A DNA stretch of 41,876 bases from Alphaproteobacteria bacterium (GTDB lineage: Bacteria > Pseudomonadota > Alphaproteobacteria > RF32 > CAG-239). Below, in pieces: positions 1-41,876 of the stretch. The notes under the pieces were generated by a model that saw only the letters and a program-made list of their open reading frames with translations, did no database searches and was not told where the DNA came from. Each line of letters opens with the position of its first letter. Position 1 is the stretch's first letter. The translations under genes and the position numbers were made by a program. The DNA lies in NCBI GenBank assembly GCA_017475935.1, contig JAFVEP010000049.1:1-41876 (forward strand), given 5' to 3'.

Positions 1-24
1 GAAAAAAAAGAGATCGAAAACTAG

Positions 25-771
25 GTGGCGGCCGCTTTTCCTTTAAAGCAGGTTGTCGGGGATATTTTTGCCGATGATGATTGCGATGACTACATGATTA
101 CCGGATTCGAAGGACGGCACAAGGCGTTTGTGCAAATTCAGCAAGGGTGTAATCATCGCTGCACTTATTGCATTGTTCCGTATGCCCGCGGCAAAAGTCG
201 CTCGCTGCCGGCCGATAAAGTTGTGGCGCAAATTAAACAGCTTGTTGCCGCCGGTTATAAAGAAATATGTTTAACCGGTGTCGATATTTGTTCCTATAAA
301 CCGTCGTTTTGCGAAGTGGTTCGGCGTATTCTGACGCAGATCGATCATCTGCCGTTGCTGACATTCGGCTCCCTTGATCCGGCGGCATTGAATGATGAAT
401 TTGTGGAAATTGTGGCTGAACATCGAAATATTGCTCCGTACTTTCATTTTTCCGTTCAATCAGGGGATAATGAGGTTTTGCGCAAAATGGGACGGCGGCA
501 TAATCGTGAAAAAGTGATTGAGTTATGTGCTAAAATTCGCCGTGTGATGCCTGAGGCTCGTTTCGGGGCAGACTTTATTTGCGGATTTCCGGGCGAAACA
601 AAAGAGGCCTTTAACAATACGTGTCGTTTGGTTCAAGAGGCCGGTCTGAATAAGCTGCATGTTTTCCCTTATTCCGAACGGGAAGGAACACCGGCCGCAA
701 CATGGCCGCAAATGCCGATGGAAGAACGCCGCCGCCGCGCAGCGGTGCTGCGGCAATTGAGTGAGGAGTAG
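25..771 (+). CDS. mtaB: tRNA t(6)A37 methylthiotransferase MtaB, 5'-incomplete and lacking TRAM domain
   Basis: This is the radical-SAM part of an MtaB/MiaB-type methylthiotransferase, which adds a methylthio group to t6A37 of ANN-decoding tRNAs. The fragment carries the CxxxCxxC iron-sulfur motif (C42, C46, C49, within CNHRCTYC), followed by typical SAM-barrel blocks such as GADFICGFPGET. The N-terminal UPF0004 domain is not in the window. The same frame is open from base 1 (EKKEIEN) but is cut by a TAG at 22-24, directly before the GTG at 25. The chain ends at QLSEE, just after the SAM barrel, so the C-terminal TRAM RNA-binding domain usual in this family is missing. The stop at 769-771 abuts the ribosome binding site of ftsY; mtaB-ftsY adjacency is common in Alphaproteobacteria. 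The family call is firm. Whether the gene is intact is uncertain: the TAG could be a real nonsense mutation, an assembly error or a true break. Confidence 0.8.
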   Translation: MAAAFPLKQVVGDIFADDDCDDYMITGFEGRHKAFVQIQQGCNHRCTYCIVPYARGKSRSLPADKVVAQIKQLVAAGYKEICLTGVDICSYKPSFCEVVRRILTQIDHLPLLTFGSLDPAALNDEFVEIVAEHRNIAPYFHFSVQSGDNEVLRKMGRRHNREKVIELCAKIRRVMPEARFGADFICGFPGETKEAFNNTCRLVQEAGLNKLHVFPYSEREGTPAATWPQMPMEERRRRAAVLRQLSEE

Positions 772-775
772 AAAG

Positions 776-1702
776 ATGAATTTTTTGCAAAAAATCGGCT
801 TTGGTTTGAAAAAAACTTCCGATAAAATTTCAACCGGCATCAGTGATATTTTTGCTAAGAAAAAGTTGGACAGCCAAACGCTGGAGGAACTCGAAGAGCT
901 GCTTATCTCATCGGACTTGGGGGTGCAGGCGTCAAGTCGAATCATAAACGAATTTTCTGCCCAAAGAATCGATCGCGAAATCAGCGATAGGCAAATTCGG
1001 CAGCTTTTAGCCGATCAGATCGAAAAAATTTTGCAGCCGTGTGAACGTAAGTTTTCCGTGACGACCGCGGTAAAACCTTTCGTTATTTTGATGATCGGCG
1101 TGAACGGAGCCGGAAAAACAACAACAATCGGTAAGCTGGCCGCACAGTTCGCACAGCAAAAATTGCAGGTTTCGTGCATTGCGGCCGATACATTTCGTGC
1201 CGCCGCGGTTGATCAGCTTGAAGTGTGGGCCAAGCGCAGTCATATGCGCTTATTTAGCGGTCCTGACGGCTGTGACAGCGCCGGATTGTGTTATGACGGA
1301 CTGAACAGTGCCCTTAAAAATCATGATGATATCGTTTTTATTGATACGGCCGGACGTTTGCAAAACAAAAGCGGTTTAATGGAAGAGCTGAAAAAAATGG
1401 TGCGGGTGATTAAAAAAATTATACCTGATGCGCCGCACGCCGTGTGGCTGACCATTGATGCCGCAACGGGCCAAAATGCCCTCGCGCAGATCGAAACATT
1501 TAAGCAGATGATCGGCGTGAACGGCTTGATTGTTACAAAATTGGACGGTTCGGCTAAAGGTGGAGTTTTGGTTGCCGCCGCGCAGGAACATCAGCTTCCT
1601 ATATATTATATAGGTGTCGGTGAAAAAATCGAAGACTTGAAAGAATTTAATGCTGCCGCTTATGCACACGGTTTGGTTGATCTTTCTGAAAAGGCCGAAT
1701 AA
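776..1702 (+). CDS. ftsY: Signal recognition particle receptor FtsY
   Basis: FtsY is the SRP-family GTPase that docks SRP-ribosome complexes at the inner membrane for co-translational insertion. The 308-residue protein is essentially the NG core. A helical N domain covers roughly residues 1-90, the P-loop GVNGAGKTTT lies near 108-117, and DTAGR and TKLDGSAKGG (the G-domain guanine-specificity block) follow. The long acidic A domain of E. coli FtsY is absent; a short basic, amphipathic start (MNFLQKIGFGLKK) probably gives membrane contact, as in other alphaproteobacterial FtsY. The ATG at 776 has GAGGAG at 763-768, inside the end of mtaB, so the two genes are probably co-transcribed. An upstream in-frame codon at 761 is less likely because it has no Shine-Dalgarno sequence. 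Confidence 0.95.
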   Translation: MNFLQKIGFGLKKTSDKISTGISDIFAKKKLDSQTLEELEELLISSDLGVQASSRIINEFSAQRIDREISDRQIRQLLADQIEKILQPCERKFSVTTAVKPFVILMIGVNGAGKTTTIGKLAAQFAQQKLQVSCIAADTFRAAAVDQLEVWAKRSHMRLFSGPDGCDSAGLCYDGLNSALKNHDDIVFIDTAGRLQNKSGLMEELKKMVRVIKKIIPDAPHAVWLTIDAATGQNALAQIETFKQMIGVNGLIVTKLDGSAKGGVLVAAAQEHQLPIYYIGVGEKIEDLKEFNAAAYAHGLVDLSEKAE

Positions 1703-1900
1703 TTTTAAAGACAGCGGTCAGGCGAAAATAGAATCGCAAAAATAAGAAAAGTTTCTTATTTATGAGAAAATTGTAAGAATATTTTCATGCGGCAAAGAAA
1801 AATTAAAAATTAAAAAATCAAATATCAATACATTGTTGATAAACTATTGATTTTTCGCATAGGAAATATCAATTACATTCGGTAAGGTTGGTTAATGTAT

Positions 1901-1919
1901 TTATCCACTTGTGGAAAAA
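1901..1919. promoter_or_regulatory. Pair of overlapping inverted DnaA-like boxes
   Basis: TTATCCACT at 1901-1909 differs at one base from the DnaA box TTATCCACA. The overlapping reverse-strand sequence TTTTCCACA (about 1910-1918) also differs at one base. Together they form the palindrome TCCACTTGTGGA. DnaA is known to regulate ribonucleotide reductase transcription in E. coli (nrdAB), so a regulatory role at nrdD is possible. One such pair is thin evidence for an origin. Confidence 0.4.
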
Positions 1920-2071
1920 AAATTTTTATAGCCTTGTTATATAGGCTTAAGCCCTTTTTTCTCTTTTTAGTGTTTTTTTTTTAAAAATATATTGCTTGTT
2001 GGAAAAAAAAATTACTTGCAAAATAGCATTTAATAAGTTTGAAAATCGTCTTGCATAATTTTTAAAAAGTA

Positions 2072-2118
2072 ATACAAGATTTTGTGCTATTAATATTTTA
2101 TTAAACAATATATTGTAG
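2072..2118. promoter_or_regulatory. Tandem NrdR boxes upstream of nrdD
   Basis: Two 16-base palindromic sites lie at 2072-2087 (core ACAAGATTTTGT) and 2103-2118 (core ACAATATATTGT). They are separated by 15 bases, with 31 bp between centres. This matches the known layout of NrdR binding sites: paired 16-bp boxes 15-16 bp apart, three helical turns, upstream of RNR genes. NrdR is the ATP-cone repressor that senses dATP/ATP and shuts off RNR transcription. The second box ends 38 bases before the nrdD ATG. Confidence 0.75.
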
Positions 2119-2156
2119 CTTTGAGAAAATTTGCGAATAACTTTTGGAGGAATAAA

Positions 2157-4253
2157 ATGGCCGACGCGCAGAGCCCGACAATTAACATTAAAACCAATAT
2201 TCACAGCGTAACGAAAAGAGATGGTGTTTTGGCACCGTTCGATTCGAGCAAAATCTATAATGCCATCTTAAAAGCCGGAACATCGACCGGAGAATTTTCC
2301 GAATCGGAAGCCGGATTGCTGACGGCTCAGGTGATGAAAGTGGCCAACTATAAATTTGCCGAATCGGTTCCGTCCATTGAACAAATTCAGGATATTGTCG
2401 AGCAGGCACTGATTTCCGCCAATTACTTCGCGACGGCAAAAGCCTATATTCTGTACCGCGATCAGCGTCAACGCATGCGTGCGGATAAAAAAGTTCAGGT
2501 AGATGTCGAAAGCTCCATCAATGAATATTTGGAAAAATTGGACTGGCGTGTTAATGCAAATGCGAATCAAGGTTATTCCAACGGCGGTTTGATTTTGAAT
2601 GTTTCCGGCAAGGTAACGGCGAATTATTGGTTGAGCCATGTTTATCCGGCAGAGGTCGGTGAGGCTCATCGTAACGGCGATATTCATATTCATGATTTGG
2701 ATATGCTGGCTGCATATTGTGCCGGTTGGTCGTTGAAAAACTTGCTGAAAGAAGGCTTTAACGGCGTGCGCGGCAAAGCTGAGGCGAATCCGCCGAAACA
2801 TTTGTCGGCGGCAACCGGTCAGATGGTTAACTTTATGGGAACACTGCAAAACGAATGGGCCGGCGCACAAGCCTTTTCATCCGTTGATACATATTTGGCA
2901 CCGTATGTGCGCAAAGATAATCTTTCCTATGAGGAAGTTAAACAATGCATGCAGGAATTGGTTTATAACTTGAATGTTCCGTCTCGTTGGGGTTCGCAGA
3001 CACCGTTTACAAACTTTACATTTGATTGGGTTTGTCCGGAAGATTTGCGCGATCAGCATCCGTATATCGGCGGCCACATTGCCGGTCACGATGAGAACTT
3101 TATGCCGATTATCGAAGGTCAGGAAGAAATGCCGTTTACCTATGGTGATTTGCAAAAAGAAATGGATATGATTAACAAAGCCTATATTGAAGTGATGATG
3201 GAAGGCGATGTTATGGATCGGCCGTTTACTTTCCCGATTCCGACCTATAATATGACGCCGGATTTTCCGTGGGATGACGAAAAATCACAGCTCTTGTTTG
3301 AAATGACCGCAAAGTACGGCATGCCTTATTTTCAGAACTTTATCAATTCATCGCTGAAACCGGGACAGATTCGCTCGATGTGCTGCCGTCTGCAACTTGA
3401 TTTGCGCGAGCTTTTGGCGAAAGGAAACGGCTTGTTCGGTTCGGCGGAACAGACAGGTTCAATCGGCGTTGTGACCTTTAACTGCGCACGCTTGGGCTAT
3501 GTCTACAAGGGCAATGAACAAGCTCTGTTTGCCCGTGTTGACGAACTCTTGAATATTGCGCGCACATCGCTCGAAATTAAACGTAAAGTTATTCAACGCT
3601 TGATTGATAACGGTTTATATCCGTATACAAAGCGTTATTTGGGAACACTGCGCAATCACTTCTCTACCATTGGTGTTAACGGTATCAATGAAATGATTCA
3701 AAACTTTACCGATGGAAAACATGAAGTGGCAGACGCATGGGGTAAAGCTTTTGCTGAAAAATTCTTGGATTACATCCGCAGCTCGCTGATTAAAATTCAG
3801 GAAGAAACCGGACATATGTATAATCTTGAAGCCACACCGGCCGAAAGCGCAACTTATCGTTTTGCCCGTGAAGATAAAAAGCGCTATCCGGGAATTATTC
3901 AGGCCGGAACACAAGAAAATCCGTACTATACCAACTCATCGCAATTGCCGGTGGGCTATACGGATGATCCGTTCGAGGCCTTGGAGCTTCAGGCTTCCTT
4001 GCAATCAAAATATACCGGCGGTACGGTTCTGCACCTTTACATGAGCCAACGCATTTCTTCTGCTAAGGTTTGCGGAGAACTTGTTAAACGTGTGCTGACA
4101 AACTATCGTCTGCCGTATATCACCATTACCCCGACTTTTTCAATTTGTCCGAAGCATGGCTATTTGGCCGGCGAACACAAGTTCTGCCCGCTTTGCGATG
4201 AAGAGAAGAAAGCGGAAAAAATTAAAAACTTAAAAGCAAGTAACGTTGCTTAA
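2157..4253 (+). CDS. nrdD: Anaerobic (class III) ribonucleoside-triphosphate reductase, catalytic chain lacking its glycyl-radical domain
   Basis: NrdD reduces ribonucleoside triphosphates to deoxyribonucleotides without oxygen. The chosen ATG at 2157 has GGAGG at 2146-2150; it gives 698 residues. An ATP-cone, the allosteric activity site, covers about residues 15-105 (begins VTKRDGVLAPFDSSKI). The reductase barrel follows, with the block SMCCRLQLD (C409, C410), likely to hold the cysteine that carries the transient thiyl radical, and GSIGVVTFNCARLGY. A zinc-site-like C-terminus has C664, H667, C677 and C680 (CPKHGY...FCPLC). The chain then ends in a short charged tail (DEEKKAEKIKNLKASNVA). 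The RVxGY glycyl-radical segment that should follow is absent. It is encoded by the next gene, 39 bases downstream, with its own ribosome binding site. Function is clear from family blocks; residue assignments are inferred. Confidence 0.93.
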   Translation: MADAQSPTINIKTNIHSVTKRDGVLAPFDSSKIYNAILKAGTSTGEFSESEAGLLTAQVMKVANYKFAESVPSIEQIQDIVEQALISANYFATAKAYILYRDQRQRMRADKKVQVDVESSINEYLEKLDWRVNANANQGYSNGGLILNVSGKVTANYWLSHVYPAEVGEAHRNGDIHIHDLDMLAAYCAGWSLKNLLKEGFNGVRGKAEANPPKHLSAATGQMVNFMGTLQNEWAGAQAFSSVDTYLAPYVRKDNLSYEEVKQCMQELVYNLNVPSRWGSQTPFTNFTFDWVCPEDLRDQHPYIGGHIAGHDENFMPIIEGQEEMPFTYGDLQKEMDMINKAYIEVMMEGDVMDRPFTFPIPTYNMTPDFPWDDEKSQLLFEMTAKYGMPYFQNFINSSLKPGQIRSMCCRLQLDLRELLAKGNGLFGSAEQTGSIGVVTFNCARLGYVYKGNEQALFARVDELLNIARTSLEIKRKVIQRLIDNGLYPYTKRYLGTLRNHFSTIGVNGINEMIQNFTDGKHEVADAWGKAFAEKFLDYIRSSLIKIQEETGHMYNLEATPAESATYRFAREDKKRYPGIIQAGTQENPYYTNSSQLPVGYTDDPFEALELQASLQSKYTGGTVLHLYMSQRISSAKVCGELVKRVLTNYRLPYITITPTFSICPKHGYLAGEHKFCPLCDEEKKAEKIKNLKASNVA

Positions 4254-4292
4254 AAAAACGACCATATTAACACTTTTTAGGAGAAACTTATA

Positions 4293-4514
4293 ATGTCAAA
4301 CACAATCAATTTCGAAGATATCAAATTAACCGATGCTGAAAGACAACCTTGCGAAATTTGGACACGCGTGATGGGTTATCACCGTCCGGTTTCTGAATTT
4401 AACAAAGGTAAAAAATCAGAATATTATTCCCGTAAGTGTTTTGAAGAAGAAAAAGCAATGATGCACTTGTCTTTGGAAGGCGAATGCAATTGCATGTGCG
4501 AAGCGGCCGAATAA
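4293..4514 (+). CDS. Separate glycyl-radical subunit of the anaerobic ribonucleotide reductase
   Basis: This 73-residue protein contains the glycyl-radical segment missing from the upstream NrdD: C20-EIWTRVMGY-HRPVSEFNKGKKSEYY, with Gly28 in RVMGY as the predicted radical site. A Shine-Dalgarno AGGAG lies about 10 bases before the ATG, and 39 bases separate it from the nrdD stop. It therefore looks like a designed stand-alone gene, not a frameshift product. The activase gene nrdG starts 5 bases after its stop. It presumably docks into the NrdD barrel and is activated there by NrdG, much as GrcA/YfiD supplies a spare glycyl domain to pyruvate formate-lyase. It ends in an unusual cysteine cluster, ECNCMCE (C65, C67, C69), whose role is unknown. 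I recall short proteins of this kind annotated beside nrdD in other bacteria but cannot verify it here. Confidence 0.85.
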   Translation: MSNTINFEDIKLTDAERQPCEIWTRVMGYHRPVSEFNKGKKSEYYSRKCFEEEKAMMHLSLEGECNCMCEAAE

Positions 4515-4518
4515 TTTT

Positions 4519-5226
4519 ATGGCTCATCAGCTTATCGAAATCGGCGATATTGAAAAGTTCAGTATCGTCGATTTTCCTTCTAAAATAGCCGTTGTTGTTT
4601 TTATGCAGGGCTGTCCGTGGCGGTGTCCGTTTTGTTATAATCAATCCTTGCAGGATCCGCAGCAGAAGGGAAATGCCACATGGGAAAATTTGACTAATCT
4701 GCTTTCGCATCGCAAAGGAGTTGTTGATGCGGTGGTTTTTTCCGGCGGTGAACCGCTGATGCAAAAAAATTTGCCGGCGGCTATTGACGAAGTTCGGGCG
4801 CTTGGATTTGAGGCCGCGCTGCATACCGGCGGATTTTCCCCGCATGCGTTGGAAGAAATTGTTCATAAATTGGTTTGGGTCGGTTTTGATATTAAAGCAC
4901 CGCTGACCGAGGAACTTTATAAGATTGCCACCGGTGGGATGGCGCAAGTTGAGAAAGTCAGGCAGAGTTTGCAGATTTTGCTCGATAGCGGTATTCATTT
5001 TGAATGCCGTACAACATGCGATCCGCGGATTTTGCGCATTGAGGATATCTATACAATTGCTGATGAGCTGAGCGCTTTAGGCGTTAAAGAATATTATATT
5101 CAGAAGTATCGGCCGGTGGAAAGCGATACGCAAACAAGCGAGGCGGATTGTGAGCAATTCTTTAATGATGAAAAACTGCTGCAGTACTTGCGGCAAAAGT
5201 TTGCTGTTTTTGACGTGCGCAAATAA
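4519..5226 (+). CDS. nrdG: Anaerobic ribonucleoside-triphosphate reductase activating protein (radical SAM)
   Basis: NrdG is the radical-SAM activase that abstracts a hydrogen from the glycyl-radical site of NrdD, using a 4Fe-4S cluster and S-adenosylmethionine. The cluster motif CxxxCxxC is at C32, C36 and C39 (GCPWRCPFCYNQ). FSGGEPLMQ follows as the SAM-binding GGEP block. At 235 residues it is longer than E. coli NrdG (about 150) and resembles the longer NrdG type that accompanies NrdD proteins with split or variant C-termini. The gene starts 5 bases after the small glycyl-radical gene and probably shares its transcript. A strong bidirectional terminator follows 7 bases after the stop. Confidence 0.92.
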   Translation: MAHQLIEIGDIEKFSIVDFPSKIAVVVFMQGCPWRCPFCYNQSLQDPQQKGNATWENLTNLLSHRKGVVDAVVFSGGEPLMQKNLPAAIDEVRALGFEAALHTGGFSPHALEEIVHKLVWVGFDIKAPLTEELYKIATGGMAQVEKVRQSLQILLDSGIHFECRTTCDPRILRIEDIYTIADELSALGVKEYYIQKYRPVESDTQTSEADCEQFFNDEKLLQYLRQKFAVFDVRK

Positions 5227-5232
5227 GGAGAA

Positions 5233-5270
5233 ACTAAAAAAGCCTTTCATAAACGAAAGGCTTTTTTAGT
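5233..5270. terminator. Bidirectional intrinsic terminator between nrdG and the first pilin-like gene
   Basis: A perfect 16-bp stem (5233-5248 with 5255-5270) and a 6-base loop carry an A-run on one side and a T-run on the other. It can stop nrdG transcription on the plus strand and the pilin-like gene on the minus strand. Confidence 0.92.
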
Positions 5271-5279
5271 TTGTGGGAT

Positions 5280-5903
5280 CTAGTAGAATTGCCAGCCGAT
5301 TGTGTTGGAAGGACCGAAACAAGTACTCATTGCTTTGTCTACAGTCATTGGTCCATCTTTGGCGCATTGAGTCATATGATCTGATGTACAGGATGTGCGG
5401 CTGAAAGAATAGTTTCCGATGTTCCATATAGACCCATATGCTATCAATCCTGATGAATCGCCCCAATCTTGGGAGAGAATTTCGATGCAGGCATCTTCCG
5501 GAATATCAGTTAAAGAGATAACGAAACTTTTGTTATCAACACCCCAAGCTGGATTCCCTGTGCTGACAACGATATCACCGCCGAAAGGGTTTGAAGCGGT
5601 TATTTCGTACGAATCACCCAAATTTACTGATGAGGGTGCAACATTGGCACTATCCAGACCGCTGATGATCTTTGCTTTGTACACAACTTGCGCAGATAGG
5701 CCGTTATAATTGTTGCGTCCGGCATAGAGAGTGCGGATACCGTTGGCAAGTTGAGTGACCATATCTATAGTTTTATTGGTGCGGTATTTTTGCATGGCTT
5801 TGGAATAGCCGGCGATTCCACCCACCGACAATACACCGATAATAGCCAAGACGCCGAGCATTTCGATCATACTGCGACCATTTTGGTTTATTTTTGTATT
5901 CAT
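5280..5903 (-). CDS. Type IV pilin-like protein (prepilin N-terminus, cysteine-rich head), paralogue 1
   Basis: This 207-residue protein has a class III signal. A short polar leader ends in Gly9 (INQNG), followed by RSMIEMLGVLAIIGVLSVGG, with Glu at position 5 of the mature chain as in type IV pilins and type II secretion pseudopilins. A prepilin peptidase should cut after Gly9. The mature N-helix continues into YRTNKTIDMVTQ. The globular head has NPFGG, the block CIEILSQDW, three further cysteines near the C-terminus, and ends in IGWQFY. A close paralogue lies at 17678-18262 and a divergent one at 24460-25164. No pilus assembly ATPase, platform protein or prepilin peptidase is in the window. 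AGGAG precedes the ATG. A candidate promoter lies at 6006-6034. Fibre subunit, minor pilin or pseudopilin cannot be told apart. Confidence 0.85.
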   Translation of the reverse strand: MNTKINQNGRSMIEMLGVLAIIGVLSVGGIAGYSKAMQKYRTNKTIDMVTQLANGIRTLYAGRNNYNGLSAQVVYKAKIISGLDSANVAPSSVNLGDSYEITASNPFGGDIVVSTGNPAWGVDNKSFVISLTDIPEDACIEILSQDWGDSSGLIAYGSIWNIGNYSFSRTSCTSDHMTQCAKDGPMTVDKAMSTCFGPSNTIGWQFY

Positions 5904-6005
5904 TTTACTTCTCCTTTTGCATTAAGATTTGGGAGTCCCCTTGAATTTTTCGCTTTGCAAGTGAAAAATAGGGGTGACTTTATCTATTTAAAAATATTTT
6001 TTTTC

Positions 6006-6034
6006 ACATTACCCCCCCGTTTCAAAAAAGGCAA
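6006..6034 (-). promoter_or_regulatory. Candidate promoter of pilin-like gene 1 with a G7 tract in the spacer
   Basis: On the minus strand, TTGCCT (6029-6034) and TAATGT (6006-6011) are separated by 17 bases. The spacer bases next to the -10 element are a run of seven G (seven C at 6012-6018 on plus). The preceding gene ends in a terminator, so the pilin gene needs its own promoter in this gap. Confidence 0.45.
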
Positions 6035-6080
6035 GGATTTTTTTATGAGAGGATATAAAAAATTTGGAAAATGGCAAAAA

Positions 6081-6117
6081 TAAAAAGACCTTTCGTGCAA
6101 AACGAAAAGTCTTTTTA
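6081..6117. terminator. Intrinsic terminator after the small unknown gene
   Basis: The stem TAAAAAGAC/GTCTTTTTA (6081-6089 with 6109-6117) continues, after a one-base mismatch, into TTTCGT/ACGAAA around a 5-base loop. On the minus strand it lies directly downstream of the gene at 6120-6452. Confidence 0.85.
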
Positions 6118-6119
6118 CT

Positions 6120-6452
6120 TTATACAATAAAATCGTTGAACAAAACGTTCCATATGCTCTTCCACCACGGAAGGATATGGACGCCAACAATTGCGTGTCG
6201 ATCATACGGGCAGGCAACTATAATATCTCCGGTTTTGAGTTGAGAAAAATTTTTGCTGTCGGCATCATCGGCCATAACTAAGGCACCGCCGCTGTCAAGG
6301 CGCGTGTCTTCATACTTGAAATAGAGAACTAAAGAACCATCGGGATGACGGAAAACCTCGGTTACTCTCGCTTTACAGACATTCATAATTAAAAGATTAA
6401 TAGTTAACGTGTAATCGGCATTATAGCGGAATAAACGACTATTGTCAAACAT
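6120..6452 (-). CDS. Small protein of unknown function, predicted beta-rich domain
   Basis: I do not recognise this protein. The ATG at 6452 gives 110 residues; other possible starts are a TTG at 6533 (137 residues) and an ATG at 6386 (88 residues). None has a clear Shine-Dalgarno sequence. The part from MNVCKARVTEVF onward is rich in predicted strands and contains LKTGDIIV and a final aromatic stretch (LPWWKSIWNVLF). This core resembles each of the two repeats of the lipoprotein at 27513-28181 (pattern A-x-V...SL...T...DG/GG-x-L...LK-x-GD-x-IV...Y), so the two may share a domain. It lies 96 bases downstream of kdsB on the same strand, with a terminator right after it, so it may be the last gene of that operon. 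The reading frame is supported by the terminator and by this similarity. Confidence 0.55.
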   Translation of the reverse strand: MFDNSRLFRYNADYTLTINLLIMNVCKARVTEVFRHPDGSLVLYFKYEDTRLDSGGALVMADDADSKNFSQLKTGDIIVACPYDRHAIVGVHILPWWKSIWNVLFNDFIV

Positions 6453-6548
6453 GAATGTTTGAAGATAAAGTATTTTTTTTATAATTACTTCAGCCGTTTT
6501 GACACGTGGCAATGCCAAAACGACTGAACGCAAGAGTATATAAAAACT

Positions 6549-7322
6549 TTATTTGATGTAAGGAAGGGCGTTGATCAGGTCTTCTTCCGTATTGATATCG
6601 GCCGGAGCTTCTTTGACCAATTTAATGTTATCCACCAGAAGCGCACGAACTTCCATGCCGTTTTCAAGCGCACGTAATTGTTCCAAAGCCTCGCGCTTTT
6701 CCAATACACCGGTCGGCAAAGAAACCATTTTTTGTAAAGAAGCCGCCTTGAAAACATAAATGCCGATGTGATAGTATAAATCTTGATTCGGACACTTTTC
6801 CGGATTGCGTGTGTACGGCGCGGTGGCGCGGGTAAAATACAAGCAGCGGGCTTCTTTTTCACCCTCTTTCAAACCCATGACAATCTTAACCACATTCGGG
6901 TTGTTTTTATCTTCTTCGGAGGTGATCAGCATACCGCAAGTGGCAATGTCGCATCCTGTTCTTTGCACCATTTCGATTAACGGCAGGGTGACCCGCGGAT
7001 CAACATTGATGTTATCGCCTTGAAAGTCAACAACAATATCGTACTTTGAACCATCCGGATCTAAAATTTTTAATGCCGCGGCAATGCGGTCTGTTCCGCT
7101 CGGCAGGTTCGGATCGGTCAAGATGGCTTTGGCGCCGAACTTTGCGCACTCATCAACAATTGCTTGATCGCCGGCGGCAATGGCTATGTCGGTATCAAGC
7201 GCCTGTTTGACGTTTTCATACACGCGCTGAACCATGGTTTTGCCGTTGATCACACGCAAAGGTTTGTTCGGTAGGCGTGTGGCGGCCAGTCGAACCGGCA
7301 TTAAAGTAATGACTCTGCTCAT
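6549..7322 (-). CDS. kdsB: 3-deoxy-manno-octulosonate cytidylyltransferase (CMP-KDO synthetase)
   Basis: KdsB activates KDO with CTP to CMP-KDO, the donor for the inner core of lipopolysaccharide, in the cytoplasm. The 257-residue length fits the family. Near the N-terminus RLAATRLPNKPL is the nucleotide-binding loop; VVDFQGDNINVDP holds metal- and nucleotide-binding residues, and HIGIYVFK is a further conserved block. AAGGAG precedes the ATG at 7322. The gene lies 12 bases after the HIT gene, in the series cpoB-tilS-HAD-HIT-kdsB. Its presence means the cell makes KDO-containing lipid A. Confidence 0.95.
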   Translation of the reverse strand: MSRVITLMPVRLAATRLPNKPLRVINGKTMVQRVYENVKQALDTDIAIAAGDQAIVDECAKFGAKAILTDPNLPSGTDRIAAALKILDPDGSKYDIVVDFQGDNINVDPRVTLPLIEMVQRTGCDIATCGMLITSEEDKNNPNVVKIVMGLKEGEKEARCLYFTRATAPYTRNPEKCPNQDLYYHIGIYVFKAASLQKMVSLPTGVLEKREALEQLRALENGMEVRALLVDNIKLVKEAPADINTEEDLINALPYIK

Positions 7323-7334
7323 TTTAAATTCTCC

Positions 7335-7769
7335 TTATCGGTTAATGTTATATTGAGGATCTTTCATTTCACGCATGAAAGCTTGGCGTATTTTTTCTTT
7401 TACTTGTTGTTTTTGTTCCGGATCATAAGGCTTGGCAGCATTATTCCATACCGTTGTCGGCCAGTCCGGATCGCCTTGCCGCCGGCAGACAATATGCACA
7501 TGGAGTTGCGGTGTCATGTTGCCGATCATGGCGACATTGTCCTGATCGCAAGGAAATTCATCGGTCATAACCTTTTCGGCCAGAGCGATTTCGCGCATCA
7601 GTTGGAGGCGTTCTTCCATGGTTAAATCAGTCATGTTTTTAGTGTTTTCTTTCATCGGCACCAAAAAAATCCACGGATAATATTGGTTATCCTCAAACAA
7701 AACTTTGCACAATTTTAAGTCAATGATGAAGTCTTTGGCTTTTAATCCCGATACAAGCTGAAAACTCAT
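7335..7769 (-). CDS. HIT (histidine triad) family nucleotide-binding protein
   Basis: This 144-residue protein of the histidine triad superfamily has the signature QLHVHIVCR near residue 95 and an upstream substrate-binding region ending in NVAMIGN. HIT enzymes hydrolyse or transfer nucleoside monophosphate groups. The motif here begins with Gln in place of the first histidine, as in the branch that contains Fhit and related bacterial proteins; the exact substrate cannot be read from sequence. The start codon abuts the stop of the HAD gene with no gap, and GGAGG lies inside the end of that gene, so translation is probably coupled. Confidence 0.85.
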   Translation of the reverse strand: MSFQLVSGLKAKDFIIDLKLCKVLFEDNQYYPWIFLVPMKENTKNMTDLTMEERLQLMREIALAEKVMTDEFPCDQDNVAMIGNMTPQLHVHIVCRRQGDPDWPTTVWNNAAKPYDPEQKQQVKEKIRQAFMREMKDPQYNINR

Positions 7770-8750
7770 TTATTTTCCTCCTACACTGCTGATTTGTATG
7801 ATTTGTTGTACATCGATTTTTTCCGCTTGGCAAATGTTTTCCAGCGAATTACCCTTGGCAATTTCATTTGCTATGATGCCCGTATCCATGCATAAAACAG
7901 CCTTGATGCCATAATTTAAGGCGCCTTTAATATCTGTGCGCACGGTGTCGCCGATCATGCATGTGCGCGTTTTGTTGATTTTTAGGCCGTCCGCTTGCAG
8001 CAGGCGAAAGGTATAGTCATAAATATTACGGTGCGGTTTGCCGAATTCCACAACCTCAATGCCGGCCTTGCGGAACATTTCGGCGATGGTTCCGTTGCGG
8101 ATGACAAACGCCGTCGGTGAACCTTCCAGCAAAGGATGACCTTCACGCGCCGTCAGATCAGGATTGGCATTGAGCAGCGGCTTTTTCAAATCTTCCGCCA
8201 GACGGACAAACTCTGCAAAAGGCTCTGCCGTTAAGGTATCCCACAGATAAATTTTTCCCTGTTTATCGGTGCGTGCCGGCAGATATTGATCAGCATATTG
8301 CGGGTAGCGGCGGATGTCTTTTTCATACATAAACGGGACACCGCAATAGATAAAATCAGCCTCTTCCATAGTTTCAACCTCTTCATAGGCGGTATCGGCA
8401 AAGGCTTTTTTATGCGGCAGACCGATAACATAATATTTGCGCGGGTTCGGGCAAGAGGTAAAGTGGATATTCTGCGCGTGCAAATGTTCTTTCAAAACAT
8501 CGCCCGAGGTGACAAAGTGTGTGTAATCACGATGTTGTTTCAGACCCTTGTTGTCATAGCTGAGAACCATATCGGGACATAAACGGGTGGTATTTGAAAT
8601 GACGGCAACCGTTTTGCCGGCGTTAACCAGTTCGGCCATGGTTTCGCGGCTGCGCGGATAAAATCCGTTGCCTTCCCAAAAAACACCATAGGCATCAAAT
8701 AAAAAAATATCAAATTCATCGGCGACGGACATTAAATCAGGATACATCAT
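7770..8750 (-). CDS. HAD superfamily subfamily IIA hydrolase
   Basis: This is a 326-residue HAD-IIA hydrolase related to NagD and phosphoglycolate phosphatases, of the alphaproteobacterial TIGR01459-like type. Motif I is FLFDAYGVFW near the N-terminus; AVISNTTR follows as motif II; a C2-type cap holds the middle; CMIGDTVRTDIKGA is motif III/IV and chelates magnesium. The ATG at 8750 overlaps the TGA of tilS as ATGA. A longer reading from 8783 would overlap tilS by 37 bases and adds only basic residues before the conserved start, so I rejected it. The physiological substrate is unknown; the family removes phosphate from small metabolites. It is co-transcribed with tilS and the HIT gene. Confidence 0.88.
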   Translation of the reverse strand: MMYPDLMSVADEFDIFLFDAYGVFWEGNGFYPRSRETMAELVNAGKTVAVISNTTRLCPDMVLSYDNKGLKQHRDYTHFVTSGDVLKEHLHAQNIHFTSCPNPRKYYVIGLPHKKAFADTAYEEVETMEEADFIYCGVPFMYEKDIRRYPQYADQYLPARTDKQGKIYLWDTLTAEPFAEFVRLAEDLKKPLLNANPDLTAREGHPLLEGSPTAFVIRNGTIAEMFRKAGIEVVEFGKPHRNIYDYTFRLLQADGLKINKTRTCMIGDTVRTDIKGALNYGIKAVLCMDTGIIANEIAKGNSLENICQAEKIDVQQIIQISSVGGK

Positions 8751-9811
8751 TTTTTGTTTTCCTCTTCTTTTAGGAGCAGCCATCTGAATTGGTGCGGGAG
8801 CTTTTTGTTTTGGTATTGCGGATTTTTTTCGCTATAGGCTTTCCATTTTTGCGCTGCATTGGCTATCTTGAGCTGATTTTCCGGTAAAATCCATACTTCA
8901 TTATTGAAGAGAACAATTTCTTTTTTGCCCAGTGTAGCACACTTAAACGGAAGTTTTTCTAGCAACTTGATAAGGTGCAAAACACGATCGGCGCGCGGAA
9001 TATACGCGCGTCGGCACAAGTGTGAAATAATACGGAATTTGATTTCTTTATGCCACGTGAGAAAATCGCTGTACTTAAAATGAAAAACATCAGATTGCGG
9101 CGATTTGACCTGTTGATTCAAAACAGTTTCGACGGCGGATTGAATGAAATCTTCAGCACACTGGAGGTTGTTGACAGCCGTGACGATTTTAGATGCGCTT
9201 ATGCCCGTTTCTTTGCTTAAGATCGGAAAAAAACGGCGTAAGCGGTTACGCAGAAATTTTGTCTCGTTGTTTGATTCGTCGTCTACCCAGCGGATATTTT
9301 TGCGGCGTAAATAAGTTTTTAAATCTTGCGGATTCGTATTTAAAAACGGGCGTAAAATCCGTACTCCGTCCCTTAGGCAAACAGGGCGCATGCTGCATAA
9401 GCCTTCCAAGCCGCTGCCGCGTTCTAAACGCATGAGAAAAGTTTCGGCTTGATCTTGTCGGTGGTGAGCCACCATTAAGGCTTGAATATGATGTTGTTTG
9501 CACCAGTTGATCATGAGACTGTATCGGGCCTTGCGCGCAGCCTCTTCCGTGCCGTTTTCCGGTTTCGGATCATCCCATGTTAAAATATGATGCTCAATAT
9601 GATTTTGTTTCATAAGCGTGTTGACATATTGCGCTTCGTCATCTGACGACGGACGCAATTTGTGATTGACGGTCAGAGCAATGATTTTGCGGCCGAAGAC
9701 GGTCAATTCTTCTTTTGCTTTCAATACCAGTGCCAAAGAATCAGCACCGCCGGAAACACCAACGGCGATTGTTTGATCTTTAATCCGATATTGATTTAAA
9801 AAACTTTCCAC
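8747..9811 (-). CDS. tilS: tRNA(Ile)-lysidine synthetase TilS
   Basis: TilS attaches lysine to C34 of the CAU-anticodon tRNA(Ile), using ATP, so that it reads AUA. The PP-loop VSGGADS is at residues 18-24. Further conserved blocks are LTVNHKLRPSSDDEA, the VAHHRQDQAETFLMRL segment and ILRPFL. The 354-residue length suits alphaproteobacterial forms, which have a short C-terminal part. The ATG at 9811 is next to the stop of cpoB, and the stop overlaps the HAD start, so it is the middle of a tightly packed operon. Confidence 0.93.
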   Translation of the reverse strand: MESFLNQYRIKDQTIAVGVSGGADSLALVLKAKEELTVFGRKIIALTVNHKLRPSSDDEAQYVNTLMKQNHIEHHILTWDDPKPENGTEEAARKARYSLMINWCKQHHIQALMVAHHRQDQAETFLMRLERGSGLEGLCSMRPVCLRDGVRILRPFLNTNPQDLKTYLRRKNIRWVDDESNNETKFLRNRLRRFFPILSKETGISASKIVTAVNNLQCAEDFIQSAVETVLNQQVKSPQSDVFHFKYSDFLTWHKEIKFRIISHLCRRAYIPRADRVLHLIKLLEKLPFKCATLGKKEIVLFNNEVWILPENQLKIANAAQKWKAYSEKNPQYQNKKLPHQFRWLLLKEEENKK

Positions 9812-10729
9812 TTATTTGCATCCGAGCTTTTTAGCCTCTGCCGCCGCTTTGTTTCTTAAATCAGAATTTGCTTGAGGAAATTCGGCATTGAAACTCGAAA
9901 ACACAATGCAGGCGTTTTTAGTTTCTTTTAAATTTTCCAGTGTGATGCCGAGACGATATAAACTATCTGCGGCCTTGTTGCCGTTGTGATAGTTTTGATA
10001 GCCGTTTTTAAAGGCGATTTTGGCTTTGTTTAAATTGTTTTGCTTGACGTAAACTTCTCCGAGCCAGTATTGAGCGTTGCCGGCTAAATTGTGCTGCGGG
10101 TGCTGTTTTAAAATATCTTCAAAAGCGAGTTCTGCTTCATCGTAAAGTCCGTTATTATAAGCTTGCATAGCCATGGCGTATGTGTCTTCGGCTGTGGTTG
10201 TTTTAATCGTCGGAATGCTCGCCGGCGCCGGCGGCTCGGCATTAAATGTTTGCGGCGAAGGACCATCAATCGGCGCTAAATCATCTCCGCGGATTTGGTC
10301 GCCGACAGCAGATTTTGCTCCGTTTTCAGCAACCGGTGCGTCATAAGTTTGTACGGGCATTGGTGCCGGTGCGCTCAAGTGAGACGGAACAGGTCTTCCC
10401 TCCAAAATTTTAAAGCGAATTTCCATATCGCGGTTGATTTTATCTAATTTTTCATCCAAACTTTTAACTTTATGATCAAGTTCATCCAAACGGCCGTTAA
10501 CCTGACGGACTGTCTCTTCCCAGTTGGTCAATTTCACCTGAACGTCGGAATTGGCGGCGGAAGCGGCTTTTTCATTGGTTTCTATGCCTCTGTACACCTG
10601 ACGCTGCAACACTTTGACATCTTCGCGCAAAGTGTTCAATTCCTGCTGCCAGTCAGCAGCTGCAGCCGGTGAAGCAAAGGCTGCGCAAAAAGTCATTAAA
10701 TAAAAGGTTTTGTATAAAGAAATTTTCAT
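9812..10729 (-). CDS. cpoB: Periplasmic cell division coordinator CpoB (YbgF)
   Basis: CpoB is a periplasmic partner of the Tol-Pal system that links outer-membrane constriction with peptidoglycan synthesis. A signal peptide with the cut near ASPAAAA-DW covers about residues 1-24. A coiled coil (about 30-110, heptad pattern LDELDHKVKSLDEKLDKI) is the trimerisation part. A low-complexity proline/alanine linker follows, then TPR repeats (about 185-300) starting EDTYAMAMQAYNNGLYDEAELAF. The gene has AGGAG before its ATG and is first in the minus-strand operon. The usual tol-pal genes are not adjacent in this window, which is unusual for the group. Confidence 0.9.
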   Translation of the reverse strand: MKISLYKTFYLMTFCAAFASPAAAADWQQELNTLREDVKVLQRQVYRGIETNEKAASAANSDVQVKLTNWEETVRQVNGRLDELDHKVKSLDEKLDKINRDMEIRFKILEGRPVPSHLSAPAPMPVQTYDAPVAENGAKSAVGDQIRGDDLAPIDGPSPQTFNAEPPAPASIPTIKTTTAEDTYAMAMQAYNNGLYDEAELAFEDILKQHPQHNLAGNAQYWLGEVYVKQNNLNKAKIAFKNGYQNYHNGNKAADSLYRLGITLENLKETKNACIVFSSFNAEFPQANSDLRNKAAAEAKKLGCK

Positions 10730-10775
10730 TTTCCACTCCTGTTTTCTACGTTTTTATGTTACAGATAATTTTGCC

Positions 10776-10808
10776 AATGTGCACAAATATTGCGATGTTT
10801 TGCACATT
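10776..10808. repeat. Spaced inverted repeat between cpoB and trpS
   Basis: AATGTGCA (10776-10783) and TGCACATT (10801-10808) form an 8-bp inverted repeat with 17 bases between. It lies in the 143-base divergent gap, so it could be an operator for either gene. No convincing promoter was identified beside it, apart from a TTGACT at 10826-10831 on the trpS side. Confidence 0.35.
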
Positions 10809-10872
10809 AATTTTTTCAATCGTCCTTGACTTAAAGATCCGGCTGTGTTAAGCGGATAAAAAAAAGGAGTGA

Positions 10873-11928
10873 ATGATGGTTGATGTTATTTTAACAGGGG
10901 ATCGTCCGACCGGAAAATTGCATTTGGGGCATTATGTCGGATCGTTAAAAAGAAGAGTTGAACTGCAAAACAGCGGTCAATATCAGAATATATTCATTAT
11001 GATTGCCGATGCACAGGCGCTGACGGATAATGCCGATGATATTCATAAAGTGCGGTCCAATATTGCGGAAGTGGCCTTGGATTATTTGTCTTGCGGTTTG
11101 GATCCTTGTAAAGCAACAATTTTCATTCAATCGCAGATTCCGGAGCTGTGCGAACTGTCATTTTATTACATGAATTTGGTTACGGTATCAAGACTGCAAC
11201 GTAATCCGACAGTTAAAAATGAAATTCATCTGCGCAATTTTCAGCAAAGTATTCCGGTGGGCTTCTTTACTTATCCGATTAGTCAGGCCGCTGATATTAC
11301 CGCGTTTAAGGCCAATATTGTTCCGGTGGGCGAAGATCAGCTGCCGATGATTGAACAAACCAGAGAAATCGTTAGATCATTCAATACGCTTTATCGGAAA
11401 GTTTTGGTTGAGCCGAAAGCTGTTCTGCCGGAAAATTCAACTTGTTCAAGACTTCCGGGGCTGGACGGCGCGGCTAAAATGAGCAAATCTTTAGGTAACT
11501 GCATCTATCTTTCGGATTCGTCTGATGAAATAAAACGTAAAATTCAAAGTATGTTTACCGATCCGACACATCTGCGTGTGCAAGATCCGGGACATACCGA
11601 AAATAATCCGGTGTTTATTTATCTGGATGCGTTTTGCCGTGATGAACATTTTGCCGCATTTTTGCCGGCTTACCAAAATTTAGATGAGCTTAAAGAACAT
11701 TATCGGCGCGGCGGTTTGGGCGATATGGTTGTCAAACGTTTCTTAAATGAAATTTTGCAAAATGAATTAAAGCCGATTCGTGAAAAAAGAGAACTTCTTT
11801 CGACCGATTTAAACGCTGTTTTCGATATGCTGAAAGACGGTAGTCAAAAGGCGCGTACGGTGGCGGCCGCGACGCTCGATGAGGTGAAATCGGCTATGGG
11901 TATTAACTATTATAAAAACGGTTTTTAG
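10873..11928 (+). CDS. trpS: Tryptophanyl-tRNA synthetase
   Basis: TrpS charges tRNA(Trp) with tryptophan. It is a class I synthetase: [17 protein letters not shown] at the N-terminus contains the HIGH-type signature, and KMSKS is at residues 202-206. The length is 351 residues. AAAGGAG lies just ahead of two adjacent start codons (10873 and 10876); the first is used here. The gene stands alone, divergent from cpoB. The RND efflux operon begins 77 bases after its stop with no terminator seen between, so partial read-through is possible. Confidence 0.95.
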
Positions 11929-11966
11929 TGAAAATTTAAGCCTTCCGTGTTGAAAACAGCTCCCCG

Positions 11967-11996
11967 CTGATTATTTAGATTCTCGGTAATCAGGAG
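11967..11996 (+). promoter_or_regulatory. Inverted repeat overlapping the ribosome binding site of the efflux operon
   Basis: CTGATTA (11967-11973) and TAATCAG (11987-11993) are a perfect 7-bp inverted repeat with a 13-base loop. The right arm overlaps the AGGAG (11992-11996) of the adaptor gene. It could fold in mRNA and mask the ribosome binding site, or be a protein-binding site. Confidence 0.4.
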
Positions 11997-12005
11997 AAAA
12001 AAATC

Positions 12006-13121
12006 ATGCGGGTTTTGGGAAAGATAAATCGCAAAAAAGTTTTATTTGTCTTGGCGGCGGTGCTCATTTTGGGCAGCGGGTTTATGTGGTTGCGCAAACC
12101 GAAAATGTCAGAAATCGGCGAAAAAACGCCGGTTTTTCGCGCGGTTGCCGTTCATCCGGAAACGGCGGTCATCACGCACAGTTATATCGGGCAGGTCGAG
12201 GCGATTAATGATACGGAGATTGTGCCTTTTATCAGCGGGTATATTGTTGATATTAAAGCAAGCGGCGGACAAAACGTTCGGCGCGGAGATGTTTTAGCCG
12301 TTCTCAAACAAGAACAGTATGCGGCGCAAGTTGCCGCAGCCACGGCCAAAATCTATGCGGCAAAAGCGGATTATGTGAATGCTGAAATTAAATATAAAAG
12401 ATTGAAAAAAGCCGGATTGAAAGCTGTATCGGCAACGCAAATAGATGATGCCAAAGCTGCTTTTTTGGTAGCTAAAGCTCAGTTGCAGCAGGCTCGTGCC
12501 GAATTTTTAGATGCGCAGACGAATTTGAACTATACCTATTTAACCGCACCGTTTTCAGGCGTTATCGGCCATATATCGGCTTCGATCGGTGATTATGTTT
12601 CTCCGTCGGCGAAAGCTTTGACGCGCTTGGTGCAATTTGATCCGATTCGCGTGGTTTTTTCCATTACCGATAAAGAGTTTTTGCAAGGCGTTTTGCACGA
12701 CGAAAAAAATCAAATTCATCTGCAATCCGCTGACGGCAAAATTTTGGCGCAGACCGGTGAAATTAAATACACGGCCAATGCGGTGGATCCGCAGACGGAT
12801 TCGCTGGCGGTGTATGCCGAGTTTGCCAATAAAGAGCAACAATTGGTTCCGAATGCCTATGTTAATGTTTTGATTGACAGAACATATAATGATGCGGTTC
12901 TGATCGAAAAAAATTTGCTGCAAATGAAGGAAGACGGAAATTATGTTTACACGGCGCTTGACGGTATTTTGACATTGCATAAATTGGAAGTGATCGGGGA
13001 TTATGCGCAGAAGACCGCCGCCGTCAATAATTTTAAAGCCGGAGAAGTTTTGATCCTTGATGATGTTGATGAAAGATATGTCGGCCACAAAATCAATATC
13101 GAACAACAAAATCAGGAGTGA
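12006..13121 (+). CDS. RND efflux system periplasmic adaptor (membrane fusion protein)
   Basis: This is an AcrA/MexA-type adaptor that bridges the inner-membrane pump and the outer-membrane channel. Its 371 residues start with a signal-anchor helix (about 11-29) lacking a lipobox. The lipoyl half-motifs flank a coiled-coil hairpin: IVDIKASGGQNVRRGDVLAVL and then, after about 80 helical residues, TYLTAPFSGVIGHISASIGDYV. A beta-barrel domain follows. The pump gene begins 3 bases after its stop. AGGAG precedes the ATG. No regulator gene (TetR or MarR type) is adjacent, so control is not visible beyond the inverted repeat over the ribosome binding site. Confidence 0.92.
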   Translation: MRVLGKINRKKVLFVLAAVLILGSGFMWLRKPKMSEIGEKTPVFRAVAVHPETAVITHSYIGQVEAINDTEIVPFISGYIVDIKASGGQNVRRGDVLAVLKQEQYAAQVAAATAKIYAAKADYVNAEIKYKRLKKAGLKAVSATQIDDAKAAFLVAKAQLQQARAEFLDAQTNLNYTYLTAPFSGVIGHISASIGDYVSPSAKALTRLVQFDPIRVVFSITDKEFLQGVLHDEKNQIHLQSADGKILAQTGEIKYTANAVDPQTDSLAVYAEFANKEQQLVPNAYVNVLIDRTYNDAVLIEKNLLQMKEDGNYVYTALDGILTLHKLEVIGDYAQKTAAVNNFKAGEVLILDDVDERYVGHKINIEQQNQE

Positions 13122-13124
13122 AAA

Positions 13125-16100
13125 ATGTTTTCGGAATTTTTCATTAATCGCCCGCGTTTTGCCATTGTGATTGCCATTGTCATGATGTTGATCGGTGCTC
13201 TGGCTGTTGCCGTGCTGCCGGTGGCACAATATCCGGAAATTACCCCGCCGCAGATTGTTGTTTCAACCACCTATCCGGGTGCGAATGCCGGCGTTTTGGT
13301 TGATACGGTGGCTGTTCCGGTTGAAAATGAAATTAACGGTGTGGAAAATATGCTCTACATGTCTTCTTCGTCTGATGATAACGGATCTTATAAACTGACA
13401 ATTACATTTGAGGTCGGTACAGATGCCGATATTGCGCAAGTTAAAGTGCAAAACAGGCTTCAACAGGTTAATTCGGAACTGCCGGAAGAAGTTGTTCAGT
13501 ATGGTATGGATGTTAAAACACAAAATAACAACATGCTGGGTATGTTGGTGCTGCAATCGCCGAATCATACATATGATGAGCTTTATTTAAGTAATTACGC
13601 TTACACATATTTGAAAAACGAATTAGCGCGTGTCAAAGGTGTCGGCGATGTCCAGATATTCGGCCCGCAGTACAGTATGCGTATTTGGCTTGATCCGAAT
13701 AAACTGAATTCTTTGGGACTAAACAGTACGGACGTGATCAATGCCGTTAAGTCGCAAAATGTTCAGGCATCGGTCGGCAGTATCGGTTCGGCGCCGAGTG
13801 CGGATGATAATAAACTCGTGTTATCGCTTACGGCAAAGGGCTTGCTCAGTAGTGTGGAAGATTTTGAAAATATCGTCATTGCCACATCGGACAACGGTGC
13901 GGCGGTTTTCTTAAAAGATGTCGCGCAAATAGATTTAGGTGCGGATACGTACAATATTAAATCGGCCTATAACAGCTCGCCGGCACTGATTATGGCGCTT
14001 AACCAAACGCCGAATTCCAACTCTTTGCAGATTATGAACAACATCAAAAAAAAGATGGCGGTTTTGGCTGAAAAGCTTCCGCCGGATATGAGCTTTGATG
14101 TGATTTATGACTCAACGGATTATGTTCGTGCTTCGATTCAAAGTATTATCGATACGTTGATTATCACATTTATTTTGGTGATTTTGGTAACCTATGTTTT
14201 TTTGCAGAAAATCAAAACGACACTGATTCCGTTGCTGACGATTCCCGTTTCGTTGATTGCAACTTTTGCCGTGATTTATGTGCTTGGTTTTAATATTAAT
14301 ATTCTGACATTGTTTGCGATGATTTTGGCGATCGGGCTGGTGGTTGATGATGCCATTATTGTTGTTGAACGCGTGCAGTATTTGATGGTTAATGATGGGA
14401 AAGATTCGCACACAGCATCCGTTTTGGCGATGAAAGAAATCAGCAGTGCGATTGTGGCGACGACTTTCGTTCTTTTGGCGATTTTTATTCCGGTCGGATT
14501 GATGGCCGGTATTACGGGGAAAATTTATCAGCAATTTGCCGTGACCATTGCGACGGCCGTCTTGTTTTCTTCCGTTAATGCGCTCACCTTAAGTCCGGCC
14601 TTGTGTTCTATTTTTTTGCGCGATTTTAAAAACCAGCAGGCCGGCGGTTTTTTTCAAAAATTTGATGCCGCTTTGGATTACAGTAAACGATATTTTGTAA
14701 AGGCGGTGGGCTTTTTTGCCCGATATTTGAAATGGACGGTGGCAGTTCTTCTTGGGGTGATAGCTTTGACGGTTTTCGGGTTTAAAATGACGCCGACTTC
14801 TTTTTTGCCGGAAGAAGATCAGGGAATTGTCTTTGCCGATATTCAATTAAAAGAAACATCGAGTATTAATCAAACGGTGAATATTTTGCAGCAGATGAAT
14901 GAAAAAATATTAAAAATGGAAGGCGTCAGATATTTTATTTCGGTTGCCGGATACAGCATGCTCGGCGGCGGTGGAGAAAATGTGGCGCTCGGGGTGATCG
15001 GCTTGGCACCGTGGAGTGAACGGAAAAACAAAGAGCTGTCGGCCGAAGCCATTGTGACACACTTGACGGAAAAACTGTCGGGTAACAAACAAGCCGCAAT
15101 CAATTTTTTTGCGCCGCCGTCCATTCCCGGTGTGGGGCAAAGCAACGGTATTTCTTTGCAATTTTTAACATCGGACAGCCGTGTTTCGCCGACACTTTTT
15201 GCCGAACAGCTCAGTGCTTTTTTAACCAAAGTGAACGAACGGCCTGAATTTAATTATGCTTTTTCGACATTTAAGGCAAAAACGCCGCATATTTATTTGG
15301 ATGTTGATCGAAAAAAATTGGAATACTATCATGTTTCGGTTGCTGATTTGTTTGCGGTTTTACAGAATAATCTCGGTTCGAGATACATTAACAATATTAC
15401 CTTAAGCGGCCAAGTGAATAAAGTTATTCTGCAGGCGGATTATGCTTATCGCCGCGATGTTCGTGATGTGGGTAATCTCTATGTTAAAAATAGGGAAGGA
15501 AAATTTATTCGCATTAATAATTTTGCGACCGTGCAAACTCGGCTGCAACCGAAAATTATTTATCGTTTTAATCAAGATACCACAGCGTCCGTGACGGCGA
15601 TGTCGAAGGAAAATGTCAGCAGCGGAACGGCATTGGATATACTTGAAAAAATAGAAAAAACCATGCCGAATAACTATAATATTGCGTGGACGGGATTAAG
15701 TTTGCAGGAGGTGGAAACGCGCGGATTGGCCGTGATTTTGATTACTTTAGCCGTTATCTTTTGTTACCTGTTTTTGGTGGCACTGTATGAAAGTTGGCTT
15801 TTGGCGCTGGCGGTTATTTTTTCGACCGTGTTTGCCATATTGGGTGCGCTGTTCGGACTGTTTGTGATGGGACAATCATTAAGTATTTATGCACAGCTCG
15901 GATTGGTTATGTTGATTGGATTGGCGGCCAAAAATGCGATTTTGATCGTGGAATTTACCAAAATGTACCGCGAGCAAGGACTGTCGATTGTTGAAGCCGC
16001 ATGCAAGGGTGCCGAAGAACGATATCGTGCGGTTTTGATGACGGCATTTACTTTTATTTTAGGTGTGTTTCCGATGATTGTGGCAACCGGTGCCGGTGCG

Positions 16101-16247
16101 AGTTCACAAATAGCCATCGGCTCGGCAGTGTTTTTCGGCATGATTTTTGCGACACTGATCGGTATTGTTTTTATTGCGCCTTTGTTTGCTTTTTTTGAGA
16201 CATTAAAAGAATATTTTGCGCGGCGAAAGGAGAAAAATAATGCCTAA
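13125..16247 (+). CDS. RND efflux pump, HAE1 family inner-membrane transporter
   Basis: This is an AcrB-like proton-driven multidrug exporter of 1040 residues, the family's usual length, with 12 membrane helices in two homologous halves and two large periplasmic loops. The N-terminus [11 protein letters not shown] and the block [12 protein letters not shown] are typical of HAE1. In TM4, [12 protein letters not shown] carries the proton-relay pair D408/D409, matching D407/D408 of AcrB. In TM10, [13 protein letters not shown] supplies the relay lysine. Substrates cannot be read from sequence; drugs, bile salts and detergents are typical for the family. The stop codon overlaps the start of the outer-membrane channel gene by 8 bases. 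Confidence 0.95.
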
Positions 16248-17628
16248 AAGTCCGGTGATTTGGCTAGGCTGTTTGTTGTGCTTGGCGTGTACGGTCGGCC
16301 CTGATTATGAGGCGCCGCGGTTGTTTGCCGAAGAAAACGTGAGGCCGGAAGATTTGTCGCGAAAATATAAAATAACCCAAAATTGGTATCGCCGGTTTGA
16401 TGATGCGCAGCTCAATGACCTGATAGAACAAGGATTGCGCGAAAATGCCGATATAAAGCAGGCGGCGGCAAAACTAAAACAAGCGCGTGCAATCTTGCAT
16501 ATGAATAAGGCGGATTTTTTACCGCAAATCGGAGCGCAAGGCGGTTATGATTATGAAAAATACAGTCGGAACATAGGCCCAGCTGCCGATGCCGACTATT
16601 ATTCCGCCGGATTTGATGCCTCTTGGGAGATTGATTTTTGGGGCAAAGGCCGGCGGCAAAGTGAAGCTGATGCTGCAGAGTTAAAAGCGGCAGAGTTCTC
16701 TCTGGATAACATGAAAACGTTGATTTCGGCGGAAATAGCCGCACAGTACGTTTCTTTGCTGCAAAATACGGAAAATTTACGGCTGGCCAGACAAAATCTG
16801 CAGCTGCAGCAACAAATTTATGACAGCGTTTTGCGTAAATATCAGAACGGATTGACAGATGCCGCCGATTATCATCAGGCGCGCTATTTGGTGGCGACAA
16901 CTCAAGCACAAATACCGCTTTATGAAAACAATATCGAGGCCTATAAAAATGCACTGAGCGTGATTTGCGGCCGCCTGCCTGATGCATTTTTTGTGCAAGC
17001 GAAAAAAAGAGAAAATTTGTTTGCGAAAACAAAAATTTTCTACGACAATCAGCTGATGGATTTGCCGCTGCAAATCGTGCGTCTGCGTCCGGATGTGGCG
17101 GCCGATGAACAGAAGTTGATTGCACAGAATGCGCTTGTCGGTAAAGCGGTGGCCGAACTTTATCCGGATATCAGTGTAAGCGGGTTATGGGGATATGCGG
17201 CGCATAAGACGGATCATTTGTTCAATTCATCCAGTCAGGGATATCAATATGCACCGGCTTTTTCCGTGCCGCTTTTGGATTGGAATAAAATTCACCACAA
17301 TATTGAGCTGCAGAAATATATGCGCGAAGAACAACTGGAAGCCTATCGGCAAACCGTATTACAAGCGGCGGCGGAATTGCAAAATTCGATGGTTTCGTTT
17401 TCTCTGACTAAACGGCAATTTGAGCAGCATAGCCGAGCGCTCAAGAATATGAAGGAGGCCGTTGACGCGTCTATGCGGCAATATCAGAACGGATTGATTG
17501 ATTTTGCGAAAGTTTTGCAGATTCAGCAAAATTATGTCGGGGCGCAAAATGATTATTTGGCGGCGAAAGCTCAGGTTTTTCATGCGATTATTGCTTATTA
17601 TAAAGCGGCCGGCGGCGGAAGATATTAA
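16240..17628 (+). CDS. RND efflux outer-membrane lipoprotein channel (NodT/OprM family)
   Basis: This is the TolC-like outer-membrane factor of the pump, 462 residues. The start at 16240 is fixed by AGGAG at 16229-16233 and overlaps the pump gene by 8 bases. A lipoprotein signal ends in LCLA-C17, followed by TVGPDYEAP, the classical start of NodT/OprM channels. Two OEP repeats follow, each with helices rich in A, Q and L (for example [20 protein letters not shown] in the second), which form the alpha-barrel. A terminator follows the stop. Confidence 0.94.
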
Positions 17629-17630
17629 AA

Positions 17631-17665
17631 AACCTCGGCTTTGAAGGCCGAGGTTTGCATTTTTG
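17631..17665. terminator. Intrinsic terminator after the RND efflux operon
   Basis: AACCTCGGC (17631-17639) pairs with GCCGAGGTT (17647-17655) around a 7-base loop; ATTTTTG follows three bases later on plus and an A-run precedes it, so it may also serve the convergent pilin-like gene. Confidence 0.85.
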
Positions 17666-17677
17666 TAAACAAAACTT

Positions 17678-18262
17678 CTAGTAGAAGCTCCATGTAAGAG
17701 TATTATTATTACCATCACAAGCACTTATAACGGTACCCATTTCCATAACACCATTTTTGCCGCAACGGAGCGAGCCGCTGTCGCTACAACTATTAGCACT
17801 TCCAAAGGATGTAGCGTTATTACCTATACCATAAGAGATTAAGCTTGTTGCATCGCCCCATTCTTGAGATAAAAGTTCGACACAGGCATCATCAGGAACA
17901 TTTGTGATTTGAATGTAGAATGCTTTTTTATCACTACTTGAATATTTTCCTCTCACGGCAACCGTTATGTTCCCGCCGAACGGATTAACAGCGACAGAAG
18001 ATGAAGAACCGGAACCGTCAAAGGCAGATTCAGGCAAGATTTTGGCTTTGCGCAGAACAGTTCCGGAAACACCATCGTAACTTCTCTGACCGCTGTACAG
18101 TGTGCGGATGCCGGTGGATATTTGTGTAATTTGTTCAATTGTTTTGTTGGTTCTATATTTGCTCATAGCTTTAGAATAACCGGCAATACCGCCAACGGAT
18201 AACACACCGATAATAGCTAAAACGCCGAGCATTTCAATCATCGAACGACCGTTCTGATTCAT
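17678..18262 (-). CDS. Type IV pilin-like protein, paralogue 2
   Basis: This 194-residue paralogue of the protein at 5280-5903 has the same leader and N-helix (NQNG, then RSMIEMLGVLAIIGV), with prepilin peptidase expected to cut after Gly5. The frame is open upstream, but the ATG at 18262 has AAAGGAG and puts the leader at the family's length. The head shares NPFGG, the block CVELLSQEW, the later cysteine pair spaced like paralogue 1, a further cysteine and the ending LTWSFY. Between these anchors the two heads differ strongly. It lies 98 bases after yejB on the same strand but has a good promoter of its own (18306-18334) beside a 20-base palindrome. No assembly genes are nearby. Confidence 0.85.
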   Translation of the reverse strand: MNQNGRSMIEMLGVLAIIGVLSVGGIAGYSKAMSKYRTNKTIEQITQISTGIRTLYSGQRSYDGVSGTVLRKAKILPESAFDGSGSSSSVAVNPFGGNITVAVRGKYSSSDKKAFYIQITNVPDDACVELLSQEWGDATSLISYGIGNNATSFGSANSCSDSGSLRCGKNGVMEMGTVISACDGNNNTLTWSFY

Positions 18263-18305
18263 TTTAATTTTCTCCTTTGTTAGTTTAATATGATCATACA
18301 TTAAC

Positions 18306-18353
18306 ATTTTATCGCGCTTATTTTGGGTTGTCAACTATGACTTTAGTCATAGT
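18306..18353 (-). promoter_or_regulatory. Promoter of pilin-like gene 2 with an overlapping palindrome
   Basis: On minus, TTGACA (18329-18334) and TAAAAT (18306-18311) are 17 bases apart, close to the sigma-70 consensus. A near-perfect palindrome, ACTATGACT-AA-AGTCATAGT on the minus strand, occupies 18334-18353 and touches the -35 element, so it is a candidate operator. It could instead act as a weak hairpin after yejB, but no T-run follows. Confidence 0.65.
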
Positions 18354-18360
18354 CCTTTGT

Positions 18361-19440
18361 TTATGCGGATTCAAAATTGATCCGCGGATCAACAAGCGAA
18401 TAGGTGATATCGCTCAGTAATTTCAGGATTAATCCCAGCAGTGCGAAAATATAAAGCGTGCCGAAAACAACCGGATAGTCGCGGGTGGTGATAGCCTCAT
18501 AGCCGAGTAATCCCAGTCCGTTTAACGAGAAAATAACTTCGATTAAAAGTGATCCCGTAAACAGCATTTTTAAGAGCAATGACGGAAAACCGGCAATGAT
18601 GATCAGCATGGCGTTGCGAAAAACATGGCCGTATAAAATTCTGTTTTCCGAAGCGCCTTTGGCGCGTGCCGTTAAAACATATTGCTTGTTGATTTCATCC
18701 AAAAAGGAATTTTTCGTTAGCATGGTTAATCCGGCAATGCCGCCGATAACCATGGTTAAAACCGGAAGAGCCATATGCCAAAAATAATCGCCGATTTTGT
18801 GCATAAGTGAAAAATTATCCCAACCGGCGGACACCAGTCCGCGCAAAGGAAACCATTGCCAATATACTCCGCCTGCAAAAAAGACAATGAAAAATACCGC
18901 CAGCAAGAATACCGGCATGGCAGAACCGATGACGATAAAAAATGAGGAAAAGACATCAAATTTTGATCCGTCAACACGCGCTTTTTTAATTCCGAGAGGA
19001 ATGGCTATCAGATAGATCAGTAAAGTTGACCACAGCCCTAAAGACACGGAAACCGGCATTCTTTCTTTAATGAGCGAAAGAATGGTTTTGTCGCGGTAAT
19101 AACTTTTGCCGAAGTCAAAACAGAGATAATCTTTGAGCATTTTGCCGTAACGAACATACCAAGGCTTGTCGAAACCGAACTGTTTTTCAAGCGCTTTGAT
19201 TAAATCGTCGGGTACGCCTTGTGCGCCGGAATAAGCCGAGTCATTGGGTTTGGTTTGGGTATTGACTTCGCTCATGGAGGTTATTTGCGATTTGGCATCG
19301 GTGTTCATACCGCGGTACTGCGCGAGCATATAATCCACCGGACCGCCCGGTGCTAATTGAATGATGGCGAAATTGACCGTAATGATTCCCCAAAGTGTCA
19401 AAGGAATTAAAAACAATCTTTTGATGATGTAGTTGCGCAT
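18361..19440 (-). CDS. yejB: Oligopeptide-type ABC transporter permease YejB
   Basis: YejB is one of the two inner-membrane permeases of the YejABEF transporter, known to import peptides including microcin C in enterics. The 359-residue protein begins [20 protein letters not shown] and has [18 protein letters not shown], as in E. coli YejB. About six membrane segments and a C-terminal permease block ([20 protein letters not shown], then LVDPRINFE) follow. It starts 3 bases after yejA. The partner permease YejE and ATPase YejF do not follow; the next gene on the strand is a pilin-like protein. Confidence 0.92.
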
Positions 19441-19443
19441 GAG

Positions 19444-21237
19444 TTATTTTCTCCACCAAGTAAACGGCTGAAAACCGGTTTTGACGTCTGATTGCGGAAT
19501 GCCGAACTTATCCCAATAAGCCACTCGCGAAACCGGTGAGTACCATTGGAAAATCATGTAGTTTTCAGAAAGCAGAACACGATCAAGAGCTGAAACATAG
19601 GCTACATATTCGTCCTTATGCTGAGCCGAAACCAAACCCTTGATCAGAGCATCGACAACCTCGTTTTGAATGCCGATGACGTTGTTGCTTCCTTTCAAAT
19701 CTGCCGATGCACTGCCCCAGTATTCACGCTGCTCGTTTCCGGGAAGCTGCGAAACGCGGTAACTGACGATAGCCATGTCGAAGTCGAAGTTATCCAGACG
19801 GTTTTTAAATATGTTCACCTCTAAATTGCGGAATTCGGCTTTGATGCCGATTTTACGCAAGTTTTCAATGAACGGCAACATGACTTTGGTAAAAGTAGAT
19901 CCGTTGGCTGAATTGCTCAAAACTTCAATTTCCAAAGGCTCTTTCGTTTGCAGATTGGTCATTTTGCCGTCAACAAAGTCGTATCCGGCCTGTTGCAGCA
20001 AAGCAACCGCCTTTCTTAAATTGGCACGGGAGCTGTATATGTTTCGGTTGATTGTCAGCTCGTAGGGTTTTGTAAAAATATCCGGTGCTAATTTATCGGC
20101 GAAAGCTTGTAAAATTTCTTTTTCTTTGCCTTGCGGCAAGCCTTTGGCTTCCATGCCAGTGTTCGTAAAATAGCTGAACAAACGCTTATATTGGTTGTAA
20201 AACAGCTTTTCGTTGGCCCATTCAAAATTGAAAGCCAGATCAATTGCCTTGCGCACACGCCTGTCCTTGAACTTATCGCGGCGGATGTTAAAGGCAAAAT
20301 TTTGTAAAGTTGCCGGATTGTTGTGTTCAATATTTTCTTTTTTGATTTTGCCCGATTTGATCAGTTCGTTGTCATAGCCGGTCATCCAAATTTTGGCGAT
20401 ATATTCCTCTCTGGCATCAATTTCGCCGGCATATAATGCTTGCAAAGTAACGGTTGTGTCTTGATAGTAATCATAGCGGATTGTATCAAAGTTAAAAAAG
20501 CCTCGGCGTTCCGGTAACATCTTGCCCCAATAGTGCGGATTTTTTTTCAATTCGACGAATTTGTTGACCTGAAAATCACTGACCGTGTATGGTCCGCTGC
20601 CGATCGGAACTTGCAGTGTCGGGGTGGCAAAATCACGATTCTGCCAGTCTTTGGCGGAAAAAATGCTGAATTGTGACAAGATCATCGGCAATTCTTTATT
20701 ATCCGTGTTCGGCTTGAAATAAAAGCGCACTTCGTGATCGTTGACTTTTTCCACACGGTCAACATCGGCATAATACATTTTATAAACCGGTGATCCTTGA
20801 TCGATAATGGCGTTGAAACTGAACACAACATCGTCTGCGGTCACAGGTTCGCCGTTGGAAAATTTGGCTTCTTTGTTGAGCAAAAAACCCACATAGGATT
20901 TGTCTTCGGGCAGATCAAACTTTGCCGCCAACAGCGGATAAACCGTAAACGGATCGTCAACCGGTGAAAATCCCAACGTTTCAAAACTGAGCTGGGAAAC
21001 AAAAGTGGCCGGTATGCCCTTAAAAATATACGGGTTGAAGTTGTCAAACGTGCCGTATGCCGGAAGAACGATTTGTCCGCCTTGCGGTGCATCGGGGTTG
21101 ACATATGCGAAAGCTTCAAAGCCGCTTTTATACTTCGATTCGCCGTAAAGCGCAATGCGATCGGTTATGAATGCCTGAGCGGTAAAAGCTACGCCGATGA
21201 TGGCGGAAAAAAGGCTACTTGCGATAATTGTCTTCAT
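19444..21237 (-). CDS. yejA: Extracellular solute-binding protein YejA (family 5)
   Basis: YejA is the periplasmic peptide-binding subunit of the YejABEF importer. With the ATG at 21237 the protein has 597 residues and a normal signal peptide (MKTIIASSLFSAIIGVAFTAQA). The frame is open far upstream to 21438, but that part is basic and unlike the family. Matches to YejA include NPDAPQGGQIVLPAYGTFDNFNPY, NFDTIRYDYYQDTTV and DRRVRKAIDLAFNFEWANEKLFY (here shown in pieces of the conserved region). The start overlaps the end of the upstream unknown gene by 23 bases, suggesting coupled translation. yejB follows after 3 bases. Confidence 0.93.
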   Translation of the reverse strand: MKTIIASSLFSAIIGVAFTAQAFITDRIALYGESKYKSGFEAFAYVNPDAPQGGQIVLPAYGTFDNFNPYIFKGIPATFVSQLSFETLGFSPVDDPFTVYPLLAAKFDLPEDKSYVGFLLNKEAKFSNGEPVTADDVVFSFNAIIDQGSPVYKMYYADVDRVEKVNDHEVRFYFKPNTDNKELPMILSQFSIFSAKDWQNRDFATPTLQVPIGSGPYTVSDFQVNKFVELKKNPHYWGKMLPERRGFFNFDTIRYDYYQDTTVTLQALYAGEIDAREEYIAKIWMTGYDNELIKSGKIKKENIEHNNPATLQNFAFNIRRDKFKDRRVRKAIDLAFNFEWANEKLFYNQYKRLFSYFTNTGMEAKGLPQGKEKEILQAFADKLAPDIFTKPYELTINRNIYSSRANLRKAVALLQQAGYDFVDGKMTNLQTKEPLEIEVLSNSANGSTFTKVMLPFIENLRKIGIKAEFRNLEVNIFKNRLDNFDFDMAIVSYRVSQLPGNEQREYWGSASADLKGSNNVIGIQNEVVDALIKGLVSAQHKDEYVAYVSALDRVLLSENYMIFQWYSPVSRVAYWDKFGIPQSDVKTGFQPFTWWRK

Positions 21238-22486
21238 CTGTCCACCCGCCAAACGGATAAACCAAATCTTCATTATCCTGCTGTGGTTGTCCGCCTTGTG
21301 ACGGCAAGTCCGGTTCGGCCGCATCAAAACGCGAAGCGGATAAATTATCGTTGTTACTGAATGAAGGTGTGCGTGGTTGGTCTTCGTCACGCAGTGCGCT
21401 GAGCGTCGGCGTTTCGGATTGCGGGACAGCGCTTTCAAAGGAGGGTTCGCGGCCGGCTGTTAAATCGCCGAAAGGCGATAGTCCCATTGACGGCGGTTCG
21501 GGCGTGTTTTCCCGTTTGTCGCCGAAGCTGTTGTGCAAAGCCTGAAAGAACGGATCGACATCGTTTTCATCGTCGCTGTCTTCTTCCTCCTGCCGCTTGA
21601 ACGGATTGAGTTTTGCCCAAAGAGAACTTCTCTCTTCTCTTGGCATATATTCGTCTTCATCATCATTTTTATCTACATTGACAATGCTTTCCGATGCTTT
21701 CGGTTCTTCAATGGTCGCCATTTTCAAAACGGATGCATAGTTGCTGTTTTGCGTATCGGAAAGTAATTTATCTTCGCGGGTTGCCGTAAAGGGTTTTATG
21801 CCTTCGGTCAGCGGTGCGATGATCGAATACACTTTGCCGAAAACGCCTGTTTCAATCATACGCAGAAAAATGCGGTCACGGTCATGTTTTTCAAGCAGCT
21901 GCAAAAGATTTTGATAACGTGAGCAGAACTCCAGAAGAGCGCCCCTGAATACTTTGTCCCGCCCCACTTTTTCTCTAACCCATGCGTCAAAGGTACTCTG
22001 ACTTTTTGTAGCTTCCAATACGGCTTTGCCTAAGCTCCATTTCTCTCCGCGGCCAACTCTTTGCCATAATTGATCAAGCTGTGCAGAAGAGGCAATGTTG
22101 CATCGTTTGATGACTTCACTCAAAGCCTCGTTCATATCACTGATCAAAGTGTCAAATTTATTGATGACAAACCCGTCTTTAATTTCATGCTCGGCATCTA
22201 ACATAACACGAACAACCAAGTCCGTATAATCCTGATTCTTCTGTAACTGTGTTAAAAGCTCGTTTTGTTTGCGGTTCATAGATCGGACATTGATGTATTG
22301 ATTGATATAGCCGAAAATCATCCAAATGACCAAAACCGGAATGAATACGGTGGCAATGACGGACAGCATCATTTCCGGACTTTGCTCCCAAAGGCCTTCA
22401 GCCGCGATTTTTGATTTGACGAACATAACGGCGTAAATCATCCAGCTGAATGAAGAAAAGACGGCGGTGAAAAATATAAATAGCAT
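21215..22486 (-). CDS. Membrane protein of unknown function with long acidic tail
   Basis: I do not recognise this 423-residue protein. It has two N-terminal membrane helices (about 1-23 and 40-62), then a predicted helical or coiled-coil cytoplasmic region (about 65-245) with conserved-looking charged stretches such as WQRVGRGEKWSLGKAV. The C-terminal part (about 265-423) is acidic, rich in D, E, P, S and N, and probably disordered (for example EEEDSDDENDVDPF). The two-helix topology and helical body vaguely recall membrane scaffold or MotA/TolQ-like proteins, but no family motif was seen. It ends in TAG at 21215-21217, inside the start of yejA, so it is probably the first gene of that operon. 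AAAGGAT precedes the ATG. Confidence 0.75.
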   Translation of the reverse strand: MLFIFFTAVFSSFSWMIYAVMFVKSKIAAEGLWEQSPEMMLSVIATVFIPVLVIWMIFGYINQYINVRSMNRKQNELLTQLQKNQDYTDLVVRVMLDAEHEIKDGFVINKFDTLISDMNEALSEVIKRCNIASSAQLDQLWQRVGRGEKWSLGKAVLEATKSQSTFDAWVREKVGRDKVFRGALLEFCSRYQNLLQLLEKHDRDRIFLRMIETGVFGKVYSIIAPLTEGIKPFTATREDKLLSDTQNSNYASVLKMATIEEPKASESIVNVDKNDDEDEYMPREERSSLWAKLNPFKRQEEEDSDDENDVDPFFQALHNSFGDKRENTPEPPSMGLSPFGDLTAGREPSFESAVPQSETPTLSALRDEDQPRTPSFSNNDNLSASRFDAAEPDLPSQGGQPQQDNEDLVYPFGGWTDEDNYRK

Positions 22487-22643
22487 GTTTTTATCCTTTC
22501 GGGAAAGCTTCTAACCCTGATTTCGCCCCATTTTATCCGAAACTTTTTAACAAAACGTCAATATTCCATGAACAGACGCAAAAAAAAGCTAAACATTTTA
22601 AAAAAATGTGTTAAACTCCCCCTCATAAACGGAAGGAATGAAA

Positions 22644-23648
22644 ATGAGTGAAGAGACAACCCTTGTGCTGGACTTTGAAAAAAATATTGTCGATATTGAA
22701 GATAAAATCGAACACTTGCAATCAATTTCCAAAGATGAAGATATGGATATCAGCAAGGAAATTAAACGCTTGCAGAAACATTTGCAAACACATATCGAAA
22801 ATGTTTATAAAAACCTGACACCGTGGCAAAAAGCACAAATTGCGCGGCATCCGTCCCGACCGCATTGTTTGGATTATATCAAAGCCTTGATTTCGGATTT
22901 CAGACCGTTGAGCGGAGATCGGCGTTTTGCCGATGATCCGGCGATGATCAGCGGCATCGGCTTTTTTGAGGATACGGCCGTTGTTGTCATCGGACAGGAA
23001 AAAGGCAATGATTTGGATTCGCGGATTAAATTTAACTTCGGTATGGCAAAACCGGAAGGTTATCGCAAAGCGCAGCGTTTGATGGATTTAGCGGAAAAAT
23101 TTAAACTGCCGATCATTTCTTTTGTTGATACCGCCGGTGCCTATCCGGGGGTTGATGCCGAAGCACGCGGACAGGCTGAGGCGATTGCTTCGTCTATTGA
23201 AAAATGCTTGCGGATCAAAACGCCGATTATTTCAATTGTTATCGGCGAGGGCGGTTCCGGCGGGGCGATTGCCATCGCCGCCGCTGACAAAGTTATGATG
23301 CTTGAACATTCGATTTATTCGGTGATTTCGCCGGAAGGCTGTGCCTCGATTTTGTGGCGGTCGGCCGAAAAAACCAAAGAAGCGACTGAAGCCCTCCGTT
23401 TGACAGCGCAAGACCTAAAATCGTTCGGCATTATTGATGAAATCATTGAAGAGCCGCTCGGCGGTGCGCATCGGAATCCGCAAAAAACTTTTGCCAATAC
23501 AAAAGAGGCTATCCGTACAGCTCTTGATGAACTGCTCAAACAAAACTACTCGGATTTGAAGAAAAAAAGAACGGCTAAATTTATGGAAATCGGCGCAAAA
23601 TATGTAAAGCCGAAAGAAAAAAACAAAACGGCAACGAAGAAAAAATAA
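22644..23648 (+). CDS. accA: Acetyl-CoA carboxylase carboxyltransferase subunit alpha
   Basis: AccA, with AccD, moves the carboxyl group from biotin to acetyl-CoA to give malonyl-CoA, the first committed step of fatty acid synthesis. The 334-residue length is typical. Conserved blocks include DFEKNIVDIEDKI at the N-terminus, PIISFVDTAGAYPGVDAEARGQ and IVIGEGGSGGAIAIA, which form the oxyanion-hole glycine loops of the crotonase fold. The ATG at 22644 is preferred over 22638 because GGAAGG (22631-22636) is then 7 bases away. The gene stands alone between a divergent gene and lexA. Confidence 0.95.
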   Translation: MSEETTLVLDFEKNIVDIEDKIEHLQSISKDEDMDISKEIKRLQKHLQTHIENVYKNLTPWQKAQIARHPSRPHCLDYIKALISDFRPLSGDRRFADDPAMISGIGFFEDTAVVVIGQEKGNDLDSRIKFNFGMAKPEGYRKAQRLMDLAEKFKLPIISFVDTAGAYPGVDAEARGQAEAIASSIEKCLRIKTPIISIVIGEGGSGGAIAIAAADKVMMLEHSIYSVISPEGCASILWRSAEKTKEATEALRLTAQDLKSFGIIDEIIEEPLGGAHRNPQKTFANTKEAIRTALDELLKQNYSDLKKKRTAKFMEIGAKYVKPKEKNKTATKKK

Positions 23649-23659
23649 AAATTTATTTC

Positions 23660-23705
23660 TTGACAAACGTCTTTTTATAGAACTAATATAGAACAAATTT
23701 TGTTC
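23660..23705 (+). promoter_or_regulatory. lexA promoter with overlapping SOS boxes
   Basis: TTGACA (23660-23665) and TAATAT (23684-23689) form a promoter with an 18-base spacer. GAAC repeats at 23680 and 23691 and a GTTC at 23702 are each 7 bases apart. GAAC-N7-GAAC reads GTTC-N7-GTTC on the other strand, the known alphaproteobacterial LexA box. The box covers the -10 element, as expected for autorepression. The third half-site adds a second, inverted box in the early transcribed region. Confidence 0.85.
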
Positions 23706-23721
23706 ATAGAGAGGATGGTTC

Positions 23722-24375
23722 ATGCTGACGGAAAAGCAATATAACCTATTAATGTATATCAATAAAATAAATCGCGAAACAGGACGCTGTCCTTCGTTTG
23801 ATGAAATGAAAGATGCCATAGAGCTGAAATCAAAATCGGGAATACATGCGCTGGTAAATTCTTTAGCCGAAAGAGGCTTTATCCGCCGCTTGCCGCACAA
23901 GGCTCGCGCGTTGGAAGTTGTTCGTCTTCCGCGCTTTAAACCGCAGGCGGTTATTGATGAAGAAAAAAAACGTGAAGAAGCGGTGCAAAATGGTTCTGTT
24001 GCCATTCCGCTTTACGGCAAAATTGCCGCCGGAACGCCGATTGAAGCCATTGCCAATGAAACGCAAACGGTTGCCGTTCCCTATGAGATGGTTGCGCGCG
24101 GACAATACTATGCCTTGAAAATAGAAGGTGATTCAATGATGGAGGCTGGTATTTTGGACGGCGATACAGCCATTATCCGTAAACAAAATCAGGCAGATAA
24201 CGGTAAAATTGTTGTTGCCTTGGTGGATAATCAGGAAGCAACGCTTAAAGTTTTGAAAAAGGACGGACAAGTCGTGCATCTTATTCCGTGTAATAAAGAA
24301 TATAAGACAAAAAGCTTTGCTTCGGAGCGTATTAAAATTCAGGGGGTTCTCTCCGGAATACTGCGCAGATATTGA
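23722..24375 (+). CDS. lexA: SOS response repressor LexA
   Basis: LexA represses DNA-damage genes and is inactivated by self-cleavage stimulated by RecA. The 217-residue protein has an N-terminal winged helix-turn-helix (about 1-68, with CPSFDEMKDAIELKSKSGIH as the DNA-contact part) and a C-terminal S24 peptidase domain. The cleavage site is A103-G104 (IAAGTP). Ser138 (EGDSMMEAG) and Lys176 (EATLKVLK) form the catalytic dyad. GAGAGG precedes the ATG at 23722. Upstream SOS boxes predict autoregulation. No recA, imuB or dnaE2 gene is nearby. Confidence 0.96.
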   Translation: MLTEKQYNLLMYINKINRETGRCPSFDEMKDAIELKSKSGIHALVNSLAERGFIRRLPHKARALEVVRLPRFKPQAVIDEEKKREEAVQNGSVAIPLYGKIAAGTPIEAIANETQTVAVPYEMVARGQYYALKIEGDSMMEAGILDGDTAIIRKQNQADNGKIVVALVDNQEATLKVLKKDGQVVHLIPCNKEYKTKSFASERIKIQGVLSGILRRY

Positions 24376-24401
24376 TCAATCGGCGCTTGAACACAAAAAG
24401 C

Positions 24402-24430
24402 TTGACGAATGCGTTAAAAAGTTTTAACCT
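24402..24430 (+). promoter_or_regulatory. Candidate promoter of the divergent pilin-like gene with internal palindrome
   Basis: TTGACG (24402-24407) and TAACCT (24425-24430) are 17 bases apart. The palindrome GTTAAAA-AG-TTTTAAC (24413-24428) spans the spacer and -10 element and could be an operator. Confidence 0.4.
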
Positions 24431-24459
24431 GTCCTTAGTGTTAGGTGGAAACTTTGGCT

Positions 24460-25164
24460 ATGAAAAAAACGTACAGATCCTTTTCGTTGGATGCTTTTAT
24501 ATATTTTCTGCACATCTTTGTTCCGGTTTTGTTGGTGATTACGGGATTGTATTTTGCGTACTTTCATTTTTTGGCTGATTACCGCGTTTCCAAAACTAAA
24601 AATGACATTATCTTTATCACACAAAACATTCGCAATAACTATGGTACTTCAAATTTTCGCAGCTTTGACACAGCAACAATTATGAGCGGATCCTATTTGC
24701 CTTATGAGCTGGAACCGCAGACCGTGGACGGAGTAACCTATATTCCGAACCGTTTCGGGGGACGAATGTATTTCTATGAGGCATTTAAAACGCGGGTGGA
24801 ACGCAGTCTGTTTTTTTCTTTGTACCGTGATCCGGAAAAATATCAAAAGGTATATCCCGGTGTGGGCGCATATGTCATTTTGTTGACCAATCTGAACAGC
24901 TCGGAGTGCCGTAAATTGGCGCAAGTGGACTGGAAAAAAGATAATTCGAATTATATGGGAATCGAAGCGGCATTTTTGACACCGGATGATTTAGGGAACG
25001 GTTTGTATAACTTGCGCACGCACATACTTGAAGATAATTTTGAAGAACAGCATCATACCAAGGATAAAGGCTTGACATCTCGCATTCCGTTTACACACAA
25101 AAAAGCCAGAAAGGCCTGCGGATGTACATGGAGATCTTGTACGATTGCCTTGAAATTTTATTGA
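24460..25164 (+). CDS. Divergent pilin-like membrane protein without a prepilin cleavage motif
   Basis: This 234-residue protein has one N-terminal membrane helix (about 12-35, FIYFLHIFVPVLLVITGLYF) and an exported head. It lacks the G-R-S-M-I-E prepilin motif of the two pilin-like proteins in this window. From the end of the helix onward it nevertheless matches them in order: YRVSKT (their YRTNKT), NIRNNY (their GIRTLY), NRFGG (their NPFGG), YVILLTNLNSSEC (their FVISLTDIPEDAC), KLAQVDW (their EILSQDW), late cysteines and the ending ALKFY (their GWQFY and TWSFY). I infer homology with a changed N-terminus. The ATG at 24460 is chosen; GTG at 24445 is an alternative, and the only Shine-Dalgarno-like sequence (TAGGTGG) lies between them. 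It may be a minor or membrane-retained member of the family. Function is unknown. Confidence 0.7.
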   Translation: MKKTYRSFSLDAFIYFLHIFVPVLLVITGLYFAYFHFLADYRVSKTKNDIIFITQNIRNNYGTSNFRSFDTATIMSGSYLPYELEPQTVDGVTYIPNRFGGRMYFYEAFKTRVERSLFFSLYRDPEKYQKVYPGVGAYVILLTNLNSSECRKLAQVDWKKDNSNYMGIEAAFLTPDDLGNGLYNLRTHILEDNFEEQHHTKDKGLTSRIPFTHKKARKACGCTWRSCTIALKFY

Positions 25165-25245
25165 TCATATCGCCAAAATTTAACTAAATATATACATCTT
25201 CTTTTTATCCTTTCGCTTAGTTTTTTAACAGAAAGGATGAATATT

Positions 25246-25647
25246 ATGGTTAAAGAGACGAATACAAAATTACCGAAAATCGGTATCGTTGATGTGCAAT
25301 TTTTGGTGAACGCAACCCCGTCCGTTGTGGCTTTGCGTCAGGAGCAGCAGGGCAAATTGGCGGCTTTGCAGCAGTGGGTGAATACAGCCAACGGTGAAAT
25401 TGCTAAACTTTCCGGTGAGGAAGAAAAGAAAAATCTGGCGCAAAAATATAAAGTGGAATTGTCTCAGCGTCAGCAGATGATGCAGCTTGAATATGCGCAA
25501 AAAGTTCAGAATATTGATGTCGAATTAACAAATTTGATCGCCAAAGTTGCTAAAGAAGACGGATTTGATTATGTTTTTGCCAAAGGGCAGGTGGTGTTCG
25601 GAGCGACGGATCTGACTCCGAAAATTGCGTCATATTTGAAAAAATAA
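25246..25647 (+). CDS. OmpH/Skp-like coiled-coil protein without signal peptide
   Basis: The 133-residue protein follows the OmpH/Skp pattern. A first strand, KIGIVDVQFLVNATPSV, is followed by two long helices rich in K, Q and E (about 30-100) that would form the tentacle, and by a closing region AKEDGFDYVFAKGQVVFGATDLTPKI that packs back on the first strand. Skp is normally a periplasmic holdase for outer-membrane proteins, but here no signal peptide precedes the first strand; the start is MVKETNTKLPKIG. The ATG at 25246 is spaced 9 bases from GAAAGG; an ATG at 25237 would be too close. It may act in the cytoplasm. A terminator follows. Family assignment is by pattern, not by search. Confidence 0.7.
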   Translation: MVKETNTKLPKIGIVDVQFLVNATPSVVALRQEQQGKLAALQQWVNTANGEIAKLSGEEEKKNLAQKYKVELSQRQQMMQLEYAQKVQNIDVELTNLIAKVAKEDGFDYVFAKGQVVFGATDLTPKIASYLKK

Positions 25648-25652
25648 AAATG

Positions 25653-25684
25653 AAAAAGAGCCTCTTTTCTGAGGCTCTTTTTTT
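25653..25684. terminator. Bidirectional intrinsic terminator
   Basis: A 12-bp stem (25653-25664 with 25671-25682), AAAAAGAGCCTC against GAGGCTCTTTTT, with a 6-base loop. It separates the convergent Skp-like gene and the membrane protein gene. Confidence 0.9.
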
Positions 25685-25685
25685 A

Positions 25686-27350
25686 CTATTTGAACAAAAG
25701 ATCCTTATATTTTTTTTGCGTACACAGAAAAATTTTGCTGTTTATCGGTGTTTTGTTGATATTACGGCAATAAAAGTCTTTTACGCCCAGTTCGGTGCGG
25801 ATGATATACTGCAAATTGGAAAAAACCATCGGATTGTTGTTTTGCTTAATAAGAGAAATAGGCATGTGATAATCAAATGCATTGACAGATGTTTTCAGTG
25901 CCAGAAGATAAGCGGTAAATTGACTGCTCTTTTGATATTGTTTGATTTTGTTATACATCTCCGTATCCGGAAGGGTGAATGTCGATACTTCATTGGCAAT
26001 CAAAACATCAGGATGAGCTTCGGCAATTTTTGCCGCCGCTACGCCGATGCCGGGGGATAAACAAAGCAGTAAAGACTTCTTAGGAAGATTGAGCGGTTCA
26101 ATAGAAACAATTTGCGTAAAATGCCGCCGCGATCCCCAACTTTTGTACGGCAAGCCTGATAGCAAAACAAACAGGGCGATCAATCCCATACTTGCCCAGA
26201 CGACAAACTTGTAAAGACCTTGCGGCTTGATTTTGAAAAAGAATAAAACTAAAAATAAAGAAATCAAAACTTCAAAAGCGATGGCATAGCGGATGATTGA
26301 AAAGATTTCCATCCAACCGATGTAACTCAGAACGGCAAATACGGCTAAAAAAACAAGGTTTTGATGCTTTGTGCAAACTTCTCGAACATTCTTTTTGACG
26401 ATCATCCAAACAACAGCGGCTAAAAGCAATGTATAGCCGGCGGCCATTCGTGCATCAAGCATGTAAGCCTCCGAAACAACCTGAGTGTTGCGTTGAAAAG
26501 AAGCTATATAGGGAAAAACTAAATACTCCCACCATTTTTTTTCATAAAAATCGCTGTATGTTAAAAATTTGTCCGCATAGTAAGGTGATTTGAAAACGTT
26601 GTTTAAATACGGAAACATCGGATTTTCCATGTTGTGCCACAAAATAATGCCCCACCAAGCGTAAACGGCGCAAAATCCCGCCAGACCGCCGAGGGCAAAT
26701 GTGGTGATGACATGCAGCGGTTTTTGCCATTTTTTATAAAATAATATAAGCGTTAAGCCGAGAGCTAAGCAATATATAATCACCGTCAATTTCAAACCGA
26801 GCATGGCTCCCAAGCTGAAACCGGCGCAAAAGAATATATAAAGGCGCTCGCTTCGGCGTACAAAAACTTCGCGGTAAATTAAATAAAGTCCGAAAATTAC
26901 GCCGATGCTCACCGTGATTTCATTTGATGATGTGCCTATTTGTGCCATGGCCGCAAATCCGGTCATGGCTAAGAGCATGATGAAAAATAAATGAATGCTT
27001 CGGCTGGTGATCAGTCGGCACAGCTGATAAAAAACAAACATCAAAATGCCGTAAAATAATCCGTTGTAGGCGCTCAGAACAATCGGGTGATCATTGAAAT
27101 GTTCAACTATAAAATAGGTCGGTAAATCCGCCAGCGGGTTATGATAGCTATTCTCGGCCGCTAAGGCGATAAAAGAAAATGTTTTGTCATGAACGAATGC
27201 CCATGGCAGATAGTAGTGATAATTTTCAAAATCACTGATGATTTCGTATTGAAAATAACAACTTAAACATACGCCGATCAGGCAGAAAAAAACAAACATC
27301 AGCCGCTTGTCGGCCATCAGTTTATCAATTAATATCCCTATTTTTTGCAT
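25686..27350 (-). CDS. Polytopic membrane protein, possible GT-C type glycosyltransferase
   Basis: This 554-residue integral membrane protein has about ten predicted helices. After the first helix a periplasmic loop carries DFENYHYYLPWAFVHD, similar in layout to the acidic first loop of GT-C fold lipid-linked glycosyltransferases. A further loop near 235-300 is rich in aromatic residues. The C-terminal 130 residues form a soluble domain (from about 415, starting PYKSWGSRRHFTQ). I cannot name a specific enzyme; a role in glycan or surface polysaccharide assembly is an inference from fold-like features. The ATG at 27350 has AGAGG upstream; a GTG at 27356 is an alternative. It stands alone, divergent from the lipoprotein gene. 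Confidence 0.6.
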   Translation of the reverse strand: MQKIGILIDKLMADKRLMFVFFCLIGVCLSCYFQYEIISDFENYHYYLPWAFVHDKTFSFIALAAENSYHNPLADLPTYFIVEHFNDHPIVLSAYNGLFYGILMFVFYQLCRLITSRSIHLFFIMLLAMTGFAAMAQIGTSSNEITVSIGVIFGLYLIYREVFVRRSERLYIFFCAGFSLGAMLGLKLTVIIYCLALGLTLILFYKKWQKPLHVITTFALGGLAGFCAVYAWWGIILWHNMENPMFPYLNNVFKSPYYADKFLTYSDFYEKKWWEYLVFPYIASFQRNTQVVSEAYMLDARMAAGYTLLLAAVVWMIVKKNVREVCTKHQNLVFLAVFAVLSYIGWMEIFSIIRYAIAFEVLISLFLVLFFFKIKPQGLYKFVVWASMGLIALFVLLSGLPYKSWGSRRHFTQIVSIEPLNLPKKSLLLCLSPGIGVAAAKIAEAHPDVLIANEVSTFTLPDTEMYNKIKQYQKSSQFTAYLLALKTSVNAFDYHMPISLIKQNNNPMVFSNLQYIIRTELGVKDFYCRNINKTPINSKIFLCTQKKYKDLLFK

Positions 27351-27462
27351 AAGCACCTCTTGCTTGATTATACATATTATTTTGAAGCCTGCAATGATAT
27401 TATCGGGTTATGCAGTGTCTGTTTAACGGCAAAATTTTGCGTATTTTGCGGGCGGTTTTCTG

Positions 27463-27491
27463 TTTACTTTTTTGCGCAGAATATATATAAT
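27463..27491 (+). promoter_or_regulatory. Promoter of the lipoprotein gene
   Basis: TTTACT (27463-27468) and a consensus TATAAT (27486-27491) are 17 bases apart. A start near 27498 would give a leader of only 15-21 bases with no Shine-Dalgarno sequence. Confidence 0.65.
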
Positions 27492-27512
27492 ATCCATATC
27501 ATTTTAATTTTT

Positions 27513-28181
27513 ATGCCTATGAAAAAGTTATTCCTATGTTTTGCTGTCATGGCAATGTGTCTGTCAGCATGTGATGAAGATGAACCCGATTGGCGTTTGC
27601 ATCGGCCGGATTATTTTCAAGACGATCATCGTCCCGATTCGCAAAACGGATCAAACAGCGATGCGCAAAATTCTTCTCAAGAAGAGGTGTTTTCCATTGT
27701 TAAGCTTTATTCCGTTGTGATGCGCCGCGAGTTGCCGTATCCGTTTAAGGCGTATGTCTTGCAGATTAATAACGGCGAATATTTTTATATGCTGCGTTAT
27801 CGGTATAACGCAGATCTGCATGTCGGTGATAAAATCAGCTTTGCCGTTTATACGTATTGTCCCAATGAGATAGCGCGCATTAACGGCTGTGAACTCGGTG
27901 ACGGCAGTGATTATGGCGAAACAACCGATGGTGTTGATGCCGGTGAATATCTGGTGGCAAGCGATCCGATTGAAGCAACGGTGAAAAATATGTTTGCGAT
28001 GAAAATTCGTTACAGTTTGACCTTTGTACCGATCGACACGTGGTTTATCGAAACAACCGACGGGAAACTCATCTTTATTAAAAAGAGCAAATTAAATGTT
28101 ACGCTTAAAGCCGGTGACCGCATTGTCTATAATGTTTATACGTTATTTCCCAATGAGGTATTGGCCTTAAAAAAACTTTAG
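27513..28181 (+). CDS. Lipoprotein with an internal domain duplication, function unknown
   Basis: The start at 27513 or 27519 gives about 222 residues with a lipoprotein signal peptide: KKLFLCFAVMAMCLSA-C, cysteine at 20 (18 from the second ATG). Asp follows the cysteine, which in E. coli favours inner-membrane retention. A low-complexity acidic linker (about 21-60, rich in D, S, N and Q) leads to two similar segments. The first has LHVGDKISFAVYTYCPNEIARI; the second has LKAGDRIVYNVYTLFPNEVLAL, each preceded by about 35 strand-rich residues. This is a tandem duplication of a domain of about 65-70 residues. The gene at 6120-6452 may encode one copy of the same domain. I do not recognise the family. 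The gene stands alone and ends in a terminator convergent with fabZ. Confidence 0.7.
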   Translation: MPMKKLFLCFAVMAMCLSACDEDEPDWRLHRPDYFQDDHRPDSQNGSNSDAQNSSQEEVFSIVKLYSVVMRRELPYPFKAYVLQINNGEYFYMLRYRYNADLHVGDKISFAVYTYCPNEIARINGCELGDGSDYGETTDGVDAGEYLVASDPIEATVKNMFAMKIRYSLTFVPIDTWFIETTDGKLIFIKKSKLNVTLKAGDRIVYNVYTLFPNEVLALKKL

Positions 28182-28185
28182 CGAA

Positions 28186-28217
28186 AAGGCATCGGTTTCA
28201 AACCCGATGCCCTTTTT
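28186..28217. terminator. Intrinsic terminator between lipoprotein gene and fabZ
   Basis: GGCATCGG (28188-28195) pairs with CCGATGCC (28204-28211) around an 8-base loop, followed by CTTTTTG on plus and preceded by AAAA, so it may work in both directions. Confidence 0.85.
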
Positions 28218-28238
28218 GTTATTTAATGACAATGGAAA

Positions 28239-28691
28239 TTACTCATCGACAATCATCGCCGTCAGGTCGGCTTCCGAAACAACTTGTCCGTCTACCATTG
28301 ATGTGCCGTGAAAAACGAAAATATTGCGGCGTTCTTTGATCTTTTCAACGTGCATTTTCAACTGATCGCCCGGGCGTACCGGTTTGCGGAATTTTACATT
28401 ATCAACAGCCATGAATAAAACACCTCTCCTCTTGGTAGCATAATTTTCATCAGCGCTCATAACGACACAACCGGCTGTTTGAGCCATAGCCTCAACCTGT
28501 AACACACCCGGCATGATCGGATTGTTCGGGAAATGCCCCTGAAAAAACAATTCGTTCATGGTTAAATTCTTTAATCCGATACCTTTAATCCCCGGTTCTT
28601 CAACTTCCAGACGATCAACCAGCAAAAACGGATAGCGATGCGGGAGCATTTTCATAATTTCATCAATGTTATAAATTTTATTTTCAGCCAT
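28239..28691 (-). CDS. fabZ: 3-hydroxyacyl-[acyl-carrier-protein] dehydratase FabZ
   Basis: FabZ removes water from 3-hydroxyacyl-ACP in fatty acid elongation and competes with LpxD and LpxA for the same substrate. The 150-residue hot-dog protein has MLPHRYPFLLVDR at the N-terminus, the active-site histidine H53 in GHFPNNPIMPG and the glutamate E67 in VLQVEAMAQ. It is last in the minus-strand operon, 8 bases after lpxD. lpxA and lpxB, which often follow, are not here; a terminator and a convergent lipoprotein gene come next. Confidence 0.96.
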   Translation of the reverse strand: MAENKIYNIDEIMKMLPHRYPFLLVDRLEVEEPGIKGIGLKNLTMNELFFQGHFPNNPIMPGVLQVEAMAQTAGCVVMSADENYATKRRGVLFMAVDNVKFRKPVRPGDQLKMHVEKIKERRNIFVFHGTSMVDGQVVSEADLTAMIVDE

Positions 28692-28699
28692 ATTACCCT

Positions 28700-29713
28700 C
28701 TATTTTTTGGAATTTTTTTGTAAAAACGAAACTTGACGCATGAAGTCCTTAAATGGTACGCATGGGCTTCCCATCATGACTGCGCCGGCTTCAATATCGC
28801 GCATGACGCCTGATTGAGCGGCAACTTGAGCACCGCTGCCGATATTCAAGTGATCGGCTAATCCGACTTGTCCGCCCAGTACAACATAGTCTCCGAGTGT
28901 GCAGCTGCCGGCGATGCCGACTTGCGATACAATCACACAGCCGCGCCCGAGCTTGTCGTTGTGGGCGATTTGTACCAAATTATCAATGCGAGATCCGTCG
29001 CCGATGATTGTGTCGGCAAGCGCACCTCTGTCCACGCAAGCGTTGGCACCGATTTCGACATCGTTACCGATAATCAGACGGCCCAGTTGCGGAATGCGGT
29101 GATGTTGGCCGTTGATTAATTCAAAGCCAAAACCGTCTTGTCCTAAGCGCGCACCGGTATAAATGTAGCAATAATTTCCGATAATGCTGTATGCGATGGA
29201 GGCATTGCTGCCGATTTTGCAGTGATGTCCGATTTTGCATCCTTGAGCGATAACAACGTTTGCTTCAATTATGGAAAATTCACCGATTTCAACATTTTTG
29301 CCAATAACCGCGTGTGCGCCGATTGTGCAGTGTTCGCCTATTTTAGCGCTCGGGTCAATTTGCGCCGTCGGATCAATTCCTTGATCTGTCGGTTTAGGGG
29401 CATACATGTATTCGTTCAAGCGTACAAAGGCCAGTTTTGGGTTATCGTTTAACAAAACGATGACACCTTCCGGCACAAATTCTTGCAAAGCCGGCGTGGT
29501 TACACAGGCTTTAGCCTTCATTTGCGCCGCCTGAACTTTACTTTTCCGGTCATAGAAAAAGCAAAGTTCAGTCTGATCGGCAGCGGTCATGGTGGCAATG
29601 TCCGTAATAACTTCTCCGCTTTTTGCCGGATCGGATAACTGCGATTCGGTGACTTTGGCCACGTCAGCCAAAGTCACATTTTCCTTCACATCAAAAAAAC
29701 TTCTGTCAATCAT
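28700..29713 (-). CDS. lpxD: UDP-3-O-(3-hydroxyacyl)glucosamine N-acyltransferase LpxD
   Basis: LpxD adds the N-linked hydroxyacyl chain in lipid A synthesis. The 337-residue protein has an N-terminal uridine-binding domain (about 1-100) and then a left-handed beta-helix of hexapeptide repeats (about 110-320: [20 protein letters not shown] and so on). [25 protein letters not shown] precedes the catalytic histidine in QIAHN. The spacing is 9 bases from bamA and 8 from fabZ. The gene skp, often between bamA and lpxD, is missing. Confidence 0.95.
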
Positions 29714-29722
29714 ATCAACCTC

Positions 29723-31981
29723 TTACAGACTTGTACCGAAGTTCAAACGGAAGACTTCCGTTTCATCGTATTTGGTTTTCGCAATCGGGAAGCCGAAGTC
29801 GATATCAATCTTACCCATCGGTGACATCCAGTCGAAACCGAAACCGACGGACTGTCTGAGTTTTGAAGAGTATTCGATTTTTTGCGAATCATAGTGGTCC
29901 GGTTTGCCGATTGTGCCGACATCCCAGAAAGTACGTCCTTTCACGCCTAACTCATCCAAACCGATCGGGAAGGTGACTTCCGCACCGGAATAAACCATCC
30001 AATTTCCGCCGAGAGCATCGCGTGTGCGTCTGTCGCGTGCGCTGATTCCGGCAAATTCGAAACCGCGCATGTTTTGACCGCCCAAATAATAACGATCGCT
30101 CATGCGTACTTTTTCTCCGCCGTAGCCGGCAATGTAACCGCCGGTTGCAAAGATTTTAAGCGTATAATAATCAAAGAAAGTGTTGAAATTATAAGCTTTG
30201 GCATCAAAGCGGTTATATTTCGTATCGCCGCCTAAACCGGCAATATCGTGTCCGAACGACAGATAGTAACCTTCTTTGGTGTTGATGGCGTTATCGCGCT
30301 TGTCATAAATAAAGGTTTGTCCGACGGCCGAAGTTGTCGCACTGCCTTCCTCCGCTTTAACAAATTCAGAAGCGTAAGATTTGACATTTTTGATTTTATT
30401 CGTGCTCAGCGAGTAACGCGCCAAATGATAGAAATCATCGGTATAGTTCCAGCCGAAACGCGTTCTGCCGCCGATTGTGCGCGTATCATAAGAAGCTTCT
30501 TCTTCATAGTCCTGATCCTGCATAAAAAGATCAACGCCGGCACTCAAACGTCTGCCCAAGAAGTAAGGTTCCGTAAAGCTGATATCATAATCCTTGGTGC
30601 GCTCGGAGAGACCGATATTAAAACCGACCTCTTGACCTTTACCGCGGAAGTTTGTTTCCGTTACACCGGTACGAAGCAAAGCACCGTTCGTTGTTGAATA
30701 ACCGATACCGACGTTGAAATATCCGGTCGATTTTTCTTCAACATTGACATCAATATCCGCCTTATTCATGCCGGTTGGTCGGGTTTGAAGATCAACCTTG
30801 CTGAAATAATTCAAATTCTCTAGGTTGCGGCGTGAATCACGGAGCTTTGAAACGTTGAATGCATCGCCTTCATCTAATCTGAATTCGCGTCTGATGACTT
30901 CATCCATTGTGCGGTCGTTACCGGTAATGTTAATCCGATCAACAAACATACGATCACCTTCGCGAACCACAAATTCGACGTTTATTTTATTGTTTTCAGT
31001 GTCGCGCGTGAGTTCCGGATAGATATCTACAAAAGGAAAACCTTTTTTGCCGAGGCGTTCGGTCATGGCCGTGACGGTTTTTTCGATATCCTCTGCATTG
31101 TACCAATCACCTTCGGCAATTTCCAAATCCTTATACAAAGACTTTGTGTCAACACCGTTCAACTCGGAGCGGACGGAAACATCTTGAATCTTGTAACGAG
31201 GTCCTTCATCAAGAACAAAGGTTAAAATAAACGATTTCTGATCTTCACTCAGCTCGGCAACAGCGGATTTGACATCAAAATCGGCATAACCACGGTTTGT
31301 ATAAAAGCGGCGCAACAGTTCTTTATCATAATCCATTTTTTCGGCGTCATAGTTTTCCGCAGACCCGAAAATGCGATACCAACGGCTTTCTTTGCTCATG
31401 ATCTCATCTTGCAGGTCCGAATTGGAATAGTGCGTGTTGCCGAGGAAGTTGATTTTATCAATTTTTGCGGCGGAACCTTCATCAATTTCGTAAATTAAAT
31501 CAACTCTGTTCTCGTCACGTTCAATAATTTTCGGCTCGACGCTGACGGTGTAACGTCCCGTTTTGCGGTAAACATCCAAAATCCGCTGAACATCTTGCTG
31601 AACTTTTGCCTTGTCATATACGGAACGCGGGCCTAATTGAACTTCGCCTTCCAAAATTTTGTCGTCGATTTTATCATTACCATCGAAGGCGCGCTTGCCG
31701 ATAATCGGGTTTTCCTTGACGCTGATTTTCAAGACATTGCTTTCTGATGTATCGAAATTGATGTCGCTGAATAATCCGGTATTATACAGCTGATTAAATG
31801 ACGCATCCAGATCGTCTTGTGTGACGCGTGCATTCTTCTTTAAGTTTAAATAGGATAAAACGGTTGCTTTTTCAACGCGCTGCAAACCGTCAACCTCAAC
31901 CTTTTTAATGACGACGTCTTGTGCACTTGCCTGAAAGGCAATCAAGCTCGTCAACAGTCCGGTATAAAATATCTTTTTCAT
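29723..31981 (-). CDS. bamA: Outer membrane protein assembly factor BamA
   Basis: BamA is the central subunit of the BAM complex that folds beta-barrel proteins into the outer membrane. The 752-residue protein has a signal peptide (about 1-20, SLIAFQASA-QD), five POTRA domains (about 22-420) and a C-terminal 16-strand barrel. The conserved VRGF-type barrel loop appears as MRGFEFAG. The last residues are FRLNFGTSL, so the usual terminal aromatic residue is replaced by leucine. The gene sits 11 bases after rseP and 9 before lpxD. Confidence 0.95.
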   Translation of the reverse strand: MKKIFYTGLLTSLIAFQASAQDVVIKKVEVDGLQRVEKATVLSYLNLKKNARVTQDDLDASFNQLYNTGLFSDINFDTSESNVLKISVKENPIIGKRAFDGNDKIDDKILEGEVQLGPRSVYDKAKVQQDVQRILDVYRKTGRYTVSVEPKIIERDENRVDLIYEIDEGSAAKIDKINFLGNTHYSNSDLQDEIMSKESRWYRIFGSAENYDAEKMDYDKELLRRFYTNRGYADFDVKSAVAELSEDQKSFILTFVLDEGPRYKIQDVSVRSELNGVDTKSLYKDLEIAEGDWYNAEDIEKTVTAMTERLGKKGFPFVDIYPELTRDTENNKINVEFVVREGDRMFVDRINITGNDRTMDEVIRREFRLDEGDAFNVSKLRDSRRNLENLNYFSKVDLQTRPTGMNKADIDVNVEEKSTGYFNVGIGYSTTNGALLRTGVTETNFRGKGQEVGFNIGLSERTKDYDISFTEPYFLGRRLSAGVDLFMQDQDYEEEASYDTRTIGGRTRFGWNYTDDFYHLARYSLSTNKIKNVKSYASEFVKAEEGSATTSAVGQTFIYDKRDNAINTKEGYYLSFGHDIAGLGGDTKYNRFDAKAYNFNTFFDYYTLKIFATGGYIAGYGGEKVRMSDRYYLGGQNMRGFEFAGISARDRRTRDALGGNWMVYSGAEVTFPIGLDELGVKGRTFWDVGTIGKPDHYDSQKIEYSSKLRQSVGFGFDWMSPMGKIDIDFGFPIAKTKYDETEVFRLNFGTSL

Positions 31982-31992
31982 TTTCTATTCCT

Positions 31993-33408
31993 TTATTTAT
32001 CAAAAAAGCGCCCAATCAAATGAACAATATCGTTCCATGTTGCCAACACCATGATGGCTAAAATAATTAAAAGACCGAATTTGAAAATGTAATCCTTGAT
32101 TTTTACATTCAACTCTCGGCCGATGATCATTTCGATCACAAAAATGACCACGTTGCCGCCGTCCAAAACCGGAATCGGCAACAGGTTTAACATACCCAAA
32201 TTTACAGACAACAAAGCCATGAAATAAACAAAGCTCAGCAGTCCGCCCTTTTTGCTCACATCGCCGGACATTTCGGCAATGCGGATAATGCCGCCGACTT
32301 CTTTTCCGCCGCGCTTGCCGCTGATCATTTGTCCGATGGCGCGCAGTGTGCTGACAGTGACGTCATATGTTTCTTTAAGACCGGCTTTGGTTGCCGCGGA
32401 TAAAGACATGTTTTTTTCGGCAAAGCTGACTTCTTGCGATGATGTAATACCTAAAAGGCGGCGTTTGACTTTTCCGTCTCCCGGATCATATTCGGAATCA
32501 CGCAGTGTTACGGCAAAGGCTATCGGCCGAAGAAAAGCAATTTCGAATTCCTCATTTTCGTGAGTGTTCACATATTTTTTCAGATCGGTAAAGCTGTTTA
32601 ACGCAACACCGTTGATTGTCTGCAGAATGTCGCCGCGGGCAAATCCGGCTTTTGCGGCCGGACTGTTTTCAATAACATGATGAACAACCGGCGGGAGATT
32701 TTGGTTTTTTTCTTCGTCATTTTTCGGCATAGAAAGAAGTCCGATCACTTTTTCATTGTTAATTTGACGATCGCCCAAATCAAAAGACATCTCCTCAGCC
32801 GTTAATTTCAGCGTCATCGGCCGTTCGACATTAACCACAACATCATCTGTTTCCGCGAGCATGACTTCATTGGTGATAGCCTGAAAATCAGGTGTTTCAT
32901 GCCCGTTGATTGAAACAATGCGATCGCCGGCCATAATACCGGCCTGTTCGGCAGCTTCACCGGCAATGGTTCCGCCGACAATCGATGGAATAACCATGCG
33001 GCCGACACTGTAAAATAAAGCGATAAAAACAACAACGGCAAACAGATAATTAAACAACGGTCCGGCAACGGCAATCGCTAACTTTTTCCATGGTTTTTGG
33101 GCTTGAAAAGCTCCCTTTTTCTGCTCTTCGGAAAGCGCGGATAAGTCGGCATTCGTGGTTGATGAAGCATCGGCGTCGCCTAAAAATTGGCAATAGCCGC
33201 CGAGCGGTATGGCGGAAATTTTCCACTTTGTACCATGCTTATCTTGACGGCTCCACAACTCTTTGCCGAACCCGAGTGAAAAATCCGTAACGGTAACACC
33301 GAGCAGGCGTGCAATCAGAAAATGTCCGAATTCATGAACAAATACCAAAATTCCCAGAAGGACGATAAAAGGTATGACATAGTACAATATATTGAACAAA
33401 ATCTCCAT
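31993..33408 (-). CDS. rseP: RIP metalloprotease RseP (site-2 protease)
   Basis: RseP cuts membrane-embedded substrates such as anti-sigma factors and signal-peptide remnants. The zinc motif HEFGH is at residues 25-29 in the first membrane helix, and PVLDGGN near the C-terminus supplies the third metal ligand. Two PDZ domains lie between (about 135-210, GIMAGDRIVSINGHETP, and 240-305, GFARGDILQTINGVAL). At 471 residues it is somewhat longer than many alphaproteobacterial forms. In most proteobacteria dxr lies between cdsA and rseP; here it is absent and the two genes are 10 bases apart. Confidence 0.95.
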   Translation of the reverse strand: MEILFNILYYVIPFIVLLGILVFVHEFGHFLIARLLGVTVTDFSLGFGKELWSRQDKHGTKWKISAIPLGGYCQFLGDADASSTTNADLSALSEEQKKGAFQAQKPWKKLAIAVAGPLFNYLFAVVVFIALFYSVGRMVIPSIVGGTIAGEAAEQAGIMAGDRIVSINGHETPDFQAITNEVMLAETDDVVVNVERPMTLKLTAEEMSFDLGDRQINNEKVIGLLSMPKNDEEKNQNLPPVVHHVIENSPAAKAGFARGDILQTINGVALNSFTDLKKYVNTHENEEFEIAFLRPIAFAVTLRDSEYDPGDGKVKRRLLGITSSQEVSFAEKNMSLSAATKAGLKETYDVTVSTLRAIGQMISGKRGGKEVGGIIRIAEMSGDVSKKGGLLSFVYFMALLSVNLGMLNLLPIPVLDGGNVVIFVIEMIIGRELNVKIKDYIFKFGLLIILAIMVLATWNDIVHLIGRFFDK

Positions 33409-33418
33409 TTTTTATCAC

Positions 33419-34330
33419 CTATAGCAAATAAATAAAGAACATATAAACAAACGGTGCGGCAAAAATTAAGCCATCGACACGATCAAAGACACCGCCGTGT
33501 CCCGGAATCAGCTTCGAAGAATCTTTCACATTCACCGTGCGCTTGATGGCAGATTCAATCAAGTCGCCGATTTGTGCCAAAATGGCGACAATGGCGGCTA
33601 AAACAGCATAGAATAGCTGACTGTTGACGGTCCATTCATAACGAATTTGAAAAGGTTTATATGAAAACGAAATATAACGGAATTTGCTGAAATCATAAAA
33701 AGGTACTTCCATGACTTGTGTGCAGAAATACATAAAGATAATGCTCACCGATACCGCCAGTAAAATGCCGCCGAACAAGCCGGACCATGTTTTATTCGGA
33801 CTGATCGTCGGAGCCAGTTTCGGACCTCTTAAATTGCAGCCGACAACCAATCCGCCGATATCCATGCTCCACACCATGAGGAAAAACCATGTCGTCATGA
33901 TCAGACTGTAATTATACTGCGGATCAAAGTTACCTTCGCTCGGATCAAACGAAACATATATCCACACCAAAGAGCCGACACCGATGGAGATATAGGATAC
34001 ACCGAGGGTGACGAGTTTACGGTATTTTTCTTTTTCGGCTAAAAACCAGACGAAAGCAGATAAGATCAAAATCATCGGTAAAGTAATGGCAAAATTATAT
34101 CCCCAGACGCTGACCGCTAAACTCATCATATAGGCCGTGACGTAAGCAGAACATCTTTTTGATGCCGGCGAAAGCATGTTGGCCCATTCCCAAGAAAGCA
34201 AGCCGCCGACAACGAGCGCCAATACTTCAATGTACGGACTTCCCAAATATAAAGCTTCCAAGGCAATCGGAATCATGACCACGGCGGCCAAAACCCTTTT
34301 TGTGATTGCGCCAAATTTACGACTTACCAT
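33419..34330 (-). CDS. cdsA: Phosphatidate cytidylyltransferase CdsA
   Basis: CdsA makes CDP-diacylglycerol from phosphatidate and CTP, the branch point for membrane phospholipids. The 303-residue protein has about eight membrane helices and the signature region near the C-terminus: IGDLIESAIKR followed by DSSKLIPGHGGVFDRVDGL, which holds the metal-binding aspartates. The start overlaps the end of uppS by 14 bases, suggesting coupled translation. Confidence 0.94.
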   Translation of the reverse strand: MVSRKFGAITKRVLAAVVMIPIALEALYLGSPYIEVLALVVGGLLSWEWANMLSPASKRCSAYVTAYMMSLAVSVWGYNFAITLPMILILSAFVWFLAEKEKYRKLVTLGVSYISIGVGSLVWIYVSFDPSEGNFDPQYNYSLIMTTWFFLMVWSMDIGGLVVGCNLRGPKLAPTISPNKTWSGLFGGILLAVSVSIIFMYFCTQVMEVPFYDFSKFRYISFSYKPFQIRYEWTVNSQLFYAVLAAIVAILAQIGDLIESAIKRTVNVKDSSKLIPGHGGVFDRVDGLIFAAPFVYMFFIYLL

Positions 34331-35021
34331 ATCTTCTCTCCCTGTTTTTATAATTTTCTAAGATTTCATTCAGTTCAGCCATATTTATATCCGGCCACAG
34401 CGTTTTTGTGAAATAAAATTCCGTATAGGCCAGCTGCCACAGCAAATAATTGCTGATACGCTCTTCACCGCTGGTTCTGATTAATAAATCCGGATCCGGA
34501 ACACCGGCGGTGTAAAGACAATTTTCAAAACTTTCCATGTCTATTTTTTCGGCAGACAATTTGCCGTCGGCCACTTTTTGTGCCAACTGACGGGCGGCAT
34601 GAACAATCTCCTGCCTACCGCCGTAACTTAAAGCGATTAAAAGTTCAACAGATTGATTGTCGGCAGTATCCTGTTCAATCTTGTTCATTTTCTGAATGAT
34701 ATTATCGGCAAGCATATAGCGTTCGCCGATAAATTTGATTTTAACATCATTGTCCTGAAGCTCCTTAAAACTTGTATCTAAATAATGTTCAAGCAGATTC
34801 ATCAAGCCTTCGACTTCAGCCGGTTCGCGATTCCAATTTTCTGTTGAAAAAGCGTAGACAGTCATGTATTTGATGCCGGTTTTCTTTAGTTCTTTAGCGA
34901 TTTCAATTAACTTTTCCGCGCCCTTACGATGACCGGCAATCGCCGGCAAGGCGTGTTTTTTGGCCCAGCGGCGGTTGCCGTCCATAATAAAAGCAATATG
35001 TTGAATCTCAGTCGTTTTCAA
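34317..35021 (-). CDS. uppS: Undecaprenyl diphosphate synthase (isoprenyl transferase)
   Basis: UppS extends farnesyl diphosphate with cis-isoprene units to C55, the lipid carrier for peptidoglycan and LPS sugars. The 234-residue protein has the catalytic Asp14 in IMDGNRRWAKK, HRKGAE, FSTENW and the final RTSGEERISNYLLWQLAYTE block typical of cis-prenyltransferases. It starts 11 bases after frr. Confidence 0.95.
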   Translation of the reverse strand: MKTTEIQHIAFIMDGNRRWAKKHALPAIAGHRKGAEKLIEIAKELKKTGIKYMTVYAFSTENWNREPAEVEGLMNLLEHYLDTSFKELQDNDVKIKFIGERYMLADNIIQKMNKIEQDTADNQSVELLIALSYGGRQEIVHAARQLAQKVADGKLSAEKIDMESFENCLYTAGVPDPDLLIRTSGEERISNYLLWQLAYTEFYFTKTLWPDINMAELNEILENYKNRERRYGKS

Positions 35022-35032
35022 AGTTCACGGTC

Positions 35033-35596
35033 CTATACTTGCATAATGTCTTTTTCTTTGTTTTCGTAAAGCTCATCGGCTTTTTTAATCGCTTCGTCGG
35101 TCCATTTTTGAATATCGTTTGAGTAGCGTTTTTCTTCATCTTCGGAAATCAGGCTGTCTTTTTTCATTTTTTTCACTTCATCCATGGCATCGCGGCGAAT
35201 GTTGCGAATGGCAACCTTGCCCTGCTCAGCATATTTTCCGGCGATTTTGACCAATTCTTTACGTCTTTCTTCGCTCAGCGGCGGAATTGGAATGCGGATC
35301 ATTTGTCCGTCGTTCATCGGGTTTAATCCCAGATCGCTTTCTCTTAGGGCTTTTTCAACGCTTTTCATCAGCCCTTTATCCCATATGCTGACGGACAAAG
35401 TGCGAGCATCCGGAACGCCGATTGTACCGATTTGGCTGATCGGAGTCATGTTTCCGTAAGCTTCAACCAGAATCCCGTCCAATAAGCTGGCATGGGCGCG
35501 GCCGGCGCGCAGTCCGGCAAAGTCCGAGCGCATCGCTTCAAGTGTTTTTTCCATACGTCCCTGTGTGTCTTCTTTTAATGTATTATAATCAGCCAT
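35033..35596 (-). CDS. frr: Ribosome recycling factor
   Basis: Frr, with EF-G, splits post-termination ribosomes. The 187-residue length and the conserved blocks LRAGRAHASLLDGILVEAYG and RIPIPPLSEERRKELVK are standard. The helical hairpin arms (residues 1-30 and 105-187) surround the small beta domain. It follows pyrH with a 1-base gap; pyrH-frr order is widely conserved. Confidence 0.97.
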   Translation of the reverse strand: MADYNTLKEDTQGRMEKTLEAMRSDFAGLRAGRAHASLLDGILVEAYGNMTPISQIGTIGVPDARTLSVSIWDKGLMKSVEKALRESDLGLNPMNDGQMIRIPIPPLSEERRKELVKIAGKYAEQGKVAIRNIRRDAMDEVKKMKKDSLISEDEEKRYSNDIQKWTDEAIKKADELYENKEKDIMQV

Positions 35597-35597
35597 T

Positions 35598-36317
35598 TTA
35601 ACCTCTCTGCTTTATCATTGTATGCTTTACTTGTCCGCATACGGCTTTGACAATTGAATCTTCTCCTTTTTGTTCAAAAACCATAATCGGAATATGATTG
35701 TCGCGTGCCATTGACACGGCGGTTAAATCCATAACTTTCAATTGTTTGGCCACAACTTCGTCGTAACTGACTTCGTCATAGCGCTGAGCGTTCGGATTGG
35801 TGCGCGGATCAGAATCATACACACCATCCACTTGCGTTGCCTTCATCAAAACATCGCAATGCATTTCCGCGGCTCGTAAAGCGGCTCCTGAATCGGTTGA
35901 AAAATACGGACTTCCCGTACCGGCGGCAAACAAAACAATCTTGCCGTCTTGTAAAGCTTTGATAGCCTTGCGGAAAGAATAGGTGTCACAAACCTGAGGC
36001 ATTGCTAAACCGGAGAAAATTTTGACCTTTGTCCCACATTCTTCCAATGAAGACTGCAATGTCAGGGCGTTCATCAAAGTAGCCATCATACCGATTTGAT
36101 CGGCAACGCTGCGATCCATGTTGCCGATGGCATTTTTGGCGCCGCGAAAGAAATTTCCGCCGCCGACAACTAAGCCGATCTGCACACCGAGATCATGCAC
36201 GCGGATGATCTCGCGTACCAGTTTTTGCACCGCTTCCGGACTGATGCCGGTTTTTTCTTCGCCGGCCAAGCCTTCGCCGGATAGTTTGAGTAAAATTCTT
36301 TTAAATACAGGTGTCAT
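35598..36317 (-). CDS. pyrH: Uridylate kinase PyrH
   Basis: PyrH phosphorylates UMP to UDP. The 239-residue amino-acid-kinase-fold protein has RILLKLSGEGLAG at the N-terminus, VVGGGNFFRG for phosphate binding and TGSPYFSTDSGAALRA for UMP binding. It is first in the minus-strand operon through fabZ. rpsB and tsf, frequent neighbours upstream, are not present; plsY lies divergently 158 bases away. Confidence 0.97.
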   Translation of the reverse strand: MTPVFKRILLKLSGEGLAGEEKTGISPEAVQKLVREIIRVHDLGVQIGLVVGGGNFFRGAKNAIGNMDRSVADQIGMMATLMNALTLQSSLEECGTKVKIFSGLAMPQVCDTYSFRKAIKALQDGKIVLFAAGTGSPYFSTDSGAALRAAEMHCDVLMKATQVDGVYDSDPRTNPNAQRYDEVSYDEVVAKQLKVMDLTAVSMARDNHIPIMVFEQKGEDSIVKAVCGQVKHTMIKQRG

Positions 36318-36423
36318 TTTTCAACCTTTGTCTTCAATCTTTTTGTATGTTACCCATTTTATTATTCTTGTCATTAATATTTTTTAGGTTTTCAGCAGAA
36401 TTTTTACATTTCGGAAAATTGAG

Positions 36424-36460
36424 TTGCATTTTTTTTAAAAACAGCTTAAAAATATGTCAA
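36424..36460. promoter_or_regulatory. Overlapping divergent promoters for pyrH operon and plsY
   Basis: On minus, TTGACA (36455-36460) and TAAAAA (36432-36437) are 17 bases apart and face pyrH. On plus, TTGCAT (36424-36429) and TAAAAA (36447-36452) are 17 apart and face plsY. They overlap, so they would compete for RNA polymerase. The minus one has the consensus -35 element. Confidence 0.5.
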
Positions 36461-36475
36461 ATTACGGAGGAAAAA

Positions 36476-37117
36476 ATGATTGTGATATTGGGAATATGCG
36501 CGCTGGGTGGCTATCTGTTGGGTTCAATTCCTTTCGGATTAGTTTTGTGTTATTTGGCCGGCTATGGGGATATCCGCAAAATCGGTTCGGGAAATATCGG
36601 TGCGACGAATGTTTTGCGCACCGGCAATAAATGGCTGGCATTACTGACGGTTCTTCTGGACGCGTTTAAGGCCGGTATCGCTGCCTATATTGCTTATAAA
36701 GTAACGCCGCAAACACCGCTTGATTTTGCCGCATCAACACATTCGACCACCTTTAATATGTTGGCCTCATTGGTTGCGGGAACATTCGGTGTTTTAGGCC
36801 ATAATTTTCCGGTATGGCTGAAATTTAAGGGCGGTAAAGGTGTGGCTTCTGCATTCGGTTTTATTTTGATGACGCAGTGGCCGCTTGCTTTGATTGCTTT
36901 CGGCGTTTGGCTGATGATGGCTTTTTTGTTCCGCTATTCTTCGCTTGCCGCTTTGACGGCTGCTGTTTCAGCGCCGATTTTTGCTTATTTTCTTTGTCCG
37001 CCGGTATATGCCGCTTTTTATACGGCCATCGCCCTTTTGGTGATTGTGCGGCATCACGCCAATATTAAGCGTTTAATCGCCGGTACGGAAAGTAAAATTA
37101 CATTCAAGAAGAAATAA
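36476..37117 (+). CDS. plsY: Acyl-phosphate:glycerol-3-phosphate acyltransferase PlsY
   Basis: PlsY is an inner-membrane enzyme that acylates glycerol-3-phosphate from acyl-phosphate, starting phosphatidate synthesis. The 213-residue protein has about five to seven membrane helices and the three signature loops: GSIPFG, SGNIGATNVLRTGN and KFKGGKGVAS. The ATG at 36476 is set by GGAGG at 36466-36470; an open frame upstream from 36311 lacks a ribosome binding site. dprA begins one base after its stop. Confidence 0.95.
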   Translation: MIVILGICALGGYLLGSIPFGLVLCYLAGYGDIRKIGSGNIGATNVLRTGNKWLALLTVLLDAFKAGIAAYIAYKVTPQTPLDFAASTHSTTFNMLASLVAGTFGVLGHNFPVWLKFKGGKGVASAFGFILMTQWPLALIAFGVWLMMAFLFRYSSLAALTAAVSAPIFAYFLCPPVYAAFYTAIALLVIVRHHANIKRLIAGTESKITFKKK

Positions 37118-37118
37118 A

Positions 37119-38234
37119 TTGAAAAACGAAAAGCTCATTGACATACTCAGACTGATTAACACCGAAGGAATCGGTCCGGTGACCTTCTATAAACTTCTCG
37201 GCAAGGAGGGAAGCGTGCGGCAGGCGCTTTCAGTCGTTGAGAAAAATAAAAAAGTTCCGAGTATTGATTGGGCAGAGGATGAAATTGAACGCGCCAAACG
37301 CAAACAGGCGGAGATTGTTTCCTTTGATGATGAACGATATCCGCAAATGCTGAAACACACTTCCGATGCGCCGCCGATTTTATATATGATCGGCAATATT
37401 GAGCTGGCTAACTATCCGGCCAATGTTTCCATTGTCGGAGCGCGTAATGCCAGTATTGCCGGTCGAAAAATGGCATCGCGGCTGGCTTATGATTTGACCG
37501 AACGCGATGTTCTGGTCACATCGGGAATGGCGCGCGGAATAGACAGTGCCTCGCATAAAGGCGCAATGTATGCCAAAAATCAGAAAGGGGCGACGATTGC
37601 GGTTCTCGGGACGGGCGTTGATGCTATCTATCCGACGGAAAACAGTGACATTTATGAAAAAATATGCGCGCAAGGATTGGTTGTTTCGGAGTTTGCGATG
37701 GGGACACCCGCACAAAGTTCAAACTTTCCGCGTCGTAACCGTATTATTTCGGCGCTGTCATCGGCCACGGTTATTGTTGAAGCCGGCTTGCATTCCGGTT
37801 CGCTGATTACGGCAAAATGTGCGTTGGATCAGGGAAAGGATATTTTTGCCGTTCCCGGTTCGCCGCTGGAGCCGCGATCCGCCGGACCGAACCATTTGAT
37901 TAAAGAAGGCGCTGTGCTGACCGAAAATGTCGATGATATCTTAGATGTCTTGCATTTTTCAGCGCAAAATCATCTGAAAAATTATCAAAATCAACTGAAT
38001 ACTCTTGACAAAGCCGAAAATAATGTAAATATTTCAGAGCAGAAAAAAATCAAATCCACACCGCCGGTTAAATCTTCTTTGTTGGAGTTGATCAGCTATG
38101 AAGGTGTCGATGTTGATGAGCTTTTGCGCAATTGCGGTTTGACGCAAGCTGAATTTTTTGAACAGATTCTGGATTTGGAATTTACGGGAAGAATTGAGCG
38201 GCAGGTCGGTAATCGCGTGGCACGCATAAAATAA
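37119..38234 (+). CDS. dprA: DNA processing protein DprA
   Basis: DprA binds incoming single-stranded DNA and loads RecA during natural transformation; it is also kept in many non-competent species. The 371-residue protein has a SAM-like N-terminal part (INTEGIGPVTFYKLLG), a Rossmann fold with SIVGARNAS, VTSGMARGIDSASHKGA, FPRRNRIISALS and a C-terminal winged helix (about 315-371). The only start that keeps the conserved N-terminus is TTG at 37119, one base after the plsY stop, with no ATG nearby in frame, so translation probably depends on coupling to plsY. Confidence 0.93.
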   Translation: MKNEKLIDILRLINTEGIGPVTFYKLLGKEGSVRQALSVVEKNKKVPSIDWAEDEIERAKRKQAEIVSFDDERYPQMLKHTSDAPPILYMIGNIELANYPANVSIVGARNASIAGRKMASRLAYDLTERDVLVTSGMARGIDSASHKGAMYAKNQKGATIAVLGTGVDAIYPTENSDIYEKICAQGLVVSEFAMGTPAQSSNFPRRNRIISALSSATVIVEAGLHSGSLITAKCALDQGKDIFAVPGSPLEPRSAGPNHLIKEGAVLTENVDDILDVLHFSAQNHLKNYQNQLNTLDKAENNVNISEQKKIKSTPPVKSSLLELISYEGVDVDELLRNCGLTQAEFFEQILDLEFTGRIERQVGNRVARIK

Positions 38235-38244
38235 GGAAATCAAA

Positions 38245-40707
38245 ATGAAACTAGTTGTTGTTGAATCTCCGGCGAAGGCCAAAACCATTAATAAATACCT
38301 TGGAAACGACTATAAAGTATTGGCAAGCTACGGACACATACGTGATCTTCCGAGCAAAGACGGATCCGTTGATCCGGAACATGATTTTGCCATGCATTGG
38401 GAATTCAGTGCCGCCGGCCGCAAACATTTAAATGATATTATAGCCGCACTTAAAGACTGTGATACGCTCATTCTCGCATCCGATCCGGATAGAGAAGGGG
38501 AAGCGATTGCGTGGCATATTTTAGAGGAATTGAAAGAAAAAAAGAAACTCGACGGCAAAAAAATTCAACGTGTCGTTTTTCATGAAATTACAAAATCCGC
38601 CGTCAAAGAAGGAATCGAAAATCCGCGGGAAATCGATCAGGATTTGGTCAGCGCTTATATGGCGCGTCGGGCACTGGATTATTTGGTCGGTTTTACCTTG
38701 TCGCCGGTTTTATGGCGCAAACTTCCGGGTTCGCGTTCTGCCGGCCGTGTGCAATCGGTGGCTTTGCGTTTGATTTGTGAACGCGAAACCGAAATTGAAA
38801 AATTCAAGCCGGAAGAATATTGGACCATTGATGTGGACTTGATTACGCAGGCGCAAGCTCTGATGACAACGCATCTGATTAATCTTGATGGCAAAAAATT
38901 GGCTAAGTTCTCCATTAATACCGAGGCTAAAGCACTGGATGCCAAAGCTAAAATCGAAGCGCAGAGTTTTCATATTGATGAAGTTGAACGCAAAAAGGCC
39001 AGCCGCTATCCGGCGCCGCCGTTTACAACTTCCACCCTGCAGCAGGAGGCCGCGCGTAAACTGAGATTTTCCGCTAAAAAAACCATGCAGGTGGCGCAAA
39101 AACTTTATGAAGACGGTATTATTACTTATATGCGTACCGATGCCGTTAATTTATCCAAAGATGCCGTCAAGGCTTGCCGTGAGGCGATTGAAAAATATTT
39201 CGGTGCGGCCTATTTGCCGAAAACAGCCAAAGAATATAAAAATAAAACTAAAAATGCACAGGAAGCACACGAGGCGATTCGTCCGTCTGATGTGATGAAT
39301 ACACCGAAAAAGATGGAAATGAAGCTGGACAGTGATGCTTACAAACTTTACGAATTGATCTGGAAACGCACCGTGGCTTGTCAGATGAATCCGGCCATAT
39401 TGGATCGCGTGATTGTCGATGCGCTTTCCGCAGACGGGCAAATTTTGCTGCGGGCGACAGGTCAGGTTATTCAATTCGACGGTTTTCTGCGGCTTTATCA
39501 GGAAAGTAAAGATGACACAGATGAAAACGACGATAATGTGATTCTGCCGAATGTTGAAAAAGGCGAGTCGGTCAATAAGGGAGATATTAAGCCGGCGCAG
39601 CACTTTACCACGCCGCCGCCGCGCTTTACCGAAGCCAGCTTGGTGAAAAAATTGGAAGAACTCGGTATCGGCCGCCCGTCGACTTATGCCAATATTATTG
39701 CGGTTTTGCAAGAGCGCAAATATGTTAAAGTCGAAAAACTGCGCTTTATTCCGGAAGATCGCGGAAGAATTGTGACCGTATTTTTGGAAAACTTTTTCAA
39801 AAAATATGTGGAATATGATTTTACCGCACAGTTGGAAGAATATTTAGACGATGTTTCCGCCGGTCATATGGAATGGAAAAAACTTCTCGGCGGATTCTGG
39901 GCAAAATTTATTAAGACGGTTGAAAATGTACAGCCGCTGCAGCTGACAGAGGTTATTAACCGCATTGACGAAGCCTTGTCGGCACATTTGTTCCCGCCGC
40001 GCGAAGACGGTACGGATCCGCGCAGCTGTCCGGTTTGTCATAACGGACGTTTGAGTATTAAGTTCGGCAAGTTCGGTGCTTTTCTCGGCTGTTCAAACTA
40101 TCCGGATTGCAAATATACCAAGCCGCTGACCGATACCAAAGAGGAAGAAGCGCAAGCCGTTCAAAATTCAACCGCCGCGCCGGCCAATGAAGATAAAGTT
40201 TTGGGACAGCTCAAAAATATGAATGTTTATCTGAAAAAAGGACCGTACGGATTTTATGTTCAACTTGGGGAAGATGCCACAGCTACAACCGAAAAACCGA
40301 AACGCTCTTCTTTGCCGAAATTTGTTAAACCGGAAGAATTGACCTTCGATCAGGCAGAGATACTTTTGACACTGCCGCGTGATTTAGGTAACGGTATAGA
40401 GGTGAATATCGGCAAGTTTGGGCAATATATCAAACAAGGCGCAAAATCAAAGTCGCTTACGGGTGAGGACAATATTTTCAATATAACAGCGGCGCGTGCT
40501 GAAGAGTTGCTGGCCTCTGCGCCGTCTAAACCGGAGCCGAAAGTGTTGGCGAAACATCCTCAGACCGGTGAAGATATTGTTTTAAGCAAAGGCCGTTACG
40601 GTATGTATCTGAAATGCGGAAAAAACAATTACGCTATTCCGAAAGGATATGCGCCGAGTGCGCTATCGGCGGAAGATGCCGTCAAAATCGTCACCAGCAA
40701 AAAATAA
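38245..40707 (+). CDS. topA: DNA topoisomerase I
   Basis: TopA relaxes negative supercoils by a type IA mechanism. The 820-residue protein has an N-terminal Toprim domain (VVESPAKAKTI, then ASDPDREGEAIAWH), the four-domain ring with catalytic Tyr295 in GIITYMRTDA and the RPSTYANII block. After residue 590 comes one Cys4 zinc ribbon (CPVCHNGRLSIKFGKFGAFLGC with CxxxxxxC following), then two zinc-less C-terminal repeats (GPYGFYVQLG and GRYGMYLKCG). It lies 10 bases after dprA; the dprA-topA pair is common. Confidence 0.96.
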   Translation: MKLVVVESPAKAKTINKYLGNDYKVLASYGHIRDLPSKDGSVDPEHDFAMHWEFSAAGRKHLNDIIAALKDCDTLILASDPDREGEAIAWHILEELKEKKKLDGKKIQRVVFHEITKSAVKEGIENPREIDQDLVSAYMARRALDYLVGFTLSPVLWRKLPGSRSAGRVQSVALRLICERETEIEKFKPEEYWTIDVDLITQAQALMTTHLINLDGKKLAKFSINTEAKALDAKAKIEAQSFHIDEVERKKASRYPAPPFTTSTLQQEAARKLRFSAKKTMQVAQKLYEDGIITYMRTDAVNLSKDAVKACREAIEKYFGAAYLPKTAKEYKNKTKNAQEAHEAIRPSDVMNTPKKMEMKLDSDAYKLYELIWKRTVACQMNPAILDRVIVDALSADGQILLRATGQVIQFDGFLRLYQESKDDTDENDDNVILPNVEKGESVNKGDIKPAQHFTTPPPRFTEASLVKKLEELGIGRPSTYANIIAVLQERKYVKVEKLRFIPEDRGRIVTVFLENFFKKYVEYDFTAQLEEYLDDVSAGHMEWKKLLGGFWAKFIKTVENVQPLQLTEVINRIDEALSAHLFPPREDGTDPRSCPVCHNGRLSIKFGKFGAFLGCSNYPDCKYTKPLTDTKEEEAQAVQNSTAAPANEDKVLGQLKNMNVYLKKGPYGFYVQLGEDATATTEKPKRSSLPKFVKPEELTFDQAEILLTLPRDLGNGIEVNIGKFGQYIKQGAKSKSLTGEDNIFNITAARAEELLASAPSKPEPKVLAKHPQTGEDIVLSKGRYGMYLKCGKNNYAIPKGYAPSALSAEDAVKIVTSKK

Positions 40708-40726
40708 CAGGCTGATGATTATTTTC

Positions 40727-40755
40727 TTGCAAAATGCGCGGAATGCGTCTATATA
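40727..40755 (+). promoter_or_regulatory. Promoter of infA
   Basis: TTGCAA (40727-40732) and TATATA (40750-40755) are separated by 17 bases, 31 bases ahead of the infA ATG. Confidence 0.6.
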
Positions 40756-40786
40756 TGCAAAAAAACAATGAGTTTTGAGGAAATAC

Positions 40787-41008
40787 ATGAGTAAAGAAGA
40801 ATTGCTTGAATTAACGGGCGAAGTTGTTGAAAAATTGCCGAATGCCATGTTTCGTGTTAAGTTGGAAAACGGCGTGGAAATTTTGGCGCATACTGCCGGA
40901 AAAATGCGTAAATTCCGTATTCGCGTGATGGTCGGCGATAAAGTGGATATTGAAATGACGCCTTATGATTTGACGAAAGGTCGTATTACTTTCCGCCACA
41001 AAGATTAA
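40787..41008 (+). CDS. infA: Translation initiation factor IF-1
   Basis: IF-1 binds the ribosomal A site during initiation. The 73-residue S1-like OB-fold protein matches the family throughout: [37 protein letters not shown] and [15 protein letters not shown]. The ATG at 40787 follows GAGG at 40777-40780; an earlier TTG in frame at 40775 is unlikely. maf, a frequent neighbour of infA in Alphaproteobacteria, is not the next gene. Confidence 0.96.
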
Positions 41009-41023
41009 ATCTCTGTTCCTGAG

Positions 41024-41150
41024 TCATCACTGATGATGTTATAGCAGGAAGGCAGTGAATAAGTTGCTTTTTTGTAAAGCAACAAATAAGCTGCATTATT
41101 GCTGTTAATAGGTTTTGACTTCCTGCTACCTCTCATCAAGGTAGTTTTTT
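41024..41150 (+). promoter_or_regulatory. Structured leader RNA with competing stems (attenuator-like)
   Basis: After infA the plus strand can fold into a long rod: TAGCAGGAAG (41042-41051) pairs with CTTCCTGCTA (41119-41128); inside, CAG/CTG (41053-41055 with 41102-41104), AATAA/TTATT (41058-41062 with 41096-41100) and a perfect 8-bp hairpin GTTGCTTT/AAAGCAAC (41063-41070 with 41076-41083). The 3' arm of the rod shares bases 41126-41128 with a terminator stem (41126-41144), so the two cannot form fully together. TGATGA at 41031-41036 can pair with TCATCA either at 41024-41029 or at 41133-41138 in the terminator loop. The next gene's ribosome binding site starts 6 bases after the T-run, so there is no room for another promoter. 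This is the layout of a transcription attenuator; no known riboswitch class was recognised. Confidence 0.55.
41126..41150 (+). terminator. Intrinsic terminator upstream of the small basic protein gene
   Basis: CTACCT (41126-41131) pairs with AGGTAG (41139-41144) around a 7-base loop and is followed at once by six T. It would end infA transcripts or act as the terminator half of an attenuator. Confidence 0.85.
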
Positions 41151-41167
41151 ATGGGAAAGGAACCAAA

Positions 41168-41428
41168 ATGCAAGACTGTTATTTGCCTGACGGTACGGTT
41201 CGAATTAGAGAGGAAATCGTTAATTATCGCTATGTTCGGTGGCAGATTTATGAAATCAGTCACGCCCTTGATTGTATGAATGAAGAGGAAATGCGCAAGG
41301 TTATGAAATATATTATGCGCATGACCAACAATCGCTTCACTTTTGATGTGCGTACCAAAAAACAGCGCGAGCGAGACGGGCGGAAATTTTTCAAAAAGAT
41401 AGCCGCTGAGAGAAAAGCGCTTGAATAG
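41168..41428 (+). CDS. Small basic protein of unknown function
   Basis: I do not recognise this 86-residue protein. The ATG at 41168 follows AAAGGAA at a good distance. It is predicted to be mostly helical: a central segment (YVRWQIYEISHALDCMNEEE) leads to a strongly basic C-terminal half with RTKKQRERDGRKFFKKIAAE, which could bind nucleic acid. It has no signal peptide and no membrane helix. Its expression should depend on read-through of the terminator ending at 41150. The frame is supported by the ribosome binding site and by codon use like that of its neighbours, but a longer family match could not be tested. Confidence 0.65.
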   Translation: MQDCYLPDGTVRIREEIVNYRYVRWQIYEISHALDCMNEEEMRKVMKYIMRMTNNRFTFDVRTKKQRERDGRKFFKKIAAERKALE

Positions 41429-41814
41429 CGGCGGATTGTTGGGTCCGTCGGTTGTTTGCAAAGATTCGGGAGGACTTCTTGAATTTTTCACCAGAATGAT
41501 CAAACGGGATTGAAGAGAGGAAGAATAACAATAGAGCATATAACACATTATATGCTTTGTGCATTTTTATTTAGGGTGATGATAGGAATAATATGTTATA
41601 TAGATAAGTTATTTAGAATTAATTGCGTAAATATCTTGTTTATTACTTGACATTTCTTATTTTAAACGATATAACAAGGAGAATGTGAAAATAAGGATTA
41701 TGTGCGTATAGTAAGAGTAATAGAGTTAATAAAGCGGAGAAAAGGGCAATATAAGCGATTTCACGAAAACAAGTTAAAAAACAGAATTTTATTAAATGAA
41801 AGGAATTAATCAAG
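41429..41814. other. AT-rich stretch without a recognised gene
   Basis: I see no convincing coding region. It holds a perfect 8-bp inverted repeat, GCATATAA/TTATATGC (41536-41543 with 41548-41555), followed by a T-rich stretch that might be a weak terminator, and a strong promoter at 41647-41675. The base composition becomes more AT-rich towards the end. Confidence 0.6.
41647..41675 (+). promoter_or_regulatory. Strong sigma-70-type promoter near the window end
   Basis: TTGACA (41647-41652) and TATAAC (41670-41675) are 17 bases apart. Transcription should begin near 41682 and run out of the window with a leader of over 130 bases before the first good start codon. Confidence 0.65.
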
Positions 41815-41876
41815 ATGAAAAATCATAAAAAAATAATCAAAGAAAAAGGGAGAAAAAAATATGGATATGTACAAAC
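41815..41876 (+). CDS. Possible 5' end of a gene leaving the window
   Basis: The ATG at 41815 follows AAAGGA at about 10 bases and the frame stays open to the end (MKNHKKIIKEKGRKKYGY...). A second start at 41861, in another frame, follows GGGAG at about 8 bases and reads MDMYK. Either could be the true start. Too little is visible to name a product. Confidence 0.3.
   Translation, partial: MKNHKKIIKEKGRKKYGYVQ

Follow-up and report, generated by a model that had tools for sequence, protein, structure and literature searches.

A leader RNA between infA and a small basic protein gene in an alphaproteobacterial genome: a probable 5′-truncated copy of a unit related to C4 antisense RNA and sRNA-Xcc1

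The window, i.e., the whole 41,876-nt stretch of DNA analyzed here, lies at the end of contig C78, which stops at 41876 and belongs to a metagenome-assembled genome of 1.37 Mb. Comparison of TopA placed the host among gut and rumen Alphaproteobacteria, with an identity of 79% to Azospirillum sp. CAG:239 and of 85%–89% to several rumen assemblies. Near the contig end, infA is followed by a linker, a structured RNA element with an intrinsic terminator, and the gene of an 86-residue basic protein (Table 1); the promoter of the locus is presumably that of infA. A sequence-only reading of this DNA had described a candidate attenuator, composed of a long rod with a perfect inner hairpin and a terminator placed 6 nt before the next ribosome binding site (RBS). 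The sequence and a terminator scan confirmed this description, and folding indicated that the hairpins after infA are real (–41.1 kcal/mol for the segment versus –29.6 ± 3.3 kcal/mol for shuffled sequences, z –3.5, 0/200). The RNA had also been called unfamiliar, and indeed an Rfam scan of the window at gathering thresholds named no family.

Table 1. Features of the infA-proximal leader element and its surroundings, in positions of the whole window
Feature	Position	Strand	Evidence or remark
infA, IF-1, 73 aa	40787..41008	+	Pfam eIF-1a, 2e-24; sister-genome orthologues 95%–100% identical
Linker, 33 nt, foreign to the element	41009..41041	+	DNA similarity to the C18 copy stops at 41042
Whole duplicated module (rod, terminator, 86-aa gene)	41042..41452	+	97% identical to C18:1-411, where the C18 contig ends
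C4-like RNA body (rod)	41042..41128	+	Covariation in 19 relatives; covariance model R1, 95 bits
Hairpin 2	41096..41111	+	Loop TGCTGTTA (41100–41107) is the b sequence; b1:b complementarity in intact copies
a strand, GGTTTTGA	41111..41118	+	a1:a complementarity in intact copies; partnerless in the window copy
Intrinsic terminator	41126..41150	+	Terminator scan
Shine-Dalgarno region, GGGAAAGGAA	41153..41162	+	Sequence
86-aa small basic protein gene	41168..41428	+	C18 copy encodes the same protein
Terminator-like inverted repeat, 3′ of the ORF	41429..41450	+	Terminator scan

The rod is closed by a 10-bp helix between TAGCAGGAAG (41042–41051) and CTTCCTGCTA (41119–41128), and further inward lie a second helix of GCAG (41052–41055) and CTGC (41091–41094) and a conserved internal loop of TGAATAA (41056–41062) and AAATAAG (41084–41090). 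The apical hairpin (41063–41083) is a perfect stem of 8 bp formed by GTTGCTTT (41063–41070) and AAAGCAAC (41076–41083). In the terminator, CTACCT (41126–41131) pairs with AGGTAG (41139–41144) around the loop CTCATCA, in which the conserved TCATCA occupies 41133–41138, and six T residues follow (41145–41150); from there it is 6 nt to AAGGAA and 17 nt to the ATG at 41168. The competition between rod and terminator that had been proposed was not supported; even the longest rod has just 3 nt (41126–41128) in common with the terminator, so that the two compete only at the base. The linker contains the palindrome TCATCA-C-TGATGA (41024–41036). Its TGATGA (41031–41036) can pair, as claimed earlier, with either TCATCA at 41024–41029 or the copy in the terminator loop, but it belongs to the linker and has no homologue in intact copies.

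Searching the genome itself revealed a second locus on contig C18 with a 95% match, rising to 97% over 41042–41452. This copy carries a promoter-like sequence, TTGACA-17-TACGAT (sigma-70-like), followed by about 90 nt of leader ahead of the shared part. In the window copy the promoter, the first 5′ hairpin, and the strands a1, b1, and U, defined below, are missing; the end of infA and the linker stand in place of the promoter and 5′ half of intact copies, and an alignment of R1 over 40953–41041 leaves most pairs broken. Judged by this comparison, which rests on one metagenome assembly, the window feature is a 5′-truncated copy without the front half, with its junction at 41042. The RNA differences between the two copies concentrate in the hairpin-2 loop (TGCTGTTA in the window versus TCCGTAA in C18); the rod helices are intact, and the stem change from C-G to U-G stays pairable. 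Both copies encode the identical 86-aa protein, and none of the seven DNA differences between the two genes changes an amino acid (P about 1e-5 under neutrality), which argues that the protein is still in use.

The element is absent 3′ of the 21 infA genes of sister genomes, most of which have a terminator-like hairpin of their own there. Because the window copy lost its promoter and 5′ half, its terminator may serve mainly as the end of infA, so that the reservation attached to the earlier attenuator proposal, namely a terminator that merely ends infA, is approached. We regard the window copy as probably both the infA terminator and an infA-driven leader. Three further observations were made around such loci. 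Immediately 5′ of the C18 unit's promoter (L004:533-563) there is an additional copy of the terminator (CTGCTACCTCTCATTAAGGTAG-T7), probably left over from a further tandem copy or produced by recombination between terminators. Two other species each have a complete unit adjoining topA or infA (L159:5549-5756 and L160:6065-6261); therefore this neighborhood received units more than once. A similarity of the infA upstream region to the a/b loops of the window (CAAAA..TAACAG near 40700) was set aside as possibly due to chance.

Alignment of the RNAs from 19 loci carrying homologues of the 86-aa protein (C18 included, the window copy left out) yielded a structure of nine helices, with 89.5% of cells paired and double changes in 36 of the 49 pairs. 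None of 500 shuffles reached the observed value, and sliding the partners gave 37%–45%. Helices 5 and 6, in the rod, are 98%–99% paired and show double changes at 7 of 12 pairs. Covariation in homologous leaders, suggested earlier as a check, is thus massive, and the idea of a structured leader with alternative pairings that ends in an intrinsic terminator before the RBS is supported. Two long-range helices join the halves of the intact unit. One pairs a with a1, which forms the loop of the second hairpin in the 5′ half (TCAAAACC in C18); the other pairs b, in the hairpin-2 loop, with b1, the linker that follows this second 5′ hairpin. Both are locus-specific, as 0/20000 between-locus swaps, which ignore relatedness, matched the own pairing; at 49 loci outside the derivation set the own partner was best in 44 (swaps 0/5000).

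Two further complementarities were found by swaps that likewise ignore relatedness. In intact copies, the terminator loop is complementary to the loop of a hairpin that the window copy lacks, the first 5′ one (kissing; 0/20000, N=61), and because it is kissed in this way TCATCA is conserved there. In addition, the upstream strand U is complementary to the 5′ strand of the body, R (0/20000), and R therefore has two exclusive partners, U or the downstream strand D. The conserved alternative to the rod is this U:R pairing, absent in the window, and not the terminator. At all loci tested, constrained folding without pseudoknots preferred U:R to the rod, with a block that removed neighboring pairs too; a search for an antiterminator gave no clear one.

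Of 152 genomes of the family, 145 gave hits with the covariance model R1; in the wider class Alphaproteobacteria the count was 22 of 240. The window's own genome has 8 copies of the RNA, and the maximum is 20, in genome G121. R1 matched none of 37 loci on viral contigs bearing the core motif. At gathering thresholds, Rfam names none of 20 checked loci at the RNA position, and Rfam has no family for this leader RNA. At 46 of 49 additional loci, the RNA is followed within 60 nt by the start of an ORF of 60 aa or longer; the control, which looked the opposite way, gave 2 of 49. Across these genes, the layout is that of an attenuator, a structured leader with an intrinsic terminator directly before a Shine-Dalgarno sequence and an ORF. 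The genes encode lipoproteins, porins or outer-membrane-like proteins, prepilin-like, SHOCT, zinc-ribbon, and HTH proteins. Homologues of the 86-aa protein occur in 14 of the 152 family genomes, and all 19 examined loci of this protein family, counting C18 and setting the window copy apart, have the same kind of RNA upstream. The protein itself is predicted to form three helices (AF2 pLDDT 89), with no PDB fold match despite this confident model. Neither Pfam, NCBIfam, PHROG, nor PADLOC offers a convincing family for it, tblastn against phages found none, and a scan of the genome_contigs set with the protein gave no match.

C4 has been described as an immunity RNA of phages. In the annotated phage P1 record the order is a1, b1, C4, a2, b2, icd, and our pairing script recovers a1 and b1 of P1. 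Intact leader units share with C4 (RF01695; a1/b1 target RF03163) the order of promoter, a1, b1, and body with a small gene behind, a body built of a closing helix and two hairpins with b in the hairpin-2 loop and a before the closing helix, unit-specific loop sequences, and the upstream a1/b1 complementary to a/b that the window copy lacks. They differ from C4 in being multi-copy and chromosomal and in a body that ends in an intrinsic terminator. Rfam C4 matched neither the window nor the loci (P1 itself scores 68.8 bits); since R1 in turn found no match in the P1 region, the C4 link rests on architecture and not on a profile score. A further difference is the lack of a2/b2 at the RBS in the window's protein-linked group, where the own pairing was no better than swapped ones (3753/5000) and sequence mimicry of the RBS was absent (283/5000 swaps); within the wider group, L086 is a clear exception with an a2/b2 target at its RBS. 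Given this missing target we call the leader RNA C4-like and do not file it as C4, and for the same reason base pairing to the gene leaves the regulatory step in the window's group unexplained. In C4, RNase P trims the 5′ end and leaves ~77 nt (PMC5320573); the a/b loops and occlusion of the RBS are likewise part of the biology described for it (PMC5320573, PMC12197685).

Another related family is RF02221, which was found in 58 of the 398 phylum genomes searched. This family, sRNA-Xcc1, is an integron or plasmid sRNA of Xanthomonas and others, so far regarded as a virulence or vesicle RNA that acts in trans in Xanthomonas and Xylella. Its model matched several relatives of our RNA over the full length at 32–38 bits, under the Rfam gathering score of 53; among them, L018, L111, and L057 scored 34–38 bits. 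The reverse search with R1 hit the RF02221 loci L032 (3.6e-6) and L026 (2.1e-5). Together with the common core and internal loop and the presence of a1/b1 upstream of sRNA-Xcc1 as well, these sequence matches indicate that the leader RNA is a distant relative of sRNA-Xcc1. The two differ in that sRNA-Xcc1 loci have a clear RBS target mimic (0/5000 swaps), which the window's group lacks. In L036, for example, TCGAAAA..AATAGTAGC is present in both the upstream strand and the copy at the RBS of the next gene. The comparison suggests that sRNA-Xcc1 acts as a C4-type cis regulator rather than mainly in trans, and a1/b1 with the RBS mimic would offer a cis explanation for it. The genes after RF02221 loci encode SymE, Bro-N-like, and Rha-family proteins and proteins of no named family; SymE beside sRNA-Xcc1 has been noted with no mechanism given (PMC12444791). 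As a side observation, the RF02221 loci L025-L054 across Proteobacteria carry an a1/b1 strand upstream, and many have a copy at the RBS of the next gene.

Taken as a whole, we consider it rather probable that the window holds a 5′-truncated second-site copy of a leader unit related to C4 and sRNA-Xcc1, in which the leader unit would represent a new branch related to these two RNAs. The homology, covariation, truncation, position before genes, and lack of an RBS target in the window's group are computed; promoter use, termination, control of read-through, and any trans action we infer. For the intact units, a leader attenuator is the most economical reading, and its regulatory steps may be pictured as follows. 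The unit would comprise a promoter, a pseudoknotted RNA of ~190 nt, an intrinsic terminator, a Shine-Dalgarno sequence, and a gene, and its anatomy suggests that the leader is transcribed from the unit's own promoter. The 5′ half would expose a1 in a hairpin loop and b1 in a linker, the 3′ body would hold b and a, and a1:a and b1:b would pair specifically inside each unit, while the first-hairpin loop would kiss the terminator loop. Pairing of the 5′ strand of the body with U or D would give two mutually exclusive folds. By default most transcripts would stop at the terminator and release a stable short RNA, and the downstream gene would be produced from read-through, set by the fold or by the unit's own short RNA binding nascent a1/b1. 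By analogy, IsrK of Gifsy-1 (RF01394) may serve as a precedent: it has its own promoter and terminator and gives a terminated short RNA and a read-through mRNA, with alternative folds demonstrated experimentally (PMC4825925). It differs in having no sequence match to our RNA and in targeting the translation of orf45/anrP. Thus the attenuator proposed by the sequence-only reading fits the family, but the half responsible for switching is missing from the window copy. Deprived of promoter, a1/b1, first hairpin, and U, this copy would have its body locked in the rod form; transcription would come from infA, most infA transcripts would end at 41150, and the 86-aa protein would be made by infA read-through.

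Other explanations have to be weighed against this truncated-copy reading. A cis riboswitch sensing a metabolite or protein, in which the tertiary fold with its conserved AAUAAG/AAAUA internal loop would act as aptamer and the terminator would provide the expression platform, is consistent with the strict cis position before functionally diverse genes, the conserved unpaired core, the bistable pairing, and the lack of an RBS antisense target in the window's group. We nevertheless judge it unlikely, as the layout fits the antisense RNAs C4 and sRNA-Xcc1, whose relatives have a verifiable RBS target, and the regulated genes share no common pathway. Equally unlikely is that the feature is simply the infA terminator accompanied by a fortuitous hairpin, or a remnant no longer in use. 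This copy has indeed lost its promoter and 5′ half, and infA has no other terminator here, but the intact helices, with their still pairable stem change, and the purely synonymous ORF differences speak against it. A mainly trans-acting sRNA, as published for sRNA-Xcc1, with the gene behind as a read-through by-product, seems slightly less probable still. The own promoter and terminator, loops that differ between copies, and the Northern-verified 88-nt sRNA-Xcc1 (PMC2996969) agree with such an RNA; the ORF right behind the terminator in 46 of 49 loci and the location of the pairing partners inside each unit itself do not.

The remaining two explanations center on the 86-aa protein, and to both it is an obstacle that RNAs of this class also stand before dozens of genes unrelated to it, among them those of lipoproteins, porins, and prepilins. 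The sequence-only reading favored a switch operated by the basic product itself, binding its own leader. The protein is basic (20 K+R, 14 D+E) and always accompanied by the RNA, but in view of the other genes a switch specific to it finds no support, and such autoregulation is very improbable. Type III toxin-antitoxin systems consist of a tandem-repeat RNA antitoxin and a toxin of the ToxN/CptN/TenpN type. The order of RNA, terminator, and small basic ORF, present at every locus of the protein family, resembles that of ToxIN, and the RNA could by this token be an antitoxin of the 86-aa protein. Unlike ToxIN, however, the leader RNA has no tandem repeats, the protein shows no toxin homology or credible match to a toxin or defense family, and the downstream genes are heterogeneous, which makes this the most remote of the explanations considered.

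If the truncated-copy reading is extended to the family, a broader picture is possible, which we put forward tentatively and at somewhat less than even confidence. The RNAs would form an unlisted class of bistable C4-fold leaders that, among the Alphaproteobacteria of gut and rumen, has spread to as many as 20 copies in a genome of 1.5 Mb, with every copy controlling one accessory or surface gene by its own a/b–a1/b1 self-recognition coupled to the terminator via the kissing loop, and sRNA-Xcc1 would belong to the same superfamily, acting in cis on its neighbor's RBS. Independently of this picture, an architecture related to C4 and absent from Rfam is found here as a chromosomal leader, reused many times in small genomes, with regulation apparently shifted, relative to C4, from the RBS to the terminator. 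C4-type regulation thereby becomes testable outside phages, and with four covarying, partly exclusive interactions the leader RNA offers a clear in vitro system.

Several minor observations concern variants of the unit. A shorter subtype of about 150 nt with the same a1/b1–a/b logic occurs in L095, L096, L097, L098 (in the window's own genome), L120, L123, and L126; it sits before small HTH-type proteins in L097, L098, L120, L123, and L126, and an intact ORF has seemingly been lost in L095 and L096. On the minus strand, the window encodes two prepilin-like proteins (NGRSMIEMLGVLAIIGVLSVGGIAGYSKAM) at 5280–5903 and 17678–18334; such genes often lie behind the leader RNA in related genomes, and R1 has no match before these two. 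In L104, L115, L118, L119, and L122, hairpin 1 bears a common insert of ~30 nt (CATCATATAAATATTCTAGACAAATATATGG-like), and long ORFs of 300–500 aa lie downstream.
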